The notes beneath the pieces are model-generated. The model had not been told where the DNA came from. It saw only the letters and a program-made list of their open reading frames with translations, and did not search any database. From NCBI RefSeq assembly GCF_002723995.1, contig NZ_BEWP01000001.1, positions 434,001-498,000 of the forward strand: 64,000 bases of DNA, written 5' to 3'. Below are positions 1 through 64,000 of the stretch, in pieces. The number at the start of each line of letters is the position of its first letter. The stretch's first letter is position 1. Made by a program: the position numbers and the translations under genes. This DNA is from Gluconobacter kondonii (GTDB lineage: Bacteria > Pseudomonadota > Alphaproteobacteria > Acetobacterales > Acetobacteraceae).

Positions 1-694
1 TGCCGTCCGGCAGCGTCTGGACATGCCAGCCATAGGCTTCAAAACGCTTGCCCACATTTTCCGTGAAGGCCAGATCCGTCGACCCTTCGATGGAGATCTG
101 ATTGGAATCATAGATCCAGGTCAGGTTCCCAAGTGCGAGATGGCCAGCGGTGGACGCGGCTTCCGAAGCCACACCTTCCATCATGTCGCCATCACCACAG
201 AACACCGTGACGTGATAGTCGAACAGTTTGAAGCCCGGGCGATCATAGCGCGCGGACATCCATTTCTGCGCGATCGCCATACCGACGGAATTGCCGCAAC
301 CCTGTCCGAGCGGACCGGTCGTGGTTTCTACACCAGCGGTAAAGCGGTATTCCGGATGACCCGGCGTCTTGGAGTTCAGCTGACGGAACTGCGAGAGATC
401 CTCGACAGTGAGGGACGGCGCATCAACGACCTTGCCATCCTGAATATCCTTCACGCCTGTGAGGAACAGGGTGGAGTACAGCAGCATCGACGCGTGACCG
501 ACCGAAAGCACGAAACGGTCACGGGCAGGCCAGCACGGATCGGCCGGATCGTATTTCAGATCATGCTGCCAGACCGCATACATCGCGGGGGCGAGGGCCA
601 TGGCCGTGCCGGGATGGCCGGAATTGGCGCGCTCGACACCTTCCATCGAAAGAGTGCGGATCGTATTGATGGTGAGCTGAGGAAGCGTACTCAT
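1..694 (-). CDS. tkt: Transketolase, N-terminal 231 residues (3' end outside window)
   Basis: Thiamine-diphosphate enzyme of the pentose phosphate pathway that moves two-carbon ketol units between sugar phosphates. Only the first 231 codons are present and the gene runs off the left edge. Visible family motifs are SGHPG (residues 25-29), GPLGQG (127-132), the cofactor-binding GDGD (167-170) and the DSNQISIEG loop (196-204). The start ATG gives MSTLPQLTINTIRTLSMEGV, a typical transketolase N-terminus. It diverges from the hydrolase gene at 817. In acetic acid bacteria the pentose phosphate pathway is the main sugar route, which is family knowledge and not visible here. Confidence 0.96.
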   Translation of the reverse strand, partial: MSTLPQLTINTIRTLSMEGVERANSGHPGTAMALAPAMYAVWQHDLKYDPADPCWPARDRFVLSVGHASMLLYSTLFLTGVKDIQDGKVVDAPSLTVEDLSQFRQLNSKTPGHPEYRFTAGVETTTGPLGQGCGNSVGMAIAQKWMSARYDRPGFKLFDYHVTVFCGDGDMMEGVASEAASTAGHLALGNLTWIYDSNQISIEGSTDLAFTENVGKRFEAYGWHVQTLPDG

Positions 695-816
695 CGGAAT
701 GGGATCTCCGGCTTGTGACTGACAGGAAGAAACGCAACGATATCTTCCATACCTTCTGCTGCCACGGCATGACGCGAAGTCGCGACAGACGCAATGGCTG
801 ATCGGTAAACCATATT

Positions 817-1836
817 GTGAAACACGCTCTTGTGCTTGAAGACAACCTGCCACACTTCGACGGTCGTCATTACCGAAACCCCGAAGAATGGCGCCCGGAC
901 GAGGCGCGAACGGCCCGCAGTCCCTCGCAGCGGATCGGGAACATCTTCCGCTGGCAGATGGGCCTCAGGCCACGCTGGCCGGATGCCCTTCCCCCGCAGA
1001 AAACCTACGATCAGGTCGCGCCTGCTCCGGGGGAATGCTGTGTCACGTTTGTCGGTCATGCGACCGTTCTGCTCCAGTTTGGCCGTGCAGGACGCGCGCC
1101 TCTGCGGATCATCACAGATCCGGTCTTTTCCGAACGCTGCTCCCCCTTCCGCAGTTTCGGTCCCCGCCGCGTCTGCCCGTCCGGCATCGCGCTGGATGCT
1201 CTTCCCCGCATCGACATCATCCTCGTCTCGCACTGCCATTACGACCACATGGACCTTCCGAGCCTGCGGGCGCTGGCCAAACGTGACGATCCGCTCTGCA
1301 TTTCCCTCCCGGGCAACCGTCGCCACCTGAAAAAGGCCGCTCTTCCGCGCATCGTCGAACTGGACTGGTGGGACGGCACGACCGATGACGGCGCTCACAT
1401 CACAGCCACGCCTGCGCTGCACGGAAGCGCACGCACGCCGTTCGATTCCAACCGCGCGCTCTGGGGTGGCTTCACGATCGAAGCAGATGGCCACACGGTC
1501 TTTTTCGCGGGCGACACGGCCTGGGGCAAACATTTCGACGCGATCCACCGTCGCTGGCCGGATATCGACCTCGCCATCCTGCCCATCGGGGCCTACGAGC
1601 CGCGCAACCTGATGCGCCGCGTTCACATGTCCCCCGAAGAGGCGCTCATGGCTTTCGATACGCTCAAAGCGAAACGGGGCCTGCCGATCCATTTCGGCAC
1701 GTTCCAACTCACCGACGAGGCCATTCTGGAACCACCCACCCGTCTGGAGTTCGCCTGCCGACCCGCTGGCCGTCCTTTCCGGGCGCTGGAAAACGGTGAA
1801 AGCCTCACCCTTCCGCCAGCTGACACAAAAAGCTAA
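817..1836 (+). CDS. Metallo-beta-lactamase-fold hydrolase (NAPE-PLD/RomA-like)
   Basis: 339-residue metal-dependent hydrolase. The zinc-binding motif SHCHYDHMD lies at residues 138-146; further candidate ligands are the His after PAL (about 200), the Asp of FFAGDTAWG and the His of PIHFGTF near the C-terminus. Overall organisation (the N-terminal NPEEW-type region, then FVGHATVLLQ, then the HxHxDH loop) resembles the family of N-acyl-phosphatidylethanolamine phospholipase D and UlaG/RomA-like proteins. Substrate is unknown. The start is a GTG with no clear Shine-Dalgarno; another in-frame GTG lies at 832. There is no signal peptide, so it is probably cytoplasmic. Confidence 0.88.
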   Translation: MKHALVLEDNLPHFDGRHYRNPEEWRPDEARTARSPSQRIGNIFRWQMGLRPRWPDALPPQKTYDQVAPAPGECCVTFVGHATVLLQFGRAGRAPLRIITDPVFSERCSPFRSFGPRRVCPSGIALDALPRIDIILVSHCHYDHMDLPSLRALAKRDDPLCISLPGNRRHLKKAALPRIVELDWWDGTTDDGAHITATPALHGSARTPFDSNRALWGGFTIEADGHTVFFAGDTAWGKHFDAIHRRWPDIDLAILPIGAYEPRNLMRRVHMSPEEALMAFDTLKAKRGLPIHFGTFQLTDEAILEPPTRLEFACRPAGRPFRALENGESLTLPPADTKS

Positions 1837-1889
1837 ACTGCCCTCCGACATCCCTTCCCCGGATTTTCTGTCATCGGGGACACCGCCAT

Positions 1890-2402
1890 GTGGAAACCGT
1901 CATGAACGCCCAGAACGTCACTTTCACGTCAGACCAGATCACCGCCCTGTTCATCGACGCGGCCCGTGAAGGCGATACCGACCTCCTGACCCAGTTTCTG
2001 GATGCCGGCATGGCCATCGATACGCCGGACAGCCGTGGCTATACCGCCCTGATCGTCGCCACCTACAACGGCCACACGGACGCCACGCGCCTGCTGCTGG
2101 ATCGCGGGGCCGACACGGAAGCCACCGATCTCAAGGGAGCCACCGCACTTTCGGGCGTCGCGTTCAAGGGCCTGACCGAGATCGCGTCACTTCTGCTCGA
2201 TCATGGCGCCGAAGTGGATCACGCCAATCATGCCGGTCGCACACCGCTGATGTTTTCCATCATGTTCAACCGCGAAGACATGGCGAAAAAGCTTCTTGCC
2301 GCCGGAGCAAACCCGGACCTGAAGGATGCGGACGGCGTTTCCGCCCGTGATCTGGCCGAACGCCAGTTCATGACCGGCCTGTTCGCCGGAGCGTCCGCAT
2401 GA
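1890..2402 (+). CDS. Ankyrin repeat protein
   Basis: 170-residue protein made of about four ankyrin repeats: LFIDAAREGDTDLL, GYTALIVATYNGHTDATRLLL, GATALSGVAFKGLTEIASLLL and GRTPLMFSIMFNREDMAKKLL, followed by a capping segment. Such proteins are protein-binding scaffolds; no partner can be named. The GTG at 1890 has GGGGA about nine bases upstream; an alternative ATG is at 1902. Its stop codon overlaps the hisC start (ATGA at 2399-2402), so the two are probably translationally coupled. No signal peptide is seen. Confidence 0.9.
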   Translation: METVMNAQNVTFTSDQITALFIDAAREGDTDLLTQFLDAGMAIDTPDSRGYTALIVATYNGHTDATRLLLDRGADTEATDLKGATALSGVAFKGLTEIASLLLDHGAEVDHANHAGRTPLMFSIMFNREDMAKKLLAAGANPDLKDADGVSARDLAERQFMTGLFAGASA

Positions 2403-3466
2403 GTCGTTTCTGGAACCGTAGGGTTCAGGATCTGCACCCCTATGTGCCGGGCGAACAGCCCAGACTCGCGGACCTGCTGAAGCTCAATACGAACGAGTCC
2501 CCCTACGGTCCGAGCCCGAAAGTGCTTGAGGCCATCCGGGACGTGGCCTCCGACGATCTGCGTCTCTATCCCGACCCGACGGCAGCAGACCTGCGGGACA
2601 CAATCGCCACCCGGTTCGGCACCACCGCCGATCGCGTTTTCGTCGGCAATGGCTCCGACGAAGTTCTGGCCCATGCCTTCCGCGCGCTGTTCCACGACGA
2701 TGCGCCGGTCCTGTTCTCGGATGTGACCTACGGTTTTTATCCGGTCTATTGCGGCCTGTTCGACCAGCCGTTCCGCCACATCCCGCTCAATGACGATTTC
2801 ACGATCGACATCGACTCCTACACTGGCGACTGCGGCGGAATCGCCGTCGCCAACCCGAATGCCAATACGGGAATCGCCCTGTCGCTCGAGCAGATCGAAA
2901 CCCTCCTCAAGCGCCATCCGGACCGGACCGTCATCATTGACGAGGCCTACGTCGATTTCGGTGCCCAGTCCGCCATTGAACTGACACATCGTCATGACAA
3001 TCTTCTGGTCGTCCAGACGCTCTCAAAGTCCTACGCTCTGGCAGGACTGCGTGTGGGCTTTGCGATCGGTTCTCCGGAACTGATCGAGGGTCTTATCCGC
3101 GTCAAGGACAGTTTCAATTCCTACCCCCTCTCCCGCCCGGCACAGGCCGGGGCCATCGCCGCGATCCAGGATACCGACTGGCTCGCAGACATCACGGCCC
3201 GCCTCGTTGCAAGCCGTGACCGGCTGGTTCCGCAACTGCAAAATCTTGGCTTCCAAGTCCTGCCATCCTGTGCCAATTTCATCCTTGTGCACCACCCGGA
3301 GCACAAGGCCGGAGCCATCGCCGCAGCCCTGCGCGAGCGTGCGATCCTTGTCCGGCACCTCTCCACCCCGCGCATCCAGGACTGGCTGCGTATCTCGATC
3401 GGAACGGACGACGCCTGCACCCGCCTGACTGACGTTTTGCGGGACATCCTCTCCTCCCGATCCTGA
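2399..3466 (+). CDS. hisC: Histidinol-phosphate aminotransferase
   Basis: 355-residue PLP enzyme of fold type I that transaminates imidazole-acetol phosphate in histidine biosynthesis. The Schiff-base lysine is K210 in TLSKSYALAGLR; NPNANTG (152-158) and DEAYVDF (181-187) are typical family blocks, and the N-terminal LNTNESPYGPSP matches HisC. Length is normal. It overlaps the ankyrin gene by four bases. HisC-type enzymes in alphaproteobacteria often also serve aromatic amino acid transamination, so a dual role is possible (inference). No other his genes are adjacent. Confidence 0.95.
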   Translation: MSRFWNRRVQDLHPYVPGEQPRLADLLKLNTNESPYGPSPKVLEAIRDVASDDLRLYPDPTAADLRDTIATRFGTTADRVFVGNGSDEVLAHAFRALFHDDAPVLFSDVTYGFYPVYCGLFDQPFRHIPLNDDFTIDIDSYTGDCGGIAVANPNANTGIALSLEQIETLLKRHPDRTVIIDEAYVDFGAQSAIELTHRHDNLLVVQTLSKSYALAGLRVGFAIGSPELIEGLIRVKDSFNSYPLSRPAQAGAIAAIQDTDWLADITARLVASRDRLVPQLQNLGFQVLPSCANFILVHHPEHKAGAIAAALRERAILVRHLSTPRIQDWLRISIGTDDACTRLTDVLRDILSSRS

Positions 3467-3609
3467 ATTAACCGGACGGTAATGCTCCGTCCCCCATAAT
3501 CATGAGCCAGACAGGGCCAGACGGGCGCGTTTATGCGCGCTCGATCCCGCCACCCTCCGGGTGGGTGAACGGGAGGCCCATGAATGTTTCATGCGGAAAG
3601 ACCGAATAC

Positions 3610-3885
3610 ATGCGTGCATTTCAGGGACAGATGTCCGACAACCAGCCTATTCGCCGTAATCAGGCCGAAAAGGAAAAGCAGCTTCGGGACCTCAAGGAAA
3701 CGATCGCTTCCATGAAGTCCCACACGTCTCCGACGCTGAAGGAAAGCATTCAGCGCCGCATTCGTGAGCTGGAAACCGAACTGCGCACCATCGCGCGCGA
3801 AAAAGCCGCGAAGGCCGCAAACCCGGACGCCCAGTCCGACCGCCAGCGCCGTCCGCCGCGCCGCAACACGATCCGTTCCATGTAA
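3610..3885 (+). CDS. Small charged coiled-coil protein, unknown function
   Basis: 91-residue protein from the ATG at 3610, which has GGAAAG nine bases upstream. The reading frame is open back to 3502 but that region has no good ribosome site and a Pro/Gly-rich translation; an ATG at 3631 (MSDNQPIRRN) is another candidate. The body is highly charged and predicted helical (EKEKQLRDLKETIASMK, then RIRELETELRTIAREKAAK), with a basic Arg/Pro-rich tail. It could be a nucleic-acid or protein-binding factor, but I do not recognise a family. A strong hairpin follows the stop. Confidence 0.65.
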   Translation: MRAFQGQMSDNQPIRRNQAEKEKQLRDLKETIASMKSHTSPTLKESIQRRIRELETELRTIAREKAAKAANPDAQSDRQRRPPRRNTIRSM

Positions 3886-3894
3886 GGGATGATC

Positions 3895-3938
3895 GCAGAG
3901 AGGCTGGTGTGGAAATTCCTCCGTACCAGCCTCTCTGC
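3895..3938. terminator. Hairpin between convergent genes
   Basis: A perfect 14-bp stem (GCAGAGAGGCTGGT paired with ACCAGCCTCTCTGC, 16-nt loop) lies between the stop of the small charged protein on plus and the end of the glycosyltransferase on minus. There is no clear T-tract on either side, so it may act as a weak bidirectional terminator or as an mRNA 3'-end stabiliser. Confidence 0.6.
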
Positions 3939-3939
3939 T

Positions 3940-4767
3940 TCAAGATGCCTGAACAGCGTCCCCGTGTGTCTCTGACGCCCGGTCCCATGCCGGTCCCATC
4001 AAACGTAGCCTCGTAGGGTGCAGGCCGTCCGTCTCGGTCAGAACGTAATAGGCGGTATATTGTCCGGTCGGTTTTCCCGGACGATCCATCAACGCCTTGA
4101 AAACATTGCGGTCCGCCGTCATCTGCGTTCCATCCCCGACCAAAGGCTGATTCCACATTTCCAGCGCTTCAGGCGCCCGTGTCCGGTCGATCATCAAGCA
4201 GTTTGGGTCCACGAACCCACCATAACTTGCGCGAAAAATCCCACCTCCGATCCCGACCGACTCCCACTGATCCTCACAGATTGGCTTCAGTGTCCGCGGA
4301 TGCACGAACCAGCGCCCTGCCCACGCCCAGTCCTGTCCTTCAATCGCCGCCAACAGAGACGAAAGATGGCCTGGCGCCCACCAGTTATCATCGTCGAGAT
4401 AAGCAATGCGCGGGGCATTCGAAAGCTGGCTGAGTACGCTGCGCAATACGCCGCCGTCTCTCGCCCGCCCGAACCCTCCATGACGCTGTGACGTGGAATA
4501 GCCGGGCCAGAGCACTTCGACGGCCCAGCCCGGTGGCCGCCCTTCGGTCGCGCGTTGAATCAGATCGTCGGCATCGTCACCCGGAGGGCGATCCAGACCA
4601 ATCATGATCTGAACCCTCAGATTTCCCGTCTGCTGAAAAACAGACTGGACCGCCCGGACAATGGTAGGCCTCAGAAGGCTTGGCATGACAACCGCCACAT
4701 CGAAAGGGCGCTGGTCGAGCGTGCCTGGATCAGCGAAAATATGAAGTCCGGGTTTCATGTCCGGCAC
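3940..4767 (-). CDS. Glycosyltransferase, family 2-like
   Basis: 275-residue putative glycosyltransferase with a GT-A-like start (FDVAVVMPSLLRPTIVRAVQ, about residues 22-41) and a DDDN motif at 125-128 (IAYLDDDNWW) as the likely metal and nucleotide-sugar binding DXD site. The later segment WAWAGRWFVHP and the conserved-looking GGFVDPNCLMIDR suit a nucleotide-sugar transferase. No membrane segments are visible, so it is cytosolic or peripherally bound. Donor and acceptor cannot be deduced, and no other polysaccharide genes are adjacent. It diverges from the M29 aminopeptidase gene; only about 70 bases separate the starts. Confidence 0.8.
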   Translation of the reverse strand: MPDMKPGLHIFADPGTLDQRPFDVAVVMPSLLRPTIVRAVQSVFQQTGNLRVQIMIGLDRPPGDDADDLIQRATEGRPPGWAVEVLWPGYSTSQRHGGFGRARDGGVLRSVLSQLSNAPRIAYLDDDNWWAPGHLSSLLAAIEGQDWAWAGRWFVHPRTLKPICEDQWESVGIGGGIFRASYGGFVDPNCLMIDRTRAPEALEMWNQPLVGDGTQMTADRNVFKALMDRPGKPTGQYTAYYVLTETDGLHPTRLRLMGPAWDRASETHGDAVQAS

Positions 4768-4837
4768 GATACTGCGCCCTCAAAGCCCTGTCACCTCACG
4801 CGGTGCTCTCTTGCACTTCAACGCTACAGAGCACACC

Positions 4838-6121
4838 ATGAGGATCAGAATGATCACTGCGAAAGAGTCCAACGTGTCCGCTTCCTCCACCTTTTCGCAC
4901 GAACAGCTGCTCGACCGCTTGGGCGAGGTCGCCGTCCGCGTTGGCCTGAACATCTCGCCGGGCCAGCAGCTCCTCATTACCGCGCCACTCACCGCCGTTG
5001 CGCTTGTCCGACGCGTCACGGAACATGCTTACAAGGCCGGCGCCTCACTGGTGACGACCCTATACGCGGATGATGAAACCACGCTCGCACGTTTCATCCA
5101 CGCCCCGGACGACGCCTTCGACGTCGCTCCGACATGGCTGGCCGAGGGTATGGCGCGCGCGTTCCGCGAAGGCGCAGCCCGCATGGCCATCACCGGCGCC
5201 AACCCGACGCTGCTCAAAGGACAGGACCCCGAACGCATCGCACGCGCCAACCGCGCCAGTTCCAAGGCAAACCGCCCGGCGATGGAAATCATCACCCAGT
5301 TCGCCGTGAACTGGAACATCATCGCATGCGCCACACCAGCCTGGGCCGAACAGGTCTTCCCGGACCTCCCCCCGGAAGACGCCCTCGCAGCCTTGTGGGA
5401 CGGTATCTTCAAAGCATCTCGCGTGGACGTGGCCGATCCTGTCGCCGAGTGGAAAGCCCATAACGCCGCCCTGCATGCCCGGGCGAAATTCATGAACGAC
5501 AGCCGCTTCGATGCCCTGCATTTCAGCGGCCCCGGGACGGATCTGACGGTCGGCCTTGCGGACGGACATCTCTGGGCAGGCGGTTCAGAAAAATCGGGAA
5601 ATGGCATCGTCTGCAACCCGAATATCCCGACCGAGGAAATCTTCACGACCCCGCATCGCAGCAAGGTCAACGGGCGCGTCAGCAGCACCAAGCCGCTGTT
5701 CCATCAGGGAACTCTGATCGATGAAATCTCGGTGCGTTTTGAAAACGGCCGTATTGTCGAAGCAACCGCCAGTCAGGGCGAGGACGTGCTCAAGCGTATC
5801 CTCGATACCGATGAAGGCGCGGCACGGATTGGCGAAGTCGCCCTCGTACCGCATTCCTCGCCCATATCGGCCAGCAAGATCCTGTATCGGAACACGCTGT
5901 TCGATGAGAATGCGTCCAGCCATATCGCGCTCGGCCAAGCCTACACGAAATGCATGGTCGATATCGAAGGTCTGACGCCGGACGAACTTCTGGAACGGGG
6001 CGTCAACGACTCCCTTATTCATATCGACTGGATGATCGGTTCGGACAAAATTGATCTTGATGGCCTCAAGAACGGCAACCGCGTGCCGCTGATGCGCGCT
6101 GGAGAATGGGTGCAGGTATGA
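4838..6121 (+). CDS. M29 family aminopeptidase
   Basis: Metal-dependent exopeptidase related to aminopeptidase T, S and PepS. The block NPNIPTEEIFTTPHRSKVNG is the M29 signature with metal-binding Glu; later HIALGQAY and LIHIDWMIGS supply the conserved His/Tyr and His-x-Asp ligands. The open frame extends upstream to 4757, but that would enter the divergent gene, so I use the ATG at 4838 (MRIRMITAKES). A GTG at 4874 (MSASSTFSHEQLLDRLGE) with AAAGAG just upstream is a strong alternative and better fits the family N-terminus. Its stop overlaps the next start by ATGA. Confidence 0.92.
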   Translation: MRIRMITAKESNVSASSTFSHEQLLDRLGEVAVRVGLNISPGQQLLITAPLTAVALVRRVTEHAYKAGASLVTTLYADDETTLARFIHAPDDAFDVAPTWLAEGMARAFREGAARMAITGANPTLLKGQDPERIARANRASSKANRPAMEIITQFAVNWNIIACATPAWAEQVFPDLPPEDALAALWDGIFKASRVDVADPVAEWKAHNAALHARAKFMNDSRFDALHFSGPGTDLTVGLADGHLWAGGSEKSGNGIVCNPNIPTEEIFTTPHRSKVNGRVSSTKPLFHQGTLIDEISVRFENGRIVEATASQGEDVLKRILDTDEGAARIGEVALVPHSSPISASKILYRNTLFDENASSHIALGQAYTKCMVDIEGLTPDELLERGVNDSLIHIDWMIGSDKIDLDGLKNGNRVPLMRAGEWVQV

Positions 6122-6678
6122 CGTCTTTCCGCATGACAGGCCTTACGGGCCTTTTCGTCTCTGTCGCGATGCTGCCTCTGGCCGCACAGGCACAGTCTTA
6201 TCCGCAAGCCGGCTACCCTGCTCAGGGGGGCACCACAAGCCAGACCCAAATCGACGGAAGTGTGCCGCTTCAGGGAACTCCGCAGCAGACTCCTCAGATT
6301 CCGCCGCAGGTCCGTGCCGATATGGAGCACGCCATGCAATACCCCCTGCCGCCAGACTTCATGACCCGTGCGGCAGCAACGATCGCAGAGCTTCAGGCCC
6401 GCAACATCCAGCCCCCCAACTCGCACGGCGCAGGACTGGCCGAGACAATCAGCCGCATCAGCCAGATTCCCGGACTTGCGCCTGTCCTGCAAAGCCACGG
6501 CTTTACGCCTGAAAGCTTCGTGATGGGCATGACGACCTTCGGCATGACCCTTGCCGCCAGCAACGGCCAGCTTCCAGCCGGAATGCCAAGCCCCAATCCC
6601 GCCAATGTCGCGCTTTTCAAAGCGCAACCCCAACAGGTTACGGCCCTGATGCAGGCCATGGGCAATCCACCCCATTGA
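6118..6678 (+). CDS. Secreted protein of unknown function
   Basis: 186-residue protein whose start overlaps the aminopeptidase stop (ATGA), so the pair is probably cotranscribed. It begins with a clear Sec signal peptide (MTSFRMTGLTGLFVSVAMLPLAAQAQ in outline, cleavage near residue 26), followed by a Pro/Gln-rich linker and a folded C-terminal region of about 120 residues rich in Met, Ala and Pro (PLPPDFMTRAAATIAEL, GFTPESFVMGMTTFGM). Likely periplasmic. No family is recognised. A hairpin follows the stop. Confidence 0.8.
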   Translation: MTSFRMTGLTGLFVSVAMLPLAAQAQSYPQAGYPAQGGTTSQTQIDGSVPLQGTPQQTPQIPPQVRADMEHAMQYPLPPDFMTRAAATIAELQARNIQPPNSHGAGLAETISRISQIPGLAPVLQSHGFTPESFVMGMTTFGMTLAASNGQLPAGMPSPNPANVALFKAQPQQVTALMQAMGNPPH

Positions 6679-6688
6679 ATACGAAACC

Positions 6689-6721
6689 GCGGCCATGCTT
6701 CCAGCAGGATGGCATGGCCGC
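6689..6721 (+). terminator. Hairpin after the aminopeptidase pair
   Basis: A 10-bp perfect stem GCGGCCATGC / GCATGGCCGC with a 13-nt loop begins eleven bases after the stop of the secreted protein. The following bases are TTCAG, so the T-tract is poor; termination or transcript stabilisation are both possible. Confidence 0.5.
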
Positions 6722-6744
6722 TTCAGTCTCCGAAAAAGATCCGA

Positions 6745-7167
6745 ATGCCCATCAAACTAGACCCCGCACTCCTCCCTGCCCTGAATATCCTTGGCATGGC
6801 CCAGTCCGGCGCCCTTTTGCGTGCTGAACGGGAGACACCATCAGATGGTATTCCCGCCTTCGTCACCCTAGCAGGCTGGGATGAACTCGCAGCGACACAT
6901 GCTGCAAACCACGATGCTCCTCACAATGTGCTTCTTCCGGCACTCGAAAAAGCTGTCGCCCGTATTCTAACTCACGCTGCCCAAAACGCGTCGCAGACGG
7001 GTGAAATGACGCCTGTCATCACGATTCAAAGCGATCTTTTTCCCAGCGACCCTGATCTGGTTCTGGCATTCGTCCGTGATAGCACCCATCCCGTAGCCTG
7101 CGCCCTGATTGGCACAGCCACGCAGATCGAGGCAGCACTCCGTGGGCGGGACGCTGCTCAGGACTGA
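6745..7167 (+). CDS. Hypothetical protein next to fliJ
   Basis: 140-residue soluble protein from the ATG at 6745 (MPIKLDPALLPALNIL); the frame opens at 6709, but that overlaps the preceding hairpin. It is rich in Ala and Leu and has two conserved-looking blocks, GIPAFVTLAGWDELAATHA and SDPDLVLAFVRDSTHPVACALIG. No family is recognised. Its 3' end overlaps the 3' end of the convergent fliJ-like gene by ten bases. Confidence 0.65.
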   Translation: MPIKLDPALLPALNILGMAQSGALLRAERETPSDGIPAFVTLAGWDELAATHAANHDAPHNVLLPALEKAVARILTHAAQNASQTGEMTPVITIQSDLFPSDPDLVLAFVRDSTHPVACALIGTATQIEAALRGRDAAQD

Positions 7168-7583
7168 CTGAACTGGCGAATGGCCAGTTCATCCAGCGCA
7201 TTCTGTTCTTTTTTGAGTTCCGCCTGCCGTTCTTCTTCCTGCCGCTCCTCTTTCAGAGTTTTAACGGCTTCCATAGCAGCTCTCGCGATAATCAGTGCCG
7301 AGCGCACGGTTTCTCGATCCAGCGCGGCTTCGCGGCAACGCGCCTGCGCTTCCGTAACAGCCTTGCGCCCCGCAGGAAGCCAACGGCTGAAGGCTTCCAC
7401 AGCACCATCCCCCGCTGTTGGACTGGAGGCGATCCGCTGTTCACTCAGGATTTCTTCCTGAGCTGCCGACAGCTTTTCTTCAGCGGCTGCCTCACGCGCG
7501 ACGGCCTCTGCGAAACTTCTTTCAACAAGATCAAGTTCCTGTGCACGCAGGGCGATGAGAGTATCGAGGGGTGACTGTTCCAT
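7158..7583 (-). CDS. fliJ: FliJ-like flagellar export protein
   Basis: 141-residue, almost wholly helical protein lying directly downstream of fliI. Heptad-rich segments such as LDLVERSFAEAVAREAAAEEKL and TLKEERQEEERQAELKKEQ indicate a coiled coil, as in FliJ, the stalk-like chaperone that joins the FliI ATPase to the FlhA export gate. FliJ sequences diverge strongly, so the assignment rests on position and coiled-coil nature. The ATG at 7583 (MEQSPLDTL) has AAGGA nine bases upstream; an earlier ATG at 7607 would overlap the fliI end. Confidence 0.78.
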   Translation of the reverse strand: MEQSPLDTLIALRAQELDLVERSFAEAVAREAAAEEKLSAAQEEILSEQRIASSPTAGDGAVEAFSRWLPAGRKAVTEAQARCREAALDRETVRSALIIARAAMEAVKTLKEERQEEERQAELKKEQNALDELAIRQFSQS

Positions 7584-7596
7584 CCTGAAGAATCCT

Positions 7597-8955
7597 TCAT
7601 GCCGCATTCAAAGGAGTGGTTTGCGGAATTGTCTGCATAATTTGTGCGAGCTGTTCAAAAGCCTCTGCACGTGTGGATCGCTCGTTGCGCCCCTGAAACA
7701 GGAACTGGTTCAACCTGGGCATCAATGCGATAGCCTCGTCAACCTCACGATCCGTGCCTGACTTGTAAGCGCCAAGCCGGATCATATCCGCCATACGCTG
7801 ATAGGTCGCCATTGCTGAGCGCGCGCGTTGAGTAAGGGCGTTTTCCTCAGAGGAATTGCACCCCGGAACCGCCCGGGACAGAGAGCGCAAAACATCAATC
7901 GCGGGATAACGTCCCTGTTCGCCAATCTTGCGATCCAGAATGATATGGCCATCCAGAATACCGCGCACCGCATCCGCAACCGGCTCGTTCTGATCGTCGC
8001 CCTCTACCAGAACGGTGAAGAGAGCCGTAATCATCCCCTGATCGGGGTATCCCGGCCCTGCGCGCTCCAGAAGTCGAGGCAGTTCGGCAAACACGGAAGG
8101 CGGATAGCCACGCGTTGCAGGAGGCTCACCCGCAGAGAGACCGATTTCACGCAACGCCATGCAAAACCGCGTCACACTATCCATCAGAAGCAGAACCGAC
8201 TTACCCTGATCCCTGAAATACTCTGCAATTGTCATGGCAGACAGGGCTGCCTCACGACGCATTAGCGGAGGTGAATCCGATGTTGCGATCACAAGAACGC
8301 TCCGGGCCAATCCTTCGGGGCCAAGATCGTCCTCAATAAACTCACGAACCTCACGTCCACGCTCCCCCACGAGCGAAATCACGGCGACATCACACTCCGC
8401 TCCTCGCGCAAGCATGGAAAGCAGTGTCGATTTCCCAACACCCGATCCGGCAAACAGTCCAAGTCTCTGGCCGCAACGAGATGTTGTGAACGCATCCAGA
8501 GCCCGTACCCCAAGATCCATCCGCTCTCCCAAGCGTGCCCGACTTGCCGCGTTAGGCGGAGAGCACTGAATCGCTTGGCGTGAAGTTGAAGGCAGCAAAG
8601 GCCCTTTTCCATCAATCGGCTGCCCTAACGGATCCACCACTCGTCCAAGCCAGCTTGAATTAATACTCAAGCCACCATCATGACGATTGAGAGGCACCCG
8701 AGCCTCACAACCCGGACCAATACCGTCCAGCGCGCCGAAAGACATTAACCGTGCAGCGTTGCCTTGAAATCCCACAACCTCAGATTGTACCACCCGACCA
8801 TCACGAGCCATAACCGCGACTCGATCTCCAATCGTGATGAATCTCTCGAGTCCAACGACGGTTATGCAAAGGCCAACAACGTCCTTCACGCTTCCCCTAA
8901 CCCAGTCACAACTGAGGTTTGAGAGCATTTCAAGCAGTCTGGCGTAATTGCTCAT
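7597..8955 (-). CDS. fliI: Flagellum-specific ATPase of the type III export apparatus
   Basis: About 452-residue F1-beta-like ATPase that energises export of flagellar subunits. The P-loop GLFAGSGVGKST is at residues 166-177, Walker B VLLLMDS ends at about 260, and the FliI/YscN block GEPPATRGYPPSVFAELPRLLERAG follows. The ATG at 8955 (MSNYARLLEMLSNL) gives the usual family length; a GTG at 9000 would add 15 basic residues. It diverges from ctrA, and a perfect CtrA box sits in the shared promoter region, which suggests CtrA control of fliI-fliJ. No other flagellar genes are in the window. Confidence 0.95.
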   Translation of the reverse strand: MSNYARLLEMLSNLSCDWVRGSVKDVVGLCITVVGLERFITIGDRVAVMARDGRVVQSEVVGFQGNAARLMSFGALDGIGPGCEARVPLNRHDGGLSINSSWLGRVVDPLGQPIDGKGPLLPSTSRQAIQCSPPNAASRARLGERMDLGVRALDAFTTSRCGQRLGLFAGSGVGKSTLLSMLARGAECDVAVISLVGERGREVREFIEDDLGPEGLARSVLVIATSDSPPLMRREAALSAMTIAEYFRDQGKSVLLLMDSVTRFCMALREIGLSAGEPPATRGYPPSVFAELPRLLERAGPGYPDQGMITALFTVLVEGDDQNEPVADAVRGILDGHIILDRKIGEQGRYPAIDVLRSLSRAVPGCNSSEENALTQRARSAMATYQRMADMIRLGAYKSGTDREVDEAIALMPRLNQFLFQGRNERSTRAEAFEQLAQIMQTIPQTTPLNAA

Positions 8956-9017
8956 AGCAACAGTTTTTGACCGTTTTCTGCGGGTTGTTTCAACTTTCAC
9001 ACCCTACAACCGCATAG

Positions 9018-9032
9018 TTAATATGACCTTAA
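9018..9032. promoter_or_regulatory. CtrA box, full TTAA-N7-TTAA site
   Basis: TTAA at 9018-9021, seven spacer bases (TATGACC), then TTAA at 9029-9032: an exact match to the alphaproteobacterial CtrA consensus. It lies in the divergent promoter region, 63 bases from the fliI ATG and 113 from the ctrA ATG. A one-mismatch version of the TTAACCAT half site (GTAACCAT) is at 9111-9118. Binding would couple flagellar export genes and ctrA itself to CtrA. Confidence 0.7.
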
Positions 9033-9144
9033 TGTTCCCTTATGAGGGGAGAAATAATGACAATTTTACGATTTTTTATTCAGAGCTATCGACACACACA
9101 ACCTTGGGTAGTAACCATTAATTCACCAAGCCGGGAGTTGAAAC

Positions 9145-9888
9145 ATGCGTATCCTTCTTGTCGATAGCGATCAGTCCGCCGCCACCACGTTATCCCAGAC
9201 CCTGCGTAATGCATCTTTTACTGTCGATCATACGCCATCTGGTGAAGAGGCCATCGAGATGCTGCGTCATTACGACTATGACGTGGTTGTGCTGGAACTG
9301 ATGCTGAACGATCTGGAAGGATACGAAGTCATCCGACGTGTCCGGGCAGCCCGTATCACAACACCGATCCTCGTCCTCTCGGCCCTGCTCCGTTCTCAGG
9401 CCAAAATTCGTGCCTTTTCGATGGGGGCCGATGATTACATGACAAAGCCATACGATGCAGGCGAACTGGTCGCACGCCTTCAGGCTGTCATGCGACGCTC
9501 CCGTGGATTTGCGGAGCCGAAGCTGCGAGTGGGGAATCTGGAACTGGATCTGAACGGCAAAAATGTTACCGTCGATGGCGCGCCACTGCATTTGACAGGC
9601 AAAGAGTATGCCATTCTGGAATTGCTCGTAATCCGTAAAGGATCCGTCCTGACCAAAGACGCGTTTCTTAACCACCTTTATGGTGGCATTGATGAGCCAG
9701 AAATGAAGATCATTGACGTCTTCATCTGCAAATTACGTCGAAAATTACAGAATGTTGGTGCAGGCAACCTGATCGCGACCGTTTGGGGACGTGGTTACAT
9801 CCTGCGAGAAGAGGATGTCGCAGAAACTGTTGCCCTTGCGAGCCTGCACCCTAAAACTTCTACTCATGTTCTCGAAGCGGCAGTCTGA
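9145..9888 (+). CDS. ctrA: CtrA-family response regulator with Glu at the phosphoacceptor site
   Basis: 247-residue OmpR/PhoB-class regulator closely resembling Caulobacter CtrA across the DNA-binding half (LTGKEYAILELL, FLNHLYGGIDEPEMKIIDVF). In the receiver, the acceptor Asp51 is Glu (codon GAA, VVVLELML), and the acidic pair preceding it is D7-S8 instead of E-D, so one Mg-binding Asp is missing. The switch Ser (VLSALL) and Lys (DDYMTKPY) remain. D51E in Caulobacter CtrA is a known phosphomimetic, so this protein may be constitutively active. In related alphaproteobacteria with non-essential CtrA the regulon is motility, in line with the fliI neighbour. The ATG is preceded by GGGAG. Confidence 0.93.
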   Translation: MRILLVDSDQSAATTLSQTLRNASFTVDHTPSGEEAIEMLRHYDYDVVVLELMLNDLEGYEVIRRVRAARITTPILVLSALLRSQAKIRAFSMGADDYMTKPYDAGELVARLQAVMRRSRGFAEPKLRVGNLELDLNGKNVTVDGAPLHLTGKEYAILELLVIRKGSVLTKDAFLNHLYGGIDEPEMKIIDVFICKLRRKLQNVGAGNLIATVWGRGYILREEDVAETVALASLHPKTSTHVLEAAV

Positions 9889-9899
9889 AGCAGACTGCC
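9879..9899 (+). terminator. Short hairpin at the end of ctrA
   Basis: GGCAGTCT-GAAGC-AGACTGCC forms an 8-bp perfect stem that overlaps the ctrA stop codon and sits between convergent ctrA and glmM. No T-tract follows, so this is a weak terminator candidate at best. Confidence 0.4.
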
Positions 9900-9929
9900 A
9901 CGTGAGACGCTGCTGACCGAAGACAGCAA

Positions 9930-11288
9930 TCAAACATGAGCAATGGCGCGAATGACATCGCAGACATGATCCACCACTTCATGGACGAGCGTCTCATCCT
10001 CCGCCTCCACCATAACGCGGATCAGCGGTTCTGTTCCACTCGCACGCAGGACGAGGCGGCCACTCCCGGCCAAGCGTTCATCTGCCCAGGCCTTTGCTGC
10101 GGCGAGGTCCGGGCTCCCCATTGGACTGGTTCCTGAGTAGCGGACGTTTTTCAGGAGTTGCGGATACGGTGTGAAAAACCGGCAGATTTCACTGGCCGAC
10201 CGTTTAGTTTCCACAGACACGGCCAAAACCTGTAAGGCGGCGATCAGACCGTCTCCTGTCGTGGCATAATCCGACAAAACCATATGTCCGGATTGCTCAC
10301 CCCCGAGATTGGCCCCAATCTCGCGCATCCGCTCTACAACATAACGATCGCCAACCGATGTCCGCTGAAGCTCAAGCCCCTTTTCCGCCAGAGCTTTTTC
10401 CAGCCCCATATTGGACATCACGGTCGTAACCACCGTGTTGCCGCGCAACCGGTCATGCTGCTTCCAGAAGGAAGCAATCAGACCGATGATCTGGTCTCCA
10501 TCAACGAGATCGCCATTTTCATCCGCAATCAGGACACGGTCCGCATCGCCATCCAGAGCAATGCCGAAATCCGCACCATGTTCTCGCACCGCGGCACATA
10601 GGGTTTCCGGATGGGTCGATCCCACGCCGTCATTGATGTTCAGGCCATCCGGCTCACAACCGATCTTGATGACCTCTGCCCCCAGTTCCCACAATGCTTT
10701 GGGAGCCACGCGGTAAGCAGAGCCATTGGCGCAATCAATGACAATTTTCAGGCCATCCAGACGCAACCCACGTGGGAAAGACGCCTTTGCATTCTCGATA
10801 TAACGCCCCGCCGCGTCCGTCAGACGGGAAGCGCGTCCAATCCGTTCGGGAGAGGCCAGTCGGGCGGAAAGATCCTGAGCCATCAGGCCTTCGATTTCGC
10901 CTTCAACTTCGTCCGAAAGTTTGAAACCATCCGGCCCGAACAGCTTGATCCCATTATCCGTAAAAGGATTGTGGGACGCTGAGACCATGACCCCAAGATC
11001 GGCCCGGAGAGAACGGGTCAGCATGGCGATCGCAGGCGTGGGTAGCGGACCAACCAGAATGACGTCCATCCCTGCTGACAGAAAACCAGCAACCAGAGCA
11101 CATTCCAGCATATAACCCGAAAGGCGCGTATCCTTGCCCAGAACGACGCTGTGCCGGCGGTTCTGGCTCCGCATGAAGTACAGACCGGCCGCCTGCCCCA
11201 GTCTCTGCGCGATTTCAACCGTCATGGGCGCAGTATTGGCCGTTCCCCGGATGCCATCAGTACCGAACAGAGACCTCTTGGTGGCCAT
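9930..11288 (-). CDS. glmM: Phosphoglucosamine mutase
   Basis: 452-residue alpha-D-phosphohexomutase that converts glucosamine-6-phosphate to glucosamine-1-phosphate for UDP-GlcNAc, peptidoglycan and LPS. The active-site phosphoserine loop VSASHNP is at 102-108, the Mg-binding DGDADR motif follows at about 244, and the C-terminal phosphate loop reads [16 protein letters not shown]. The N-terminus [15 protein letters not shown] is characteristic. It follows ftsH on the same strand with a 96-base gap, an arrangement also known from other bacteria. Confidence 0.97.
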
Positions 11289-11384
11289 AATGAAAAATCC
11301 TGCCTGTCTGCCAGAAATAAAAAAGGCGCGGCACCGGGGATAGTCTCCTCGATGACGCGCCCGTTGGTGCGATTGGTTGCCTGA

Positions 11385-13289
11385 TTAACCCGCCTGAGGC
11401 GCCGGATCAAACGCACCGGGACGTGTGGTCGGAACGGATGCACGACGGTTGTCAGGCACCTGCTCGTCATCCGCAGTCCGCTCGATAGCCTCACCGCGCA
11501 TGATACGACCGACATCGTCACCCGTTAGCGTTTCATATTCCAGCAACGCTGCGGTCAGACGATGCAGATCATCAAGACGGGTCGTCAGCAAATCATGGGC
11601 CTGCTTGTAGGCCGTATCGATCAGAGCTTTGACTTCCTTGTCGATCTCGCGCGCGGTTTCTTCAGAAATGTTCTTGTTCTGCGTCACAGAATGACCAAGG
11701 AACACTTCCTGACCGTTATCGCCATAAGCAATCATGCCCAGCGTGTCGCTCATGCCCCATTCGGTCACCATCCGCCGTGCGAGATCTGTCGCACTCTTGA
11801 TGTCGCCCGATGCACCGGCGCTGACTTCCTCACGTCCGAAGATGATTTCTTCGGCAACGCGGCCACCCATGGCGATGACCAGACGAGCCAAGCACCATTT
11901 ACGGCTGTAGGAAATGTTATCCTTCTCCGGCAGGGTCATAACCAGACCCAGCGCACGACCACGCGGCACGATCGTCGCCTTGTGGATCGGATCGCTGCCA
12001 GGGGTGAAGATCGCGCAGATGGCATGACCCGCTTCGTGATATGCTGTCGAGCGCTTTTCGTCTTCGGTCATGACCATGGAACGGCGCTCCGCCCCCATCA
12101 TGACCTTGTCTTTGGCTTCCTCGAACTGTGCCATACCCACGGTCCGGCGTCCCTGACGGGCAGCCATCAGGGCCCCTTCGTTCACGAGATTGGACAGATC
12201 CGCACCCGAGAAGCCCGGCGTTCCCCGAGCAATCACCTTCGGGTCCACGTCCGAAGACAGGGGCACTTTCTTCATGTGAACGCGCAGGATCTTTTCACGA
12301 CCAGCCACATCGGGGTTCGGCACCACGACCTGACGGTCGAAACGACCCGGACGCAGCAGAGCGGGGTCCAGAACATCCGGACGGTTCGTCGCAGCAATCA
12401 GGATCACGCCTTCGTTGCTCTCGAAACCGTCCATCTCGACCAGCATCTGGTTGAGAGTCTGCTCGCGTTCGTCGTTACCGCCCCCAAGTCCAGCACCACG
12501 ATGACGGCCCACGGCGTCGATTTCGTCGATAAAGATGATGCAGGGCGCGGACTTCTTGCCCTGCTCGAACATGTCACGCACACGCGACGCGCCGACACCG
12601 ACGAACATTTCCACAAAATCCGAGCCGGAAATCGTGAAGAACGGAACATTGGCCTCGCCCGCAATGGCGCGCGCCAGCAGCGTCTTACCCGTACCCGGAG
12701 GTCCGACCAGCAGCGCCCCCTTGGGGATCTTGCCGCCCAGACGGGTGAATTTCTGCGGGTCGCGCAGGAACTCGACGATTTCCTGAAGCTCGGATTTCGC
12801 TTCGTCGATGCCCGCAACGTCTTCAAACGTCACACGACCGGTCTTCTCCGTCAGCAGCTTGGCGCGGGACTTGCCAAAACCCATGGCCCGGCCACCACCG
12901 CCCTGCATCTGGCGGAAAACCATGAAGCACAGACCCACCAGCAGCAGAACCGGCAGGTAAGCGCTGGCATAACGCAGAATCGGGCTTTCTCCGCTGTCCA
13001 TCGGCTTGGCGGTCACTTCGACGCCGGCAGAAGTCAGACGGCCCGGAAGGCTCGGATCAAGTGGGGCATAGGTCTCGAAAGACGTGCCGTTCGTCAGGGT
13101 TCCGGAGACATTCTGCTCCTGAATCACGACCGAACGGACCTGATGCTGGTCCACATCATGAATGAAATCGGAATAGGCGATCTGCTGGGCTGCATGCTGT
13201 CCGCCACCGGGCTGGAAGGCTGTCAGCACTGCCATTCCGACCACGATGATGACCGCCCAGATCGCGACGTTACGGCCTAAATTGTTCAT
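11385..13289 (-). CDS. ftsH: ATP-dependent zinc metalloprotease FtsH
   Basis: 634-residue inner-membrane AAA+ protease that degrades misfolded membrane proteins and regulatory targets. There are two membrane segments (about residues 8-24 and 105-125) flanking a small periplasmic domain, Walker A GPPGTGKT (196-203), Walker B IIFIDEID (251-258), the SRH region near 300-320, and the zinc site HEAGH (418-422). The C-terminal tail is Arg/Pro-rich and variable. It lies downstream of tilS with a 171-base gap that probably holds its promoter. Confidence 0.98.
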
Positions 13290-13460
13290 CTCGCTCTCTG
13301 TCGTCCTTCAGACTGTTCCGTCAGATGCAGTACGGGATCACCCCTCACAACTGGCCGACCGGTCACATTCTGCGTTGACTCCATAACATAAGCCTCCGCG
13401 TCCACGATCCTACCCCATCAAGGGCAGGAAAACGCATTTCTTGCGATTTTGAGGATCTTT

Positions 13461-14642
13461 TTATGCTGTGAGATGATTTTCTCCCGTTACGGGAACCGCG
13501 ACAGCCCAGACAAAATCGGCCTCACCGGGCATTTGCCCTATCCGTGGCCACAGGATCAGTCGACCCTGATGCCACACACCCGGAAGACAACGGGCAGCGG
13601 CATAGGGAATACCCAGCCTGCGCAGATCCAGTCCGTGCACGGCGTCACCCAAAGGTCCGATCACACTGTCTGCCGGAATATCATGCGTCAGCAGACGCCA
13701 GCGCCCGTCCCAGACACACCCCTCCCTTGCCGCAAGCGGGGCAGCAAGAGCGCGCTCCTCTCGCACGAGGATCACGCCGTTGCCAAAACGCCCGGCCGAT
13801 TGAAGCTGAACTCCAGACAGCGTGCCGCATCCTTTTTCCAGCAACAACCGTACGGCCTCTCTCGCGGGACGGTACACATGTCCTGAAACAAGCCGGATCA
13901 GAGCGGACAGGGTCTCTTCGTTCATCCCGGCCTGCTCCAGAAAAGCCCATCCTTCGGGATGCCAGATGGCATAGGATGCAAGATTTTCGGCCAGTACCGC
14001 CTCACGACTCCGGTTTTCCTGCTTGGCCGTCAGATGAAGCGTCTGGATATCGCGCCTTTGCTCGGGCGTCAGATCCTGCCGCCACCGCACCCGCTCGAAC
14101 CGCCTGTTGGCGTTCGATGGATCTTCAATCCATGGCAGATTCGCGGTTTTCAAAGTCAGTCTCAGGCGCGATGGATCGAGCGTTAAAAGCGGACGTAACA
14201 CCCGGATACGCCCTCTCACGGCGCTGATCTGAATGCCGCCCAGCCCCAGAGGTCCGCTCGCGCGCAGGCTGCGCATCCACACGGTTTCATCCTGATCGCC
14301 CGCATGATGCGCCACAAGAAGATCCAGACATCCTGCTGCAACGCAGGCCGCCTCCAGCGCCTCGAACCGTGCCTCGCGCGCCCGTTCCTGCAACCGCCCT
14401 TTCGGAAACGGCGCGAGCGTCAGGAGGCGGGCGGGTACGTCCATGGCGGCAAGCCGTTCAACCGTCAGCCGTGCTTCGGCAGCCGATTCAGGCCGCAGGG
14501 CATGATCCACTACGAAGGCCACAATATTGCGGCGCCAGCGACGAGCCAGAAACGCGAGCGCCATGGAGTCGGCGCCCCCCGAAACGGCAAGGGCGACTGG
14601 CGCGTCCGGGATATTAGGTGGCCAAGGACCGAGACCTGACAT
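13461..14642 (-). CDS. tilS: tRNA(Ile)-lysidine synthetase
   Basis: N-type ATP pyrophosphatase that attaches lysine to C34 of the CAU-anticodon tRNA-Ile so that it reads AUA. The SGGADS ATP loop lies at residues 21-26, and the family blocks [10 protein letters not shown] and [14 protein letters not shown] follow. The frame is open to a TTG at 14696, but the ATG at 14642 ([10 protein letters not shown]) has CAGGACC upstream and gives the usual short N-terminus. It lies between cpoB and ftsH, as in many alphaproteobacteria. Confidence 0.93.
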
Positions 14643-14704
14643 CAGGTCCTGAAATTCGCATTCCCCGACCGGATGATCGGGTCCTGTTTCCAACAACGCA
14701 GGTT

Positions 14705-15580
14705 TCAGTGACAGGCCGCACGGCTCCGGAATGTCGTCTCGGCGCTCTTCACCCGCGGCGCAGGCGTTGGAAATTCCGATTTCAGCTTATCAAGAGCCTG
14801 ACACGCCGAGTTCTTGTCCCCCAGCGCCAGCATCGAAGCAGCCACACCCAACAGAGAGTCCTGTGCCTTCTGGGACTTCGGAGCCTTCGTATAGGCGTCA
14901 TAATAAGCGACCGCAGACTGGCGATACTGCTTCTGCCCCGCCAGAGACTGCGCCAGAAGGAACTGGGCATCCACCTTGCCGGACACGCTATGAGCCGTTT
15001 TCACGGCAAAACGCGCATTGCTCTCCGCATCCGTATAGTTCCCGGATCTAAGAGACGCATTCCCAACCTTCAACGCATCCAGAGCGGTTTTCGGCTGCTC
15101 GGCGGCGTCCGGAGTAGCAACGGAGCCTTTGTCTTCGACTGCCGCCGGAGTTTTAGCTGGAGCAGGTGTCGAAGCCCCGCCTCCGCCATTTTGGGAAGCA
15201 AACTGCATGTCCGAAATCTGTTTGGACACATTGGCCTGATTGTCGCGGACGGAATTGCTGAGCTGATCCAGTTCGCCACGCATCTGGCGGTTCTGTTCTT
15301 CCAGAGCCGAAACGCGTTCCAGAAGCTGGGCCGTCAGGTTGCCGTCACCCGCCGAAACCGGAGCCGCTGCCGTCGCACTGGGAGCACTCAGGCCGCCGCC
15401 ATTCTGAACCTGTGAGAGCTGCTGGCGCAGGGAGGCAATCTGATCCTGCAAAGCAATCGCTTCGCGTGAGGAAATTTCCCCGCTATCCGGCGCATCCTGT
15501 GCCACGGCCGGGAGGACAGGCGAAAGGACGGAAAAAGCCGTGCCCAGAAAGACGGCACGCAGGGAACGGGACAGCACCAT
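14705..15580 (-). CDS. cpoB: Cell division coordinator CpoB (YbgF)
   Basis: 291-residue periplasmic protein of the Tol-Pal group. It has a signal peptide ([14 protein letters not shown] to AVAQ), an N-terminal coiled coil ([32 protein letters not shown]) that trimerises the protein, a low-complexity Ala/Pro/Gly linker and C-terminal TPR repeats ([15 protein letters not shown] onward). CpoB links Tol function to peptidoglycan synthesis at the septum. The ATG at 15580 has GGAG eight bases upstream; an ORF start at 15607 lacks this. It follows pal after a terminator-like hairpin. Confidence 0.93.
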
Positions 15581-15650
15581 AACGGATCTCCTGAGACAAA
15601 CTCGCACTCACGGGCACGCAGGAAGGTCATACGTGCAACATGCGCCCAGT

Positions 15651-15688
15651 CATAAAACAGAAACGGCCGGGGGATAATCCCCCGGCCG
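15651..15688 (-). terminator. Rho-independent terminator after pal
   Basis: An 11-bp perfect stem CGGCCGGGGGA / TCCCCCGGCCG with a 3-nt loop (15664-15688) lies 37 bases past the pal stop. On the minus strand it is followed by a T-rich run (TTTCTGTTTTATG). It would end most pal transcripts before cpoB, explaining how the lipoprotein could be made in excess over cpoB and tilS. Confidence 0.8.
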
Positions 15689-15724
15689 CTCATCATCTCA
15701 GTCCGTTAGGCCTGAAACGTCAGT

Positions 15725-16204
15725 TCAGCGAACAGACGTGATGGCGTTACGGTTCTGTGCCCAGGCCTGCTCGTCGTCGCCATCGGCGGTCGGACGGTCC
15801 TTGCCGTAGGAGATCGTGGTGATGCGCGAAGCGCTCACGCCCTTGGCGACCAGATAGTCACGAGCTGCGTTTGCACGACGCTGGCCGAGAGCAATGTTGT
15901 ACTCTTCCGTGCCACGGTCATCGCAGTTACCAGCAACCTGGATGCTGACCTGCGGGTACTTGGCGAGCCATGCAGCCTGCTTGTCCAGCGTAGCGCGGGC
16001 TTCTTCAGAAAGCTGGGACTGGTTCAGCTCGAAGAAAACGCGATCGCCGACATTGGCGACCAGATCGGCTTCGCTGCCGGGCGTCGGGCCAGCTTCCTGA
16101 GCGACGGCGCCTGCGCCGTTGCTGTCACCCTTGTTGGTGTTGCCGTTGGAACAGGCTGCGAGAACAAGCGCCAGACCAAGCGCGCCAAATACCTTGAACT
16201 TCAT
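15725..16204 (-). CDS. pal: Peptidoglycan-associated lipoprotein
   Basis: 159-residue outer-membrane lipoprotein. The signal ends in a lipobox LVLAAC with the lipidated Cys at 18, followed by a short linker and an OmpA-like peptidoglycan-binding domain (VFFELNQSQLSEEARATLDKQAAWL; VAGNCDDRGTEEYNIALGQRRANAARDYL). Pal ties the outer membrane to peptidoglycan and to TolB. The ATG at 16204 is the only start that gives a lipoprotein signal. Unusually, it is separated from tolB by a glycosidase gene. Confidence 0.97.
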   Translation of the reverse strand: MKFKVFGALGLALVLAACSNGNTNKGDSNGAGAVAQEAGPTPGSEADLVANVGDRVFFELNQSQLSEEARATLDKQAAWLAKYPQVSIQVAGNCDDRGTEEYNIALGQRRANAARDYLVAKGVSASRITTISYGKDRPTADGDDEQAWAQNRNAITSVR

Positions 16205-16469
16205 GTGTCTCAATCCTGAGAACGGCCCCACAGCGGGAACCGAATGCGGAAAATGCCGCGTTATTCCGGACCACCTCTTTCCTGTTTGGAACAGACAGGA
16301 ATCGGTTCCGATCCCTGCATGCCAACCTTGAAAATCAGTGGCCATAAGCGCCCATACTCATGACTCGAATCACCGGTCAAGTGCAGTGTTAACGCCGGTT
16401 AAATGTGAAAAGTTCGATTCATAATCGGAACCAGAAATTTCGGCATAAATGTCACAGCTATTCTGAAGA

Positions 16470-16491
16470 ATGTGGCAGAATTCTGCCACAT
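16470..16491. repeat. Perfect 22-bp palindrome downstream of the GH32 gene
   Basis: ATGTGGCAGAA followed by its exact reverse complement TTCTGCCACAT, with no spacer, touches the last base of the GH32 stop codon. As RNA it can form a hairpin with a tight loop and could terminate the GH32 transcript; as DNA it is also a good dimer-binding site for the nearby pal promoter region. Confidence 0.65.
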
Positions 16492-18002
16492 CATCGAAAC
16501 CAGCGTGCTTTCACGCTCCTGAAACATGCGCTGCCTGCGTGGCTGCCCAGCGTTACAGTCGTAGCACGCGGAGGAGGAAAGATCACCTCCGTCATCCTGA
16601 CGAGTCCGTCAGCCGCGAAAATCTCAACCGAACTCCGGTCCACAATAACCCTCAGACGAACAACCCCATCCTGTGGAGAAAGGGGTGCCACATGCCGCGT
16701 CGTAAAGGTCGCGCCCGGTACCGGAACCCCTGACCGGCTGCGGTCCACGACCAGTTCCCGACGCGCGGGATCGTAGAGGATCTCCGTTCCAAACCTGCCA
16801 TCCTCCGTCGCCGCCACGGTCAGCACCACCACGTCCTCTGCGGGATCAACAACCAACTGGAGATCAAGAACCGCATCCGCGAAATCTGCACAGTCCGCAA
16901 CGCTATCGGGCAGCTTCCAAGCCACTTCCGCTTCCGGACGGATGTCACTGGCGACAAAAACCTCGACCGGAGCGCCAAGACTGACGGGGTTTTGCTTCAT
17001 CAAAAGTGTGCCGTCTTCCTGCCGCGTCAGAGACAGATGCGCGGGAAGCGTCATCTGGCCGCGCCACGGAGACGTCGGGGTCTGATTGGCGTAGTTCCAG
17101 TTGCCCATCCAGCCGATACTGACGGGCGTGGGCGTTCCGGCAAAACAGACAATCGCATAATTGTCCGGCCCGTAATCCATCCAACGATACTGCCAGGGAT
17201 CATCTGTGGCCGTTGACTGCTCTGCGGGCGTGAAGATCGTGCCGTCGAAATCTCCGACGTAATAGAACGTCCCAGATCCACCGGTCAGACCACCGGGATT
17301 GACGCTGACGATCATCACCCAGCCAGAAGCCTCGGCCTCACCTTCAATCGGCAGGCGCGCCAGAACCGGTACTTCCCACAGCATGTCCTGCGTATGGTAG
17401 CCGGGCGGACGAAAGTCACTGAGGAACTCCCAGTGCAGAAAATCTGTGGAACGGAAGAGCTTGACTACCTGCTGTTCGGCCTCGACCGCCGTCAGCACCC
17501 AGTATCCACCCCCTTCATACCAGCACAATGCCGGGTCCCGAAAATTCCGGGATACCGGATCAAGCGTCAGAACCGGATTGTGAGCGTAGCGCGTCCAGGT
17601 CGCGCCACGATCCAGACTGACCGCAACCGAAACCGCCTGTGTGCCGTCTTCCTGCTCACCCGGCATGTCGCGAAATACGCTGGTGTAAAGCGCCAGAAGT
17701 GGAGGATTTTCGTCTGTTCCCAGACCGCTACGATTGTCCCGGTCATAAATCACCGTACCGGAATAGATCTGCTCCTGCGGTGTGGACGGCAGTGCAATCG
17801 GTTGCTCTTCCCAATGCAGCAGATCCCGACTGATCGCATGGCCCCAGGAAATATAGCCCATGACGGGCTCGACCGGATTGTGCTGGTAAAAGAGGTGATA
17901 CACACCATCAATCAGGATCGGCCCGTTTGGATCATTCATCCAGTTCCGGGCCGGGGCATAATGCAGCAGCGGACGCCACTGCCGTGTCTCCTGAAGGGAC
18001 AT
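16491..18002 (-). CDS. GH32 beta-fructofuranosidase / sucrose hydrolase
   Basis: 503-residue glycoside hydrolase of family 32 that splits terminal fructose from sucrose or fructans with retention. The nucleophile is D24 in WMNDPNG (21-27), the transition-state stabiliser is in FRDP (about 154-157), and the acid/base is E210 in WEVPVL (an EVP form of the common ECP). A C-terminal beta-sandwich ends with SSVEIFAADGLVRMTEVIFP. There is no signal peptide, so it acts on imported sugar or leaks out. AGGAGA seven bases before the ATG fixes the start. It sits between tolB and pal, interrupting a normally compact cluster. Confidence 0.94.
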   Translation of the reverse strand: MSLQETRQWRPLLHYAPARNWMNDPNGPILIDGVYHLFYQHNPVEPVMGYISWGHAISRDLLHWEEQPIALPSTPQEQIYSGTVIYDRDNRSGLGTDENPPLLALYTSVFRDMPGEQEDGTQAVSVAVSLDRGATWTRYAHNPVLTLDPVSRNFRDPALCWYEGGGYWVLTAVEAEQQVVKLFRSTDFLHWEFLSDFRPPGYHTQDMLWEVPVLARLPIEGEAEASGWVMIVSVNPGGLTGGSGTFYYVGDFDGTIFTPAEQSTATDDPWQYRWMDYGPDNYAIVCFAGTPTPVSIGWMGNWNYANQTPTSPWRGQMTLPAHLSLTRQEDGTLLMKQNPVSLGAPVEVFVASDIRPEAEVAWKLPDSVADCADFADAVLDLQLVVDPAEDVVVLTVAATEDGRFGTEILYDPARRELVVDRSRSGVPVPGATFTTRHVAPLSPQDGVVRLRVIVDRSSVEIFAADGLVRMTEVIFPPPRATTVTLGSHAGSACFRSVKARWFR

Positions 18003-18107
18003 GGGGAATTCTCCTGTTCAAGCAGTCTTTGCGACGCCTTACAGGAAAAAGGGTTCCCTACCCTCTTGCAAATCCGCGCCCCCGAACCGGAAGCGCGGAA
18101 CACAGGC

Positions 18108-19469
18108 TCAACCGTTGCGAGGTGACCAGGCCGGGTCGGAAGCCCCCGTCGAAGTCCGGATCGGACGCTCGTTAAAGCCCGTAATGTCGATCGTACCGAT
18201 CCCCGATGCAAAGCCCGCGCCGCCTGCACCGGCTGCACTCTGGCGGCAGAACGCCAGCACACGGCCATTGGGGCAGAACGTCGCGCTATCAACAGTAAAG
18301 CCCTGAGTCAGGATACGTTCACCGCTACCATCCGGGTTCATCACACCGAGCGAGAAGCCACCGCCGCCAATGCGGGTAAAGGCGATCAGGTCTCCACGCG
18401 GGGACCAGACCGGCGAACCATACTGGCCAGTGCCATAGGAAATCCGCTTGGCCGGACCACCCGACGCACTCATGATATAGAGTTGCGGGCTGCCACCGCG
18501 ATCCGAGTTGAACACGATCTGGCTGCCATCCGGGCTGAAGCACGGGCTGGTGTCGATTGCGCCATTAGAATTGGTGATCTGCCTTTTCGCACGCGAGGCC
18601 AGATCGACAATGAAAATATCCGACCCGCTGCCACGCGTTGCGGACAGCACGACGGAACCGCCGGTCGGCGAAAAGCGCGGCGCGAAAGAAATGCCCGCGA
18701 ACTCACCCAGAATCTGCTGACGACCGGATGCCAGATCGAACAGATACACGCGCGGACGGTTGTTGGCGTAAGACATAAACGCAATCTGGTCGCGCACCGG
18801 ATTGAAGCGCGGCGTCAGCGTCAGCCACTCGCCGTTCGTCAGCATCCGTTCGTTGGCACCGTCCTGATCCATCAGGGCCAGACGCGTGATCTGATGATGA
18901 CGCGGGCCGGTGCGGGCGATATAGGCGATACGGGTATCGAAATAGCCCTTCTCGCCCAACATCCGCTCATAAATCACATCTGCGATGATATGCGCGATGC
19001 GACGCCAGTTGGATGTCGAGGCCGTGTAGGCCGTACCCTGAAGCTGCTGGCCGGAGAGCACGTTCCACAGACGCATCTCAACGCGCACACTGCCCGAACC
19101 GATCGCCTGTCCAGACACAGCCGCACGGGCACCCTGTGCCTTGAGCGCGCTGAAGTCGGGTGTGGAGCCGGGCGGCACGTCGCCGCTCATGACCTTGAAC
19201 AGGCCGGTGCCATTCAGATCGGACGTGATGACACTGGAAATCTGCTCACCCAGACCCGCCCCGAAATTCGGGATGACAATGGGGATCGGCTCCTGCCGGG
19301 CCTGATCGACGGTGATTTCAGCCTCACCGGGGCCAGAGGCGGCTGCGGACTGGGCAAAAGCGGCCAGAGGCGTTGCCAGAAGACCACCAGCAGCGGTGGC
19401 TCCCAGAACGGAGCGGCGCGAAAACAGCGCGCTCAGGGCCTCGGCGTCAGTATCGGGAATGAAGGACAT
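18108..19469 (-). CDS. tolB: Tol-Pal system periplasmic protein TolB, with Tat-like signal
   Basis: 453-residue periplasmic protein with an N-terminal alpha/beta domain and a C-terminal beta-propeller made of WD40-like repeats (for example RFSPTGGSVVLSATRGSGSDIF, CFSPDGSQIVFNSDR, SPVWSPRGDLIAFTR). It binds Pal and TolA. The ATG at 19469 is preceded by GAGGAAG. The N-terminus has a long n-region and FSRRSVLGATAAGGLL with a twin arginine, which suggests export by Tat, whereas E. coli TolB uses Sec. It ends the tolQRAB operon. Confidence 0.96.
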   Translation of the reverse strand: MSFIPDTDAEALSALFSRRSVLGATAAGGLLATPLAAFAQSAAASGPGEAEITVDQARQEPIPIVIPNFGAGLGEQISSVITSDLNGTGLFKVMSGDVPPGSTPDFSALKAQGARAAVSGQAIGSGSVRVEMRLWNVLSGQQLQGTAYTASTSNWRRIAHIIADVIYERMLGEKGYFDTRIAYIARTGPRHHQITRLALMDQDGANERMLTNGEWLTLTPRFNPVRDQIAFMSYANNRPRVYLFDLASGRQQILGEFAGISFAPRFSPTGGSVVLSATRGSGSDIFIVDLASRAKRQITNSNGAIDTSPCFSPDGSQIVFNSDRGGSPQLYIMSASGGPAKRISYGTGQYGSPVWSPRGDLIAFTRIGGGGFSLGVMNPDGSGERILTQGFTVDSATFCPNGRVLAFCRQSAAGAGGAGFASGIGTIDITGFNERPIRTSTGASDPAWSPRNG

Positions 19470-19485
19470 GAGACTTCCTCGTGGA

Positions 19486-20481
19486 TTACGGCCTGAAGAC
19501 AAAACGCAGCTCATGCGTCTGACCAAGCATCTTGGAGGGAATGGGAAGATGGGCACAGGTGGGGCTCAGCACCGCATCCCGCGCCCGCTCCGCCAGAACG
19601 CGGTAAGACGGGTCGGAGGCCATTTTCGCAGCCGTATCGGGCGCAAATTTGACAATCCGCGCCTCACCGGTCGCATCGACGGTCACGACCATATGCGCGA
19701 CAAAGCTCGCATAGTTTCGTGCTTCGGTATCTTCAGTATAGCAACGGCGCACGGAGCCGCCGATGGCTTTCTGATCCGCCATGGACAGCGACTTCGTAAT
19801 GTCGCCATTCGGCACACCACCCCCGTTCGGCGCACCACCCTGCGGCGGATTGGCTTTCGCGGTCGGCGCATGGGTCTGCTTCTGATCGGCGCGGAAATTA
19901 TCCAGCGTTGCCAGCAGCGAATGACTGTCAGCTTCTGTTTTCTTCGCCGCGTTCGGCTGCGTCATATGCGAGAATTTCGGCATATCTGGCAGCTTGTCGG
20001 CTTTCTGTGTCTGCGGGCTCGGCGGCGCGACCATCGTCGATTTCGACGGCGGTGACGGCGTGGGCGGCGACGCTGGCACAGGCTGCGGGGACTCATCCGT
20101 CATTTTCGGCGGAAGCTTGATATCCGGCAGCTTCTGCGGCGGCGTCTCCGGCGGAGGCGGCACAGGCTGGGGCGGCGGAGGCGGTGGAGGCGGCTCTTCC
20201 GTCGGCGCCTTCAGAGGGGGCGTCGGAGACGGAGGGGCCTCGTTCTTCACGGGTGCGGGAGCCGGAGCGGGCGCAGGGGCCGGATGATCGGCCTTGACCG
20301 GGTGGGTCGGCGGCCCAGCCTGCTCGAACTCCATCTGCACCGTGGGTGGTTCAGGCGGTTCAGGCGGTTTTTCCGGCGGGATTTGAACAATCAGATACGC
20401 GATCAGCCCCAGATGAATGGCGACTGATCCGTAAAGCGCATGACGAAAGCGCCTGTTGTCAGAGCGGCGTGGACGGACCAC
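19486..20481 (-). CDS. tolA: TolA-like energy-transducing protein
   Basis: 331-residue inner-membrane protein. One transmembrane helix (about 16-33) carries the S-x3-H motif (S19, H23) that contacts TolQ-TolR. It is followed by a long Pro/Glu/Lys-rich periplasmic stretch with runs of proline, and a C-terminal domain of about 110 residues containing the Cys pair in SVRRCYTEDTEARN and SPTCAH and the TonB-like block FVAHMVVTVDATGEARIVKF. The proline-rich middle replaces the long Ala-rich helix of E. coli TolA. It transmits the proton motive force from TolQR to the outer membrane. Confidence 0.93.
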   Translation of the reverse strand: MVRPRRSDNRRFRHALYGSVAIHLGLIAYLIVQIPPEKPPEPPEPPTVQMEFEQAGPPTHPVKADHPAPAPAPAPAPVKNEAPPSPTPPLKAPTEEPPPPPPPPQPVPPPPETPPQKLPDIKLPPKMTDESPQPVPASPPTPSPPSKSTMVAPPSPQTQKADKLPDMPKFSHMTQPNAAKKTEADSHSLLATLDNFRADQKQTHAPTAKANPPQGGAPNGGGVPNGDITKSLSMADQKAIGGSVRRCYTEDTEARNYASFVAHMVVTVDATGEARIVKFAPDTAAKMASDPSYRVLAERARDAVLSPTCAHLPIPSKMLGQTHELRFVFRP

Positions 20482-20493
20482 GGCAGGCGCCTC

Positions 20494-20934
20494 TTACTGG
20501 CCGCTCTGGGGCTGCTGCGCGAGAAGCGCAACATGCGTGAAACCGCCCGACGTGATCTGGCCCATGACCTGCATCACCTGTCCGTAGTCGATATGAGCAT
20601 CAGCACGAACAAAGATGCGATGGGTCGGATCGTTCTGCGACTGCGCCTTGAGCTGCTCGATCAACTGGTCGGACGTCACCGGCTGGTCTCCCAGATACAG
20701 CGAGCCATCCGTTTTCAGAGAGACCGTGATCGGCTTGGAATCCGAATTGACCGGGCTGGCATCCGTCTTCGGCAGATCCACATTGACACCACTGGTCAGC
20801 ATCGGCGCCGTCACCATGAAAATGATGAGCAACACCAGCATGACGTCCACCAGTGGCGTGACGTTGATTTCCGAGGCGGGCCGACGCTTGCGGCGTCCGC
20901 CTCCTCCAACCCGTCCTCCCGCAGACATCCCCAT
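20494..20934 (-). CDS. tolR: Biopolymer transport protein TolR
   Basis: 146-residue ExbD/TolR-family subunit. After a basic Gly/Arg N-terminus comes the single membrane helix [20 protein letters not shown], with the proton-pathway Asp at D30, then a periplasmic ExbD-like domain. With TolQ it forms the proton-driven motor of the Tol system. It starts only three bases after tolQ ends and lies 12 bases before tolA. Confidence 0.97.
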
Positions 20935-20937
20935 GGT

Positions 20938-21681
20938 TCAGGCCTTCCCGCCGGTCGTATCGTCCGCACGTTCCTCGGACTGACGCGACAGAATAGCCGC
21001 GAACTCGGTGCCGAAGGCTTCCATGCGATCCGTGAACTTCTCGAACGAGTTGCTCAGACCGTTATAGGCAATATAGGCCGGAATCGCCGTCACAAGACCA
21101 ATGGCCGTTGCGAACAGGGCTTCGGAAATACCCGGTGCCACAACGGAAAGATTTGTGTTGTGCATCTGCGCGATGGACGCAAACGAATGCATGATGCCCC
21201 AGACCGTTCCGAAAAGACCGACAAACGGTGCCACTGGGCCGATCGTCGCGAGAAAGATCAGGCGACGCGTCAGGCGGTCGTTCTCACGCATGATGGTGAT
21301 GTCGATGGCGCGGTCCACGCGCTCACGCGCACCACCACGCGACAGATCGATGCCACCAATCCGGGCAGAACGGCGCCACTCGCCCATGGCTGCGCCGAAC
21401 ACGGCCGCCATCGGATGGGTCGGACGCGCACCGTCGGATTCGTAGAGATCGTCGAGCGATCCGCCCGACCAGAAACGGTCCTCGAATTCCGTAGCCTCGC
21501 GGTTGACGCGACGGATGAGAATGATTTTTTCCGCAATGATCGCCCATACGCCGACGCTGCACAGCAGCAGACCCAGCATCACCAGCTTTACAACGATGGA
21601 GGCGTGCAGGAACAGGTCCAGAGGCGAAAGACCGGTCGCACCGACCGCCCCAAGCGCACTCGAACTTACCTCATGATCCAC
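20938..21681 (-). CDS. tolQ: Tol-Pal system proton channel subunit TolQ
   Basis: 247-residue ExbB/TolQ/MotA-family membrane protein. Three membrane segments are visible: the first near [20 protein letters not shown], and two in the conserved C-terminal half ([18 protein letters not shown] and [19 protein letters not shown]). The frame is open from an ATG at 21729, but the GTG at 21681 ([11 protein letters not shown]) has AGGAGAG at optimal spacing and is the better start. It is the first tol gene, 77 bases after ybgC. Confidence 0.95.
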
Positions 21682-21758
21682 TGTTCTCTCCTGTACAGAT
21701 CCTGTCCCTTGCGGGTCAGGACTCTCCATTGCACTTCACGCGGAAACAGGAAAGTGGG

Positions 21759-22184
21759 TCAGACCTCTCCTGCCTCCAGTTTTCTTACTGCATCACGCCA
21801 GCGAGGCGGAATTTTGGCAGGTTTCATGTCAACGGCACTCAGACAGGCCAGTTCCGCGTCGATAACCGTAGCGGTTTCGCCACCCCCAGAATAATTCCGG
21901 ACGGTCTGACAAAGTTTGAGCCGCGTCGGGGTCATGGCGTCCAGCGCCGTCTCGATTTCCATTTCATCATCGAGTCGGAGCGGAGAACGATACCGGATCG
22001 CCGCCTGACGTACGACGAAGACCAGTCCAAAATCGTTCAGAAGCTCCGTAACCGACGCATCTGCATCCCGCATGGCCTCGCTCCGCGCCCGCTCGGCAAA
22101 ACCGAGATAGCGCGCGTGATAGACGATGCCGCCCGCATCGGTGTCTTCGTAATAAACCCGGAACCTGATCTTGTGCGTGGCCAT
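21759..22184 (-). CDS. ybgC: Tol-Pal-associated acyl-CoA thioesterase YbgC
   Basis: 141-residue hotdog-fold thioesterase. The catalytic Asp is D16 in the family motif YYEDTDAGGIVYHARYL, and the C-terminal part is the usual hotdog helix-sheet. YbgC hydrolyses short-chain or phospholipid-linked acyl-CoA or acyl-ACP and is nearly always the gene before tolQ. It follows ruvB after 52 bases. Confidence 0.95.
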   Translation of the reverse strand: MATHKIRFRVYYEDTDAGGIVYHARYLGFAERARSEAMRDADASVTELLNDFGLVFVVRQAAIRYRSPLRLDDEMEIETALDAMTPTRLKLCQTVRNYSGGGETATVIDAELACLSAVDMKPAKIPPRWRDAVRKLEAGEV

Positions 22185-22236
22185 ACTGTGTCTCCAGTCA
22201 TGGTGCGCCCATCCCCCGAACCGCGTTCAGGATCAT

Positions 22237-23286
22237 TCAGGGCGCGGAATCGTCCTGCTCCAACGAGGAGAGCAGGTCCACCTGGCTCGCTGGCGGCGTA
22301 AGACCGAGATGACGCCATCCCGCCTCACCCAGCATCCGCCCGCGCGCCGTTCTCAGAACGAGCCCTTCCTGAATGAGATAAGGCTCGATCACGTCTTCCA
22401 GCGTATCGCGTGCTTCGGCAAGTCCCGCCGCCAGTGTTTCCACACCGACCGGGCCACCATGATGATGCTCGGCAATCCGCTTCAGATAGCGCCGGTCCAT
22501 CGCATCCAGCCCGCGCCCGTCAACCTCAAGCCGCCCCAGAGCCGCATCCGCCAGCGCCCGGTCCACAACGGCCTGTTTTGAGACGAGCGCGAAATCCCGC
22601 ACCCGGCGCAGCAGACGCCCGGCAATCCGGGGCGTACCGCGCGAACGACGGGCAATTTCTTCGGCACCATCGTCCGTCAGGCGCATCCCGAGCTTTACGG
22701 CACCACGCGAGACGATCGCCCGCAGTTCTTCCGGCGTATAAAATACCAGCCGCAGCGGAATCCCGAACCGGTCCCGCAGAGGCGTTGCCAACAACCCCGC
22801 CCGCGTGGTGGCGGCCACGAGCGTGAACGGCGCCAGATCAATCCGCACGGAGCGCGCGGCAGGCCCCTCGCCAATAATCAGATCGAGCTGAAAATCTTCC
22901 ATCGCCGGATAGAGGACTTCCTCGATCGCAGGCTGAAGACGGTGGATTTCATCAATGAACAGCACATCGCGCGGCTGGAGATTCGTCAAAATCGCGGCCA
23001 GATCGCCCGCCCGCTGGATCACCGGCCCGGATGTTGCCCGGAATCCCACACCCAGTTCCCGTGCCACGATCTGCGCCAGCGTCGTCTTGCCCAGACCCGG
23101 TGGTCCGTGCAGCAAAACATGATCCAGCGCCTCACCACGAGCCCGTGCCGCCTCAATGAAAATGGCGAGGTTTTCCCGGCTGGCTTTCTGACCCGTAAAA
23201 TCCGCAAGCGTCTCAGGACGCAAACCACCCTCGCCCGTATCCTCAGGCTGACGGGCCGGATCGGTTTCGCGATAGGCATCACTCAC
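22237..23286 (-). CDS. ruvB: Holliday junction branch migration helicase RuvB
   Basis: 349-residue AAA+ motor that drives branch migration with RuvA. Walker A GPPGLGKT lies at residues 61-68, Walker [10 protein letters not shown] at about 106-114, sensor 1 at LVAATTRAG and the arginine finger region at [13 protein letters not shown]. The C-terminal winged-helix domain ends at [18 protein letters not shown]. The start is a GTG overlapping the ruvA stop (GTGA). Confidence 0.98.
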
Positions 23287-23885
23287 CGCGCAAGATCCTT
23301 CAGGCTCAGACGGATCGCCAGATCAAGCGTCGCATTTTCGTTCTCGGCCAGAACCTTGCTCAGAACCGGCCACGCTTCGGTCCGTCGGAAGCCAAGCCCT
23401 GCAAGCGCCAGGAGCGCATCGTTCTCAACACTCGGCCCGGAGACGATCCCCGGCGCAGACACAGTCCCGCCGCCACCCGGCATTTTCGCAACCTTGTTGC
23501 GAAGCTCACTCAAAATCCGATCCGCCAGACGCGGCCCCACACCCGCAGCCCGCGTCAGCGAGCCTTTGTCCCCGGCATTGATGGCCAGCAGAAGCTCGCC
23601 CGGACTGTTGGCCGACAGGATCGCCAGCGCCACTTTCGCGCCCACGCCCTGCACGGTCGTCAGCAGACGGAACCAGTCCCGCTCATCCGTCGTTGCAAAG
23701 CCGAAGAGCTGGATCGCATCCTCGCGCACGATCGTCTCGATCAACACGCGCGCCACAGAAGGCGGCTGCGGCAATGTCGCCAGCGTGCGGGTCGAGGCCG
23801 AAACCACATAGCCCACGCCATTGACATCCACGATGCAACGCTCGCCCTCAATCTGCCCGACAAGCCCGGTCAGTTGCCCGATCAT
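23283..23885 (-). CDS. ruvA: Holliday junction DNA-binding protein RuvA
   Basis: 200-residue protein that binds four-way junctions as a tetramer and loads RuvB. Domain I (OB fold) begins [28 protein letters not shown]; the helix-hairpin-helix motifs are at [14 protein letters not shown] and [16 protein letters not shown]; domain III at the C-terminus contacts RuvB. Its ATG overlaps the ruvC stop by four bases. Confidence 0.98.
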
Positions 23886-24388
23886 GCCATGCGCTTCCCG
23901 GCCACGACATGCGCGGCACTGGCCCGGTGATGCGCATGACAGATCGCAACGGCCAGCGCATCGGACGCATCGGCCTTGCGGATTTCAGCCCCCGGCAGCA
24001 GCCGCTTCACCATCATCGTCACCTGCTCCTTGGTTGCAGACCCGGTCCCGACCACGGATTTCTTGACCGTCATCGCACCATATTCCGCAACCGGCAGCCC
24101 TTCATAAGCAGGCGTCAGCAGCGCCACACCACGCGCATAACCGAGCTTGAGCGTCGAGGAGCCATTACGGTTGACGTAGGTTTCTTCAACGGCGGCTTCG
24201 GCTGGTGCATATTCGCGGATCAGCTTCTTCAGCGCACCATGCAGTTCGCACAGACGCAGCGGCACGGATTCGGACCCATCGGTCCCGATCACACCCGACG
24301 CCACATGCTTCAGGTGATTGCCGTCCACGTCGATGATGCCCCAGCCCATGAAACGCAGGCCAGGGTCAATGCCCATCAGACGGATCAA
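23882..24388 (-). CDS. ruvC: Crossover junction endonuclease RuvC
   Basis: 168-residue Holliday junction resolvase with an RNase H fold. The first acidic residue is in [23 protein letters not shown] supplies the second, and [16 protein letters not shown] the C-terminal Asp pair. The annotated start is a TTG that overlaps the yebC stop as TTGA; an ATG four codons later (24376) is the conservative alternative. Confidence 0.97.
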
Positions 24389-25134
24389 GCAGCCAGCGCC
24401 TCGGCCACGTCGTCAGGAATGTCAAAGTTCGCGTAGACGGCCTGAACGTCGTCATTGTCTTCCAGCACGTCGATCAGCTTCATGACCGAACGCGCCTTGT
24501 CCTCATCCAGCGTCACGCTGTTTTCCGGACGCCAGTCGAGCTTAGACGACTTCGGCTCGCCAAAACGGCTTTCAAGCGCATCGCGGACAGCGAAGAAATT
24601 TTCCATCTCGCAGGTGACTTCATGACCGTCTTCGGTGGTCACGGCATTGTCCGCCCCGGCTTCGATCGCGGCTTCCAGCATCTCGTCTTCAGACGCCACA
24701 TCGAGCGGATAGCTGATGACGCCCAGACGCTGGAACATGAACGAGACGGAGTTCGTCTCACCCATCGACCCGCCATGCTTTGAGAACGCTGCGCGCACTT
24801 CGCCCGCCGTGCGGTTGCGGTTATCCGTCAGGCCTTCGACGATGATCGCAACGCCAGCCGGACCATAGCCCTCGTAACGGACTTCGACGTAATCGTCGCC
24901 ACCAGCCGTGCCGGACGCCTTCTTGATGGCACGCTCGACATTGTCCTTGGGCATGTTGACTTCGCGCGCCATGGACAGCGCCGCACGCAGACGCGGATTG
25001 GACGCAGCTTCGGGCAGACCCGAGCGCACCGCAACCGTGATTTCACGCAGAACCTTGGCGAACTGCTTGGCCCGCTTGGCGTCCTGTGCACCCTTGCGGT
25101 GCATGATGTTCTTGAACTGTGAATGACCGGCCAT
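24385..25134 (-). CDS. yebC: YebC/PmpR-type transcription and translation factor
   Basis: 249-residue member of the YebC/TACO1 family, starting with the hallmark [25 protein letters not shown] in outline, then [10 protein letters not shown] and [23 protein letters not shown]. Family members act as DNA-binding regulators or help ribosomes through proline stretches. Proteins nearby, such as TolA, contain long proline runs, so the latter role would be useful here (inference). It is the first gene of the yebC-ruvCAB run. Confidence 0.97.
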
Positions 25135-25168
25135 CGGTCGCTCCTTCCTCTATCGTCGCGTCAGAGGC

Positions 25169-27934
<2,766 letters not shown>

Positions 27935-28246
27935 GCTGAACCTTGAGATGCCGAAGACCCGGAACGCCAGATCTTTCCAGAACCGGAAAGACCCGCACAC
28001 CGTGCCGTCAGGATTTTCACGTCTGCTGGAAATAGGACCGGGGCCGCGTAGGGTCAATGGAGAGGCCGCAGAGAACCTTGAGGAAATGTCCGCATTGTCA
28101 TCGCAGTGTCACATCAAACCCGTAGAGCACACCCATCCGACAGCCTCGTGAAGGAATGGTAACGGACCGCACCCTTGCAGGGCGGACCAGCCTTTGTCAT
28201 GGTGCAGACCATCCTTATTCTCAGGTTACATCCGAGGTAGTCCCAC
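27935..28246. promoter_or_regulatory. Divergent intergenic region of secA and the PPIase gene
   Basis: 312 bases with no gene I can support. A plausible sigma70-like promoter for the PPIase gene is TTGTCA (28194-28199), a 16-base spacer and TATTCT (28216-28221). GAGGTAG six bases before the ATG at 28247 is its ribosome site. The rest presumably holds the secA leader; I see no clear SecM-like reading frame. Confidence 0.4.
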
Positions 28247-29179
28247 ATGCGGCTTTCCCGCTCCACTTTCGCTCTCGCAGTCCTCATGGCCGGTACATCG
28301 GTTACGGCATCGACGGCTTTCGCCGCTCCTGCTGCTGCTCCCGCAGCGGCCCCGGCCGCAACGGCTCCTGCAGCGGCCCCCGCCGCCAACCCGGACATGC
28401 TGATCGCCACCGTCAACGGTTCGAAGATCACGCTCGGTGACGTGCAGCGCGCTGCTGGCAACCTCCCGCCGCAGGCCCGTCAGATCCAGCCGTCCGTTCT
28501 GATCCCGCTGATCGTCAACCAGCTCGTTGACCAGAAGGCCGTTCAGATCGCCGCCGACAAAGAAGGCCTGAGCCGCAAGCCGGACGTGAAGGCCGCCATG
28601 GACGCTGCCTCCGCAAACGCCCTGCAGAACGCGTATCTGGAAGAAAAGGTCGGCCCGCTGGTCACCGATTCCACGCTGCACGACTTCTATCAGACGCATT
28701 ATGCGAACAAGAAGCCGGAAGAAGAGATCCACGCCCGCCACATCCTCGTGGACAGCGAAGCGCAGGCCAAGGACATCATTGCCCAACTCAACAAGGGTGC
28801 TGATTTCGGCAAGCTCGCCGCACAGCTCTCCAAGGACAAGGGCTCGGCTGGCGCAAATGGCGGCGATCTCGGCTGGTTCAAAAAGGCTGACATGCTCCCG
28901 GCCTTCTCTGCTGCCGCCTTCGCCATGAAGCCGAACACGATCTCCCAGACGCCGGTCCACACCCAGTACGGATGGCATGTGATTCAGGTTCTCGCGACCC
29001 GCACGGCCCCGATTCCGACCTTCGACCAGGTCCACGACCAGGTTCGTCAGGAACTGATCCGCGACAAGGTCCGTGACATCGTACAGAACGCCGAATCCCA
29101 GGTGAAGGTTGTTCACTACGACTCACAGGGCAAGGTTATCCCGGCCGCAGCTCCGGCTACCGCACCTGCAAAGAAGTAA
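28247..29179 (+). CDS. Periplasmic parvulin-type peptidyl-prolyl isomerase
   Basis: 310-residue exported foldase of the PrsA/SurA/PpiC class. A Sec signal peptide (RLSRSTFALAVLMAGTSV to AFA) is followed by an Ala/Pro-rich linker, a SurA-N-like helical region (residues about 45-130) and one rotamase domain (about 160-250: EIHARHILVDSEAQAKDII, GDLGWFKKADMLPAF, VHTQYGWHVIQVL). A short helical tail ends in Ala/Pro repeats. It probably chaperones outer-membrane proteins delivered by SecA, which is encoded divergently. Confidence 0.94.
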   Translation: MRLSRSTFALAVLMAGTSVTASTAFAAPAAAPAAAPAATAPAAAPAANPDMLIATVNGSKITLGDVQRAAGNLPPQARQIQPSVLIPLIVNQLVDQKAVQIAADKEGLSRKPDVKAAMDAASANALQNAYLEEKVGPLVTDSTLHDFYQTHYANKKPEEEIHARHILVDSEAQAKDIIAQLNKGADFGKLAAQLSKDKGSAGANGGDLGWFKKADMLPAFSAAAFAMKPNTISQTPVHTQYGWHVIQVLATRTAPIPTFDQVHDQVRQELIRDKVRDIVQNAESQVKVVHYDSQGKVIPAAAPATAPAKK

Positions 29180-29186
29180 GACTACC

Positions 29187-30422
29187 ATGGCAAAGCCGCT
29201 CCCCGTCTCTCCGCTCGCTCGTCCGCTGCCGGACCTTGCAACGATTGCGGGCGTGCGGCTTTCCGCCGTCGCCGCGGGAATCCGCTATCAGGGCCGTACG
29301 GACCTGATGCTGGCGGAATTCGTCCCCGGTACGGTCGCGGCAGGCGTCTACACCAAAAACGCCTGCCCCGGCGCCCCGGTGCTCTGGTGCCGGACCGCGC
29401 TGACAACCCCCTATGCCCGCGCCCTGCTCGTCAATGCAGGCAACGCCAACGTCTTTACCGGTCGCGCCGGAATACAAGCCTGCTCCGACTGCGCTGACGC
29501 CACCGCACAGCTTCTGGACTGCCCCCCGCAGGACGTCTTTCTCGCCTCCACAGGCGTCATCGGCGAAAAACTGCCTCAGGATCGCATTATCGGTGCGCTC
29601 CCCGCCGCCAAGGCTGGGCTGGACGACAACGGCTGGGCCGATGCCGCCCGCGCCATCATGACGACGGACACCTTCCCCAAGGCCGCACGCCGCGATGTGA
29701 AAATTGCCGGAACGCCCGTCCGCATTCAGGGCATCGCCAAGGGATCGGGCATGGTCGCCCCCGACATGGCCACGATGCTGGCCTATGTCGCGACCGACGC
29801 GAAACTGCCGCAGAACATCCTTCAGTCCCTGCTGTCCTCGGGCTGTTCCCAGAGTTTCAACGCCATCACCGTCGATTCGGACACCTCCACGTCGGACATG
29901 CTGATGCTGTTCGCCACCGGACTGGCTGACAATCCCGAGATCGACGACATCAACGACCCCGCTCTCGCCGAGTTTACCCTTGCGCTGAACGACCTCCTGC
30001 TGGAGCTCGCGCTCATGGTGGTCCGCGACGGCGAAGGAGCAACAAAGCTCGTCCGCATCGGTGTTACGGGCGCTGAAAGCAATCTTTCCGCCCACCGTAT
30101 CGCGCTCTGCATCGCCAATTCCCCCCTCGTAAAAACCGCCATCGCGGGCGAGGACGCCAACTGGGGCCGTGTGGTCATGGCCGTTGGAAAAAGTGGCGAA
30201 CCTGCGGACCGCGACCGGCTTTCCGTCGCCATCGGCGGAACATGGATCGCCAAAGAGGGTGGCGTTGTCGAAAATTACGATGAAGCCCCGGTGGTGGCCC
30301 ACATGAAGGGTCAGGAAATCGAAATCATCGTCGATCTCGGCCTCGGTGACGGCGAAGCCCGCGTCTGGACCTGCGATCTGACGCATGGCTACATCGACAT
30401 CAACGGCTCCTACCGCAGCTAG
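29187..30422 (+). CDS. argJ: Bifunctional ornithine acetyltransferase / N-acetylglutamate synthase
   Basis: 411-residue enzyme of the cyclic arginine pathway that moves the acetyl group from N-acetylornithine to glutamate. The self-cleavage site with nucleophilic Thr196 is in GMVAPDMATMLAY; upstream FLASTGVIGEKLP and downstream AVGKSGEPADRDRLSVAIGG are typical. The protein is processed into alpha and beta chains. The real start is the ATG at 29187, seven bases after the PPIase stop; an extended frame from 29109 only overlaps that gene. Confidence 0.97.
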   Translation: MAKPLPVSPLARPLPDLATIAGVRLSAVAAGIRYQGRTDLMLAEFVPGTVAAGVYTKNACPGAPVLWCRTALTTPYARALLVNAGNANVFTGRAGIQACSDCADATAQLLDCPPQDVFLASTGVIGEKLPQDRIIGALPAAKAGLDDNGWADAARAIMTTDTFPKAARRDVKIAGTPVRIQGIAKGSGMVAPDMATMLAYVATDAKLPQNILQSLLSSGCSQSFNAITVDSDTSTSDMLMLFATGLADNPEIDDINDPALAEFTLALNDLLLELALMVVRDGEGATKLVRIGVTGAESNLSAHRIALCIANSPLVKTAIAGEDANWGRVVMAVGKSGEPADRDRLSVAIGGTWIAKEGGVVENYDEAPVVAHMKGQEIEIIVDLGLGDGEARVWTCDLTHGYIDINGSYRS

Positions 30423-30472
30423 GCGTTTCCAACACGTCAGCGAGAGCGGGGCTTGTGCGACCCCGCCTCTGT

Positions 30473-30490
30473 CGATAGCAAAATCTATCG
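30473..30490. promoter_or_regulatory. Inverted repeat in the ndh leader
   Basis: CGATAG-CAAAAT-CTATCG, a 6-bp inverted repeat with a 6-base AT-rich centre, lies 65 bases before the ndh ATG. Immediately upstream (about 30440-30471) is a second, GC-rich hairpin (GCGGGG paired with CCCCGC) without a T-tract, which may end argJ transcripts. The first could be an operator; this is not proven. Confidence 0.4.
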
Positions 30491-30554
30491 TTGATCTCCT
30501 TCAGGCGCTCGCAAAACCGGGTGCCGTTTCGCACCTGATATAAGGAAAATGTCC

Positions 30555-31784
30555 ATGTCTGCTGCAGCTCGCGTGCTTGTTCTTGGCGGTGGCGTCGGTG
30601 GGCTTGAAGCCGCTGCGGCTCTGGGCCGTCACCAGAATATTTCCCTGACACTCGTTGATCGCAGCCCTGTCCATTACTGGAAGCCGGCCCTTCACGAATT
30701 CGCTGCGGGCACCATGCAGCATCAGGGCAACTGCATCCCCTTCACCGAGACGGCAGCCAAATTCGGCTTCACCTTCGTTCAGGGCAGCCCCACAACGGTC
30801 AACCGCGACAACAAGACAGTTACGCTCGATACCGGTGCCACGTTGCCCTACGACTATCTGGTGGTGGCGCTTGGTTCACGTGCGAATGATTTCGGTATTC
30901 CCGGCATCGTCGATCACTGCATGTTCATCGACAATCTGAACGACGCCGACACCCTGTTCGCGACCTTCCGTGAGGCCGTCCAGAAAGCCCGGACGGCAGG
31001 CGAAAAGCTCTCCGTCGGCATCGTTGGCGGCGGTGCAACGGGCGTGCAGCTCATTGCCGAACTGTGCAAGTCCATCGACGAAGCCCGCGGTCTTGGCCCT
31101 TCCGTTCGCAAATCCTTGCTCAACGCCGTGCTGATCGAAACAGGCCCGCGTATCCTTCCGGCCTTCCCGGAAGCCGTCTCCTCGGCCGCCGCACGCCAGC
31201 TCGAAAATCTCGGCATTGCCGTGCGAACTGAAGCCATGGTGGTTGGTGCGGACGAAACAGGTTTCAGCCTCAAATCCGGCGAACATATTCCTGCCAGCCT
31301 CCGCGTCTGGGCCGCGGGCGTTCGTGCTTCGGATGCCACGAGCCTTCTGGAAGGCCTCGAACGCGGCCGCTCGGGCCAGCTTGGTGTCACCACGACGCTT
31401 CAGACCACGCAGGACCCGACCGTCTTCGCGATCGGTGACTGCTCCCGCATCGACGCCGCACCGATTGCCCCAACGGCACAGGCCGCACGGCAGCAGGGCC
31501 AGTATATCGGTCGTGCCCTGCCGGAGATTATCGCAGGTAAGACCCCTGCCCCGTTCGCTTATAACGATCGCGGCGCCGTCGTGGCACTTGGAGATTATAA
31601 CGGCTGGGGCATGTTGGACGCCAAGCGTAGCTTCGGCGGCGGTCTGCTCTCGGGTCTGGCTGCGCGCCTAATCCATGAAGGATTGTACCGCCAGCATCTC
31701 GCAGGCATTCTGGGCATCGCACCGACAGCCTGCAGCACGCTCCGCGAGCATCTTTCTCCGGTCAAACCTGATCTGGGGGGCTGA
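30555..31784 (+). CDS. ndh: Type II NADH dehydrogenase
   Basis: 409-residue single-subunit flavoprotein that oxidises NADH and reduces ubiquinone without pumping protons. The FAD-binding GGGVGG is at 11-16, the NADH-binding VGIVGGGATGVQ at about 155, and AIGDCS near 298 contacts FAD. The ATG at 30555 is placed eight bases after AAGGA; the ATG two codons earlier is too close to it. Acetic acid bacteria rely strongly on such non-coupled dehydrogenases. Confidence 0.95.
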   Translation: MSAAARVLVLGGGVGGLEAAAALGRHQNISLTLVDRSPVHYWKPALHEFAAGTMQHQGNCIPFTETAAKFGFTFVQGSPTTVNRDNKTVTLDTGATLPYDYLVVALGSRANDFGIPGIVDHCMFIDNLNDADTLFATFREAVQKARTAGEKLSVGIVGGGATGVQLIAELCKSIDEARGLGPSVRKSLLNAVLIETGPRILPAFPEAVSSAAARQLENLGIAVRTEAMVVGADETGFSLKSGEHIPASLRVWAAGVRASDATSLLEGLERGRSGQLGVTTTLQTTQDPTVFAIGDCSRIDAAPIAPTAQAARQQGQYIGRALPEIIAGKTPAPFAYNDRGAVVALGDYNGWGMLDAKRSFGGGLLSGLAARLIHEGLYRQHLAGILGIAPTACSTLREHLSPVKPDLGG

Positions 31785-31864
31785 AAACCCTTTTCAGAAT
31801 TCCGTCAAAGGGGGAATGTGGAACGTAGTGTCCCCAGACCCTGCGTCCCCTGTTCCGAGGATTC

Positions 31865-32614
31865 ATGAGCCCTACCGATCTCTCCCCACCCTTTGACAGG
31901 GTTCTGACCAGCATCGAAGACACCCTGCTGGAAAAAGGGTTCGCCTTCCTTCAGGCCCAGACCACACGTCCACTTCTCGAGCACGAAGGCCTGACCGACT
32001 GGCAGGGCTTCGCGGAAAGCTGGAATCATCTGGGTCTTGATCGCTACATGGCGGATGGTGGCCGCTACCGCCGCCGCCGTTACGCGACTTTCGCTGTCTC
32101 GGGCGAGACCATCACACGCAAAAAACATCAGCCCCATTACCAGAGCCGGGACTACAACCTGCTCAATGGCGGCGTTGAACGCTGGTTTCCGGCTGTGGCG
32201 GATTCGATCGCATCCCACCCGGCCATGACCGCCGCCATCAGCACCATCAGCACAATCGCGGATGCCCTGACGCCGCCCACGGAAAAGCCCCCGTCATGGC
32301 ATGTGGAAGTGCATCAGTTCCGCATTGAGGCCCGCCCCGGCAATGAAGGACGCCCCACACCAGAGGGCCTGCACCGCGATGGTGTGGATTGGGTTCTGGT
32401 CCTCATGGTCGCCCGTCACAACGTGGAACAGGGCGTCACCACGATCCACGACATGCGGAAGGAACCGCTGGGGTCCTTCACCCTCATCAACCCGCTCGAT
32501 GCCGCCATTGTGGACGACCATCGCGTCTATCACGGCGTTACGGCAGTGCAGCCTGTCGATCCATCGCAACCGGCCTATCGGGACGTACTCGTGGTCACGC
32601 TGCGTCATGAATGA
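31865..32614 (+). CDS. 2-oxoglutarate/Fe(II) dioxygenase family protein (amino-acid hydroxylase type)
   Basis: 249-residue protein resembling the small 2OG-Fe dioxygenase family that includes bacterial L-isoleucine 4-hydroxylase. The iron ligands would be H170 and D172 in GLHRDGVDW and H223 in DHRVYHGVTAV, and R239 in AYRDVLVVT would bind 2-oxoglutarate. No signal peptide is seen. Substrate is unknown; a free amino acid is the best guess from the family. It stands alone between ndh and a secreted protein, with no biosynthetic cluster. Confidence 0.85.
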   Translation: MSPTDLSPPFDRVLTSIEDTLLEKGFAFLQAQTTRPLLEHEGLTDWQGFAESWNHLGLDRYMADGGRYRRRRYATFAVSGETITRKKHQPHYQSRDYNLLNGGVERWFPAVADSIASHPAMTAAISTISTIADALTPPTEKPPSWHVEVHQFRIEARPGNEGRPTPEGLHRDGVDWVLVLMVARHNVEQGVTTIHDMRKEPLGSFTLINPLDAAIVDDHRVYHGVTAVQPVDPSQPAYRDVLVVTLRHE

Positions 32615-32666
32615 CATCAAAACCTTCACAGATGCCCGTCTTCAATTTCGTGTTATGATTGGTGCC

Positions 32667-33206
32667 ATGTCGATCCAGCAGATTCTTTCCCGCCGCGCGG
32701 CAGTTCTGGCCTTGTGCTTCATGCTCCCCGCAGCACTGTCCTGTGCGGATGCTGCGACAGGCAAAAGCCATCACCATACGCGCCACGCCGCACAGCCCGC
32801 CAATGCGGGTGCAGCGCCCGTCATCCTGACAGCGCATCCGGGCACGAAGCTGGATGAAGACGCCCGCAAACTGAACGAAGACGATCTTCAGGACGCGGCT
32901 AAACATCACGATCAACCGGTAGTGCTCGTCGGTTCCGCATCGCTCTCGTCCGGCAAGAATGACGAAGCCCTGTTCGTCCAGCTTCAGTCCGCCCGTCTCT
33001 GCGGCTCCGCAGGCTGCACTACGTCCGTTTATCTGAAGCACAACGATACCTGGAACACGGTTCTGGACTCGGTCAACGGCGATATTTCCGTCCTGCCCAC
33101 ACGCCATAAAGGCATGCACGACCTTCTGGTCAGCCCGAACGACCGCTGGATCTGGAACGGCAAGGAATATCAGGACACGCTCAGCGCACCGCCGATGCCA
33201 AAATAA
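32667..33206 (+). CDS. Secreted protein of unknown function
   Basis: 179-residue protein with a signal peptide (SRRAAVLALCFMLPAALS, cleavage near residue 29) followed by a His-rich stretch (KSHHHTRHAA) and a compact domain: VVLVGSASLSSGKNDEALFVQLQSA, with a Cys pair LCGSAGC and a C-terminal DLLVSPNDRWIWNGKEY. The C-terminal half looks like the periplasmic proteins that report conductance of a value through a beta-rich fold, but I do not recognise a named family. Another ATG is at 32655; neither has a strong ribosome site. Confidence 0.78.
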   Translation: MSIQQILSRRAAVLALCFMLPAALSCADAATGKSHHHTRHAAQPANAGAAPVILTAHPGTKLDEDARKLNEDDLQDAAKHHDQPVVLVGSASLSSGKNDEALFVQLQSARLCGSAGCTTSVYLKHNDTWNTVLDSVNGDISVLPTRHKGMHDLLVSPNDRWIWNGKEYQDTLSAPPMPK

Positions 33207-33228
33207 TCACTGATTTTTCTGGAAGGTC

Positions 33229-33302
33229 TGGAGCGGGCGAGGGGAATCGAACCCCCGTATGCAGCTTGGGAAGCTGCCGTTCTACCATTGAACTACGCCC
33301 GC
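33229..33302 (-). tRNA. tRNA-Gly (anticodon CCC)
   Basis: 74-nt tRNA including encoded CCA. On the minus strand the acceptor arm GCGGGCG pairs with CGCCCGC, the D arm is GTTC/GAAC, the anticodon stem GCAGC/GCTGC encloses TTCCCAA (anticodon CCC), and the T arm carries TTCGATT. It reads GGG codons. Confidence 0.97.
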
Positions 33303-33427
33303 ACCCGGCACGGACCATAACCGCTCCACCCGTCTTTCGCAATCCACCCCACCCGAACTTCAGGGTGTTGACGCAAAACCGAAATACGGCCCATAGTCCC
33401 GGTGTCACAAACGCCACGGCGTGACTG

Positions 33428-33485
33428 ACCCTCGTGATTTGAGCGGCCGGCTTGCGGCGAGGTTAAAGAATTGCGCTAAAGAGGC
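33428..33485 (+). ncRNA. SAM-II riboswitch upstream of metZ
   Basis: The segment contains the SAM-II hallmarks in order: CTCGTGATTTG, a GCCGGCTTGCGGC core, GAGGTTAAA and GCTAAAG. P1 can form between CCTCG (33430-33434) and CGAGG (33458-33462), and the pseudoknot helix between AGCG (33442-33445) and CGCT (33474-33477). SAM-II aptamers switch off methionine-biosynthesis genes in alphaproteobacteria when S-adenosylmethionine is plentiful. It ends 88 bases before the metZ ATG. Confidence 0.9.
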
Positions 33486-33573
33486 CCTGCGTCGTTATTG
33501 AACGATTCCCAGGACTTCCACGGCCCGCCACATGCGCCCTTTCTCTACGGGGCGTCTTATGGAGGGACACATC

Positions 33574-34767
33574 ATGTCTTCAGAAAACTGGCGTACAGCC
33601 ACCCGTCTCCTGCACGAAGCTCCGAACCGTACGGAATTCGGCGAGACGTCGGAAGCCCTCTTCCTGACCTCCGGCTTCGTCTATGACAGCGCCGAACAGG
33701 CCGCTGCGACCTTTACAGGCGACGTCCAGCACTTCCAGTATTCCCGCTTCGGCAACCCAACCGTCGACACACTTCAGGAGCGCCTCGCACTCCTCGAGGG
33801 CGCCGAAGCCTGCGTTGCCACCGCAACCGGCATGGGCGCCGTCTCCTCCGCCATCCTGTCGCATGTGAAGGCGGGCGACCGCGTCGTGGCCTCCCGCGCC
33901 ATTTTCGGCTCCTGCTACTGGATCGTGACCAACCTCCTGCCCCGCTACGGCATCGAGACCGAACTGGTAGACGGCACGGACTACGACGCCTGGGAGCGCG
34001 CCCTGTCCAAGCCGACAGCCGCCGTGCTGATTGAAAGCCCGTCCAACCCGATGCTCGACGTCCTCGACATCGCCCGCGTTGCTGAGCTGACGCATAAGGC
34101 TGGCGGCCTGCTGATCGTGGACAACGTGTTTGCAACACCGCTCGGCCAGTCCCCGCTCAAGCTGGGCGCCGATGTGATCGTCTATTCCTGTACGAAACAT
34201 ATCGACGGTCAGGGCCGCGTTCTTGGCGGCGCGGTGCTCGGTTCCAGTGCATGGATCAACGAGACACTTCAGCCCTACACCCGCAATACCGGCAATGCCC
34301 TGTCGCCGTTCAACGCCTGGGTTCTGCTCAAGGGTCTGGAAACGCTTCAGCTCCGCACGGATGCCATGGCCCGCAATGCCGCTGCCGTCGCCGATGCGCT
34401 GGCCGAACTTCCGGGTGTCGTTCAGGTCCGCTATCCGGGTCGCGCCGACCATCCGCAGCATGAACTTGTCAAAACCCAGATGAGCAATGGCGGCTCCATG
34501 GTCGCGTTCGTGGTGGACAAGGGCCGTGAGGGCGCATTCGCCTTCATGAATGCCTTCAAAATCATCGCGATTTCCAACAATCTCGGCGACGCTCGCAGCC
34601 TTGCGACCCACCCTGCCACGACGACCCATATGCGCGTCAGCGAAGACGAACGCGCACGTCTGGGCATCACGGACGGGGCCATCCGCCTCTCCGTCGGTCT
34701 GGAAGATCCCGCAGACCTGATCGACGATCTGAAGCGCGGCGCCGCAGCAGTTGCGGCCCTTGCATAA
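33574..34767 (+). CDS. metZ: O-succinylhomoserine sulfhydrylase
   Basis: 397-residue PLP enzyme of the Cys/Met metabolism family that makes homocysteine from O-succinylhomoserine and sulfide. The cofactor lysine is K208 in VIVYSCTKHIDGQGRVLGG; other family blocks are YSRFGNPTVDTLQERLALLEGAE, ATGMGAVSSAI and ISNNLGDARSLATHPATTTH. O-acetylhomoserine is a possible alternative substrate. GGAGG eight bases upstream marks the ATG at 33574. It is controlled by the SAM-II riboswitch in its leader. Confidence 0.95.
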   Translation: MSSENWRTATRLLHEAPNRTEFGETSEALFLTSGFVYDSAEQAAATFTGDVQHFQYSRFGNPTVDTLQERLALLEGAEACVATATGMGAVSSAILSHVKAGDRVVASRAIFGSCYWIVTNLLPRYGIETELVDGTDYDAWERALSKPTAAVLIESPSNPMLDVLDIARVAELTHKAGGLLIVDNVFATPLGQSPLKLGADVIVYSCTKHIDGQGRVLGGAVLGSSAWINETLQPYTRNTGNALSPFNAWVLLKGLETLQLRTDAMARNAAAVADALAELPGVVQVRYPGRADHPQHELVKTQMSNGGSMVAFVVDKGREGAFAFMNAFKIIAISNNLGDARSLATHPATTTHMRVSEDERARLGITDGAIRLSVGLEDPADLIDDLKRGAAAVAALA

Positions 34768-34808
34768 GTTTTTCTGACAAAAGACCGGGATGGCTTTACA
34801 ATGGCGTT

Positions 34809-35282
34809 ATGCCTGACAAGTCATCCCACCCCCTTCTCCATGCTGATCCCGAGACAGCGCTCGCCGAAGCCATGGAAACTGCACCCTGCTTCAGCAAAAC
34901 CACGGACGACGTGACAGTCACGGTCCGGACCTTCTGGCTGGACGACCAGTCCCATCCTGAAGACCACCAATATGCGTGGGCCTATCACATCAGCATCGAG
35001 AACGAGCGGAAGGACACTTTCCAACTCCTGTCCCGGAGTTGGGAAATCGTGGATGGACTGGGCCGCAAGGAGCATGTTCATGGCGATGGCGTCGTCGGCG
35101 AACAGCCCGTAATCGCCCCGCAGGAACAGTTTGACTATACGTCCGGCGCCATGCTGACCACGCCCTCGGGATTCATGCACGGCACCTATCACATGCTGGA
35201 GCCACGCTCGGGCCATCGCTTTGACGTCAGCATTCCCGTGTTCAGCCTCGACAGCCCCCATGACAGCACGCTGATCCACTGA
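34809..35282 (+). CDS. apaG: ApaG domain protein
   Basis: 157-residue protein with an immunoglobulin-like ApaG domain from about residue 32 on: VTVRTFWLDDQSHPEDHQYAWAYHISIEN, the conserved GVVGEQPVIAPQEQFDYTSGA and GFMHGTYHM. ApaG was linked to cobalt resistance and magnesium efflux in enteric bacteria; its molecular role is not settled. The extra N-terminal 30 residues are variable. It follows metZ after 41 bases and may be in the same transcript. Confidence 0.95.
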   Translation: MPDKSSHPLLHADPETALAEAMETAPCFSKTTDDVTVTVRTFWLDDQSHPEDHQYAWAYHISIENERKDTFQLLSRSWEIVDGLGRKEHVHGDGVVGEQPVIAPQEQFDYTSGAMLTTPSGFMHGTYHMLEPRSGHRFDVSIPVFSLDSPHDSTLIH

Positions 35283-35366
35283 CAGACCGTGCCGGGCATC
35301 AGCGGAGAACGGCGCGGACCACAGCACGACCTTGACGTCCCTGCCGTCCCGGCCCATTCCTCCCCC

Positions 35367-36533
35367 ATGCGTATCGCTGCCCTTCTTCTCGCTGCCGGTC
35401 GTGGCCGGCGCTTCGATGCGTCCTCACAGAACGGGGACAATTCTTCCAAGCAGTTCCGGATGCTGCGGGGCAAACCCGTCATCCGCAGAGCCGCCGAAGC
35501 CCTTCTGCCGCATGTGGACGTGCTCCTGCCGGTCGGAGATGATCCTCTGCTGGCCGACAGCCTGAAAGGGCTGGACGTCCTACCGCCCGTCAGCGGCGGC
35601 GCGGAACGCCATGACAGCGTGCGTAACGGCCTTGAAGCTCTCGCGGCCCTCCCCGAGCCGCCCGATCTGGTGCTGGTCCATGACGGCGCCCGCCCCTGCG
35701 TCCCCGTAGAGGTGGTACAGAACGTCATCGAGGCCCTGAAAACCCATGAGGGCGTGATCCCGGCCGTCGCCGTCATCGACACGATCAAGAAAGCCGCCGA
35801 CGGCATCATCATCGATACCGTCCCGCGTGACGGGCTGTGGCGTGCCCAGACCCCGCAGGGCTTCCGCTTCGGCACCCTGCTCGAACTTCACCGCACCCTG
35901 CGCGATACCCGCACCGACGACGCCGCCCTGCTCGAACAGGCTGGCCATCCGGTAGCGATCGTTCAAGGGTCGGAAGACAATATCAAACTGACTGTTGCGG
36001 AGGACCTGATGCGTCTTGAAGGTGTGATTGACCGGAACCTGCTGCCCCGCGTCGGACTGGGCTATGACGTCCATGCTTTCGAGGAAGGCCGCAAGCTGAT
36101 CCTGTGTGGTATCGAGGTGCCTCATACGAAGGGCCTCGCCGGGCATTCCGACGCCGATGTCGGCATCCACACGCTGTGTGACGCCATTTACGGCGCTCTG
36201 GCCGAAGGCGATATCGGCCGCCATTTCCCGCCTTCCGACAATGAGTGGAAGGACATGGATTCGGCCCGCTTCCTGATCCACGCCGGCGAACGCATCCGCG
36301 AGCGTGGTGGCTTCCTCGTGAATGCCGACGTCACACTGATCTGCGAACGCCCCAAGATTGGCCCTCATGCCGAAACCATGCGCCAGCGTCTCGCCGATCT
36401 GCTGAAGGTCAGCATCAGCCGGATCTCGGTCAAGGCCACGACCTCCGAGCGTCTGGGCTTCACAGGCCGCGAAGAAGGCATCGCAGCCACCGCCACAGTG
36501 AGCATTATGGTCCCGGATAACGGGGAAGCCTGA
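35367..36533 (+). CDS. ispDF: Bifunctional IspD-IspF isoprenoid enzyme
   Basis: 388-residue fusion of two non-mevalonate pathway enzymes. The N-terminal IspD part (MEP cytidylyltransferase) begins [17 protein letters not shown] and includes [11 protein letters not shown] and [10 protein letters not shown]. The C-terminal IspF part (MEcPP synthase) starts at [13 protein letters not shown] and contains [21 protein letters not shown] and [17 protein letters not shown]. Such fusions are common in alphaproteobacteria. The ATG at 35367 matches IspD best; the frame opens at a GTG at 35289. A strong terminator follows. Confidence 0.95.
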
Positions 36534-36550
36534 TCCGCAGTTCCGATACG

Positions 36551-36589
36551 AAAAAGCCCGGTTCCTCTGAGAGGACCGGGCTTTTTTAT
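36551..36589. terminator. Bidirectional Rho-independent terminator
   Basis: AAAAAGCCCGGT...ACCGGGCTTTTTT: a GC-rich stem with one bulged T, a TGA loop and T-runs in both directions. It ends ispDF on plus and the small membrane-protein gene on minus. Confidence 0.9.
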
Positions 36590-36609
36590 TGCCTGACTTA
36601 TCGAAAAAA

Positions 36610-36741
36610 TCAGCCGTGAATGGCGCAGACCACCACGATCAAGGGTGTCGCAGCCAGAAAAAGCCATGCTCCGATAGAGCAGGTCTTCACGATACGGGTA
36701 CCCATGTGACGCAGCAGGGGCCTACGAACGGATACGGACAT
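36610..36741 (-). CDS. Small membrane protein, 43 residues
   Basis: An ATG at 36741 is preceded by GAGGAA at proper spacing and opens a 43-codon frame on the minus strand. The N-terminal half is basic (several Arg and one Lys), and the C-terminal half is a hydrophobic helix (AWLFLAATPLIVVVCAI) close to the stop. It looks like a single-pass small membrane protein. The transcript would end at the bidirectional terminator next to it. No homologue is recognised; the good ribosome site and the flanking terminator are the main support. Confidence 0.55.
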   Translation of the reverse strand: MSVSVRRPLLRHMGTRIVKTCSIGAWLFLAATPLIVVVCAIHG

Positions 36742-36895
36742 AACTTCCTCGACTCTGACAGTGTTCGACAGAACCGGGGATAGCGCCCGCTCCCCGGTCG
36801 GGGCGAGTCACCAATCATCTCGTTCTGTCACATGGCAGAGCCTTCAATGATCCCCGAATATGGCAAGATCATGCCCCATTCAGGGCATTTTCCTC

Positions 36896-37591
36896 TTAGA
36901 TCGAAACCTTGCGCCCCAATGTCAGAAACAGTCCCGCATCGAGAATATCCTTCTCGCGATTTTCCATCGTGCGGACGAGTTCATCATCCTGCCCCCATGT
37001 CGCAAGCTGGGATTTTTCGTCGTTATTGGCCCACAATACAGCATCCACAAGGCTGACAGCGCCTCCCACGACGGCAAGCGCCAAAAGCAGACTCCCCGTC
37101 GCCTGTGCCAGCACACCCATAACCGCAAGCTCCAGATCACCCTGCGCTGCCAGTAGCTGCGTCAGAGCAGCCAGATATCCGTCCGGCTGCGCTACTGGCA
37201 TGAGACCATCTGTTACACTCGGGTGGATCCCGTAACCCGAAAGCCAGGCGAAAACCTGCTTCGCAACCGGCCCGATCCCGTCTTCACAATAACAGAGCCC
37301 GTCATCCACCCCGAGTCCGAGCAGCATATCCCGTGCGGCCTGCGGATCAGGCGCGATCCGCTCGATCATCGTCCCGGCAATCCGGGTCAGGGGCAGAGCG
37401 TCCGGCGTGAAGGACGCATTTTCCGCAATCCCTCCCCACTCCCCCGCAATGGCGTCGGCCAGAGCGGACGACCGGACGGCCAGAACCCGTCCCTGAGGCA
37501 GACGGATCGGTCGTCCATCCAGACGCGGCTCGAACAGGCCGTCCTCAGATACGACCGAAACGACTTTCCAGAAACGTTTGTGGCCGCTCAA
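36896..37591 (-). CDS. ATP12-type chaperone for F1-ATPase assembly
   Basis: 231-residue ATP12-family protein, which in mitochondria binds the F1 alpha subunit during assembly. Family blocks are RFWKVVSVVSEDGLFEPRLDGRPIRLP, followed by the helix region ALADAIAGEWG, and the central PLTRIAGTMIERI. The start is a TTG overlapping the asmA stop (TTGA); no ATG or GTG lies nearby. Bacterial ATP12 homologues are typical of alphaproteobacteria. It is the last gene of the rarA-rluC-asmA run. Confidence 0.92.
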   Translation of the reverse strand: MSGHKRFWKVVSVVSEDGLFEPRLDGRPIRLPQGRVLAVRSSALADAIAGEWGGIAENASFTPDALPLTRIAGTMIERIAPDPQAARDMLLGLGVDDGLCYCEDGIGPVAKQVFAWLSGYGIHPSVTDGLMPVAQPDGYLAALTQLLAAQGDLELAVMGVLAQATGSLLLALAVVGGAVSLVDAVLWANNDEKSQLATWGQDDELVRTMENREKDILDAGLFLTLGRKVSI

Positions 37592-40083
37592 TGCAAAACT
37601 CCCAGAGCCCGCAGGATGTCCCCGGCTTTCGAATGATGGGGCTTGATCGCCTCAGGCGTCGGACCGGGCTGTCCTTCACGCGCCGCAGCGAGAGGCGCCG
37701 TGCATGGATCGACAGCATTGCCGTCCCCGCCGATCGTGACATGGAAATTGCCGCCCGCATCCCGGTCCTGCGCGACATGCGGGGCCGCGAGCGTTCCCGT
37801 CAGCACAACCGGTGTAGAGGCCCCTGCCCCTTCAAAATCTACAACCGGCAGAAGGCGCAGATCCAGAACCTGCGTCCCAAGACCGACCGTACCATTCCCC
37901 AAAACGGAAAAGCGCCCGGACTGGAGCCCCAACGTGTCGATATGCACCATGTCGTTTGCAATGGTCATATGCAGTCCCAGACACCGCAGCGAACGGTCGC
38001 CTTTCCCGAGAACCACACTGGCCGCAGACCCTGCCATCTGCCCAAGCAGCGCGCTCTGCACCTGACCCTCCACCATCGATAGGCCCAGATGCCCATCCAG
38101 CGACTGCCGCAGTTCGTCAGCGTTGTTGCCCTTGGCTGAGAGATACCCCACGATCTGCACAGGCCCCTGAAGCAGCAGCGGCATTCCAAGACGCGTCTCC
38201 AGCAGACCGGCGGGCAGAATAAGCGGTTGGAAGGTCACGTTCCCCGAGATCGGCAGCGCACTCGCATCCAGTTCCGCCATTCCCGAAAGCGCCAGACCCT
38301 GTGCCTGCCCGGAAATCGGGTCCAGACGCAGATTACCGCCTGACAGCGTCAGTCGCGTTGCCAGATCGGTATAGTCCCGCTCCGCAAACACAACGTGATC
38401 GGCTGTCAGATGCAGGTTCACATCCTGCGCCCGCAGCCGTTTGACCCAAGAGGGCGTCAAGTCCGGCGCACTCTGTATTGCAACAGGGCGCTCTTCCTGC
38501 GCCGGAACAGTCTTGTCACCCTGCGGCATTGATGGCGCTGCGGTTGGAACAGTCATTGCCGGAGGCGCTGGTTCAAGCCAAAGCCCCTTGAGCACGTCCA
38601 AATCCATTTTTGCGGCATGAATATTTCCGCTCACAACAGGCGGCACATCCTGCCCCAGAACCACCTTGAGCGCCCCATCCAGAGCCAATTCCTGACTGCC
38701 GAATGTCAGGCCATCCAGCGAAAAGCTCTCGCGGTCATGTGTCTCCAGCGTGCCATGCAGGCTCACATCATGCAGGAGCGCGCCGGGCAGATGGAGTGTC
38801 TTGCCGCTCCCTTCCGCCACCAGATGTCCGTTTTCCGCACCAACCGTCCCTGAAACGGCGACACGGGCCTTGTCCTGCGTATTGAGGGATGGCGCACCGG
38901 AAAGGAGCGTGGTCTGGCTACGCAGTTCCGCCGTCAGCGGCACTGCGGTCTGCAGGCCGTTCCGCCATGCGGCAACCGCCTGCTGCATCGTCCCGGCCCC
39001 GGCTTCCACATGCCACGCCGTATCGCGCCACTGCGTATCCGCAGTAACCGTCAGCGCTGCATCCGGGCCAGCGGAATCAAGATGCAGATTCTGAATCGCG
39101 CTCTGTTTCAGCACAACAGAGCCAGCATGCAGATGAACGCGCGTGGGCGTCATCGTCTCCGCAAGACGGTGCAGCAGCGCATTTCCGTCCAGACCAGTCA
39201 GCGGACCCGGACTGCCCTGAAGCGCAACATCGCCGCCCAGTGCCGGAACATCCGGCAGATTGGCATGAGGGAACAGACGATGCGCGTCCTGAAGATTGGG
39301 CCACTCGCCCTGGAGCGTCAGCAGCACGTTTTCCATCCGGGACGGATTGCCGATCCGCCCGTCCAGATTCAACCAGTCCCGCCTGTCGCCCTCACCCAGC
39401 GTTGTACCGATGCTGAACGCCCAGGGTTGAGTGCCCTGAAGTTGCGACAGATTGCCGACATGCCCCTTAAGCGTGAAGGGCGTCCCGGCATGGTGTCCCT
39501 GAAGGCTGATCCACGGACTGGGACTGCGCAGCCCCGCCAGATCTAGCGAATCCAGCCCGAACGATCCGCTCGTATGGCTCAGGCGATCGTTCCAGAGCAC
39601 GGCCGTCTGCGCGACATGCAGCCCATCAAGCGACAGATTCCAATGCGCCTGAATCCGCTGGCCGCTCCGTGTCTTCACCGGTAGGGAGGCATCCTCCTCC
39701 TCACGATCCGGCGCCAGAGACCAGTTGGCCTGTCCGTCCAGACCGCGCACCAGATTGACGGTCGCTTTTTCGATTACGACGTCCTGAAACCGCACCTCGC
39801 GGTGCAGCAGGGCAACAACAGCAATTCCGGCATGGATCGTATGAGCCTTGAGAACCGGCGCCTGCCCATCACGCGTCAGCACGACGTCAGAGGCCTCGAA
39901 GGCTGGCCAGGGCAGAAGCTGCACCGACGAATGACGGACCTGCATCGAAAGCCCTGTCTGGTGCCGAAGCGCCACGGCTACGCGCTCGCGGAGCGCGTCC
40001 TGATCGATCAGGACATGCGTGGCCACACTCACACCAACAAAAGCAACGATGACGGCAATCAGACCGCCGGTGAACTTCTTCAT
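37588..40083 (-). CDS. asmA: AsmA family protein
   Basis: 831-residue inner-membrane-anchored protein: one N-terminal helix (about residues 6-26, GLIAVIVAFVGVSVATHVL), the AsmA N-terminal domain (LRERVAVALRHQTGLSMQVRHSSVQL and AFEASDVVLTRDG), a long beta-rich periplasmic body and a conserved AsmA-like C-terminal domain (GLSMVEGQVQSALLGQMAG; DMVHIDTLGLQSGRFSVLGNGTVGLG). AsmA-like proteins form hydrophobic grooves that move phospholipids to the outer membrane. It overlaps rluC and atp12 genes by four bases on each side. Confidence 0.92.
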   Translation of the reverse strand: MKKFTGGLIAVIVAFVGVSVATHVLIDQDALRERVAVALRHQTGLSMQVRHSSVQLLPWPAFEASDVVLTRDGQAPVLKAHTIHAGIAVVALLHREVRFQDVVIEKATVNLVRGLDGQANWSLAPDREEEDASLPVKTRSGQRIQAHWNLSLDGLHVAQTAVLWNDRLSHTSGSFGLDSLDLAGLRSPSPWISLQGHHAGTPFTLKGHVGNLSQLQGTQPWAFSIGTTLGEGDRRDWLNLDGRIGNPSRMENVLLTLQGEWPNLQDAHRLFPHANLPDVPALGGDVALQGSPGPLTGLDGNALLHRLAETMTPTRVHLHAGSVVLKQSAIQNLHLDSAGPDAALTVTADTQWRDTAWHVEAGAGTMQQAVAAWRNGLQTAVPLTAELRSQTTLLSGAPSLNTQDKARVAVSGTVGAENGHLVAEGSGKTLHLPGALLHDVSLHGTLETHDRESFSLDGLTFGSQELALDGALKVVLGQDVPPVVSGNIHAAKMDLDVLKGLWLEPAPPAMTVPTAAPSMPQGDKTVPAQEERPVAIQSAPDLTPSWVKRLRAQDVNLHLTADHVVFAERDYTDLATRLTLSGGNLRLDPISGQAQGLALSGMAELDASALPISGNVTFQPLILPAGLLETRLGMPLLLQGPVQIVGYLSAKGNNADELRQSLDGHLGLSMVEGQVQSALLGQMAGSAASVVLGKGDRSLRCLGLHMTIANDMVHIDTLGLQSGRFSVLGNGTVGLGTQVLDLRLLPVVDFEGAGASTPVVLTGTLAAPHVAQDRDAGGNFHVTIGGDGNAVDPCTAPLAAAREGQPGPTPEAIKPHHSKAGDILRALGVLH

Positions 40084-41084
40084 TTCGCAGGCCCCCTGCC
40101 CTTGCTGCTGCCTCCACGAACGCGCTTGGGCGCAGGCGTCTCACCCGGCACGAAGCCCAGCGTGCGGAACGTCTCGCGCATATGCGGCGGCAGAGGGGCC
40201 GTCACGATCAGGCGCCCACCAGCGGGGTGGGGAATATCAAGCTGACGCGCATGCAGATGCAGCCGGTCGATGAAGCCTTCCGGATGCGCGGCCTTTCCGC
40301 CATAGCGCGGATCGCCGAGGATCGGCGTGCCGATGGATTCGGTGTGCACGCGAAGCTGATGCGTCCGGCCCGTCAGCGGAGACAGCTTCAGCCAGCTCAG
40401 CTTCTTTCCGGCGGCATCGAGCGTCGCATAATCCGTCTTGGCCGAAGCCGCGTCTTCCTCATCACGTGAGGCAGCGATCACCAGCGCCGCCCCACCCGCA
40501 CCGATCTTGGCCAGAGGCTGGTCGATGATGCCGGATTCCGGCGAAGGCCGCCCGACGACCACAGCCCAGTATGTTTTCTCCACATCACGTCCACGGAACG
40601 CGGCCGCAAGCTTCGCCGCCACACCCGGCGTGCGGGCAATCAGCAGGATGCCGGACGTATCACGATCGATGCGGTGCACCAGACGCGGGCGATCCCCGCC
40701 CTCGGGCCGCAGGCCGTCAAGCATCATGTCCACATGCTTCGTAATCCCCGGACCGCCCTGCGTCGCAAGGCCGGACGGCTTGTCGAGAACAAGCAGGTGC
40801 TCGTCCTCGTAAATCACCATCTTGCGGATCTCGCGCTCCAGCATCGGGTCCGGTGGTGGCAGCGGAGCGGGCTTGTCCACATCCGGCAGCGGCGGGATGC
40901 GGACGATCTGCCCGGGAATCAGGCGCGTATTGGTCTGAACACGGCCTCCTTCCACGCGGATCTGTCCCTTGCGGCACAGCTTCTGGAGCGCGCCCTGCGT
41001 CAGATTGGGGTAGTGACGTCTGAACCAGCGGTCGAGGCGAATATCGGCCTCATCCTCGGTCACGATGCGGTTGGTAACTGTCAT
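40080..41084 (-). CDS. rluC: RluA/RluC-family 23S rRNA pseudouridine synthase
   Basis: 334-residue enzyme that isomerises uridines in 23S rRNA. An N-terminal S4 RNA-binding domain (residues about 12-70) is followed by the catalytic domain with HRIDRDTSG at 137-145 (D140 catalytic) and LTGRTHQLRVHTESIGTPILGDPRYGG. A basic tail (PKRVRGGSSKGRGPAK) is likely disordered. The exact target (RluC or RluD sites) cannot be decided from sequence alone. It overlaps rarA and asmA by ATGA. Confidence 0.93.
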   Translation of the reverse strand: MTVTNRIVTEDEADIRLDRWFRRHYPNLTQGALQKLCRKGQIRVEGGRVQTNTRLIPGQIVRIPPLPDVDKPAPLPPPDPMLEREIRKMVIYEDEHLLVLDKPSGLATQGGPGITKHVDMMLDGLRPEGGDRPRLVHRIDRDTSGILLIARTPGVAAKLAAAFRGRDVEKTYWAVVVGRPSPESGIIDQPLAKIGAGGAALVIAASRDEEDAASAKTDYATLDAAGKKLSWLKLSPLTGRTHQLRVHTESIGTPILGDPRYGGKAAHPEGFIDRLHLHARQLDIPHPAGGRLIVTAPLPPHMRETFRTLGFVPGETPAPKRVRGGSSKGRGPAK

Positions 41085-42475
41085 GGTTCGCGGGATGCCC
41101 TCTTGGCGGCCCGCATGTCCAGAAGTTTTCTGATCCGCCCCTCATGTCCGCGGTCCGTGGGATGGTAAAGAGACGCTCTGGGCATCCCTTCTGGGAAGTA
41201 GTTCTGGCCCGAAAATCCGCCCTCACTATCGTGGTCGTATTCATAGCCCTTGCCGTATCCGATGTCCTTCATCAGAGATGTCGGCGCATTCAGGATATGC
41301 GACGGCGGCATCAGGCTGCCGGTATCGCGCGCCAGAGCACGGGCTGCCTTATAGGCCGTATAAACCGCATTGGATTTCGGGGCAGTCGCCAGATGCACTA
41401 AAACCTGAGCCAGCGCCAGCTCGCCTTCCGGCGAGCCCAGCCGCTCATAGGTCTGCCATCCGGCCACGGCCATCGGCAGCGCGGACGGATCAGCCTGCCC
41501 CACATCCTCCGCCGCAAACCGCGTCAGACGGCGGGCGATGTAACGCGGGTCTTCCCCGCCCTCCAGCATCCGCGCGAACCAGTACAGGGCCGCATCCGGA
41601 TCGCTACCGCGCAGTGATTTGTGCAACGCGGAAATGAGATTGTAGTGCTCTTCGCGGTCGCGGTCATAGAGGATCGCCCGGCGGGACAGGATCGCCGCCA
41701 GATCGCGCGGCGTCAGAACCTGCGACGGATCAAGCGCCACAAGTTGCTCGACCATATTTAGCAGGTAGCGCCCGTCCCCGTCCGCCATGGCGCGCAGACT
41801 GGCCCTCGCTTCCTGATCAAGCGGCAGTGGACGACCGACTTCCTCCTCCGCATGTTCCAACAGGCTCTCAAGGCTTGCATCATCCAGCCGGTTCAGCACC
41901 AGAACCTGACACCGCGAGAGCAGTGCCGCATTCAGCGCAAAGGACGGGTTCTCCGTGGTTGCCCCCACCAGAACCACCGTCCCACGCTCCACATACGGCA
42001 GAAATCCGTCCTGCTGCGCGCGATTAAAGCGATGGATTTCGTCCACGAACAGCAACGTGCCCTTGCCCGTCGCAGCCTGTTTCTGATCCGCTTCCTCGAA
42101 CGCCCGGCGCAGATCCGCCACGCCAGAAAAGACTGCCGAAATCTGGGCGTAAAACAACCCGGCCCGTCCGGCCAGAAGCCGCGCGATCGTCGTCTTGCCA
42201 CATCCCGGACCGCCCCACAGGATCAGGCTGGACAGCGTGCCGCGCGCCAGCATCCGGGTCAGCGTCCCCTCAGGCCCGAGCAGATGGTCCTGCCCCCGCA
42301 CATCTTCCAGCCGCTTCGGGCGCAGACGGTCTGCCAAAGGCTGGGTGCGCGAGGGCGGCCGACGTTGCACCTGCGGCGCTTCGACCGAACGCTCCTGCCG
42401 TGCAGAGTGCGGCGCATGTCCGGACGGACGCTTCGCCCCGGGAGCGGCGCCGAAAAGATCTGTCATGTCCGTCAC
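41081..42475 (-). CDS. rarA: Replication-associated recombination ATPase RarA (MgsA)
   Basis: 464-residue AAA+ clamp-loader-like ATPase acting at stalled forks. Walker A GGPGCGKTT is at residues 88-96, Walker B LLFVDEIHRFNRAQQD at about 142-157, sensor 1 GATTENPSFALN, and the C-terminal tetramerisation domain contains SALHKSLRGSDPDAALYWFARML and the family ending KYLP-like NYFPEGM. The first 55 residues are a variable linker. The GTG at 42475 or ATG at 42466 may be the start. Confidence 0.95.
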   Translation of the reverse strand: MTDMTDLFGAAPGAKRPSGHAPHSARQERSVEAPQVQRRPPSRTQPLADRLRPKRLEDVRGQDHLLGPEGTLTRMLARGTLSSLILWGGPGCGKTTIARLLAGRAGLFYAQISAVFSGVADLRRAFEEADQKQAATGKGTLLFVDEIHRFNRAQQDGFLPYVERGTVVLVGATTENPSFALNAALLSRCQVLVLNRLDDASLESLLEHAEEEVGRPLPLDQEARASLRAMADGDGRYLLNMVEQLVALDPSQVLTPRDLAAILSRRAILYDRDREEHYNLISALHKSLRGSDPDAALYWFARMLEGGEDPRYIARRLTRFAAEDVGQADPSALPMAVAGWQTYERLGSPEGELALAQVLVHLATAPKSNAVYTAYKAARALARDTGSLMPPSHILNAPTSLMKDIGYGKGYEYDHDSEGGFSGQNYFPEGMPRASLYHPTDRGHEGRIRKLLDMRAAKRASREP

Positions 42476-42562
42476 TGGCGTCCCACGCTCCCCGAAATGT
42501 TCTTCGACTTCCCGATCAGAGATGGGACTTCCGACCCGTCAGGATAATCCCCAAGCCCAATC

Positions 42563-45500
42563 TTAATGCAGAATACGCCGAAGAACGCCCGGCAACAGCA
42601 TCGACAGCGGATTGACTGACAGATCGGGTTTTTCAACCGTTCCGTGCAATTCAAACGTCGCCGCCAACAGTCCGCCACCCTTCTCGGGGGACATTAGATG
42701 CCCCAGAACCGGCAACTTCCCCGGAAGCGCATTCAGCCCGAAAACCGGCACGATCGTCCCGTTGAGGTTCAGCTCGGACGTTTTCAGATCAATCGGCCCT
42801 TCCATCGTGGCCCCAAGCGCCTGATTGCCGATTACCCCGTCACGCAGCACCAGCATGTTCCCCGCCAGACTGAGCCGCGTGGACAGATGGGTGATTTCAA
42901 ACCGGTCCAGATGATTGGTCAGCCAGTGCAACGGCGAGAGGTCGGAGACTGCCGTCAGCGTCAGCGGCGGCCGCAAGAATTCGGACGGTCCCATGTCCAC
43001 ATGCCCCCGGAACGGCGGCAAACCGCCCCACAGCCCCGCCGATTTCGCACTCCGCCCTTCCGGCACCTTCCGTACGCTGGTTTCGTCCGGCCTAAAAGCC
43101 CCTTCCAGATGCGTCTTCCCGCCCTGGATACGATCATACAGCCCCAGATTTTTCAGCAGCAGGCCCAGATTGTCGATATCCAGCACGAACGGATGCCCAC
43201 GCCCCGTATCGTCCAGAACCGCCCGCACCCGGGTCGGCGCATCCAGCGCAAACCGCCCCGATGTCAGATGTCCGTTTCGCAGTTCGATCTGCGAGACGAC
43301 ACCGCCAACCTGCGCTTTAGGGCCATAATAGACATGTGGCGCGTTCAGGGAGATAGACCAGCTATCTCCCATGGACGCGCTTTTCCCGCCCGATCCGCTC
43401 TGCGTTCCCGTATCCGCCACTGAGGGATGCGGCGCGAACATCGGCGCCAGATCAAGCGGGTCCGCATCGACCGTCACACCAACAGGCTGTTCCGCACTCT
43501 GCGGCAGGGCAATTCGCGCATCTCCCTGAGTCCGACCGATACGAAAGCCTTCCAGCACAATCCCGGTCAGCTTGCCTGCACGCGTGACGCCCCTGCCCGC
43601 TACGGAGAGATCGGTCCCATGCGCCTGCAATCCGTCCAGAACAGACATTTTCCCGTCCTGAAACCCGATATGCACCATGGCCGTCGCAGGCTCACCCAGC
43701 GGCTTGGCCCAGATCGGCACGCTCAGAGCGGCCTGCGCCATGTCCAGCGACAGTTTCAGATCGGACGTTTCGTTCGCCTGCTGCACAAAATGCGCATTCA
43801 GAACCGCATGGCCGTCAAACAGCCCCACCGGCGCGATCCGGGCCTTTGCCGCAGACTGCGGGTCCAGAACCGAGCGCGCGTCAATCGTCTGCAACACGCG
43901 CGACGGCGCACCCCCTCGAAAATTCTCATGCAACACGACATGCGTGGGAATGCCCGCAAGCTGGCCGTCTCCCGTCAGGTCAAGCGCATCCTCGGTGGCG
44001 GACATCTTGCCCGAAGCCCCGTCCACCGCATGCCCCATCAGGACATTTCCCAGATGCACGCCCGAAAACGCCGCCTGCGTCCAGACATGCAGTGCCCCGT
44101 CCGGGATATGCGCCACCAGCGGCAGCGTCATGCGGACATGCGCGTCCACCGTGCCTGCTGGCTGCGTGAACGGCAGTGGATGTCGTGACAGCAGATGCAG
44201 CCGCGGATGCGCCAGAGCGGACATGAACCCCGCCAGAGGTCCCGTCAGATGCGCGGAAATATCGCCCGTCTGGTCTTTGTCATAGAGCTTGCCGATCCGG
44301 ATTTCGCCATCTGGAAGCAGCACGTTCTGCTTCACATCCGTGGGCTGAACGCCCCGGCTCAGATCAATGACAAGCGTTTCGGGGCCATCGAAATGCAGGG
44401 ACGCATCAAGCCCCGTGGCCGGAGGAACAGGGCGCAGCCAATGGACCGTCAGGCCATGGCCTGTCAGTTTTCCTTCGATCGCGGTCGGCAGGATTTTATC
44501 TGGGCCATGATCGCTGTGCAGATGGGCTTTGACGTACAGATCCCGCCCGGTCCCGTCCGTAATGTTCTTCGAAACCCAGCGTCGCCCGCCCTTGACGATC
44601 GTTGCAGGCCAGATGGATCCCACCGTTGCAAAGCGGATCGCATCCAGCCCGGCCTCCGCGTCTGCGTCCAGCACCGTCGGTTTGAGCAGATTGTCCAAGC
44701 TGGCACTGGCCGAAGCCTTCAGATGGGTCAGCGTACCGTCGGTATCCGCCACATCCAGCGCTGCTGAAGGCACGTCGAGCCGTGCACCACCCTTCAGACC
44801 CGGACGGTCCATCCGCAGATGCACGCTCGCCTGCCCTGCATGAAGATGGATCGGATCAGCAGTTTTCTGAAAAACCTTCCCATCCCTGAGAGACAGGTTC
44901 AGCGTCAGTTCCGACGGCAGCGCATCCATCCCCTGCGACACAAAAACCGCATCTGCCCCGATGGACACGGGAACATGCCAGTTCGCAGCTTGTGGATTGA
45001 AAACCCCAAGCTGGGCCGGCTCAAATGGCGTCGCCTCCAGATGCAACAATCCATTATGCCCGACCTGACGGGCCTGTGCCGTCAGGATGGTATGAAATCC
45101 ATCGAGCGCAACCGCGGCCCGACCGGACCCGACCCACACGAAATCCCGTGAATGTGGCGCCACCCGGATCCGGCGCGCCTTCATGTCCACGTCACCGATC
45201 ACGGCGGTCCGATCCTGTGGCAGCCCGGCGAATGTGATGGAGACATTATGGACATCCACGGCCCGTAGACGGTCGAGCCGCGTCGGCACGCCACGGCCAC
45301 CCCGTTTCTGCTCCGGCAGATCCATGTCCACATCGCCGTCAGGCAAACGGCGCAGGGCCAGAGTTGCGCCTTCGAGACGCAGGGTGCGCGGCGCAATCAC
45401 CCCTTCAAACAGCGCACTCAGGGAAAGAACAGCATCCGCCTCAGTCGCGCGTTCCGCCACCAGATTGTCAAAGCGGGTCACTTTCAGCCCGCGCGCCATC

Positions 45501-45829
45501 AGCACCAGACCGGCCGGAACGCCGCCCGCACTCGGCTGCCACTGGATCCAGAGCCTGTCCCAGCTTAGCCGACCAGCCGGATGTCCGGGGCGTTTGCCCG
45601 CCGCAATCGAGACCGGCTCCACGAGGTGGGAGACGCGCGTGATCTCCACGGGGCCGTGGGCCAATTTCCACAGGAAAACACTGCCCGCAGCCGCCAAGAG
45701 CGCAACCGGCGCAACACAGATCAGGGCAACCCAGCGCGCCACATGCCAGTGTCGCGGCATGTGTGGGCCTGGACAAAAAGAAGGATGCAAACGCCTGCGG
45801 GGAGGACGCGGGAAGTCGTGGACGGCCAT
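42563..45829 (-). CDS. Very large AsmA-like / YhdP-type protein
   Basis: 1088-residue protein with one N-terminal membrane helix (about residues 33-53, VALICVAPVALLAAAGSVFLW) and a long periplasmic beta-rich body. The C-terminal quarter (about 780-1085) holds the YhdP/AsmA2-like pattern LTLTAVSDLSPLHWLTNHLDRFEITHLSTRLSLAGNMLVL in outline and ends GLNALPGKLPVLGHLMSPEKGGGLLAATFELHGTVEKPDLSVNP. YhdP-type proteins bridge inner and outer membranes and carry phospholipids. The ATG at 45829 may be too early; ATG 45760 (MPRHWHVARW) is an alternative; neither has a clear ribosome site. Confidence 0.88.
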   Translation of the reverse strand: MAVHDFPRPPRRRLHPSFCPGPHMPRHWHVARWVALICVAPVALLAAAGSVFLWKLAHGPVEITRVSHLVEPVSIAAGKRPGHPAGRLSWDRLWIQWQPSAGGVPAGLVLMARGLKVTRFDNLVAERATEADAVLSLSALFEGVIAPRTLRLEGATLALRRLPDGDVDMDLPEQKRGGRGVPTRLDRLRAVDVHNVSITFAGLPQDRTAVIGDVDMKARRIRVAPHSRDFVWVGSGRAAVALDGFHTILTAQARQVGHNGLLHLEATPFEPAQLGVFNPQAANWHVPVSIGADAVFVSQGMDALPSELTLNLSLRDGKVFQKTADPIHLHAGQASVHLRMDRPGLKGGARLDVPSAALDVADTDGTLTHLKASASASLDNLLKPTVLDADAEAGLDAIRFATVGSIWPATIVKGGRRWVSKNITDGTGRDLYVKAHLHSDHGPDKILPTAIEGKLTGHGLTVHWLRPVPPATGLDASLHFDGPETLVIDLSRGVQPTDVKQNVLLPDGEIRIGKLYDKDQTGDISAHLTGPLAGFMSALAHPRLHLLSRHPLPFTQPAGTVDAHVRMTLPLVAHIPDGALHVWTQAAFSGVHLGNVLMGHAVDGASGKMSATEDALDLTGDGQLAGIPTHVVLHENFRGGAPSRVLQTIDARSVLDPQSAAKARIAPVGLFDGHAVLNAHFVQQANETSDLKLSLDMAQAALSVPIWAKPLGEPATAMVHIGFQDGKMSVLDGLQAHGTDLSVAGRGVTRAGKLTGIVLEGFRIGRTQGDARIALPQSAEQPVGVTVDADPLDLAPMFAPHPSVADTGTQSGSGGKSASMGDSWSISLNAPHVYYGPKAQVGGVVSQIELRNGHLTSGRFALDAPTRVRAVLDDTGRGHPFVLDIDNLGLLLKNLGLYDRIQGGKTHLEGAFRPDETSVRKVPEGRSAKSAGLWGGLPPFRGHVDMGPSEFLRPPLTLTAVSDLSPLHWLTNHLDRFEITHLSTRLSLAGNMLVLRDGVIGNQALGATMEGPIDLKTSELNLNGTIVPVFGLNALPGKLPVLGHLMSPEKGGGLLAATFELHGTVEKPDLSVNPLSMLLPGVLRRILH

Positions 45830-45888
45830 AGACGGTCATCGGCGCGTTTCCGGCCTGTCTCCCTCGTGAGAGTTGGAGGTATAAGCCC

Positions 45889-46383
45889 TCAGGCTTTCGG
45901 AAGGTTCCGGAAAGCCTCCGCCACCAGAGCGGCATGTACGGCAGGTTTCACCTTACGCCACACGTTCCGGATGACGCCCTGTCCATCCACCAGAAAGGAA
46001 CTGCGCTCCATCCCCATATAGGTCCGGCCATACATGGATTTCTCGACCCATGTTCCGTAAGCCTCGGCGACAGCATGGTCCTCATCCGAGGCCAGCGGGA
46101 ACTTCAGGCCATATTTCGTGGCGAATTTTTCAATTTTCGCCACCGGATCGGGGCTGACGCCAATGATCGTCAAACCCTCGGCATCGAATTCGGGCAGAAC
46201 CTCCTGCAGATCACAGGCCTGCGTTGTACAGCCGGGGGTGTCGGCTTTCGGATAGAAATACAGCAGATAAGGCTTCCCGCTCAGCGCGGCACTGCTCACA
46301 GTGCGCCCGGCAGAGGCGGGAAGCGTAAAATCTGGCGCCCGGTCGCCCGGTTGCAGGTCTGTATTCTGTGCAGAAACGGTCAT
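45889..46383 (-). CDS. bcp: Thiol peroxidase of the Bcp/PrxQ type
   Basis: 164-residue thioredoxin-fold peroxiredoxin that reduces hydrogen peroxide and organic peroxides. The peroxidatic Cys is C52 in YPKADTPGCTTQACDL and the resolving Cys C57, an atypical two-Cys (PrxQ) arrangement. Family blocks GDRAPDFTLPA and GKPYLLYFYPK precede them. The ATG at 46383 is the first usual start; an earlier frame opening at 46392 exists. Confidence 0.95.
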   Translation of the reverse strand: MTVSAQNTDLQPGDRAPDFTLPASAGRTVSSAALSGKPYLLYFYPKADTPGCTTQACDLQEVLPEFDAEGLTIIGVSPDPVAKIEKFATKYGLKFPLASDEDHAVAEAYGTWVEKSMYGRTYMGMERSSFLVDGQGVIRNVWRKVKPAVHAALVAEAFRNLPKA

Positions 46384-46455
46384 AAGCCACATGATTGCCC
46401 GACCCGTCCGATCCGATCAAGGTAAACCGGACGAAAACCGTTCAGTATTCCGGGA

Positions 46456-46845
46456 TCAGTATCCCGGATACATCACAACGGGCGGCGGTCCGTAAACAAC
46501 CCGTGGCGGCGGCGCATAGACGACCGGCGGTGGAGCATACACGACCTGCGGCGGCGGAGGGGGCGGCGGACCATAGGGCTGGGCCAGCAGCGCGCCGCCG
46601 ACGGCACCGAGAGCCAGACCACCCAGAATGCCCCCAACAATCGCGCCGGAATGGTCATGATGCCAGCCACCGCGCCCACCGCCCGGAGGCCCGCCATATC
46701 CATACCCGCGACCGTAACCCGGACCATATCCCGGCCCGCCCCCATGCCAGTGAGCCTGTGCCTGCGGCACGATGGCATTCGGGACGATTGCGGAACCGAT
46801 CAGCAGCGGAGCGGCCATAAGAACTGCACGTGTGATGCGACGCAT
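46456..46845 (-). CDS. Exported Gly/Pro-rich glycine-zipper protein
   Basis: 129-residue exported protein. A signal peptide (residues 1-31, ITRAVLMAAPLLIGSAIV to AQA) is followed by a Gly/Tyr-rich region (GPGYGPGYGRGYGYGG), a glycine-zipper helix (GAIVGGILGGLALGAVGGALLA) and a C-terminal tail of repeated YAPPP and YGPPP units. Such proteins often associate with the outer membrane. GAGGAG twelve to fifteen bases before the ATG at 46845 supports this start; the longer upstream frame is not coding. Confidence 0.8.
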   Translation of the reverse strand: MRRITRAVLMAAPLLIGSAIVPNAIVPQAQAHWHGGGPGYGPGYGRGYGYGGPPGGGRGGWHHDHSGAIVGGILGGLALGAVGGALLAQPYGPPPPPPPQVVYAPPPVVYAPPPRVVYGPPPVVMYPGY

Positions 46846-47009
46846 GGCATCTTTCTCCTCGAAACACGTGGAGCAGAAAAGCCGATTAAAACAGGCTCTT
46901 CCGTCCATGAGAAAGATCATGCCCGCTGAAAATGGCAGCAAGAGGCGCCAATCATGGCAGGAGCCGGACAAATTGTAACAGACACCCATCCAGCCTTAGA
47001 AAGTGCTCC

Positions 47010-47618
47010 TCAACGCGGCGACTCGACCCGGTGATAACCCGGAGGCGGGTCAAAAACGTCGAGCGGCTGCGGAGAACGACTGACCGAGACCGCTTCCACG
47101 ACCGGCTTTCCGTCATGCACCGCCCCCAGCATCAACCCGTCCTCCGTGTAACAGAACGTGGTCGGATGACGGTCGGTGTCGGCACTTTCCCAGATCGTAC
47201 AGGCTTCTCCGGCAATCCGGCCCTGCCCCATTCGGCGCCATGATCCGGCTGCGGGGGTTCCGGGGGCCGCGAAACTGCCGCCCGGCGCAGGCATGACCGT
47301 GGCCGTACGCTTGGTCCCATCCAGCACCATCAGGATATGGGTGCGGTAATCCGTCAGCATGACCGTCGCGGACCCTTCGGGCTCGATCCGCTGCCGCCAC
47401 GACGTGGACGTCCAGCGCATCCGCTGATGCAGATGCTGCCCAGCCGGACCCGTCAGAACATAATCGATATCGGCATCATGCAGCGGCGTCACGAACGGAG
47501 CCTGTGCCTGAAGAGGCGCGGGAGTTGCAGGAACATCCGCCTTTGCGGAAAATCCGACCACAGCTCCCATCAACAGACAGACCGCCATTCCGGCTGTACG
47601 CAGTCCCGTCAGGCTCAT
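47010..47618 (-). CDS. Secreted protein related to its upstream neighbour (DUF4412-like)
   Basis: 202-residue exported protein with a signal peptide (TAGMAVCLLMGAVVGFSAKA) and a beta-rich domain: YVLTGPAGQHLHQRMRW, ILMVLDGTKRTATVMPAPGG, then a Cys pair (GEACTIWES and TTFCYTEDGLMLG) and the ending FDPPPGYHRVESPR. The layout matches the preceding gene and LolA- or DUF4412-like proteins, which scan lipoproteins or lipids. Its ATG overlaps that gene's stop by four bases. Confidence 0.8.
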   Translation of the reverse strand: MSLTGLRTAGMAVCLLMGAVVGFSAKADVPATPAPLQAQAPFVTPLHDADIDYVLTGPAGQHLHQRMRWTSTSWRQRIEPEGSATVMLTDYRTHILMVLDGTKRTATVMPAPGGSFAAPGTPAAGSWRRMGQGRIAGEACTIWESADTDRHPTTFCYTEDGLMLGAVHDGKPVVEAVSVSRSPQPLDVFDPPPGYHRVESPR

Positions 47619-48535
47619 TTGTGATTTCCATTAGCGGGGCCGCTCGGCGGCTGATCCGGCATAGACACGGAACCATCTCCTGAAGAATCATTGGAAACGG
47701 AGGGCTGTGTCGTATCGGGCTGAGCGCTCTGGCCCGGCAGCAGTGCCGTATGCCCACCCGGCGTTGTCGTGGCTGGCGCAGGCGCGTCCCTGTCCCCGAT
47801 CACGGGCGTATCGGAATCTGACACGTCAGGCGTCGCGGCCTCATGCGTCGTCGTCTTCATATCTGTGCCCGAGGCTTCCGGCACCGGAGGAGGCGTCGCA
47901 CTGCCTGCCTGACTTTGATGCGCGGGACGCATTTTCGGCTCGAGCATATGAAATCCTGCCGGAGGCTCGAACGTAGAGGATGGGATGTCCTGATAAGACA
48001 CCGAAAGCGCCTTGATGGAGCCTTCCACACCGTCCGCATCGACGCCGTTTTCAGCCAGAATGACTCCATCCGGCGTCACGCAGGCGCTGGCCTTGCCGTG
48101 ACTGCTCTGAATAGTCCAGCGGTCACACGCTACTCCCGCCACGGTATCATGACCGGCGGGCGTATACTGCATGTCCAGATCGAGCATGAACGGATTGTGC
48201 AGACCGTGGCTTGGATGAAGGCGCGTATAAAGCTGCTGCTTCATCATCACAAGCGTGACCTGCTGCGCCGGACGATCAAGAATCGTCACCCCGTTGCCGT
48301 CCTGCGAATCGATCCGCAGCAGGTCGCCCGCACCCGAGAACGCGACTTTGACACTCTCGGGATGTCCTTTCGTCGCACTCGACAGCGTGGAAAGCTCATA
48401 TACGACCGTCACATCCCGCGTCGGCGTCAGGCGGGGATGATCGTCCGCATGAGCCGGTGTCATCACAGACAAACCGGCCACCAGCAGTCCAATCGGCGCG
48501 GCGCTCAGAAAAACAGGGCGCGTAAAAACAGTCAT
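47615..48535 (-). CDS. Secreted DUF4412-like protein with Pro/Thr-rich tail
   Basis: 306-residue exported protein. After a signal peptide (PVFLSAAPIGLLVAGLSV to AHA) comes a beta-rich domain (VVYELSTLSSATKG, VTLVMMKQQLYTRL, VAGVACDRWTIQSSHGKASACVTPDGVIL, ending FEPPAGFHMLEPK) and a roughly 90-residue disordered Pro/Thr/Asp-rich tail. The domain is similar to the next gene, including the two Cys and the FxPPxGxHxxE end. It overlaps the aat stop by ATGA. Confidence 0.8.
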   Translation of the reverse strand: MTVFTRPVFLSAAPIGLLVAGLSVMTPAHADDHPRLTPTRDVTVVYELSTLSSATKGHPESVKVAFSGAGDLLRIDSQDGNGVTILDRPAQQVTLVMMKQQLYTRLHPSHGLHNPFMLDLDMQYTPAGHDTVAGVACDRWTIQSSHGKASACVTPDGVILAENGVDADGVEGSIKALSVSYQDIPSSTFEPPAGFHMLEPKMRPAHQSQAGSATPPPVPEASGTDMKTTTHEAATPDVSDSDTPVIGDRDAPAPATTTPGGHTALLPGQSAQPDTTQPSVSNDSSGDGSVSMPDQPPSGPANGNHK

Positions 48536-49209
48536 GGCGGATCTCCGACAGGCGCGCGCCCGGGAAGCGCGCGCAGGGACGCAATGGATTCACGCAGGGC
48601 CTGAAGGCTGAAATCGTCAGGCCAGACCGCACGCACGGTCAGCGCCTGATGAAGCAGGGACTGATAATCCTCCGCCGGAATCCCGATCCCACCCAGCCCC
48701 GTCAGATGGGGCGTGGTGTATTGCGTATCCAGCAGCGTGTATCGCCCCTGTCGCAGCCCTGCGACAAGATGGACCAGCGCCACCTTAGAAGCATCACGTT
48801 CCCGCGAAAACATGCTCTCGCCGAAAAAAGCCCCCCGCAACGACACGCCATACAGACCACCCACCAGAGCCTCGCCGTCCCAGACTTCAATGGAATGGGC
48901 GTTTCCCTGACGGTGCAGGTCACCATAAAGACTGCGGATGCGCCCGCTGATCCATGTCGTCTCCCGCCCCGGAGCCGCTTCGGCACAGGCCAGCATAACG
49001 TCATCGAACGCCCGGTCCGCCGTCACCGCCATCCTGCCCGACATCACGAGACGCATGAGCTTTTTGGGAACATGCATCCCGTCCAGCGGCATGATCCCGC
49101 GCTCTTCCGGCAGATACCATGTCAGTTCCGCACTTTCCGCATCCGGAGCCATGGGAAAAATCCCCGAGGCATAGGCCTGAAGCAGCAGGTCCGGCGTTAT
49201 TTCGTCCAT
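48532..49209 (-). CDS. aat: Leucyl/phenylalanyl-tRNA--protein transferase
   Basis: 225-residue enzyme that adds Leu or Phe to proteins with N-terminal Arg or Lys, marking them for ClpAP (N-end rule). Family motifs are LLLQAYASGIFPMAPD, LTWYLPEERGIMPLD, GNAHSIEVWDGEALVGGLYGVSLRGAFFGESMFS in outline and LLDTQYTTPHLTGLGG. The ATG at 49209 gives the usual length; the frame is open to 49263. It appears to be the first gene of an operon with the two secreted proteins. Confidence 0.95.
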   Translation of the reverse strand: MDEITPDLLLQAYASGIFPMAPDAESAELTWYLPEERGIMPLDGMHVPKKLMRLVMSGRMAVTADRAFDDVMLACAEAAPGRETTWISGRIRSLYGDLHRQGNAHSIEVWDGEALVGGLYGVSLRGAFFGESMFSRERDASKVALVHLVAGLRQGRYTLLDTQYTTPHLTGLGGIGIPAEDYQSLLHQALTVRAVWPDDFSLQALRESIASLRALPGRAPVGDPP

Positions 49210-49327
49210 GACGACACAGTCTTTATCCGTTTCCTGAATTGTAACATCCCCCGGCCCTGTCACGCGAATTCATGGTCGTGAAGACAACGATCATGATAAA
49301 GGGGATCCATCTTCAGGGAGACCACCC

Positions 49328-49531
49328 GTGCCGCTTGCCTTTATTTACGCCGTCATTCTCGTCATTCTCGGCGTTCTGCGACTGCTGATGCCCGAAATAC
49401 ATGGCCTGTTGATGGTTCTGGCCAGAATCAGTGCGGCCTGTCTGGTCATTTCAGCGCTCGTTGATCTGTGGGGGATGCGTAAAGGCACCGAACCCCCGTC
49501 CATGACCGAGGCGTCCCTCACAGCAGACTGA
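49328..49531 (+). CDS. Small two-helix membrane protein
   Basis: 67-residue protein starting at GTG with AGGGAGA seven bases upstream. Two hydrophobic segments are visible (residues 3-21, LAFIYAVILVILGVLRLLM, and about 27-47, LMVLARISAACLVISALVDL), then a short polar tail. Likely inner membrane. No family is recognised. Its last 14 bases overlap the 3' end of the convergent MAPEG gene. Confidence 0.62.
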   Translation: MPLAFIYAVILVILGVLRLLMPEIHGLLMVLARISAACLVISALVDLWGMRKGTEPPSMTEASLTAD

Positions 49532-49907
49532 TCAGCACCAGCAGCAGACCGGCCATCGACACGCCCCAGATCAGACTGCGGACTGCACCCCAGCCAAAAG
49601 CATAGGCCGGGATGTAGATCGCACGCGTCAGAAAATACATTCCCGCGCCCCAGCCCGTCAGCGGGCTGTAACGGCCTGACACCCAAGCCAGAAGAACAGC
49701 ACCGATAAAGATCGGCAGCGTCTCCGCCAGATTGGCCTGCGCCCGTTTCAGACGGGCCGCCACTCCGGTGTAACGGGGCGGCTCGCCATCACGATTGCCA
49801 CTGGCCCATTGCAACCCATCCTGCTGGCGACAGACCGCCGCGGTCAGCAAAAGCTGGACGAACGCCAGCACCAATGTCCATCCAAGCCAGACAAGACCGA
49901 TCGGCAT
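49518..49907 (-). CDS. MAPEG family membrane protein
   Basis: 129-residue four-helix membrane protein of the MAPEG superfamily (membrane-associated proteins in eicosanoid and glutathione metabolism). Features are the N-terminal helix GLVWLGWTLVLAFVQLLL, the basic loop RLKRAQANLAETLPIFIGAVLLAW with the RaxxNxxE signature, and the pair of C-terminal helices. Bacterial members may be glutathione transferases; substrate is unknown. Confidence 0.9.
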   Translation of the reverse strand: MPIGLVWLGWTLVLAFVQLLLTAAVCRQQDGLQWASGNRDGEPPRYTGVAARLKRAQANLAETLPIFIGAVLLAWVSGRYSPLTGWGAGMYFLTRAIYIPAYAFGWGAVRSLIWGVSMAGLLLVLISLL

Positions 49908-49934
49908 GGGCGTTTCTCCGCGAAGTCCTGAAAA

Positions 49935-50774
49935 TCAGGAAAATGTTTCAGACGTGCCCGTTCCCCCTGCGCGCAGGTCGGCAGCAGCCTCCTTAACGGC
50001 CAGCCCATGCGTGCGTTCCAGACGACGGATCGTGAAATGGGCCCGTGCCAGCGCGCGGTAATGCGCCAGAAACGCTGTATTGAGCGACGCTCCACACAGC
50101 GCCCCCGCAACCGGAACCATCTGCAGCGCGAACTTGCGCGACAGGCCGACTCCGTAATGCGACGCCACTTCCGCCATCAGCATCACGATGGGCCGTCCGC
50201 GCAGCAGCGCACGCGCCGAGAAGAAACCCAACTCGCCTTCCTCGTCGCTCTGACGCGCCGGAAAACTGCGGAGCGCAAAAACTTCCAGACAGGCCCGGCG
50301 CGTGTCTTCGTTACGCAGATCCTCGCCTTCCTCGCGCGCAATGCGGGCGATTTCGCGCATGATGGTCAGCGTTGTGAATCCGACATCCGGCGCAAGACCG
50401 AAAATGCCCCCGAAACCGCCCAGCGCACCAGAGACGGCCACGGCGGCTTGTCCCAGATTCTCGCGCATCGGATCACGCGGGGCGGGCGCGTCGTTGTCGA
50501 TACCCAGCACAGCCACACGAAACGCCCGTTCGATGGCGACTTCCGCCGTCTTGTGGAATTTTTCCTGAACTGATGGCGCCAGACCGAGTCCCTGCATGCC
50601 GAGTCGCGCGGCCTGCCCGACCGCACCGCCCATCAGGTCGGCCAGACGCACGAGAACCCCACGACCCTGCTCCACCTTTTCAAGAACGGACTGAAGCTGT
50701 GCAAGGGAATCCCCGTCCAGCGCCGTCGAGGCGAAATTGCTGGTCGGAAGCTGCGTGTCATTCACTGAGGTCAT
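49935..50774 (-). CDS. EcsC family protein
   Basis: 279-residue protein of the EcsC family, named after a gene next to an ABC transporter in Bacillus. It is rich in Ala and Gly with several amphipathic or hydrophobic helices (AAVAVSGALGGFGGIFGLAPDVGFTTLTIMREIARIA in outline; LMAEVASHYGVGLSRKFALQMVPVAGALCGASLN in outline). The ATG at 50774 is 11 bases after AGGAG; a TTG at 50783 is closer. Function unknown. It diverges from a secreted protein gene. Confidence 0.88.
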   Translation of the reverse strand: MTSVNDTQLPTSNFASTALDGDSLAQLQSVLEKVEQGRGVLVRLADLMGGAVGQAARLGMQGLGLAPSVQEKFHKTAEVAIERAFRVAVLGIDNDAPAPRDPMRENLGQAAVAVSGALGGFGGIFGLAPDVGFTTLTIMREIARIAREEGEDLRNEDTRRACLEVFALRSFPARQSDEEGELGFFSARALLRGRPIVMLMAEVASHYGVGLSRKFALQMVPVAGALCGASLNTAFLAHYRALARAHFTIRRLERTHGLAVKEAAADLRAGGTGTSETFS

Positions 50775-50928
50775 GACGATCAAAACTCCTGTTCGTAAGA
50801 CCCGAAACCGTTTACCGGATAGCAGGTTTCATATCCTAACATGGCACCATCATGGGGATATCGGCGCCAGAAGACTACCCGGGCCAACTATCCGGACGAG
50901 CACCGTCGGGGTGAGGAGAATTACACCA

Positions 50929-51447
50929 ATGACCGCATTATCGCGCTTGATCCTGTCGGCCCCGCTGACAGCCACCCTCCTCGTTCCGGCGGTTTCTCCA
51001 GCTTTTGCCGCCCCGAGTCACAGCCACCACCATGCCGCTCACGGCACGGCCAATCTGCCGCAGATGGGCCCAACCTCCGGTCAGATCGTCGGCGCGCCCG
51101 CAAAACCCCTGACCCCGGCCCAGCAGGCCGCGCTTCCCGATGAAGGCGCCCCGCCCCCGCCACACGGCTATACGGAAGTGGAAGACTCGGAGACTGCCCT
51201 CGCCAGCTATAGCGACCGGGTCCGGACGCATCTCCCGGTCGGCATGCCCGGCCCGAACGCGCAGCAGAAAACCAACGGCCCCAACAACCTGCCGTCCCAT
51301 TTCACGCTGTTTGGTATGCCGGTGAAGTTCAATGCGCCGGTGCAGTCGCCTTATGAAGACGAAGACTCACCGACGAGCTATGCCGGTCATCCGGTCAATG
51401 GCCAGACGAACATCCTCGTGAACGGCGACGCCTCTCCCATTCACTAA
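50929..51447 (+). CDS. Secreted protein of unknown function
   Basis: 172-residue exported protein. The signal peptide (TALSRLILSAPLTATLLVPAVSPAFA, residues 2-27) is followed by a His-rich SHSHHHAAHG and a low-complexity Pro/Gly/Asn-rich chain without obvious domain (PPPPHGYTEVEDSETALASYSDRVRTHLP; TLFGMPVKFNAPVQSPYEDED). Probably periplasmic or outer-membrane associated. GAGGAG nine bases before the ATG supports the start. It meets the convergent EVE gene with a 4-base overlap. Confidence 0.8.
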   Translation: MTALSRLILSAPLTATLLVPAVSPAFAAPSHSHHHAAHGTANLPQMGPTSGQIVGAPAKPLTPAQQAALPDEGAPPPPHGYTEVEDSETALASYSDRVRTHLPVGMPGPNAQQKTNGPNNLPSHFTLFGMPVKFNAPVQSPYEDEDSPTSYAGHPVNGQTNILVNGDASPIH

Positions 51448-51863
51448 GAGCGACGTACCCATCCCCCGATCTGCGTCAGGTGACGGAACTCCTCCTCCGT
51501 CACCGGTGCCACGGACAATCTGGACTGTTTCAACAGCGCCATCTCCGCCAGAGCCGGATCAGCCTTGATTTCAGCGAGGCTCACGGGACGGGTTAAAGCC
51601 CCCATCGCCTTCACATCCACACAGACCCAGCGCGGATCGTCCGCAGTCGGGTCCGGATAGGCTTCCCGTACGACTTCCACCACGCCCACAATCCGTTTTT
51701 CGCTAACGGAATGGTAGAAAAACGCCAGATCGCCGTTTTTCATCGCCGCAAGATTGTTGCGCGCCTGATAGTTGCGTACGCCGGTCCACGGCTCGACATT
51801 ATTATGCACCTGCTGCGCCCATGAGAACGCCTCGGGTTCCGATTTCACCAGCCAGAAAGCCAT
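51444..51863 (-). CDS. EVE domain protein
   Basis: 139-residue stand-alone EVE domain (PUA-like fold). Signature blocks are WLVKSEPEAFSW, WTGVRNYQARNNLAAMKNGDLAFFYHS and GVVEVVREAYPDPT. EVE domains bind modified bases in DNA or RNA; a housekeeping role in tRNA or rRNA modification sensing is likely for the widespread short form (inference). It is transcribed away from the ccm operon. Confidence 0.92.
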   Translation of the reverse strand: MAFWLVKSEPEAFSWAQQVHNNVEPWTGVRNYQARNNLAAMKNGDLAFFYHSVSEKRIVGVVEVVREAYPDPTADDPRWVCVDVKAMGALTRPVSLAEIKADPALAEMALLKQSRLSVAPVTEEEFRHLTQIGGWVRRS

Positions 51864-51885
51864 CTCTCACTCCCGCCACAAAGGC

Positions 51886-51926
51886 TGCCCCAAGGGACGC
51901 CCCAAAAGCCGCCCTTGGGGCATTTT
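51886..51926 (+). terminator. Terminator-like hairpin upstream of ccmC
   Basis: TGCCCCAAGGG pairs perfectly with CCCTTGGGGCA (11 bp, 15-nt loop) and is followed by TTTT on the plus strand. It lies in the divergent region between the EVE gene and ccmC, 66 bases before ccmC. It may stop plus-strand read-through from the secreted-protein gene, or act as a leader attenuator for ccm. Confidence 0.7.
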
Positions 51927-51991
51927 GCGCTCAATTCCGTGAAACGTGATAACAGTGATCGGAACAATGGGACAACGCGCCTCTTCCGAAT

Positions 51992-52837
51992 ATGATTGCT
52001 TCGGACTATTTCAATGGGGAACCTGTCGCGGGGAACCCATCGCCGCGTTGCCACTCTGCCGAGGTCCGTGTCCCAGTGCGCCCTACCCCCAACCTGCTCC
52101 ATCGCTATGCCAATCCGGGGCAGTTCCTGCGTCTGGCGCGCACCCTGCTGCCTTGGCTGACCGGTGGCGCAATCGTGTTTCTCGTGGTCGGTGTGATCTG
52201 GGGTCTCTTCATCGCCCCGGCCGACTGGCAGCAGGGCGACACCGTCCGCATTATGTATGTGCATGTCCCAATGGCGTGGCTGGCATCGTCCTGCTACCTC
52301 GGGCTCGCAACCTGCGGCGTGCTTTCGCTGGTCTGGCGCCATCCGCTGGCCGATCTGGCCGCCATAGAAATCGGCCCCGTCGGTGCCTGTGCCGCCGCTT
52401 TGTGCCTGATTACGGGCTCGCTCTGGGGTGAGCCGATGTGGGGCACATGGTGGGTCTGGGACGCGCGCCTGACCTCAATGCTGGTGCTGTTCTTCCTGTA
52501 TCTGGGCCATATCGCCCTGATCCGCGCCTTCGATGAACCCGCCCGCGGCCAGCGCGCCGCCGCGATCCTCGCACTGGCCGGCGTCATCGACCTTCCGATC
52601 ATCAAGTTCAGCGTCCAGTGGTGGAACACCCTGCACCAGCCCGACAGCATCACCCTGACCGGCGCACCCACCATGTCCATGATGATGCTCTGGCCGCTGC
52701 TGATCTGCACGATCGGCTTCACGCTCGGTGTCGCGGCCGTCATTTTCACCCGGCTCAGCGCCGCCATCCATGAAAGCCGTGCGCGCCAGATGATGGCCCG
52801 TTCGCGTCTCGACCGCAGGGACAGTCAAGCAGCATGA
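51992..52837 (+). CDS. ccmC: Heme exporter/handling protein CcmC
   Basis: 281-residue membrane protein of the System I cytochrome c maturation pathway that loads heme onto CcmE. Six membrane helices are expected; the heme-binding tryptophan-rich loop is GEPMWGTWWVWDARLTSML, flanked by the conserved His of YVHVPMAWLA and of QWWNTLHQPDS. The first 45 residues are polar and poorly conserved, so a later start is possible. It begins the ccmCDEFGHI operon; ccmAB are not in the window. Confidence 0.95.
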   Translation: MIASDYFNGEPVAGNPSPRCHSAEVRVPVRPTPNLLHRYANPGQFLRLARTLLPWLTGGAIVFLVVGVIWGLFIAPADWQQGDTVRIMYVHVPMAWLASSCYLGLATCGVLSLVWRHPLADLAAIEIGPVGACAAALCLITGSLWGEPMWGTWWVWDARLTSMLVLFFLYLGHIALIRAFDEPARGQRAAAILALAGVIDLPIIKFSVQWWNTLHQPDSITLTGAPTMSMMMLWPLLICTIGFTLGVAAVIFTRLSAAIHESRARQMMARSRLDRRDSQAA

Positions 52838-53001
52838 TGCATCTCCCGAATCACTGGCCCTATATCGCGGCCTCCTATGCCCTGACTCTGGGCTGTTCGC
52901 TCGTCCTCGGCGTCGGTGCTGCTCTGCGTCTGCGAAAATCCAAGGCCCGTCTGGCTGCTGTCGAAGGCCATGCCCGCCGCCGTGAAAGGTCAGCCTCATG
53001 A
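52834..53001 (+). CDS. ccmD: CcmD, heme exporter small subunit
   Basis: 55-residue small membrane protein (too short to be obvious). It begins at the ATG that overlaps the ccmC stop and its own stop overlaps the ccmE start, both by ATGA. The N-terminus HWPYIAASYALTLG followed by one hydrophobic helix and a basic tail (RLRKSKARLA) is the CcmD pattern. CcmD holds CcmC and CcmE together during heme release. Confidence 0.92.
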   Translation: MMHLPNHWPYIAASYALTLGCSLVLGVGAALRLRKSKARLAAVEGHARRRERSAS

Positions 53002-53501
53002 CCCGCAAGACCCGTCGTCTCTGGATCGTCATTGCCTGTCTGGCCTGTGTCGGCTCCGCCGCCGCCCTGACGCTGCGCGCGTTCTCGTCTAACATCGTGT
53101 TCTTCATGGCGCCGTCGCAGGTAAAGGCCAGTCCACCCTCGCCCGACCGTACCATCCGCCTCGGCGGCATGGTCATGGCAGGCAGCCTGCACCGCATCAA
53201 CGAAAACGGCACGCCCGTGAACGCCTTTCAGGTGACGGACGGACAGGCCGCGGTCGAGGTCCATTACACCGGAATCCTCCCCGACCTGTTCCGCGAAGGA
53301 CAGAGCGTCGTCGCCCTCGGCACCGTGCAGAAGGATGGCGGATTCACCGCCAGCGAAGTCCTCGCCAAGCATGACGAGACCTACATGCCCAAGGAAGTCG
53401 CGGACGAACTCAAACGCACCGGCAAATGGGACCCACGCTTCGGCAAAGCGCCGGACGCCTCAAGCTGGGACACCATGACCGCAAAGAAAGCAGGGGGCTG
53501 A
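52998..53501 (+). CDS. ccmE: Heme chaperone CcmE
   Basis: 167-residue membrane-anchored OB-fold protein that carries heme covalently from CcmC to CcmF. The heme-binding His is H125 in VLAKHDETYMP with Y129 as the likely axial ligand. One N-terminal membrane helix (residues 8-28) and the block IRLGGMVMAGSLHR are typical. Confidence 0.97.
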   Translation: MTRKTRRLWIVIACLACVGSAAALTLRAFSSNIVFFMAPSQVKASPPSPDRTIRLGGMVMAGSLHRINENGTPVNAFQVTDGQAAVEVHYTGILPDLFREGQSVVALGTVQKDGGFTASEVLAKHDETYMPKEVADELKRTGKWDPRFGKAPDASSWDTMTAKKAGG

Positions 53502-53508
53502 TCGCCTG

Positions 53509-55488
53509 ATGTTCGGACCAGAACAGGGCCATTTCGCCCTGGCCCTCGCCTGCGTGCTCGCCCTCGTGCAGTTCGCCGTCCCACTCTGGGGCGCCAACCG
53601 CCGTGACGCGCGCCTCGTAGGGCTCGCACCCTATCTCGCGGTCTCGCAATTGCTTGCACTGGGCTATTCGTTCCTGTGCCTCGTGATGTGCGCCGTCAGT
53701 GACGATTTCTCGGTCCAGAACGTCGCGGCGAACTCCGCCGTCTCCAAGCCGCTGCTGTATAAAATCACGGGCGTCTGGGGAAACCATGAAGGCTCCGTCC
53801 TGCTCTGGACGCTGATCCTCGCCGTCTGCGGCGGTGCGGTCTCCCTGTTCGGCCGAAACCTGCCGGACATCCTGCGCGGGCGCGTTCTGGCTATTCTCGG
53901 CGGCGTCTCCGCCGGGTTCCAGATGTTCTGCCTCCTGACGTCCGATCCATTTGAGCGCGTTTTCCCCGCGCCAATGGACGGTCAGGGCATGAACCCGCTC
54001 CTTCAGGACCCCGGCCTCGCCTTCCACCCCCCCATTCTCTACACCGGCTATGTCGGTTTTGCCGTTCCCTTCGCCTTCGCGGTCGCCGCCCTGATCGAAG
54101 GCCGCGTCGATGCCGCATGGGGCCGCTGGGTCCGTCCCTGGGCCGTGGCCGCCTGGTGCTTCCTGACCTGCGGCATCGCGCTCGGTTCGTGGTGGTCCTA
54201 TTATGTACTGGGCTGGGGCGGCTACTGGTTCTGGGACCCGGTGGAAAACGCCTCCCTTATTCCCTGGCTGACGGGTACGGCCCTCGTGCATTCCGCAATC
54301 GTTGTGGAAAAGCGCGAAGGCCTGAAAATCTGGACGGTCCTGCTGGCCATCGCGACGTTCTCTTTCTCGCTATCGGGCACGTTCCTCGTCCGCTCGGGCA
54401 TCCTGAACTCGGTCCACGCCTTCGCCAACGATCCCGCCCGCGGCGTGTTCATTCTGGCCCTGCTCGCCATCGTCATCGGCGGATCGCTCGCTCTGTTTGC
54501 ATGGCGCGCGCCCTCCCTCACCTCGACCGGCCTGTTTTCTCCGGTCTCGCGTGAAGGCTCTCTGGTCCTGAACAACATCCTGCTCTGCTCGATCTGCGCT
54601 GTTGTCGTCACAGGCACGATGTACCCACCCTTCATGCAGCTTCTGGCCGGACGCACCATTTCCGTCGGCAAGCCGTTCTTTGACGCCGCCACGATCCCGC
54701 TGACCCTGCCGCTTCTTCTGGCCATGGGCGTCGGCACCGCCCTGCCCTGGAAACGCGCGCAGCTCGCCCGGACGTTCTCGCATCTCTATGCCGCGGCTGG
54801 CATCGCAGCGATCGGACTGGCCCTGTGCTTCTGGAAGCTTTCCGGCATCCTGCCCATCGCCTGCGGCGCGCTGGCCATCTGGGTCATCGCGGCATCCGTC
54901 TCCGACGTCCTGCGCCGGATCGGCCTCGGCCACACGTCCGCGCAGGGCGTGTGGGAGCGCATGAAGAACCTGCCACGTTCAAGCTGGGGTGCAGCGCTCG
55001 CCCATATCGGCGCAGGCATCACCATTCTCGGCCTGTGCGGTATGTCTCAGGCCGAGCACGCCATTGTCGAAGTCCATATCGGCGAAACGCGCTCTCTGGC
55101 CGGGGATGACTGGACGCTTCTCGACGTGCACGACTATATCGGCCCGAATTACAAGGCCATGCAGGCCGACATCGCCATCCGTCACAACGGCAAATTCGTG
55201 ACCATCCTGCATCCTGAAAAGCGCGACTTCACGACGCAGAGCCAGACCACGACCGAAGTCGCCATCCACACCAATTTCATCACCGACCTGTACGGCGTGG
55301 TCGGTGACCGGCACGGTACGGGCAAGGACACGACCTATGTCCTGCGCTTGCACCGCAACCCGCTCGCGCCCTGGATGTGGCTCGGTGGACTGGTCATGGC
55401 GATCGGCGGCGCGTTCTCGCTGTCTGACCGCCGGATGCGGATCGGCGCGCCCAAGCGTGCCGCCGCCCGCAACATGGCCCGCGCCTGA
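53509..55488 (+). CDS. ccmF: Cytochrome c heme lyase CcmF
   Basis: 659-residue polytopic membrane protein that joins heme to apocytochrome c. The WWD domain WGGYWFWDPVEN is at about residues 233-245, with conserved His in ITGVWGNHEGSVLLW and PPILYTGYVGF nearby. Length is normal. It starts seven bases after ccmE. Confidence 0.97.
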   Translation: MFGPEQGHFALALACVLALVQFAVPLWGANRRDARLVGLAPYLAVSQLLALGYSFLCLVMCAVSDDFSVQNVAANSAVSKPLLYKITGVWGNHEGSVLLWTLILAVCGGAVSLFGRNLPDILRGRVLAILGGVSAGFQMFCLLTSDPFERVFPAPMDGQGMNPLLQDPGLAFHPPILYTGYVGFAVPFAFAVAALIEGRVDAAWGRWVRPWAVAAWCFLTCGIALGSWWSYYVLGWGGYWFWDPVENASLIPWLTGTALVHSAIVVEKREGLKIWTVLLAIATFSFSLSGTFLVRSGILNSVHAFANDPARGVFILALLAIVIGGSLALFAWRAPSLTSTGLFSPVSREGSLVLNNILLCSICAVVVTGTMYPPFMQLLAGRTISVGKPFFDAATIPLTLPLLLAMGVGTALPWKRAQLARTFSHLYAAAGIAAIGLALCFWKLSGILPIACGALAIWVIAASVSDVLRRIGLGHTSAQGVWERMKNLPRSSWGAALAHIGAGITILGLCGMSQAEHAIVEVHIGETRSLAGDDWTLLDVHDYIGPNYKAMQADIAIRHNGKFVTILHPEKRDFTTQSQTTTEVAIHTNFITDLYGVVGDRHGTGKDTTYVLRLHRNPLAPWMWLGGLVMAIGGAFSLSDRRMRIGAPKRAAARNMARA

Positions 55489-55500
55489 GGAGAAACGGTC

Positions 55501-56055
55501 ATGAGCGTAACACGACGCGGTATCCTCACGGCCGTGCCCATTATCGGTGCGGGCGTCCTCGGCGTCGGGTTCTGGCGGATGCTGAGCGACATGCGCAGCG
55601 GCGCATTCGACCCGCGCGCCATCAAGAACCCCAATGTCGGCAAACCCATCCCGACCTTCGCCATGCCGGGCCTCCCCGGCCTTGGGGACGGCTTTACAGA
55701 TGCGGAACTCAAAGCCCAGCACCGTCCGGTTCTGGTCAATTTCTTCGCCTCATGGTGCATTCCCTGCGTGGCGGAAATGCCCGGCCTGCGCGCCATTTCG
55801 CGCAATATGCCGATCTGGGGCATCGCCTATGAGGACAAGCCCGAAAACGCCAGCGCCTTCATCCAGCGCGACGGCTCGCCTTACGCCCGCGTCGCTTCCG
55901 ACCGTCATGGCCGCGTGGCGATCGACTGGGGCGTGACCGGCGTGCCCGAGAGCTTTCTGGTCGCACCGGGCGGTCGCATCATCTGGCATGGCAGCGCGGC
56001 CCTCGACCCGCAGATCTACGAGGCGGAAATCCGCCCGAGGCTGGCCGGACTATGA
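55501..56055 (+). CDS. ccmG: Thiol:disulfide interchange protein CcmG (DsbE)
   Basis: 184-residue membrane-tethered thioredoxin-like protein. The active-site pair is C86-x2-C89 in FFASWCIPCVAEMP; the cis-Pro region is TGVPESFLV. It reduces the CXXCH cysteines of apocytochrome c before heme attachment. The N-terminal anchor is residues 8-26. It overlaps ccmH by four bases. Confidence 0.96.
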   Translation: MSVTRRGILTAVPIIGAGVLGVGFWRMLSDMRSGAFDPRAIKNPNVGKPIPTFAMPGLPGLGDGFTDAELKAQHRPVLVNFFASWCIPCVAEMPGLRAISRNMPIWGIAYEDKPENASAFIQRDGSPYARVASDRHGRVAIDWGVTGVPESFLVAPGGRIIWHGSAALDPQIYEAEIRPRLAGL

Positions 56056-56522
56056 AGGCTTCCAGATGCTTTCCGGCCCTGCTGCTCGCGGTTGGCCTGA
56101 TCGGCGGCGGCGTAGCGCTTGCCGTGGACGATCCCGCCGAAATGCTGCCCAACCCGGCGCAGGAAAAACGGGCCGAAGCCCTCGGTGCTCATCTGCGCTG
56201 CCTCGTCTGTCAGAACGAGAGCATCGAGGACAGCAGCGCGCCCCTCGCCCGCGATCTGCGCAAGGTCGTCCGCGAGCAGGTCGCGGCAGGCAAAAGCGAT
56301 CAGCAGATCATGGACTGGATGACCGAACGCTACGGCGAATTCATCCGTCTGGCCCCACAGTTTTCATGGTCCACCGCCCTGCTCTGGCTGATGCCGGCGC
56401 TCGCGCTGGTGACCGGACTTGTCATTGCATGGCGGACGGCCAGACGCCGCGTCGTCGCCACGCCTGCGCCGCTCACGGATGACGAGCGCGCGCGTCTGGA
56501 TGCCCTTTCGGGCCGGGAGTAA
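56052..56522 (+). CDS. ccmH: Cytochrome c maturation protein CcmH (CycL)
   Basis: 156-residue protein with a signal sequence, the redox motif LRCLVCQNESIEDS (C50 and C53), a helical region LARDLRKVVREQVAAGKSD and a C-terminal membrane helix (LLWLMPALALVTGLVIAW). It works with CcmG and CcmF to present reduced apocytochrome. The TPR part is encoded separately as ccmI. Confidence 0.96.
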   Translation: MKASRCFPALLLAVGLIGGGVALAVDDPAEMLPNPAQEKRAEALGAHLRCLVCQNESIEDSSAPLARDLRKVVREQVAAGKSDQQIMDWMTERYGEFIRLAPQFSWSTALLWLMPALALVTGLVIAWRTARRRVVATPAPLTDDERARLDALSGRE

Positions 56523-56527
56523 ACTGT

Positions 56528-57268
56528 TTGTTCTGGTTGGGAATCCTGATTATCGCTGCGGTGGCCCTGTGCCCCGCCTTTCTGGGCCTGCGAACCCTGC
56601 GCCGCCGGGTGAATGCCCGCGACTCCGCTCTCACGCTCTATCGCGGACAGCTTGGGGATCTGGAGCGCGATCACGCCCTCGCCCTCATCAATGATGAAGA
56701 ATATCAGGCCGCGCGCCTTGAAGTTCAGCGCCGCCTGCTGGCCACGGATGGCGAAGCCGCCGTCGAAGATCTTTCGACCGAACCAGCCAAACGCCGCCGG
56801 GTTCTTCCCGTTCTGGCGGTCGGACTCGGCATCCCGGTACTAGCGTTTGCCCTCTATATCGTTAACGGCCACCCCTCCCTTCCGCCCCAGCCGCTGAGCG
56901 AGCGTCAGACGGGGCCGGACGCGAAGGGTCTGGAAATGATCCATAAACTTCAGGCTGAAGTCGCTACGATCCCTGCGACATCCTCGACTTATGCGACCGG
57001 ACACTTCATGCTGGGGCAGGTCGAAGCCAAGTCTGGTCTGACGGAAGATGCGATCCGGGACTGGAAGGCCGCTCTCGACGCCCATTTCGAGCCCGAGCTG
57101 GCCATTCGCCTTGCCGAGCTTGAAAGTCGTAACGGCAGCCACATCTCTGGCGAAAGCCTTGACCTCTATCGCCGCGCTCTGGCAGCGGCACCGGCCGATG
57201 CGCCCTGGCGTATGGCCGTGGAAGCCCGTATCGCGGTTGGCGAACATCAGGAGAATAACGGTCAGTGA
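56528..57268 (+). CDS. ccmI: Cytochrome c maturation protein CcmI (CycH)
   Basis: 246-residue protein with two N-terminal membrane helices (residues 2-18 and about 90-110) and a periplasmic TPR-like part (YATGHFMLGQVEAKSGLTEDAIRDWKAAL). It chaperones apocytochrome c to the CcmFH complex. The start is a TTG with GGGAG eight bases upstream. It overlaps the next gene by GTGA. Confidence 0.9.
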   Translation: MFWLGILIIAAVALCPAFLGLRTLRRRVNARDSALTLYRGQLGDLERDHALALINDEEYQAARLEVQRRLLATDGEAAVEDLSTEPAKRRRVLPVLAVGLGIPVLAFALYIVNGHPSLPPQPLSERQTGPDAKGLEMIHKLQAEVATIPATSSTYATGHFMLGQVEAKSGLTEDAIRDWKAALDAHFEPELAIRLAELESRNGSHISGESLDLYRRALAAAPADAPWRMAVEARIAVGEHQENNGQ

Positions 57269-57546
57269 GAAAACCCGAAGCCAACGCCATCGCGCTGTGC
57301 CCCGTCTGTCGCAAACCCATGCGCCCGACTTCGGAAAAATGCCCACATTGCGGTGCTGAGCGTCATTACGGTCCAAGGCTGCTCGAATCCGCCGTTTGCG
57401 CCTTTGCCGGAATGGTCCTGCTCTCGGCGGTTTCCACTCTGCTTCTGCCGATCTCGCTGTGGACCATCATGTTTGCAGCCATCGGTCTGGTGGCCGGTTT
57501 CCTCTTCTCCCACAACCGTTTCAGCGGAGATCGCTGGCTGCGATAA
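57265..57546 (+). CDS. Zinc-ribbon membrane protein of the ccm operon
   Basis: 93-residue protein starting at a GTG that overlaps the ccmI stop. The N-terminal half is a zinc ribbon with two CPxC pairs (LCPVCRKPM and KCPHCGAER); the C-terminal half has two membrane helices (SAVCAFAGMVLLSAVSTLLL and WTIMFAAIGLVAGFLF). No family is named. Its coupling to ccmI suggests a role near cytochrome maturation, but it could equally be a passenger. Confidence 0.75.
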   Translation: MRKPEANAIALCPVCRKPMRPTSEKCPHCGAERHYGPRLLESAVCAFAGMVLLSAVSTLLLPISLWTIMFAAIGLVAGFLFSHNRFSGDRWLR

Positions 57547-57624
57547 CGGATCGGGATGGGCAACGTGCTTATCCTGCTTTTGCGACTCTTCCCGCTTCCG
57601 AAACATTCCTGCTAATAAACAGGA

Positions 57625-58521
57625 ATGACCCAATCTTCCGGACGTTCCCTGCCCTTTTTCGTCGCCGTGGCCATCCTGTCCTGGGCGAGCGCCTATCCCG
57701 TCGTCCGGATTGCCCTGCATGATTTTGCACCCGTGCCACTGGCGGCATTGCGTTATGCCGTCGCGGCCGTCATGGCGGTTCTCTGGCTTTTCTGGAAACG
57801 CCCCACACGCCCACTGACCGCCGATATTCCCCAGATCCTCGCCTGCGGAATGATCGGGATCATGCTCTACAACATCCTGTTCAACTGCGGAGAAATGACC
57901 GTCTCGTCCGGAGCGGCCAGCCTTCTCATCAGCGCGGCACCGTTGATGGCGGGGCTTCTGGCTATGGTGTTCCTCGGTGAGCGCATGTCCCGCTGGGGCT
58001 GGGCCGGATCGATTCTGAGCTTCAGCGGCGTCGCCATGATCGCCAAGGGACAAAGCGGCGGTCTCTCCTTTGGCTCCGGTGCCACGCTGGTGTTTGGCGC
58101 GGCCGTCTGCGCGGCGTTCTACACGATCCTCCAGAAAGGCCTGATCCGCCGCTACGGTGCCCTGCCGACAATCGCCTATGTCCTGATTTCAGGTGCGATT
58201 TTCCTGACCCCCTGGCTGCCTCAGGGCCTCACGAGCTTCTCCCATGCCTCATGGCAGGGACAGGCCGCCGTGCTGGAACTTGGGATTTTCCCGGCGGCGT
58301 TCGGTTATGCCGCCTGGGGATTCGTCATCGGCCATCTCGGTGCCTCCCGCGGTGCGGCGCTGCTTTACCTGCTGCCGCCCGTGACGATGGTTCTGGCCTA
58401 TTTCCTCACCGGCGAAGTCCCGTCACTGCGAACCCTGATCGGCGGTGCGGTCGTCATGGCCGGTGTGATCCTGACCAATACCTATGGCCGCCACCCGGTG
58501 GCTCAGATCGTGGAATCCTGA
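57625..58521 (+). CDS. DMT-family (EamA) transporter
   Basis: 298-residue inner-membrane transporter with about ten helices in two EamA repeats: first repeat from FFVAVAILSWASAYPVVRIAL to LAMVFLGERMSRWGWAGSIL, second from VFGAAVCAAFYTILQKGLI to LIGGAVVMAGVILTNTYG. The class exports or imports metabolites such as amino acids or nucleotide-like compounds; substrate unknown. AGGA directly abuts the ATG, so the start is not certain. Confidence 0.92.
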   Translation: MTQSSGRSLPFFVAVAILSWASAYPVVRIALHDFAPVPLAALRYAVAAVMAVLWLFWKRPTRPLTADIPQILACGMIGIMLYNILFNCGEMTVSSGAASLLISAAPLMAGLLAMVFLGERMSRWGWAGSILSFSGVAMIAKGQSGGLSFGSGATLVFGAAVCAAFYTILQKGLIRRYGALPTIAYVLISGAIFLTPWLPQGLTSFSHASWQGQAAVLELGIFPAAFGYAAWGFVIGHLGASRGAALLYLLPPVTMVLAYFLTGEVPSLRTLIGGAVVMAGVILTNTYGRHPVAQIVES

Positions 58522-58647
58522 AGCCGTTTTCTTGCTGTGACGGCATCCGGATTTTCTATGGCTCGGTTCCTTTGTCCTGCGGCGATTGTGCGATAATTTC
58601 CCCCGTGCAATGAGCCCGATCACCCGCAGGAAAGCCGAAAACAGACA

Positions 58648-60051
58648 ATGAGCCGTACCGAAACCGATGGCATGGGCCCGATCGACGTCGCTGACGATGT
58701 GCTGTGGGGCGCGCAGACCCAGCGCTCCCTGAAATATTTCAGCATCGGCCGCGAACTGATGCCGCATGAAATGATCGAGGCCTATGCGATCATGAAGCGC
58801 GCCTGCGCGACGGCCAATGCCGCCAGCGGCCGTCTGTCGCAGGAGCGCGCGGATCTGATCCAGACTGTCTGCGACGAGATCATCAAAGGCGAGCATGACC
58901 AGATGTTCCCGCTCCATGTCTGGATGACGGGTTCGGGCACGCAGTTCAACATGAACGTCAACGAAGTGATCGCAAACCGCGGCTGCCAGATCACCGGTAA
59001 TCCGCTCGGCAGCAAAACGCCGCTGCACCCCAACGATCACGTCAACATGTCGCAGTCCACCAACTGCAACTTCCCGACCGCCATGCATATCGCTGCCGTC
59101 CTTGGCACGCATCGTTGCCTGATCCCAGCCCTGACACGCCTGCGTGACGCCATGGCCGCCAAGGCAGAGGAGTGGCGCGATCTGGTCAAGGTCGGCCGCA
59201 CGCATCTTCAGGACGCCGTTCCCATCACGCTGGGTCAGGAATGGCATGGCTATGCCGGGATGCTGACGGACAACATCGTCCGTCTGGAACAGGCCCGCGA
59301 CGGTCTGTTCCCCCTCGCCCTCGGCGGCACCGCCCTCGGCACCGGCGTCAGTACGGATGAGGGCTTTGACCGCCGCGCCTGTGCGGAAATTGCCCGCCTG
59401 ACGGGCCTCGGCTTCACGGCGGGCGAAAACAAGTTCGCGCTTCAGGGCGCACATGATGCGCTGGTGCATCTGTCGGGTGCGCTGCGCACGACGGCGGGCA
59501 GTCTGTTCAAGATCGCCAACGACATCCGCCTGCTCGCCTGCGGCCCGCGCGCGGGTCTGGGCGAACTGCACCTGCCGGAGAACGAGCCGGGATCGTCGAT
59601 CATGCCGGGCAAAATCAACCCGACACAGGCCGAGGCGCTGGCCATGCTCGCCCTTCAGGTCATGAGCAACGATGTTGCGGTCGGCCTCGGCGGGGCTGCG
59701 GGCATCCTGGACATGAATGTCTACAAGCCGCTCATGATCCATAACATCATGCAGGGCATCACCCTTCTGCATGACGGCTCGGAAAACTTCTGCCGCTTCC
59801 TCGTCGAAGGCACGAAAGCCAATACGGAGAAGCTGAAGCAGGATCTGGAGCGTTCGCTGGTTCTCGTCACCGCCCTCTCCCCGGCCATCGGCTACGACCG
59901 CGCCGCACAGGTCGCGCATCACGCAATGGAAAAGGATCTGAGCCCGCGTGAAGCCGCGCTGGAACTGGGCTTCATGACATCCGAAGAGTATGACCGCGTC
60001 GCCGACCCGCGCCTCATGCTGCGTCCGAACATCACAGCCCCCAAAGCCTGA
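58648..60051 (+). CDS. fumC: Class II fumarate hydratase
   Basis: 467-residue fumarase of the fumarase/aspartase superfamily. The signature [13 protein letters not shown] lies at about 314-326; the catalytic loop is next to it. Other family blocks are [26 protein letters not shown] and [13 protein letters not shown]. It hydrates fumarate to malate. The fumC stop is followed by a perfect hairpin. Confidence 0.97.
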
Positions 60052-60071
60052 CCGAACACCCGCGTCAGACT

Positions 60072-60103
60072 GCTTCCGCATGACGAAAACTTCATGCGGA
60101 AGC
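60072..60103 (+). terminator. Hairpin after fumC
   Basis: GCTTCCGCATG pairs with CATGCGGAAGC (11 bp, 10-nt loop), 20 bases past the fumC stop. No T-run follows. It may stabilise or end the fumC transcript. Confidence 0.5.
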
Positions 60104-60170
60104 GATGGTCGTTACAGCTCAGGACTGATAGGGCAGATTCTTCTGCTTTTTTCCCGGAGATGCCCGTCAG

Positions 60171-61667
60171 ATGATGACCCGCCGCGCAGCCCTGCTCGCT
60201 TTAACGCTCCTCACCCCCGTCTGCACGGCTGCGGCGGCCGATGCCCCCAAGCCCGACACCAAGGTCGAAGCTGGCAAGACAACCGACGCTTTCACGGGCG
60301 AACCCGCCCTGCTTCCGGCAGATTCCGTCACCCAGCATCATCTGAACGGCATCGCCTACACGGCCCATGCCGGAACGCTCATCCTGCGCGGCCCTGACGG
60401 GAAACCCACAGCCCGCATGTTCTACGTGTCCTACACGAAGGACGGCGTCCCGGCTGGCACGCGTCCGGTCTCGTATTTCTTCAATGGCGGTCCGGGTGCG
60501 GCCACGGCCTATCTGAACCTCGGCGCGGCTGGCCCCAAGGCCCTGACCATGCCCGCCAAAGACCCGACGGACGGCACCCATGCCCAGCTTGCGGACAACC
60601 CCGACAGCTGGCTCCCCGTCACCGACATGGTCTTCATCGACGCCGTGGGCACGGGCTATTCCCGTCCCACCGATACGGCCAAAGCCGGAGACCAGTTCTA
60701 TGGCGTCAAACAGGATGCCAGCACCTTCGCCAAGGCCATCGGTCTGTGGACGGCAGCGAACGGTCGTGAAGCTTCGCCGCATTATCTCGTGGGCGAAAGC
60801 TATGGTGGCATCCGCTCCATTCAGGTCGCCAATGCGCTCCAGATGGAACAGGGCATTCTTCTCAACGGCATCGTCATGATCTCCCCGGCCATCGAGATGC
60901 CCCTGCTCGACTCGGACGATAACCCGCTCTCCGCCGCTCTCATGATGCCAAGCCTGATCGCCGCTCATCAAAGCCCGAACGTGACGGAAAAGACGGCAGA
61001 CGAAGCCTATCAGTGGTCCCTGAACACCTACCTGCCGAAAATCGCCGGAAAGCTGCCGTCGGGCAGCGACGGTCAGGCGCTTTATGCCGAGATTGCCCAG
61101 CGCACCGGTCTGCCGCAGGACGTGATTGCCCGTCAGCATGGCATTCCCGCCATCGGTTCGCATGACGTCATGTCCCGCGACGGTCGCCTGTACGGGCTGT
61201 ACGATTTCACGCAATCTATCGCCGATCCTTCGGCTGATGGTCTGGACGAAAGCCCCGATCCGACGCTGTTCGGCTTCGGTCGCGCCTATGGCAACGCCTT
61301 CTCTGGCTATGCCGCAAACGACCTCGGCTTCAAGACACCCCTGACCTACGACCTGCTCTCCTTCAAGGTGAACGGAAGCTGGAAGTGGAGCGCGGGCGGC
61401 CCGTCGCCCATCCATCAGATCCCGGTTCTAAACCGCCTTCTGGCGCTTGATCCCGGCCTGCGTGTTTTCGTGGCGAACGGTTATTATGACGTGGCCTGCC
61501 CATTCGCGACTGCGCGCTGGATGAAGGACCATCTGACCGTCGGCGCAGACCGCGTGTCGCTGCATCTCTATCAGGGCGGCCATATGCTCTACACGCGCCC
61601 GGCCAGCCGTCATGCCCTCTCGGCAGACGTCGCGTCTTGGATTCAGGCAGACAGCCGTCAGCCCTGA
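60171..61667 (+). CDS. Exported serine carboxypeptidase-like protein (S10)
   Basis: 498-residue alpha/beta-hydrolase of the S10 carboxypeptidase family. An N-terminal signal (TRRAALLALTLLTPVCTAAAA) with a twin arginine suggests export, possibly by Tat. NGGPG (about 104-108) forms the oxyanion hole, the nucleophile is in GESYGG (about 209-214), the Asp in NGYYDVACPF (about 440) and the His in GGHMLY (about 469). S10 enzymes act at acidic pH, which fits an acid-producing host (inference). The substrate is unknown. Confidence 0.9.
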   Translation: MMTRRAALLALTLLTPVCTAAAADAPKPDTKVEAGKTTDAFTGEPALLPADSVTQHHLNGIAYTAHAGTLILRGPDGKPTARMFYVSYTKDGVPAGTRPVSYFFNGGPGAATAYLNLGAAGPKALTMPAKDPTDGTHAQLADNPDSWLPVTDMVFIDAVGTGYSRPTDTAKAGDQFYGVKQDASTFAKAIGLWTAANGREASPHYLVGESYGGIRSIQVANALQMEQGILLNGIVMISPAIEMPLLDSDDNPLSAALMMPSLIAAHQSPNVTEKTADEAYQWSLNTYLPKIAGKLPSGSDGQALYAEIAQRTGLPQDVIARQHGIPAIGSHDVMSRDGRLYGLYDFTQSIADPSADGLDESPDPTLFGFGRAYGNAFSGYAANDLGFKTPLTYDLLSFKVNGSWKWSAGGPSPIHQIPVLNRLLALDPGLRVFVANGYYDVACPFATARWMKDHLTVGADRVSLHLYQGGHMLYTRPASRHALSADVASWIQADSRQP

Positions 61668-61803
61668 GTGAACCCAAGTTGAAATATAATGTCATAATTT
61701 GACAGCCGACGGTGAGGAACGGATAATAGATATGATAAGTTCCGGGCCTCACCTGACCGGGCCTTTCGCGCGGAACAAAATGGCCGCCAACAGAGAGACT
61801 TTT

Positions 61804-61869
61804 ATGTCCGCTGCATGTCAGACTGCCTGCAAAATGCTCTCTCTGTCCTTTAGGCGGACCACCATTTGA
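61804..61869 (+). CDS. Possible 21-codon upstream reading frame of the phytochrome gene
   Basis: ATG at 61804 opens a 21-codon frame (MSAACQTACKMLSLSF and five more residues) with GAGAG a few bases upstream. Its TGA at 61867-61869 overlaps the TTG start of the phytochrome gene (TTGA). It may be a leader that couples translation, or chance. Confidence 0.3.
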   Translation: MSAACQTACKMLSLSFRRTTI

Positions 61870-64000
61870 CGATCCAGCGCACCACAGGCTCTGAACCGGG
61901 CTATTCGCTGAAACATGCCGTCACGACATCCTGTGACCGCGAACCCATCCATCGCCCCGATGCCATTCAGCCGCATGGCCTCCTGCTGGTCATCGACAGT
62001 GCAGCCCTGAGGATTCTCGGCGGGGCGGGGGACATCGAAAGCCGCCTGAATCCCGATTGGCTGGGGCGCGATCTCGCGAGCGTCCTGAACGCTCCGCCGG
62101 AGCGCTTTCAGGACGGAAAACACACATTTCTGTCCGATCTTCGCATCGCAGGACTGACAGGCGAGACCTTCAGCATCGTGTGCCATGCTCAGGACACGCA
62201 TGTTCTCGTCGAACTCGAACCCATCGAGTCCCATAGCCTGCTCACCTGGGATATTTTCGGCGAGATCGATAGAACGGCAGAGCGATTCGAACGCTCCCCG
62301 GATATTGCATCCGTCTGCCGTCACGGCGCCGCGATCTTTCAGCGCCTCACAGGCTTTGACCGCGTCCTGATCTATCGTTTCATGGAAGACGGCACGGGCC
62401 GCGTCGTGGGCGAAAGCCGTAACGAGACGTTCCCCTCCCTGATGAACCATCATTTCCCGGCCAGCGACATCCCCGCACAGGCCCGGACCCTCTATGTCCG
62501 CAACCGTATCCGCGTCATCCCGGACATCGCCTACGAAGCCGCCCCCATCCGCCCGCCCGAAGCCGGACTTGCAGGGCTCAATCTCAGCGACGTGCAGCTC
62601 CGCAGCGTCTCGCCGATCCATCTTCAATATATGGCCAATATGGGCGTCCGCGCCTCGGCCTCAGTGTCTCTGGTCGTCGATGGTGTCCTGTGGGGACTGA
62701 TCGCCTGTCACAATTCTTCTCCGAAACCCCTGTCCGAAGATATCCGCGCGGCCTGCCGGACTCTCGCGGGCGTCATGTCCCGTCAGTTGCGGAACAAGGA
62801 AGAGCTGGTCACCTATCAGGAGCGTCTGCGCCTGCGTAACGCGATGGAAGCCGTTACGTCCCATTTCGACGTACGCCGTCCGCTCGAAAACAATCTTCGC
62901 AGTTGCATCAACGAATTACAGACCCTCTTTCCCTGCAACGGATTCGCCGTCATCAGTAGCGAAACCATCAGTGCAACCGGTGTGCTTCCCGACACGGAAA
63001 GCCTGCACAGGCTGCATGACTGGCTGAGAGTAGGCAGCAATGGCGGCATCTTCAGCAGCGCCATGCTGGGCAGGGACTACCCCCCTGCGACGGATTGGCC
63101 GGAACGCTGCGCCGGCCTCCTTGCCATCACCCTTCCTCTCCGCACGCCCATCTGTCTCGTGTGGAGCCGGGCCGAAATCATCCAGACCATCGAATGGGCC
63201 GGCAATCCTCACAAGGATGATGCAGACAACGACGGGGTCCTGCGCCCCCGTACGTCCTTCAAGACGTGGGAGCAGACTATCCGCGGGCATAGTACCCGCT
63301 GGACCAGCGAACAGAAACAGGCCGCCCGCCGCCTGCGCCGCATCCTGATTACGGATGACCAGACCCAGCAGCTCCGCGAACTCAACGCGACCCTCGCCGC
63401 TACGCTGGAAGAACGCGAAGACCTGCTGCGGCAAAAGGACCTCCTGATCCGCGAAGTCAATCACCGCGTCCAGAATTCGCTTCAGATGGTCGCATCCTTC
63501 CTCAAGCTGCAAGCCCGCAGTGCATCGAACGAAGACACCACGACGGCCCTGAAGGAAGCACAGCACCGGATTGCCGCCATCGGCCTCGTACATCGCCGCC
63601 TTTACCGTGACGAGCATGTCGGCGTCGTCGATCTGGGTCGCTATATCGAAGAGCTGATGGAAGAGCTTTGCACGTCACTGGGCGAGGGCTGGAATGACCA
63701 GATGCATCTCTCCCTCTTCCCGATCATGATCGCCGCAGACCGCGCCATCAATATCGGTCTGGTCCTGACCGAACTGATCATCAACACGAGCAAGTATGCC
63801 TATGACGGCGATGCCGGACCGCTTTATATCGGACTTACGCAGACCGGTTCCCGACTGGTCCTGACGGTTTCGGATCAGGGCGAATGCACACCGCAGCTCA
63901 AAGGAACAGGGTTCGGGACGCGCATGATGAATGCCGTCGTAAGCAGCCTTGCCGGAACACTGACCTACACAACTCTGAACCCGGGCCTGGAAGCTGTCAT
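61866..64000 (+). CDS. Bacteriophytochrome histidine kinase (3' end outside window)
   Basis: At least 711 residues of a biliverdin-binding red/far-red photoreceptor. The PAS domain begins with the chromophore Cys at C23 in TSCDREPIHRPDAIQPHG; the GAF domain carries PASDIPAQAR (about 198-207), SPIHLQYM and IACHNS with the conserved His residues; a PHY domain follows (about 310-520). The kinase part is of the HisKA_2/HWE type: REVNHRVQNSLQMV (His near 533) and the N-box ELIINTSKYAY (about 636-646). The start is a TTG at 61866 after a TAG, with AGGCGG upstream. The frame is open to the window end. No heme oxygenase gene is visible here. Confidence 0.93.
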   Translation, partial: MTIQRTTGSEPGYSLKHAVTTSCDREPIHRPDAIQPHGLLLVIDSAALRILGGAGDIESRLNPDWLGRDLASVLNAPPERFQDGKHTFLSDLRIAGLTGETFSIVCHAQDTHVLVELEPIESHSLLTWDIFGEIDRTAERFERSPDIASVCRHGAAIFQRLTGFDRVLIYRFMEDGTGRVVGESRNETFPSLMNHHFPASDIPAQARTLYVRNRIRVIPDIAYEAAPIRPPEAGLAGLNLSDVQLRSVSPIHLQYMANMGVRASASVSLVVDGVLWGLIACHNSSPKPLSEDIRAACRTLAGVMSRQLRNKEELVTYQERLRLRNAMEAVTSHFDVRRPLENNLRSCINELQTLFPCNGFAVISSETISATGVLPDTESLHRLHDWLRVGSNGGIFSSAMLGRDYPPATDWPERCAGLLAITLPLRTPICLVWSRAEIIQTIEWAGNPHKDDADNDGVLRPRTSFKTWEQTIRGHSTRWTSEQKQAARRLRRILITDDQTQQLRELNATLAATLEEREDLLRQKDLLIREVNHRVQNSLQMVASFLKLQARSASNEDTTTALKEAQHRIAAIGLVHRRLYRDEHVGVVDLGRYIEELMEELCTSLGEGWNDQMHLSLFPIMIAADRAINIGLVLTELIINTSKYAYDGDAGPLYIGLTQTGSRLVLTVSDQGECTPQLKGTGFGTRMMNAVVSSLAGTLTYTTLNPGLEAV

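Follow-up and report, generated by a model that had tools for sequence, protein, structure and literature searches.

An aspartate-less CtrA in Gluconobacter

The gene at positions 9145..9888 (+ strand) of the window, the 64-kb stretch of Gluconobacter kondonii DNA analysed here, is best explained, judging by its sequence, as Gluconobacter's orthologue of CtrA converted into an atypical, aspartate-less response regulator. We consider it probable that this protein acts independently of phosphorylation, through dimerisation, DNA binding and control by its amount. The ctrA reading frame begins with ATG and encodes 247 aa (MRILLVDSDQ...DYDVVVLELMLNDLEG...), in which Pfam recognised a Response_reg receiver (residues 3-112; 9151..9480, + strand) and a Trans_reg_C DNA-binding domain (residues 146-220; 9580..9804, + strand), the receiver plus OmpR/PhoB winged-helix architecture of CtrA. 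The top NCBIfam family was NF045991 (CtrA, Rhodobacter type) at 326.6 bits, under its cut-off of 350, and the next family scored 164 bits.

Position 51 corresponds to the conserved Asp column in the alignment of Acetobacteraceae CtrAs, and codon 51 of the window gene, GAA (9295..9297, + strand), places Glu at this phospho-acceptor position. Codon 8 is AGC (9166..9168, + strand), with Ser replacing a metal-binding Asp; residues 7-9 thus read D-S-D, and the acidic pair, canonically D8/D9, is S8, D9. An earlier reading made from the letters alone (the sequence-only reading) had called both substitutions as well as the conservation of the DNA-binding domain, and all three were confirmed, the last by the Trans_reg_C match and the alignment. 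The protein ends in AAV (residues 245-247; 9877..9885, + strand) in place of the terminal AA. With D8 and D51 missing, the window CtrA belongs to the pseudo-receivers as defined in the consulted part of PMC12632262, that is, receivers lacking at least one of five conserved residues. The genome itself (3.27 Mb, 99.99% complete) contains one CtrA (100% identity), and its remaining response regulators are at most 37% identical, which disposes of a second canonical ctrA.

Distribution of residue 51

The nearest named relatives of the window CtrA are those of Gluconobacter (G. cadivus, 94%), and all 10 loci titled Gluconobacter carry both E51 and S8, in agreement with the earlier suggestion that this is the wild-type state. 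Among the 26 named acetic acid bacterial loci showing residue 51, Glu occurs in 22 and Ala in 4. The Glu51 loci are those of Gluconobacter (10), Asaia (3), Neokomagataea, Tanticharoenia, Brytella, Acetobacter musti, Acidomonas, Acetobacteraceae bacterium ESL0709 and three of the seven Bombella-type loci; the four Ala51 loci, also Bombella-type, are Bombella sp. ESL0385, B. saccharophila, B. dulcis and Parasaccharibacter apium. In Acetobacter musti, E51 stands beside an unaltered E7-D8-D9. D51 occurs together with D8 in seven more loci, most of them MAGs under the titles Acetobacteraceae or Rhodospirillales, with one titled Acidobacteria, and the six CtrA-like loci compared from outside the Acetobacteraceae have D51 in five cases and Ser51 in one. 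Two individual loci stand apart: the Ser51 protein, from an uncultured alphaproteobacterium (L059:3001-3675, 48% identity), also has S8 and an altered beta3-alpha3 segment, and in Bombella dulcis (L061:3001-3668) ctrA is in frame for 115 aa, with similarity extending to residue 222, reflecting a frameshift or assembly error.

A search of 230 family genomes for CtrA returned a match in 201 at E 1e-50, and a second look at 80 of these genomes returned one in 54 at 1e-42. For the census of residue 51, 160 regions were fetched and aligned, the other 69 of the 230 genomes being without a match or not fetched; together with the window's own sequence and after removal of two rows with no residue 51 in frame (G032, G086), which were left out of the tree and the counts, this gave 159 Acetobacteraceae CtrAs. 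Residue 51 was D in 107, E in 41, R in 5, A in 2, and H, N, G and S in one each. The idea that E51/S8 is a lineage trait holds mainly for one subclade, to which Gluconobacter belongs, and does not hold for the Acetobacteraceae as a whole (D in 107 of 159). In a tree of the 159 rows built without columns 7, 8, 9 and 51, one clade of 51 rows that includes Gluconobacter (SH-aLRT 98; hereafter the clade) contains E in 37, D in 10, A in 2, H in 1 and N in 1.

Outside the family, a D51 CtrA was used as the query of a class-level search, which gave matches in 152 of 230 genomes at 1e-55, and 70 CtrAs were taken from these (the 30 best and 40 spread down the list). D51 was present in 69 of these 70, a sample that is non-random and whose D51 query favours D51. 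The remaining one, in a 1.2-Mb genome (L350, genome G318), has Q8, E51 and R101 and is likely an independent case.

Apparent loss of the CckA-ChpT phosphorelay

The sequence-only reading had proposed looking for chpT and cckA in the genome. PF10090 found no ChpT there, with a positive result in the Caulobacter control. Across the family, PF10090 matched in 143 of 230 genomes at E 0.001, some matches being weak and lying in long kinase frames. We built a second profile from three family ChpTs and ran it on 80 genomes. It scored 81-164 bits in 8 of them, among which were G133 and two genomes that had been counted as ChpT-less by PF10090; in the 51 clade genomes its scores did not exceed 35.4 bits, and the matches nearly always fell within frames of kinase size, the exceptions being two, at 21.5 and 22 bits, whose frames measure 362 and 419 aa. 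ChpT was scored as present where the frame holding the best PF10090 match did not exceed 480 aa and E was no higher than 4.2e-5, and also in G164 and G027, where PF10090 alone missed a true ChpT; weaker matches or longer frames were scored as absent, and all 23 such D51 rows were retested with the family profile. By this scoring all 51 clade rows are without ChpT.

As for CckA, the window's genome has 13 HisKA matches, 12 of them above the cut-off, and five of the 13 were scanned with NCBIfam. The best CckA candidates are two CckA-like hybrid kinases with frames of 1216 aa (876 aa scanned) and 685 aa, the first scoring 277 bits with NF046026 and 292 with NF046020 and the second 261 and 283, where both models have a cut-off of 1000; these best matches appear to be other hybrid kinases, leaving no clear CckA ortholog. 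NF046026 itself was rejected as a CckA marker, because in this family it does not tell CckA from other hybrid kinases (none of 230 genomes above the cut-off, yet some match at 1e-60 in 203 of them), and was replaced by the family CckA of G197, which lies beside an flhB-like gene (named by eye). Matches to this query from ~300 to 1106 bits were taken as orthologs; no clade genome exceeded 283 bits (G181), and the best match in the window's genome had E 5.6e-73. Since the scores show no clean break around 285-300 bits, the absence of CckA is less sharp than that of ChpT. With two profiles negative for ChpT and a clear ortholog of CckA not found, the proposed uncoupling of this CtrA from the CckA-ChpT phosphorelay is well supported. 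Elsewhere in the genome (C1:299677-299838; L023:1402-1662), an 87-aa frame consisting of scarcely more than a HisKA-like helix (HDLRN), just under the Pfam cut-off and with no NCBIfam match, is perhaps an orphan dimerisation or phosphotransfer remnant.

Association of ChpT loss with loss of Asp51

Among the 159 rows, 86 have D51 with ChpT, 21 have D51 without it, one has another residue with ChpT (G133), and 51 have another residue without it (Fisher p 2e-23, kinship ignored); before correction with the family profile the corresponding counts were 84, 23, 1 and 51. D51 is thus found in 86 of 87 ChpT-positive genomes. The single exception, G133 (L152), has ChpT and two CtrA matches, and the copy examined has E51 with an intact EDD triplet. 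Outside the clade, other ChpT-less rows include those of g81 (E, 2 rows), G148 (E) and G168 (G), a long-branched group of 6 rows with R or S at 51 whose placement in the tree is unsure, and 11 rows with D51, several of which come from incomplete genomes. The CtrA-like proteins of this R/S51 group (loci L260, L261, L264 and L265-L267, genera g68, g96 and g24) also have A79 and have lost K101, and may be a more extreme pseudo-receiver.

Parsimony placed 10 changes between D and other residues on the tree and 15 residue changes at site 51. An independent-pairs test of ChpT loss against D51 loss yielded 3 pairs on well-supported branches and was not significant; the association therefore rests mainly on one ancient loss.

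Conserved and drifting positions of the receiver

In the relay-less clade the acceptor pocket has drifted, and the dimer face and the DNA-binding domain are retained. In the ChpT-positive D51 set (n = 84), D8 is retained in 83 sequences and S79 and K101 in all 84; this set was chosen for D51, so its D51 proves nothing. The relay-less clade (n = 51) retains D8 in 4 sequences, K101 in 32 (R in 13) and P55 in 19, while S or T occupies position 79 in 50. Positions 87, 96, 97, 107, 111 and 118, which we take to form the alpha4-beta5-alpha5 dimer face of OmpR-type regulators, are conserved throughout the clade, with K/R87 and E107 each in 50 of 51 sequences and D96, D97, R111, R117 and R118 in all 51; the window CtrA likewise retains K87, D96, D97, E107, R111, R117 and R118 in this region (residues 87-118; 9403..9498, + strand). 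On the tree, positions 96, 97, 111, 117 and 118 did not change within the clade, compared with 10 changes at the median receiver site, 9 at site 51 (4 of them between acid and non-acid), 15 at site 8 and 9 at K101.

At a DNA-binding-domain identity of 75-80%, receiver identity was 52% in the clade versus 71% in ChpT-positive sequences, a difference that was not seen among close pairs (>90%). For 11 Gluconobacter sequences the median dN/dS, a rough estimate given a mean dS >1, was 0.032 for the receiver, 0.025 for the DNA-binding domain and 0.64 for the tail. In Gluconobacter at least, the receiver is thus constrained and not decaying. The C-terminal AA, which serves in Caulobacter CtrA as a ClpXP signal, is present in 57 of 86 ChpT-positive D51 CtrAs versus 8 of 51 clade sequences (Fisher p 7e-9, kinship ignored).

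Genomic neighbourhood and a candidate CtrA box

ctrA is flanked by a divergent fliI-like flagellar export ATPase gene (7597..9000, - strand), which is followed downstream by a fliJ-like gene (7158..7607, - strand), and by a glmM-like gene (9930..11288, - strand), the downstream neighbour of ctrA in acetic acid bacterial loci; all three were named by eye. The fliI-like gene adjoins ctrA in loci L024-L037 and L040 and also in the D51 loci L044, L045, L046, L048 and L049, and was not found within the stretch examined in Asaia or Bombella-type loci. That the fliI-divergent arrangement is common to D51 loci supports orthology.

Between the fliI-like gene and ctrA lies TTAATATGACCTTAA (9018..9032, + strand), a candidate CtrA box that matches the motif TTAA-N7-TTAA. 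It is the sole TTAA-N7-TTAA in the 64-kb window, where 0.01 was expected and 1 of 100 shuffles had one. A box stands at the same distance from ctrA in all 10 named Gluconobacter, which are close kin, with 0 or 1 mismatch (one exact), and the seven bases inside it vary between species; outside the genus a box at that place is not general. No wider enrichment was detected: TTAA-N7-TTAAC occurred genome-wide at 10 sites, as against 10 with the motif reversed, a single palindromic position being counted twice; boxes with one mismatch numbered 3 in the window versus 1.16 expected, and the half-site TTAACCAT had 0 matches in the window. Two of the genomic TTAAC-type sites may be mentioned individually, one near a fliP-like gene (L276) and a palindromic one at C2:272512-272528 (L273/L274) whose neighbours are a gyrA-like gene and a long reading frame, the fliP- and gyrA-like genes being named by eye.

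How CtrA may act without phosphate

We lean towards the view that the relay was lost first and that CtrA then became a phosphorylation-independent, degron-free dimeric factor, with Asp51 giving way by drift to Glu, or here and there to Ala, His or Asn, and with the dimer face unchanged. At the sequence level ChpT is absent and no clear CckA remains; CtrA has shed the acceptor Asp, one metal-binding Asp and the terminal AA and has kept the dimer face and DNA-binding domain. On the explanation we favour, the receiver would act as a constitutive dimerisation module, CtrA would bind TTAA-N7-TTAA-type boxes, among them the site separating fliI from ctrA, without being phosphorylated, and output would be set by the amount of protein and not by phosphate. 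Glu51 would be tolerated and perhaps favoured, its charge probably not being the switch. If this order of events is right, a master regulator of cell cycle and motility would have become a factor controlled by abundance alone, with D51E as a natural allele. Some results weigh against the favoured explanation: the link between ChpT loss and D51 loss comes mostly from one clade, eleven D51 genomes outside it likewise yielded no ChpT, CtrA boxes are not in excess across the genome or, with one mismatch, in the window, and CckA is less sharply absent than ChpT, Brilli 2010 having reported cckA without chpT in Rhodospirillales.

A true phosphomimetic, in which Glu51 contacts Ser79 and Lys101 and locks the receiver in its active state, so that the charge is needed, we regard as unlikely, although several observations speak for it. 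Position 51 is E or D in 47 of the 51 clade rows, as would be expected if charge were needed, and this counts against the explanation we prefer; Ser or Thr fills position 79 in 50 of the 51 and Lys or Arg position 101 in 45, and among the 37 clade rows with E51, K101 occurs in 25 and R101 in 10. In the consulted parts of the literature, ctrA(D51E) is described as a stable active allele in Caulobacter when combined with a C-terminal change that stabilises the protein (PMC5189948), Glu as the commonest replacement in aspartate-less receivers and D-to-E as a partial phosphomimetic in many regulators (PMC12632262, PMC4395418), albeit one that is often insufficient (PMC4395418). The sequence-only reading had suggested that CtrA may be always on, with Glu mimicking phosphate. 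We give this the standing of a hypothesis only, given D, A, H and N at the site within the relay-less clade and R or S in a second ChpT-less group, and it is further weakened by Ala in four of the seven named Bombella-type loci (4 of 26 named acetic acid bacterial loci) and by a rate of change at site 51 that is average for the receiver. Also against it are the 9 changes of K101, the occurrence of D51 without the relay (10 of 51), and, in the sections of PMC4395418 consulted, the finding that the natural Glu of ChxR can be replaced without abolishing constitutive binding. Because of the A, H, N, R and S variants, the unexceptional pace of change at site 51 and the precedent of ChxR, phosphorylation-independent dimerisation is preferred over phosphomimicry.

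Less probable still is a regulated pseudo-receiver, in which a ligand, another modification or a partner protein would take over from phosphate the switching of CtrA. The strong purifying selection acting on the receiver is compatible with such control, as are the retention of CtrA in genomes without FlhA, which makes a function beyond motility likely, and the ligand-binding cases mentioned in the part of a pseudo-receiver review that was consulted (PMC12632262), but no candidate partner or ligand emerged from a search that covered ChpT and CckA only. An artefact or side copy (a sequencing error, a pseudogene, or a paralogue existing alongside a canonical ctrA) is scarcely credible, given E51/S8 in 10 of 10 named Gluconobacter, no second CtrA in the genome, a dN/dS of 0.03 and a position divergent from fliI equal to that of D51 ctrA, and sequencing error in particular is excluded because eleven Gluconobacter sequences agree and their median receiver dN/dS is 0.032.

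Relation to known systems

Gluconobacter CtrA shares with the canonical CckA-ChpT-CtrA output the orthologous domain pair, the conserved DNA-binding domain, the dimer face, a predicted CtrA-type box upstream of its own gene and a flagellar neighbour, whereas in Gluconobacter Asp51, Asp8, ChpT and a clear CckA are lacking and the C-terminus is AAV. By sequence it belongs among the aspartate-less regulators. A close parallel in kind is ChxR of Chlamydia trachomatis, described in the portions of PMC4395418 and PMC3960148 consulted as an atypical OmpR/PhoB response regulator with Glu at the acceptor site. Both are OmpR-type proteins with a natural Glu acceptor, and the phosphorylation-free activity known in ChxR would apply to Gluconobacter CtrA by analogy; they differ in lineage, and the ancestor of Gluconobacter CtrA is a well-known phosphorelay target of which graded intermediates survive in relatives. 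As in aspartate-less receivers and pseudo-receivers generally, so far as the consulted parts of PMC4395418 and PMC12632262 describe them, the acceptor Asp is lost, Glu is the commonest substitute and Lys-to-Arg is a common further change, but here the conversion of CtrA is clade-wide, and the word CtrA does not occur in the main text of either source.

Degeneration of the relay in this taxonomic order has been reported before. In the parts consulted, Brilli 2010 (PMC2877005) described relay members missing to varying degrees in Rhodospirillales, with cckA present and chpT not found, and Tomasch 2021 (PMC8116508) recorded ctrA, gcrA and ccrM in 72-82% of Rhodospirillales genomes and chpT, cckA and divL in 27-36%. 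Our results agree with these accounts in that chpT is missing or rare; the accounts, as far as consulted, concern gene presence, while here receiver changes accompany relay loss. Among titles and the beginnings of abstracts in open-licence PMC, we found no report of a CtrA receiver change, or specifically of a changed acceptor residue, in acetic acid bacteria; PMC2529317 and PMC12733265 mention CtrA together with an acetic acid bacterium and, in the text consulted, do not treat the acceptor residue.

The combination of lost relay, lost acceptor and lost terminal AA with strong purifying selection on CtrA, measured in Gluconobacter, amounts to a natural experiment, and the lineage separates the contribution of phosphorylation to CtrA from the role of CtrA as a DNA-binding dimer. 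Its relatives offer intermediates for escape from the kinase: D51 without the relay, E51 with an intact pocket, E51 with a broken pocket, and A, H, N or R at 51. CtrA, a classic on-off signalling protein, may in Gluconobacter and relatives have turned into a simple DNA-binding factor.

CtrA in genomes without FlhA

FlhA was searched for in 77 genomes and matched in 48. The candidate rule that E51 goes with motility was rejected, since E51 CtrA is kept in genomes without FlhA, namely in all 4 g73 genomes tested and in G135, G222, G008, G228, G101 and G070; in g60, CtrA is kept without FlhA in 3 of 4 genomes tested. The persistence of CtrA where FlhA is missing suggests that its role there goes beyond flagella. 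The window's genome itself has two FlhA-family export genes, one on C7 and a second at C2:17810-19798, beside an OmpR-type response regulator gene (C2:17038-17703; L010), and this second locus perhaps belongs to a type III secretion system or a second flagellar system.
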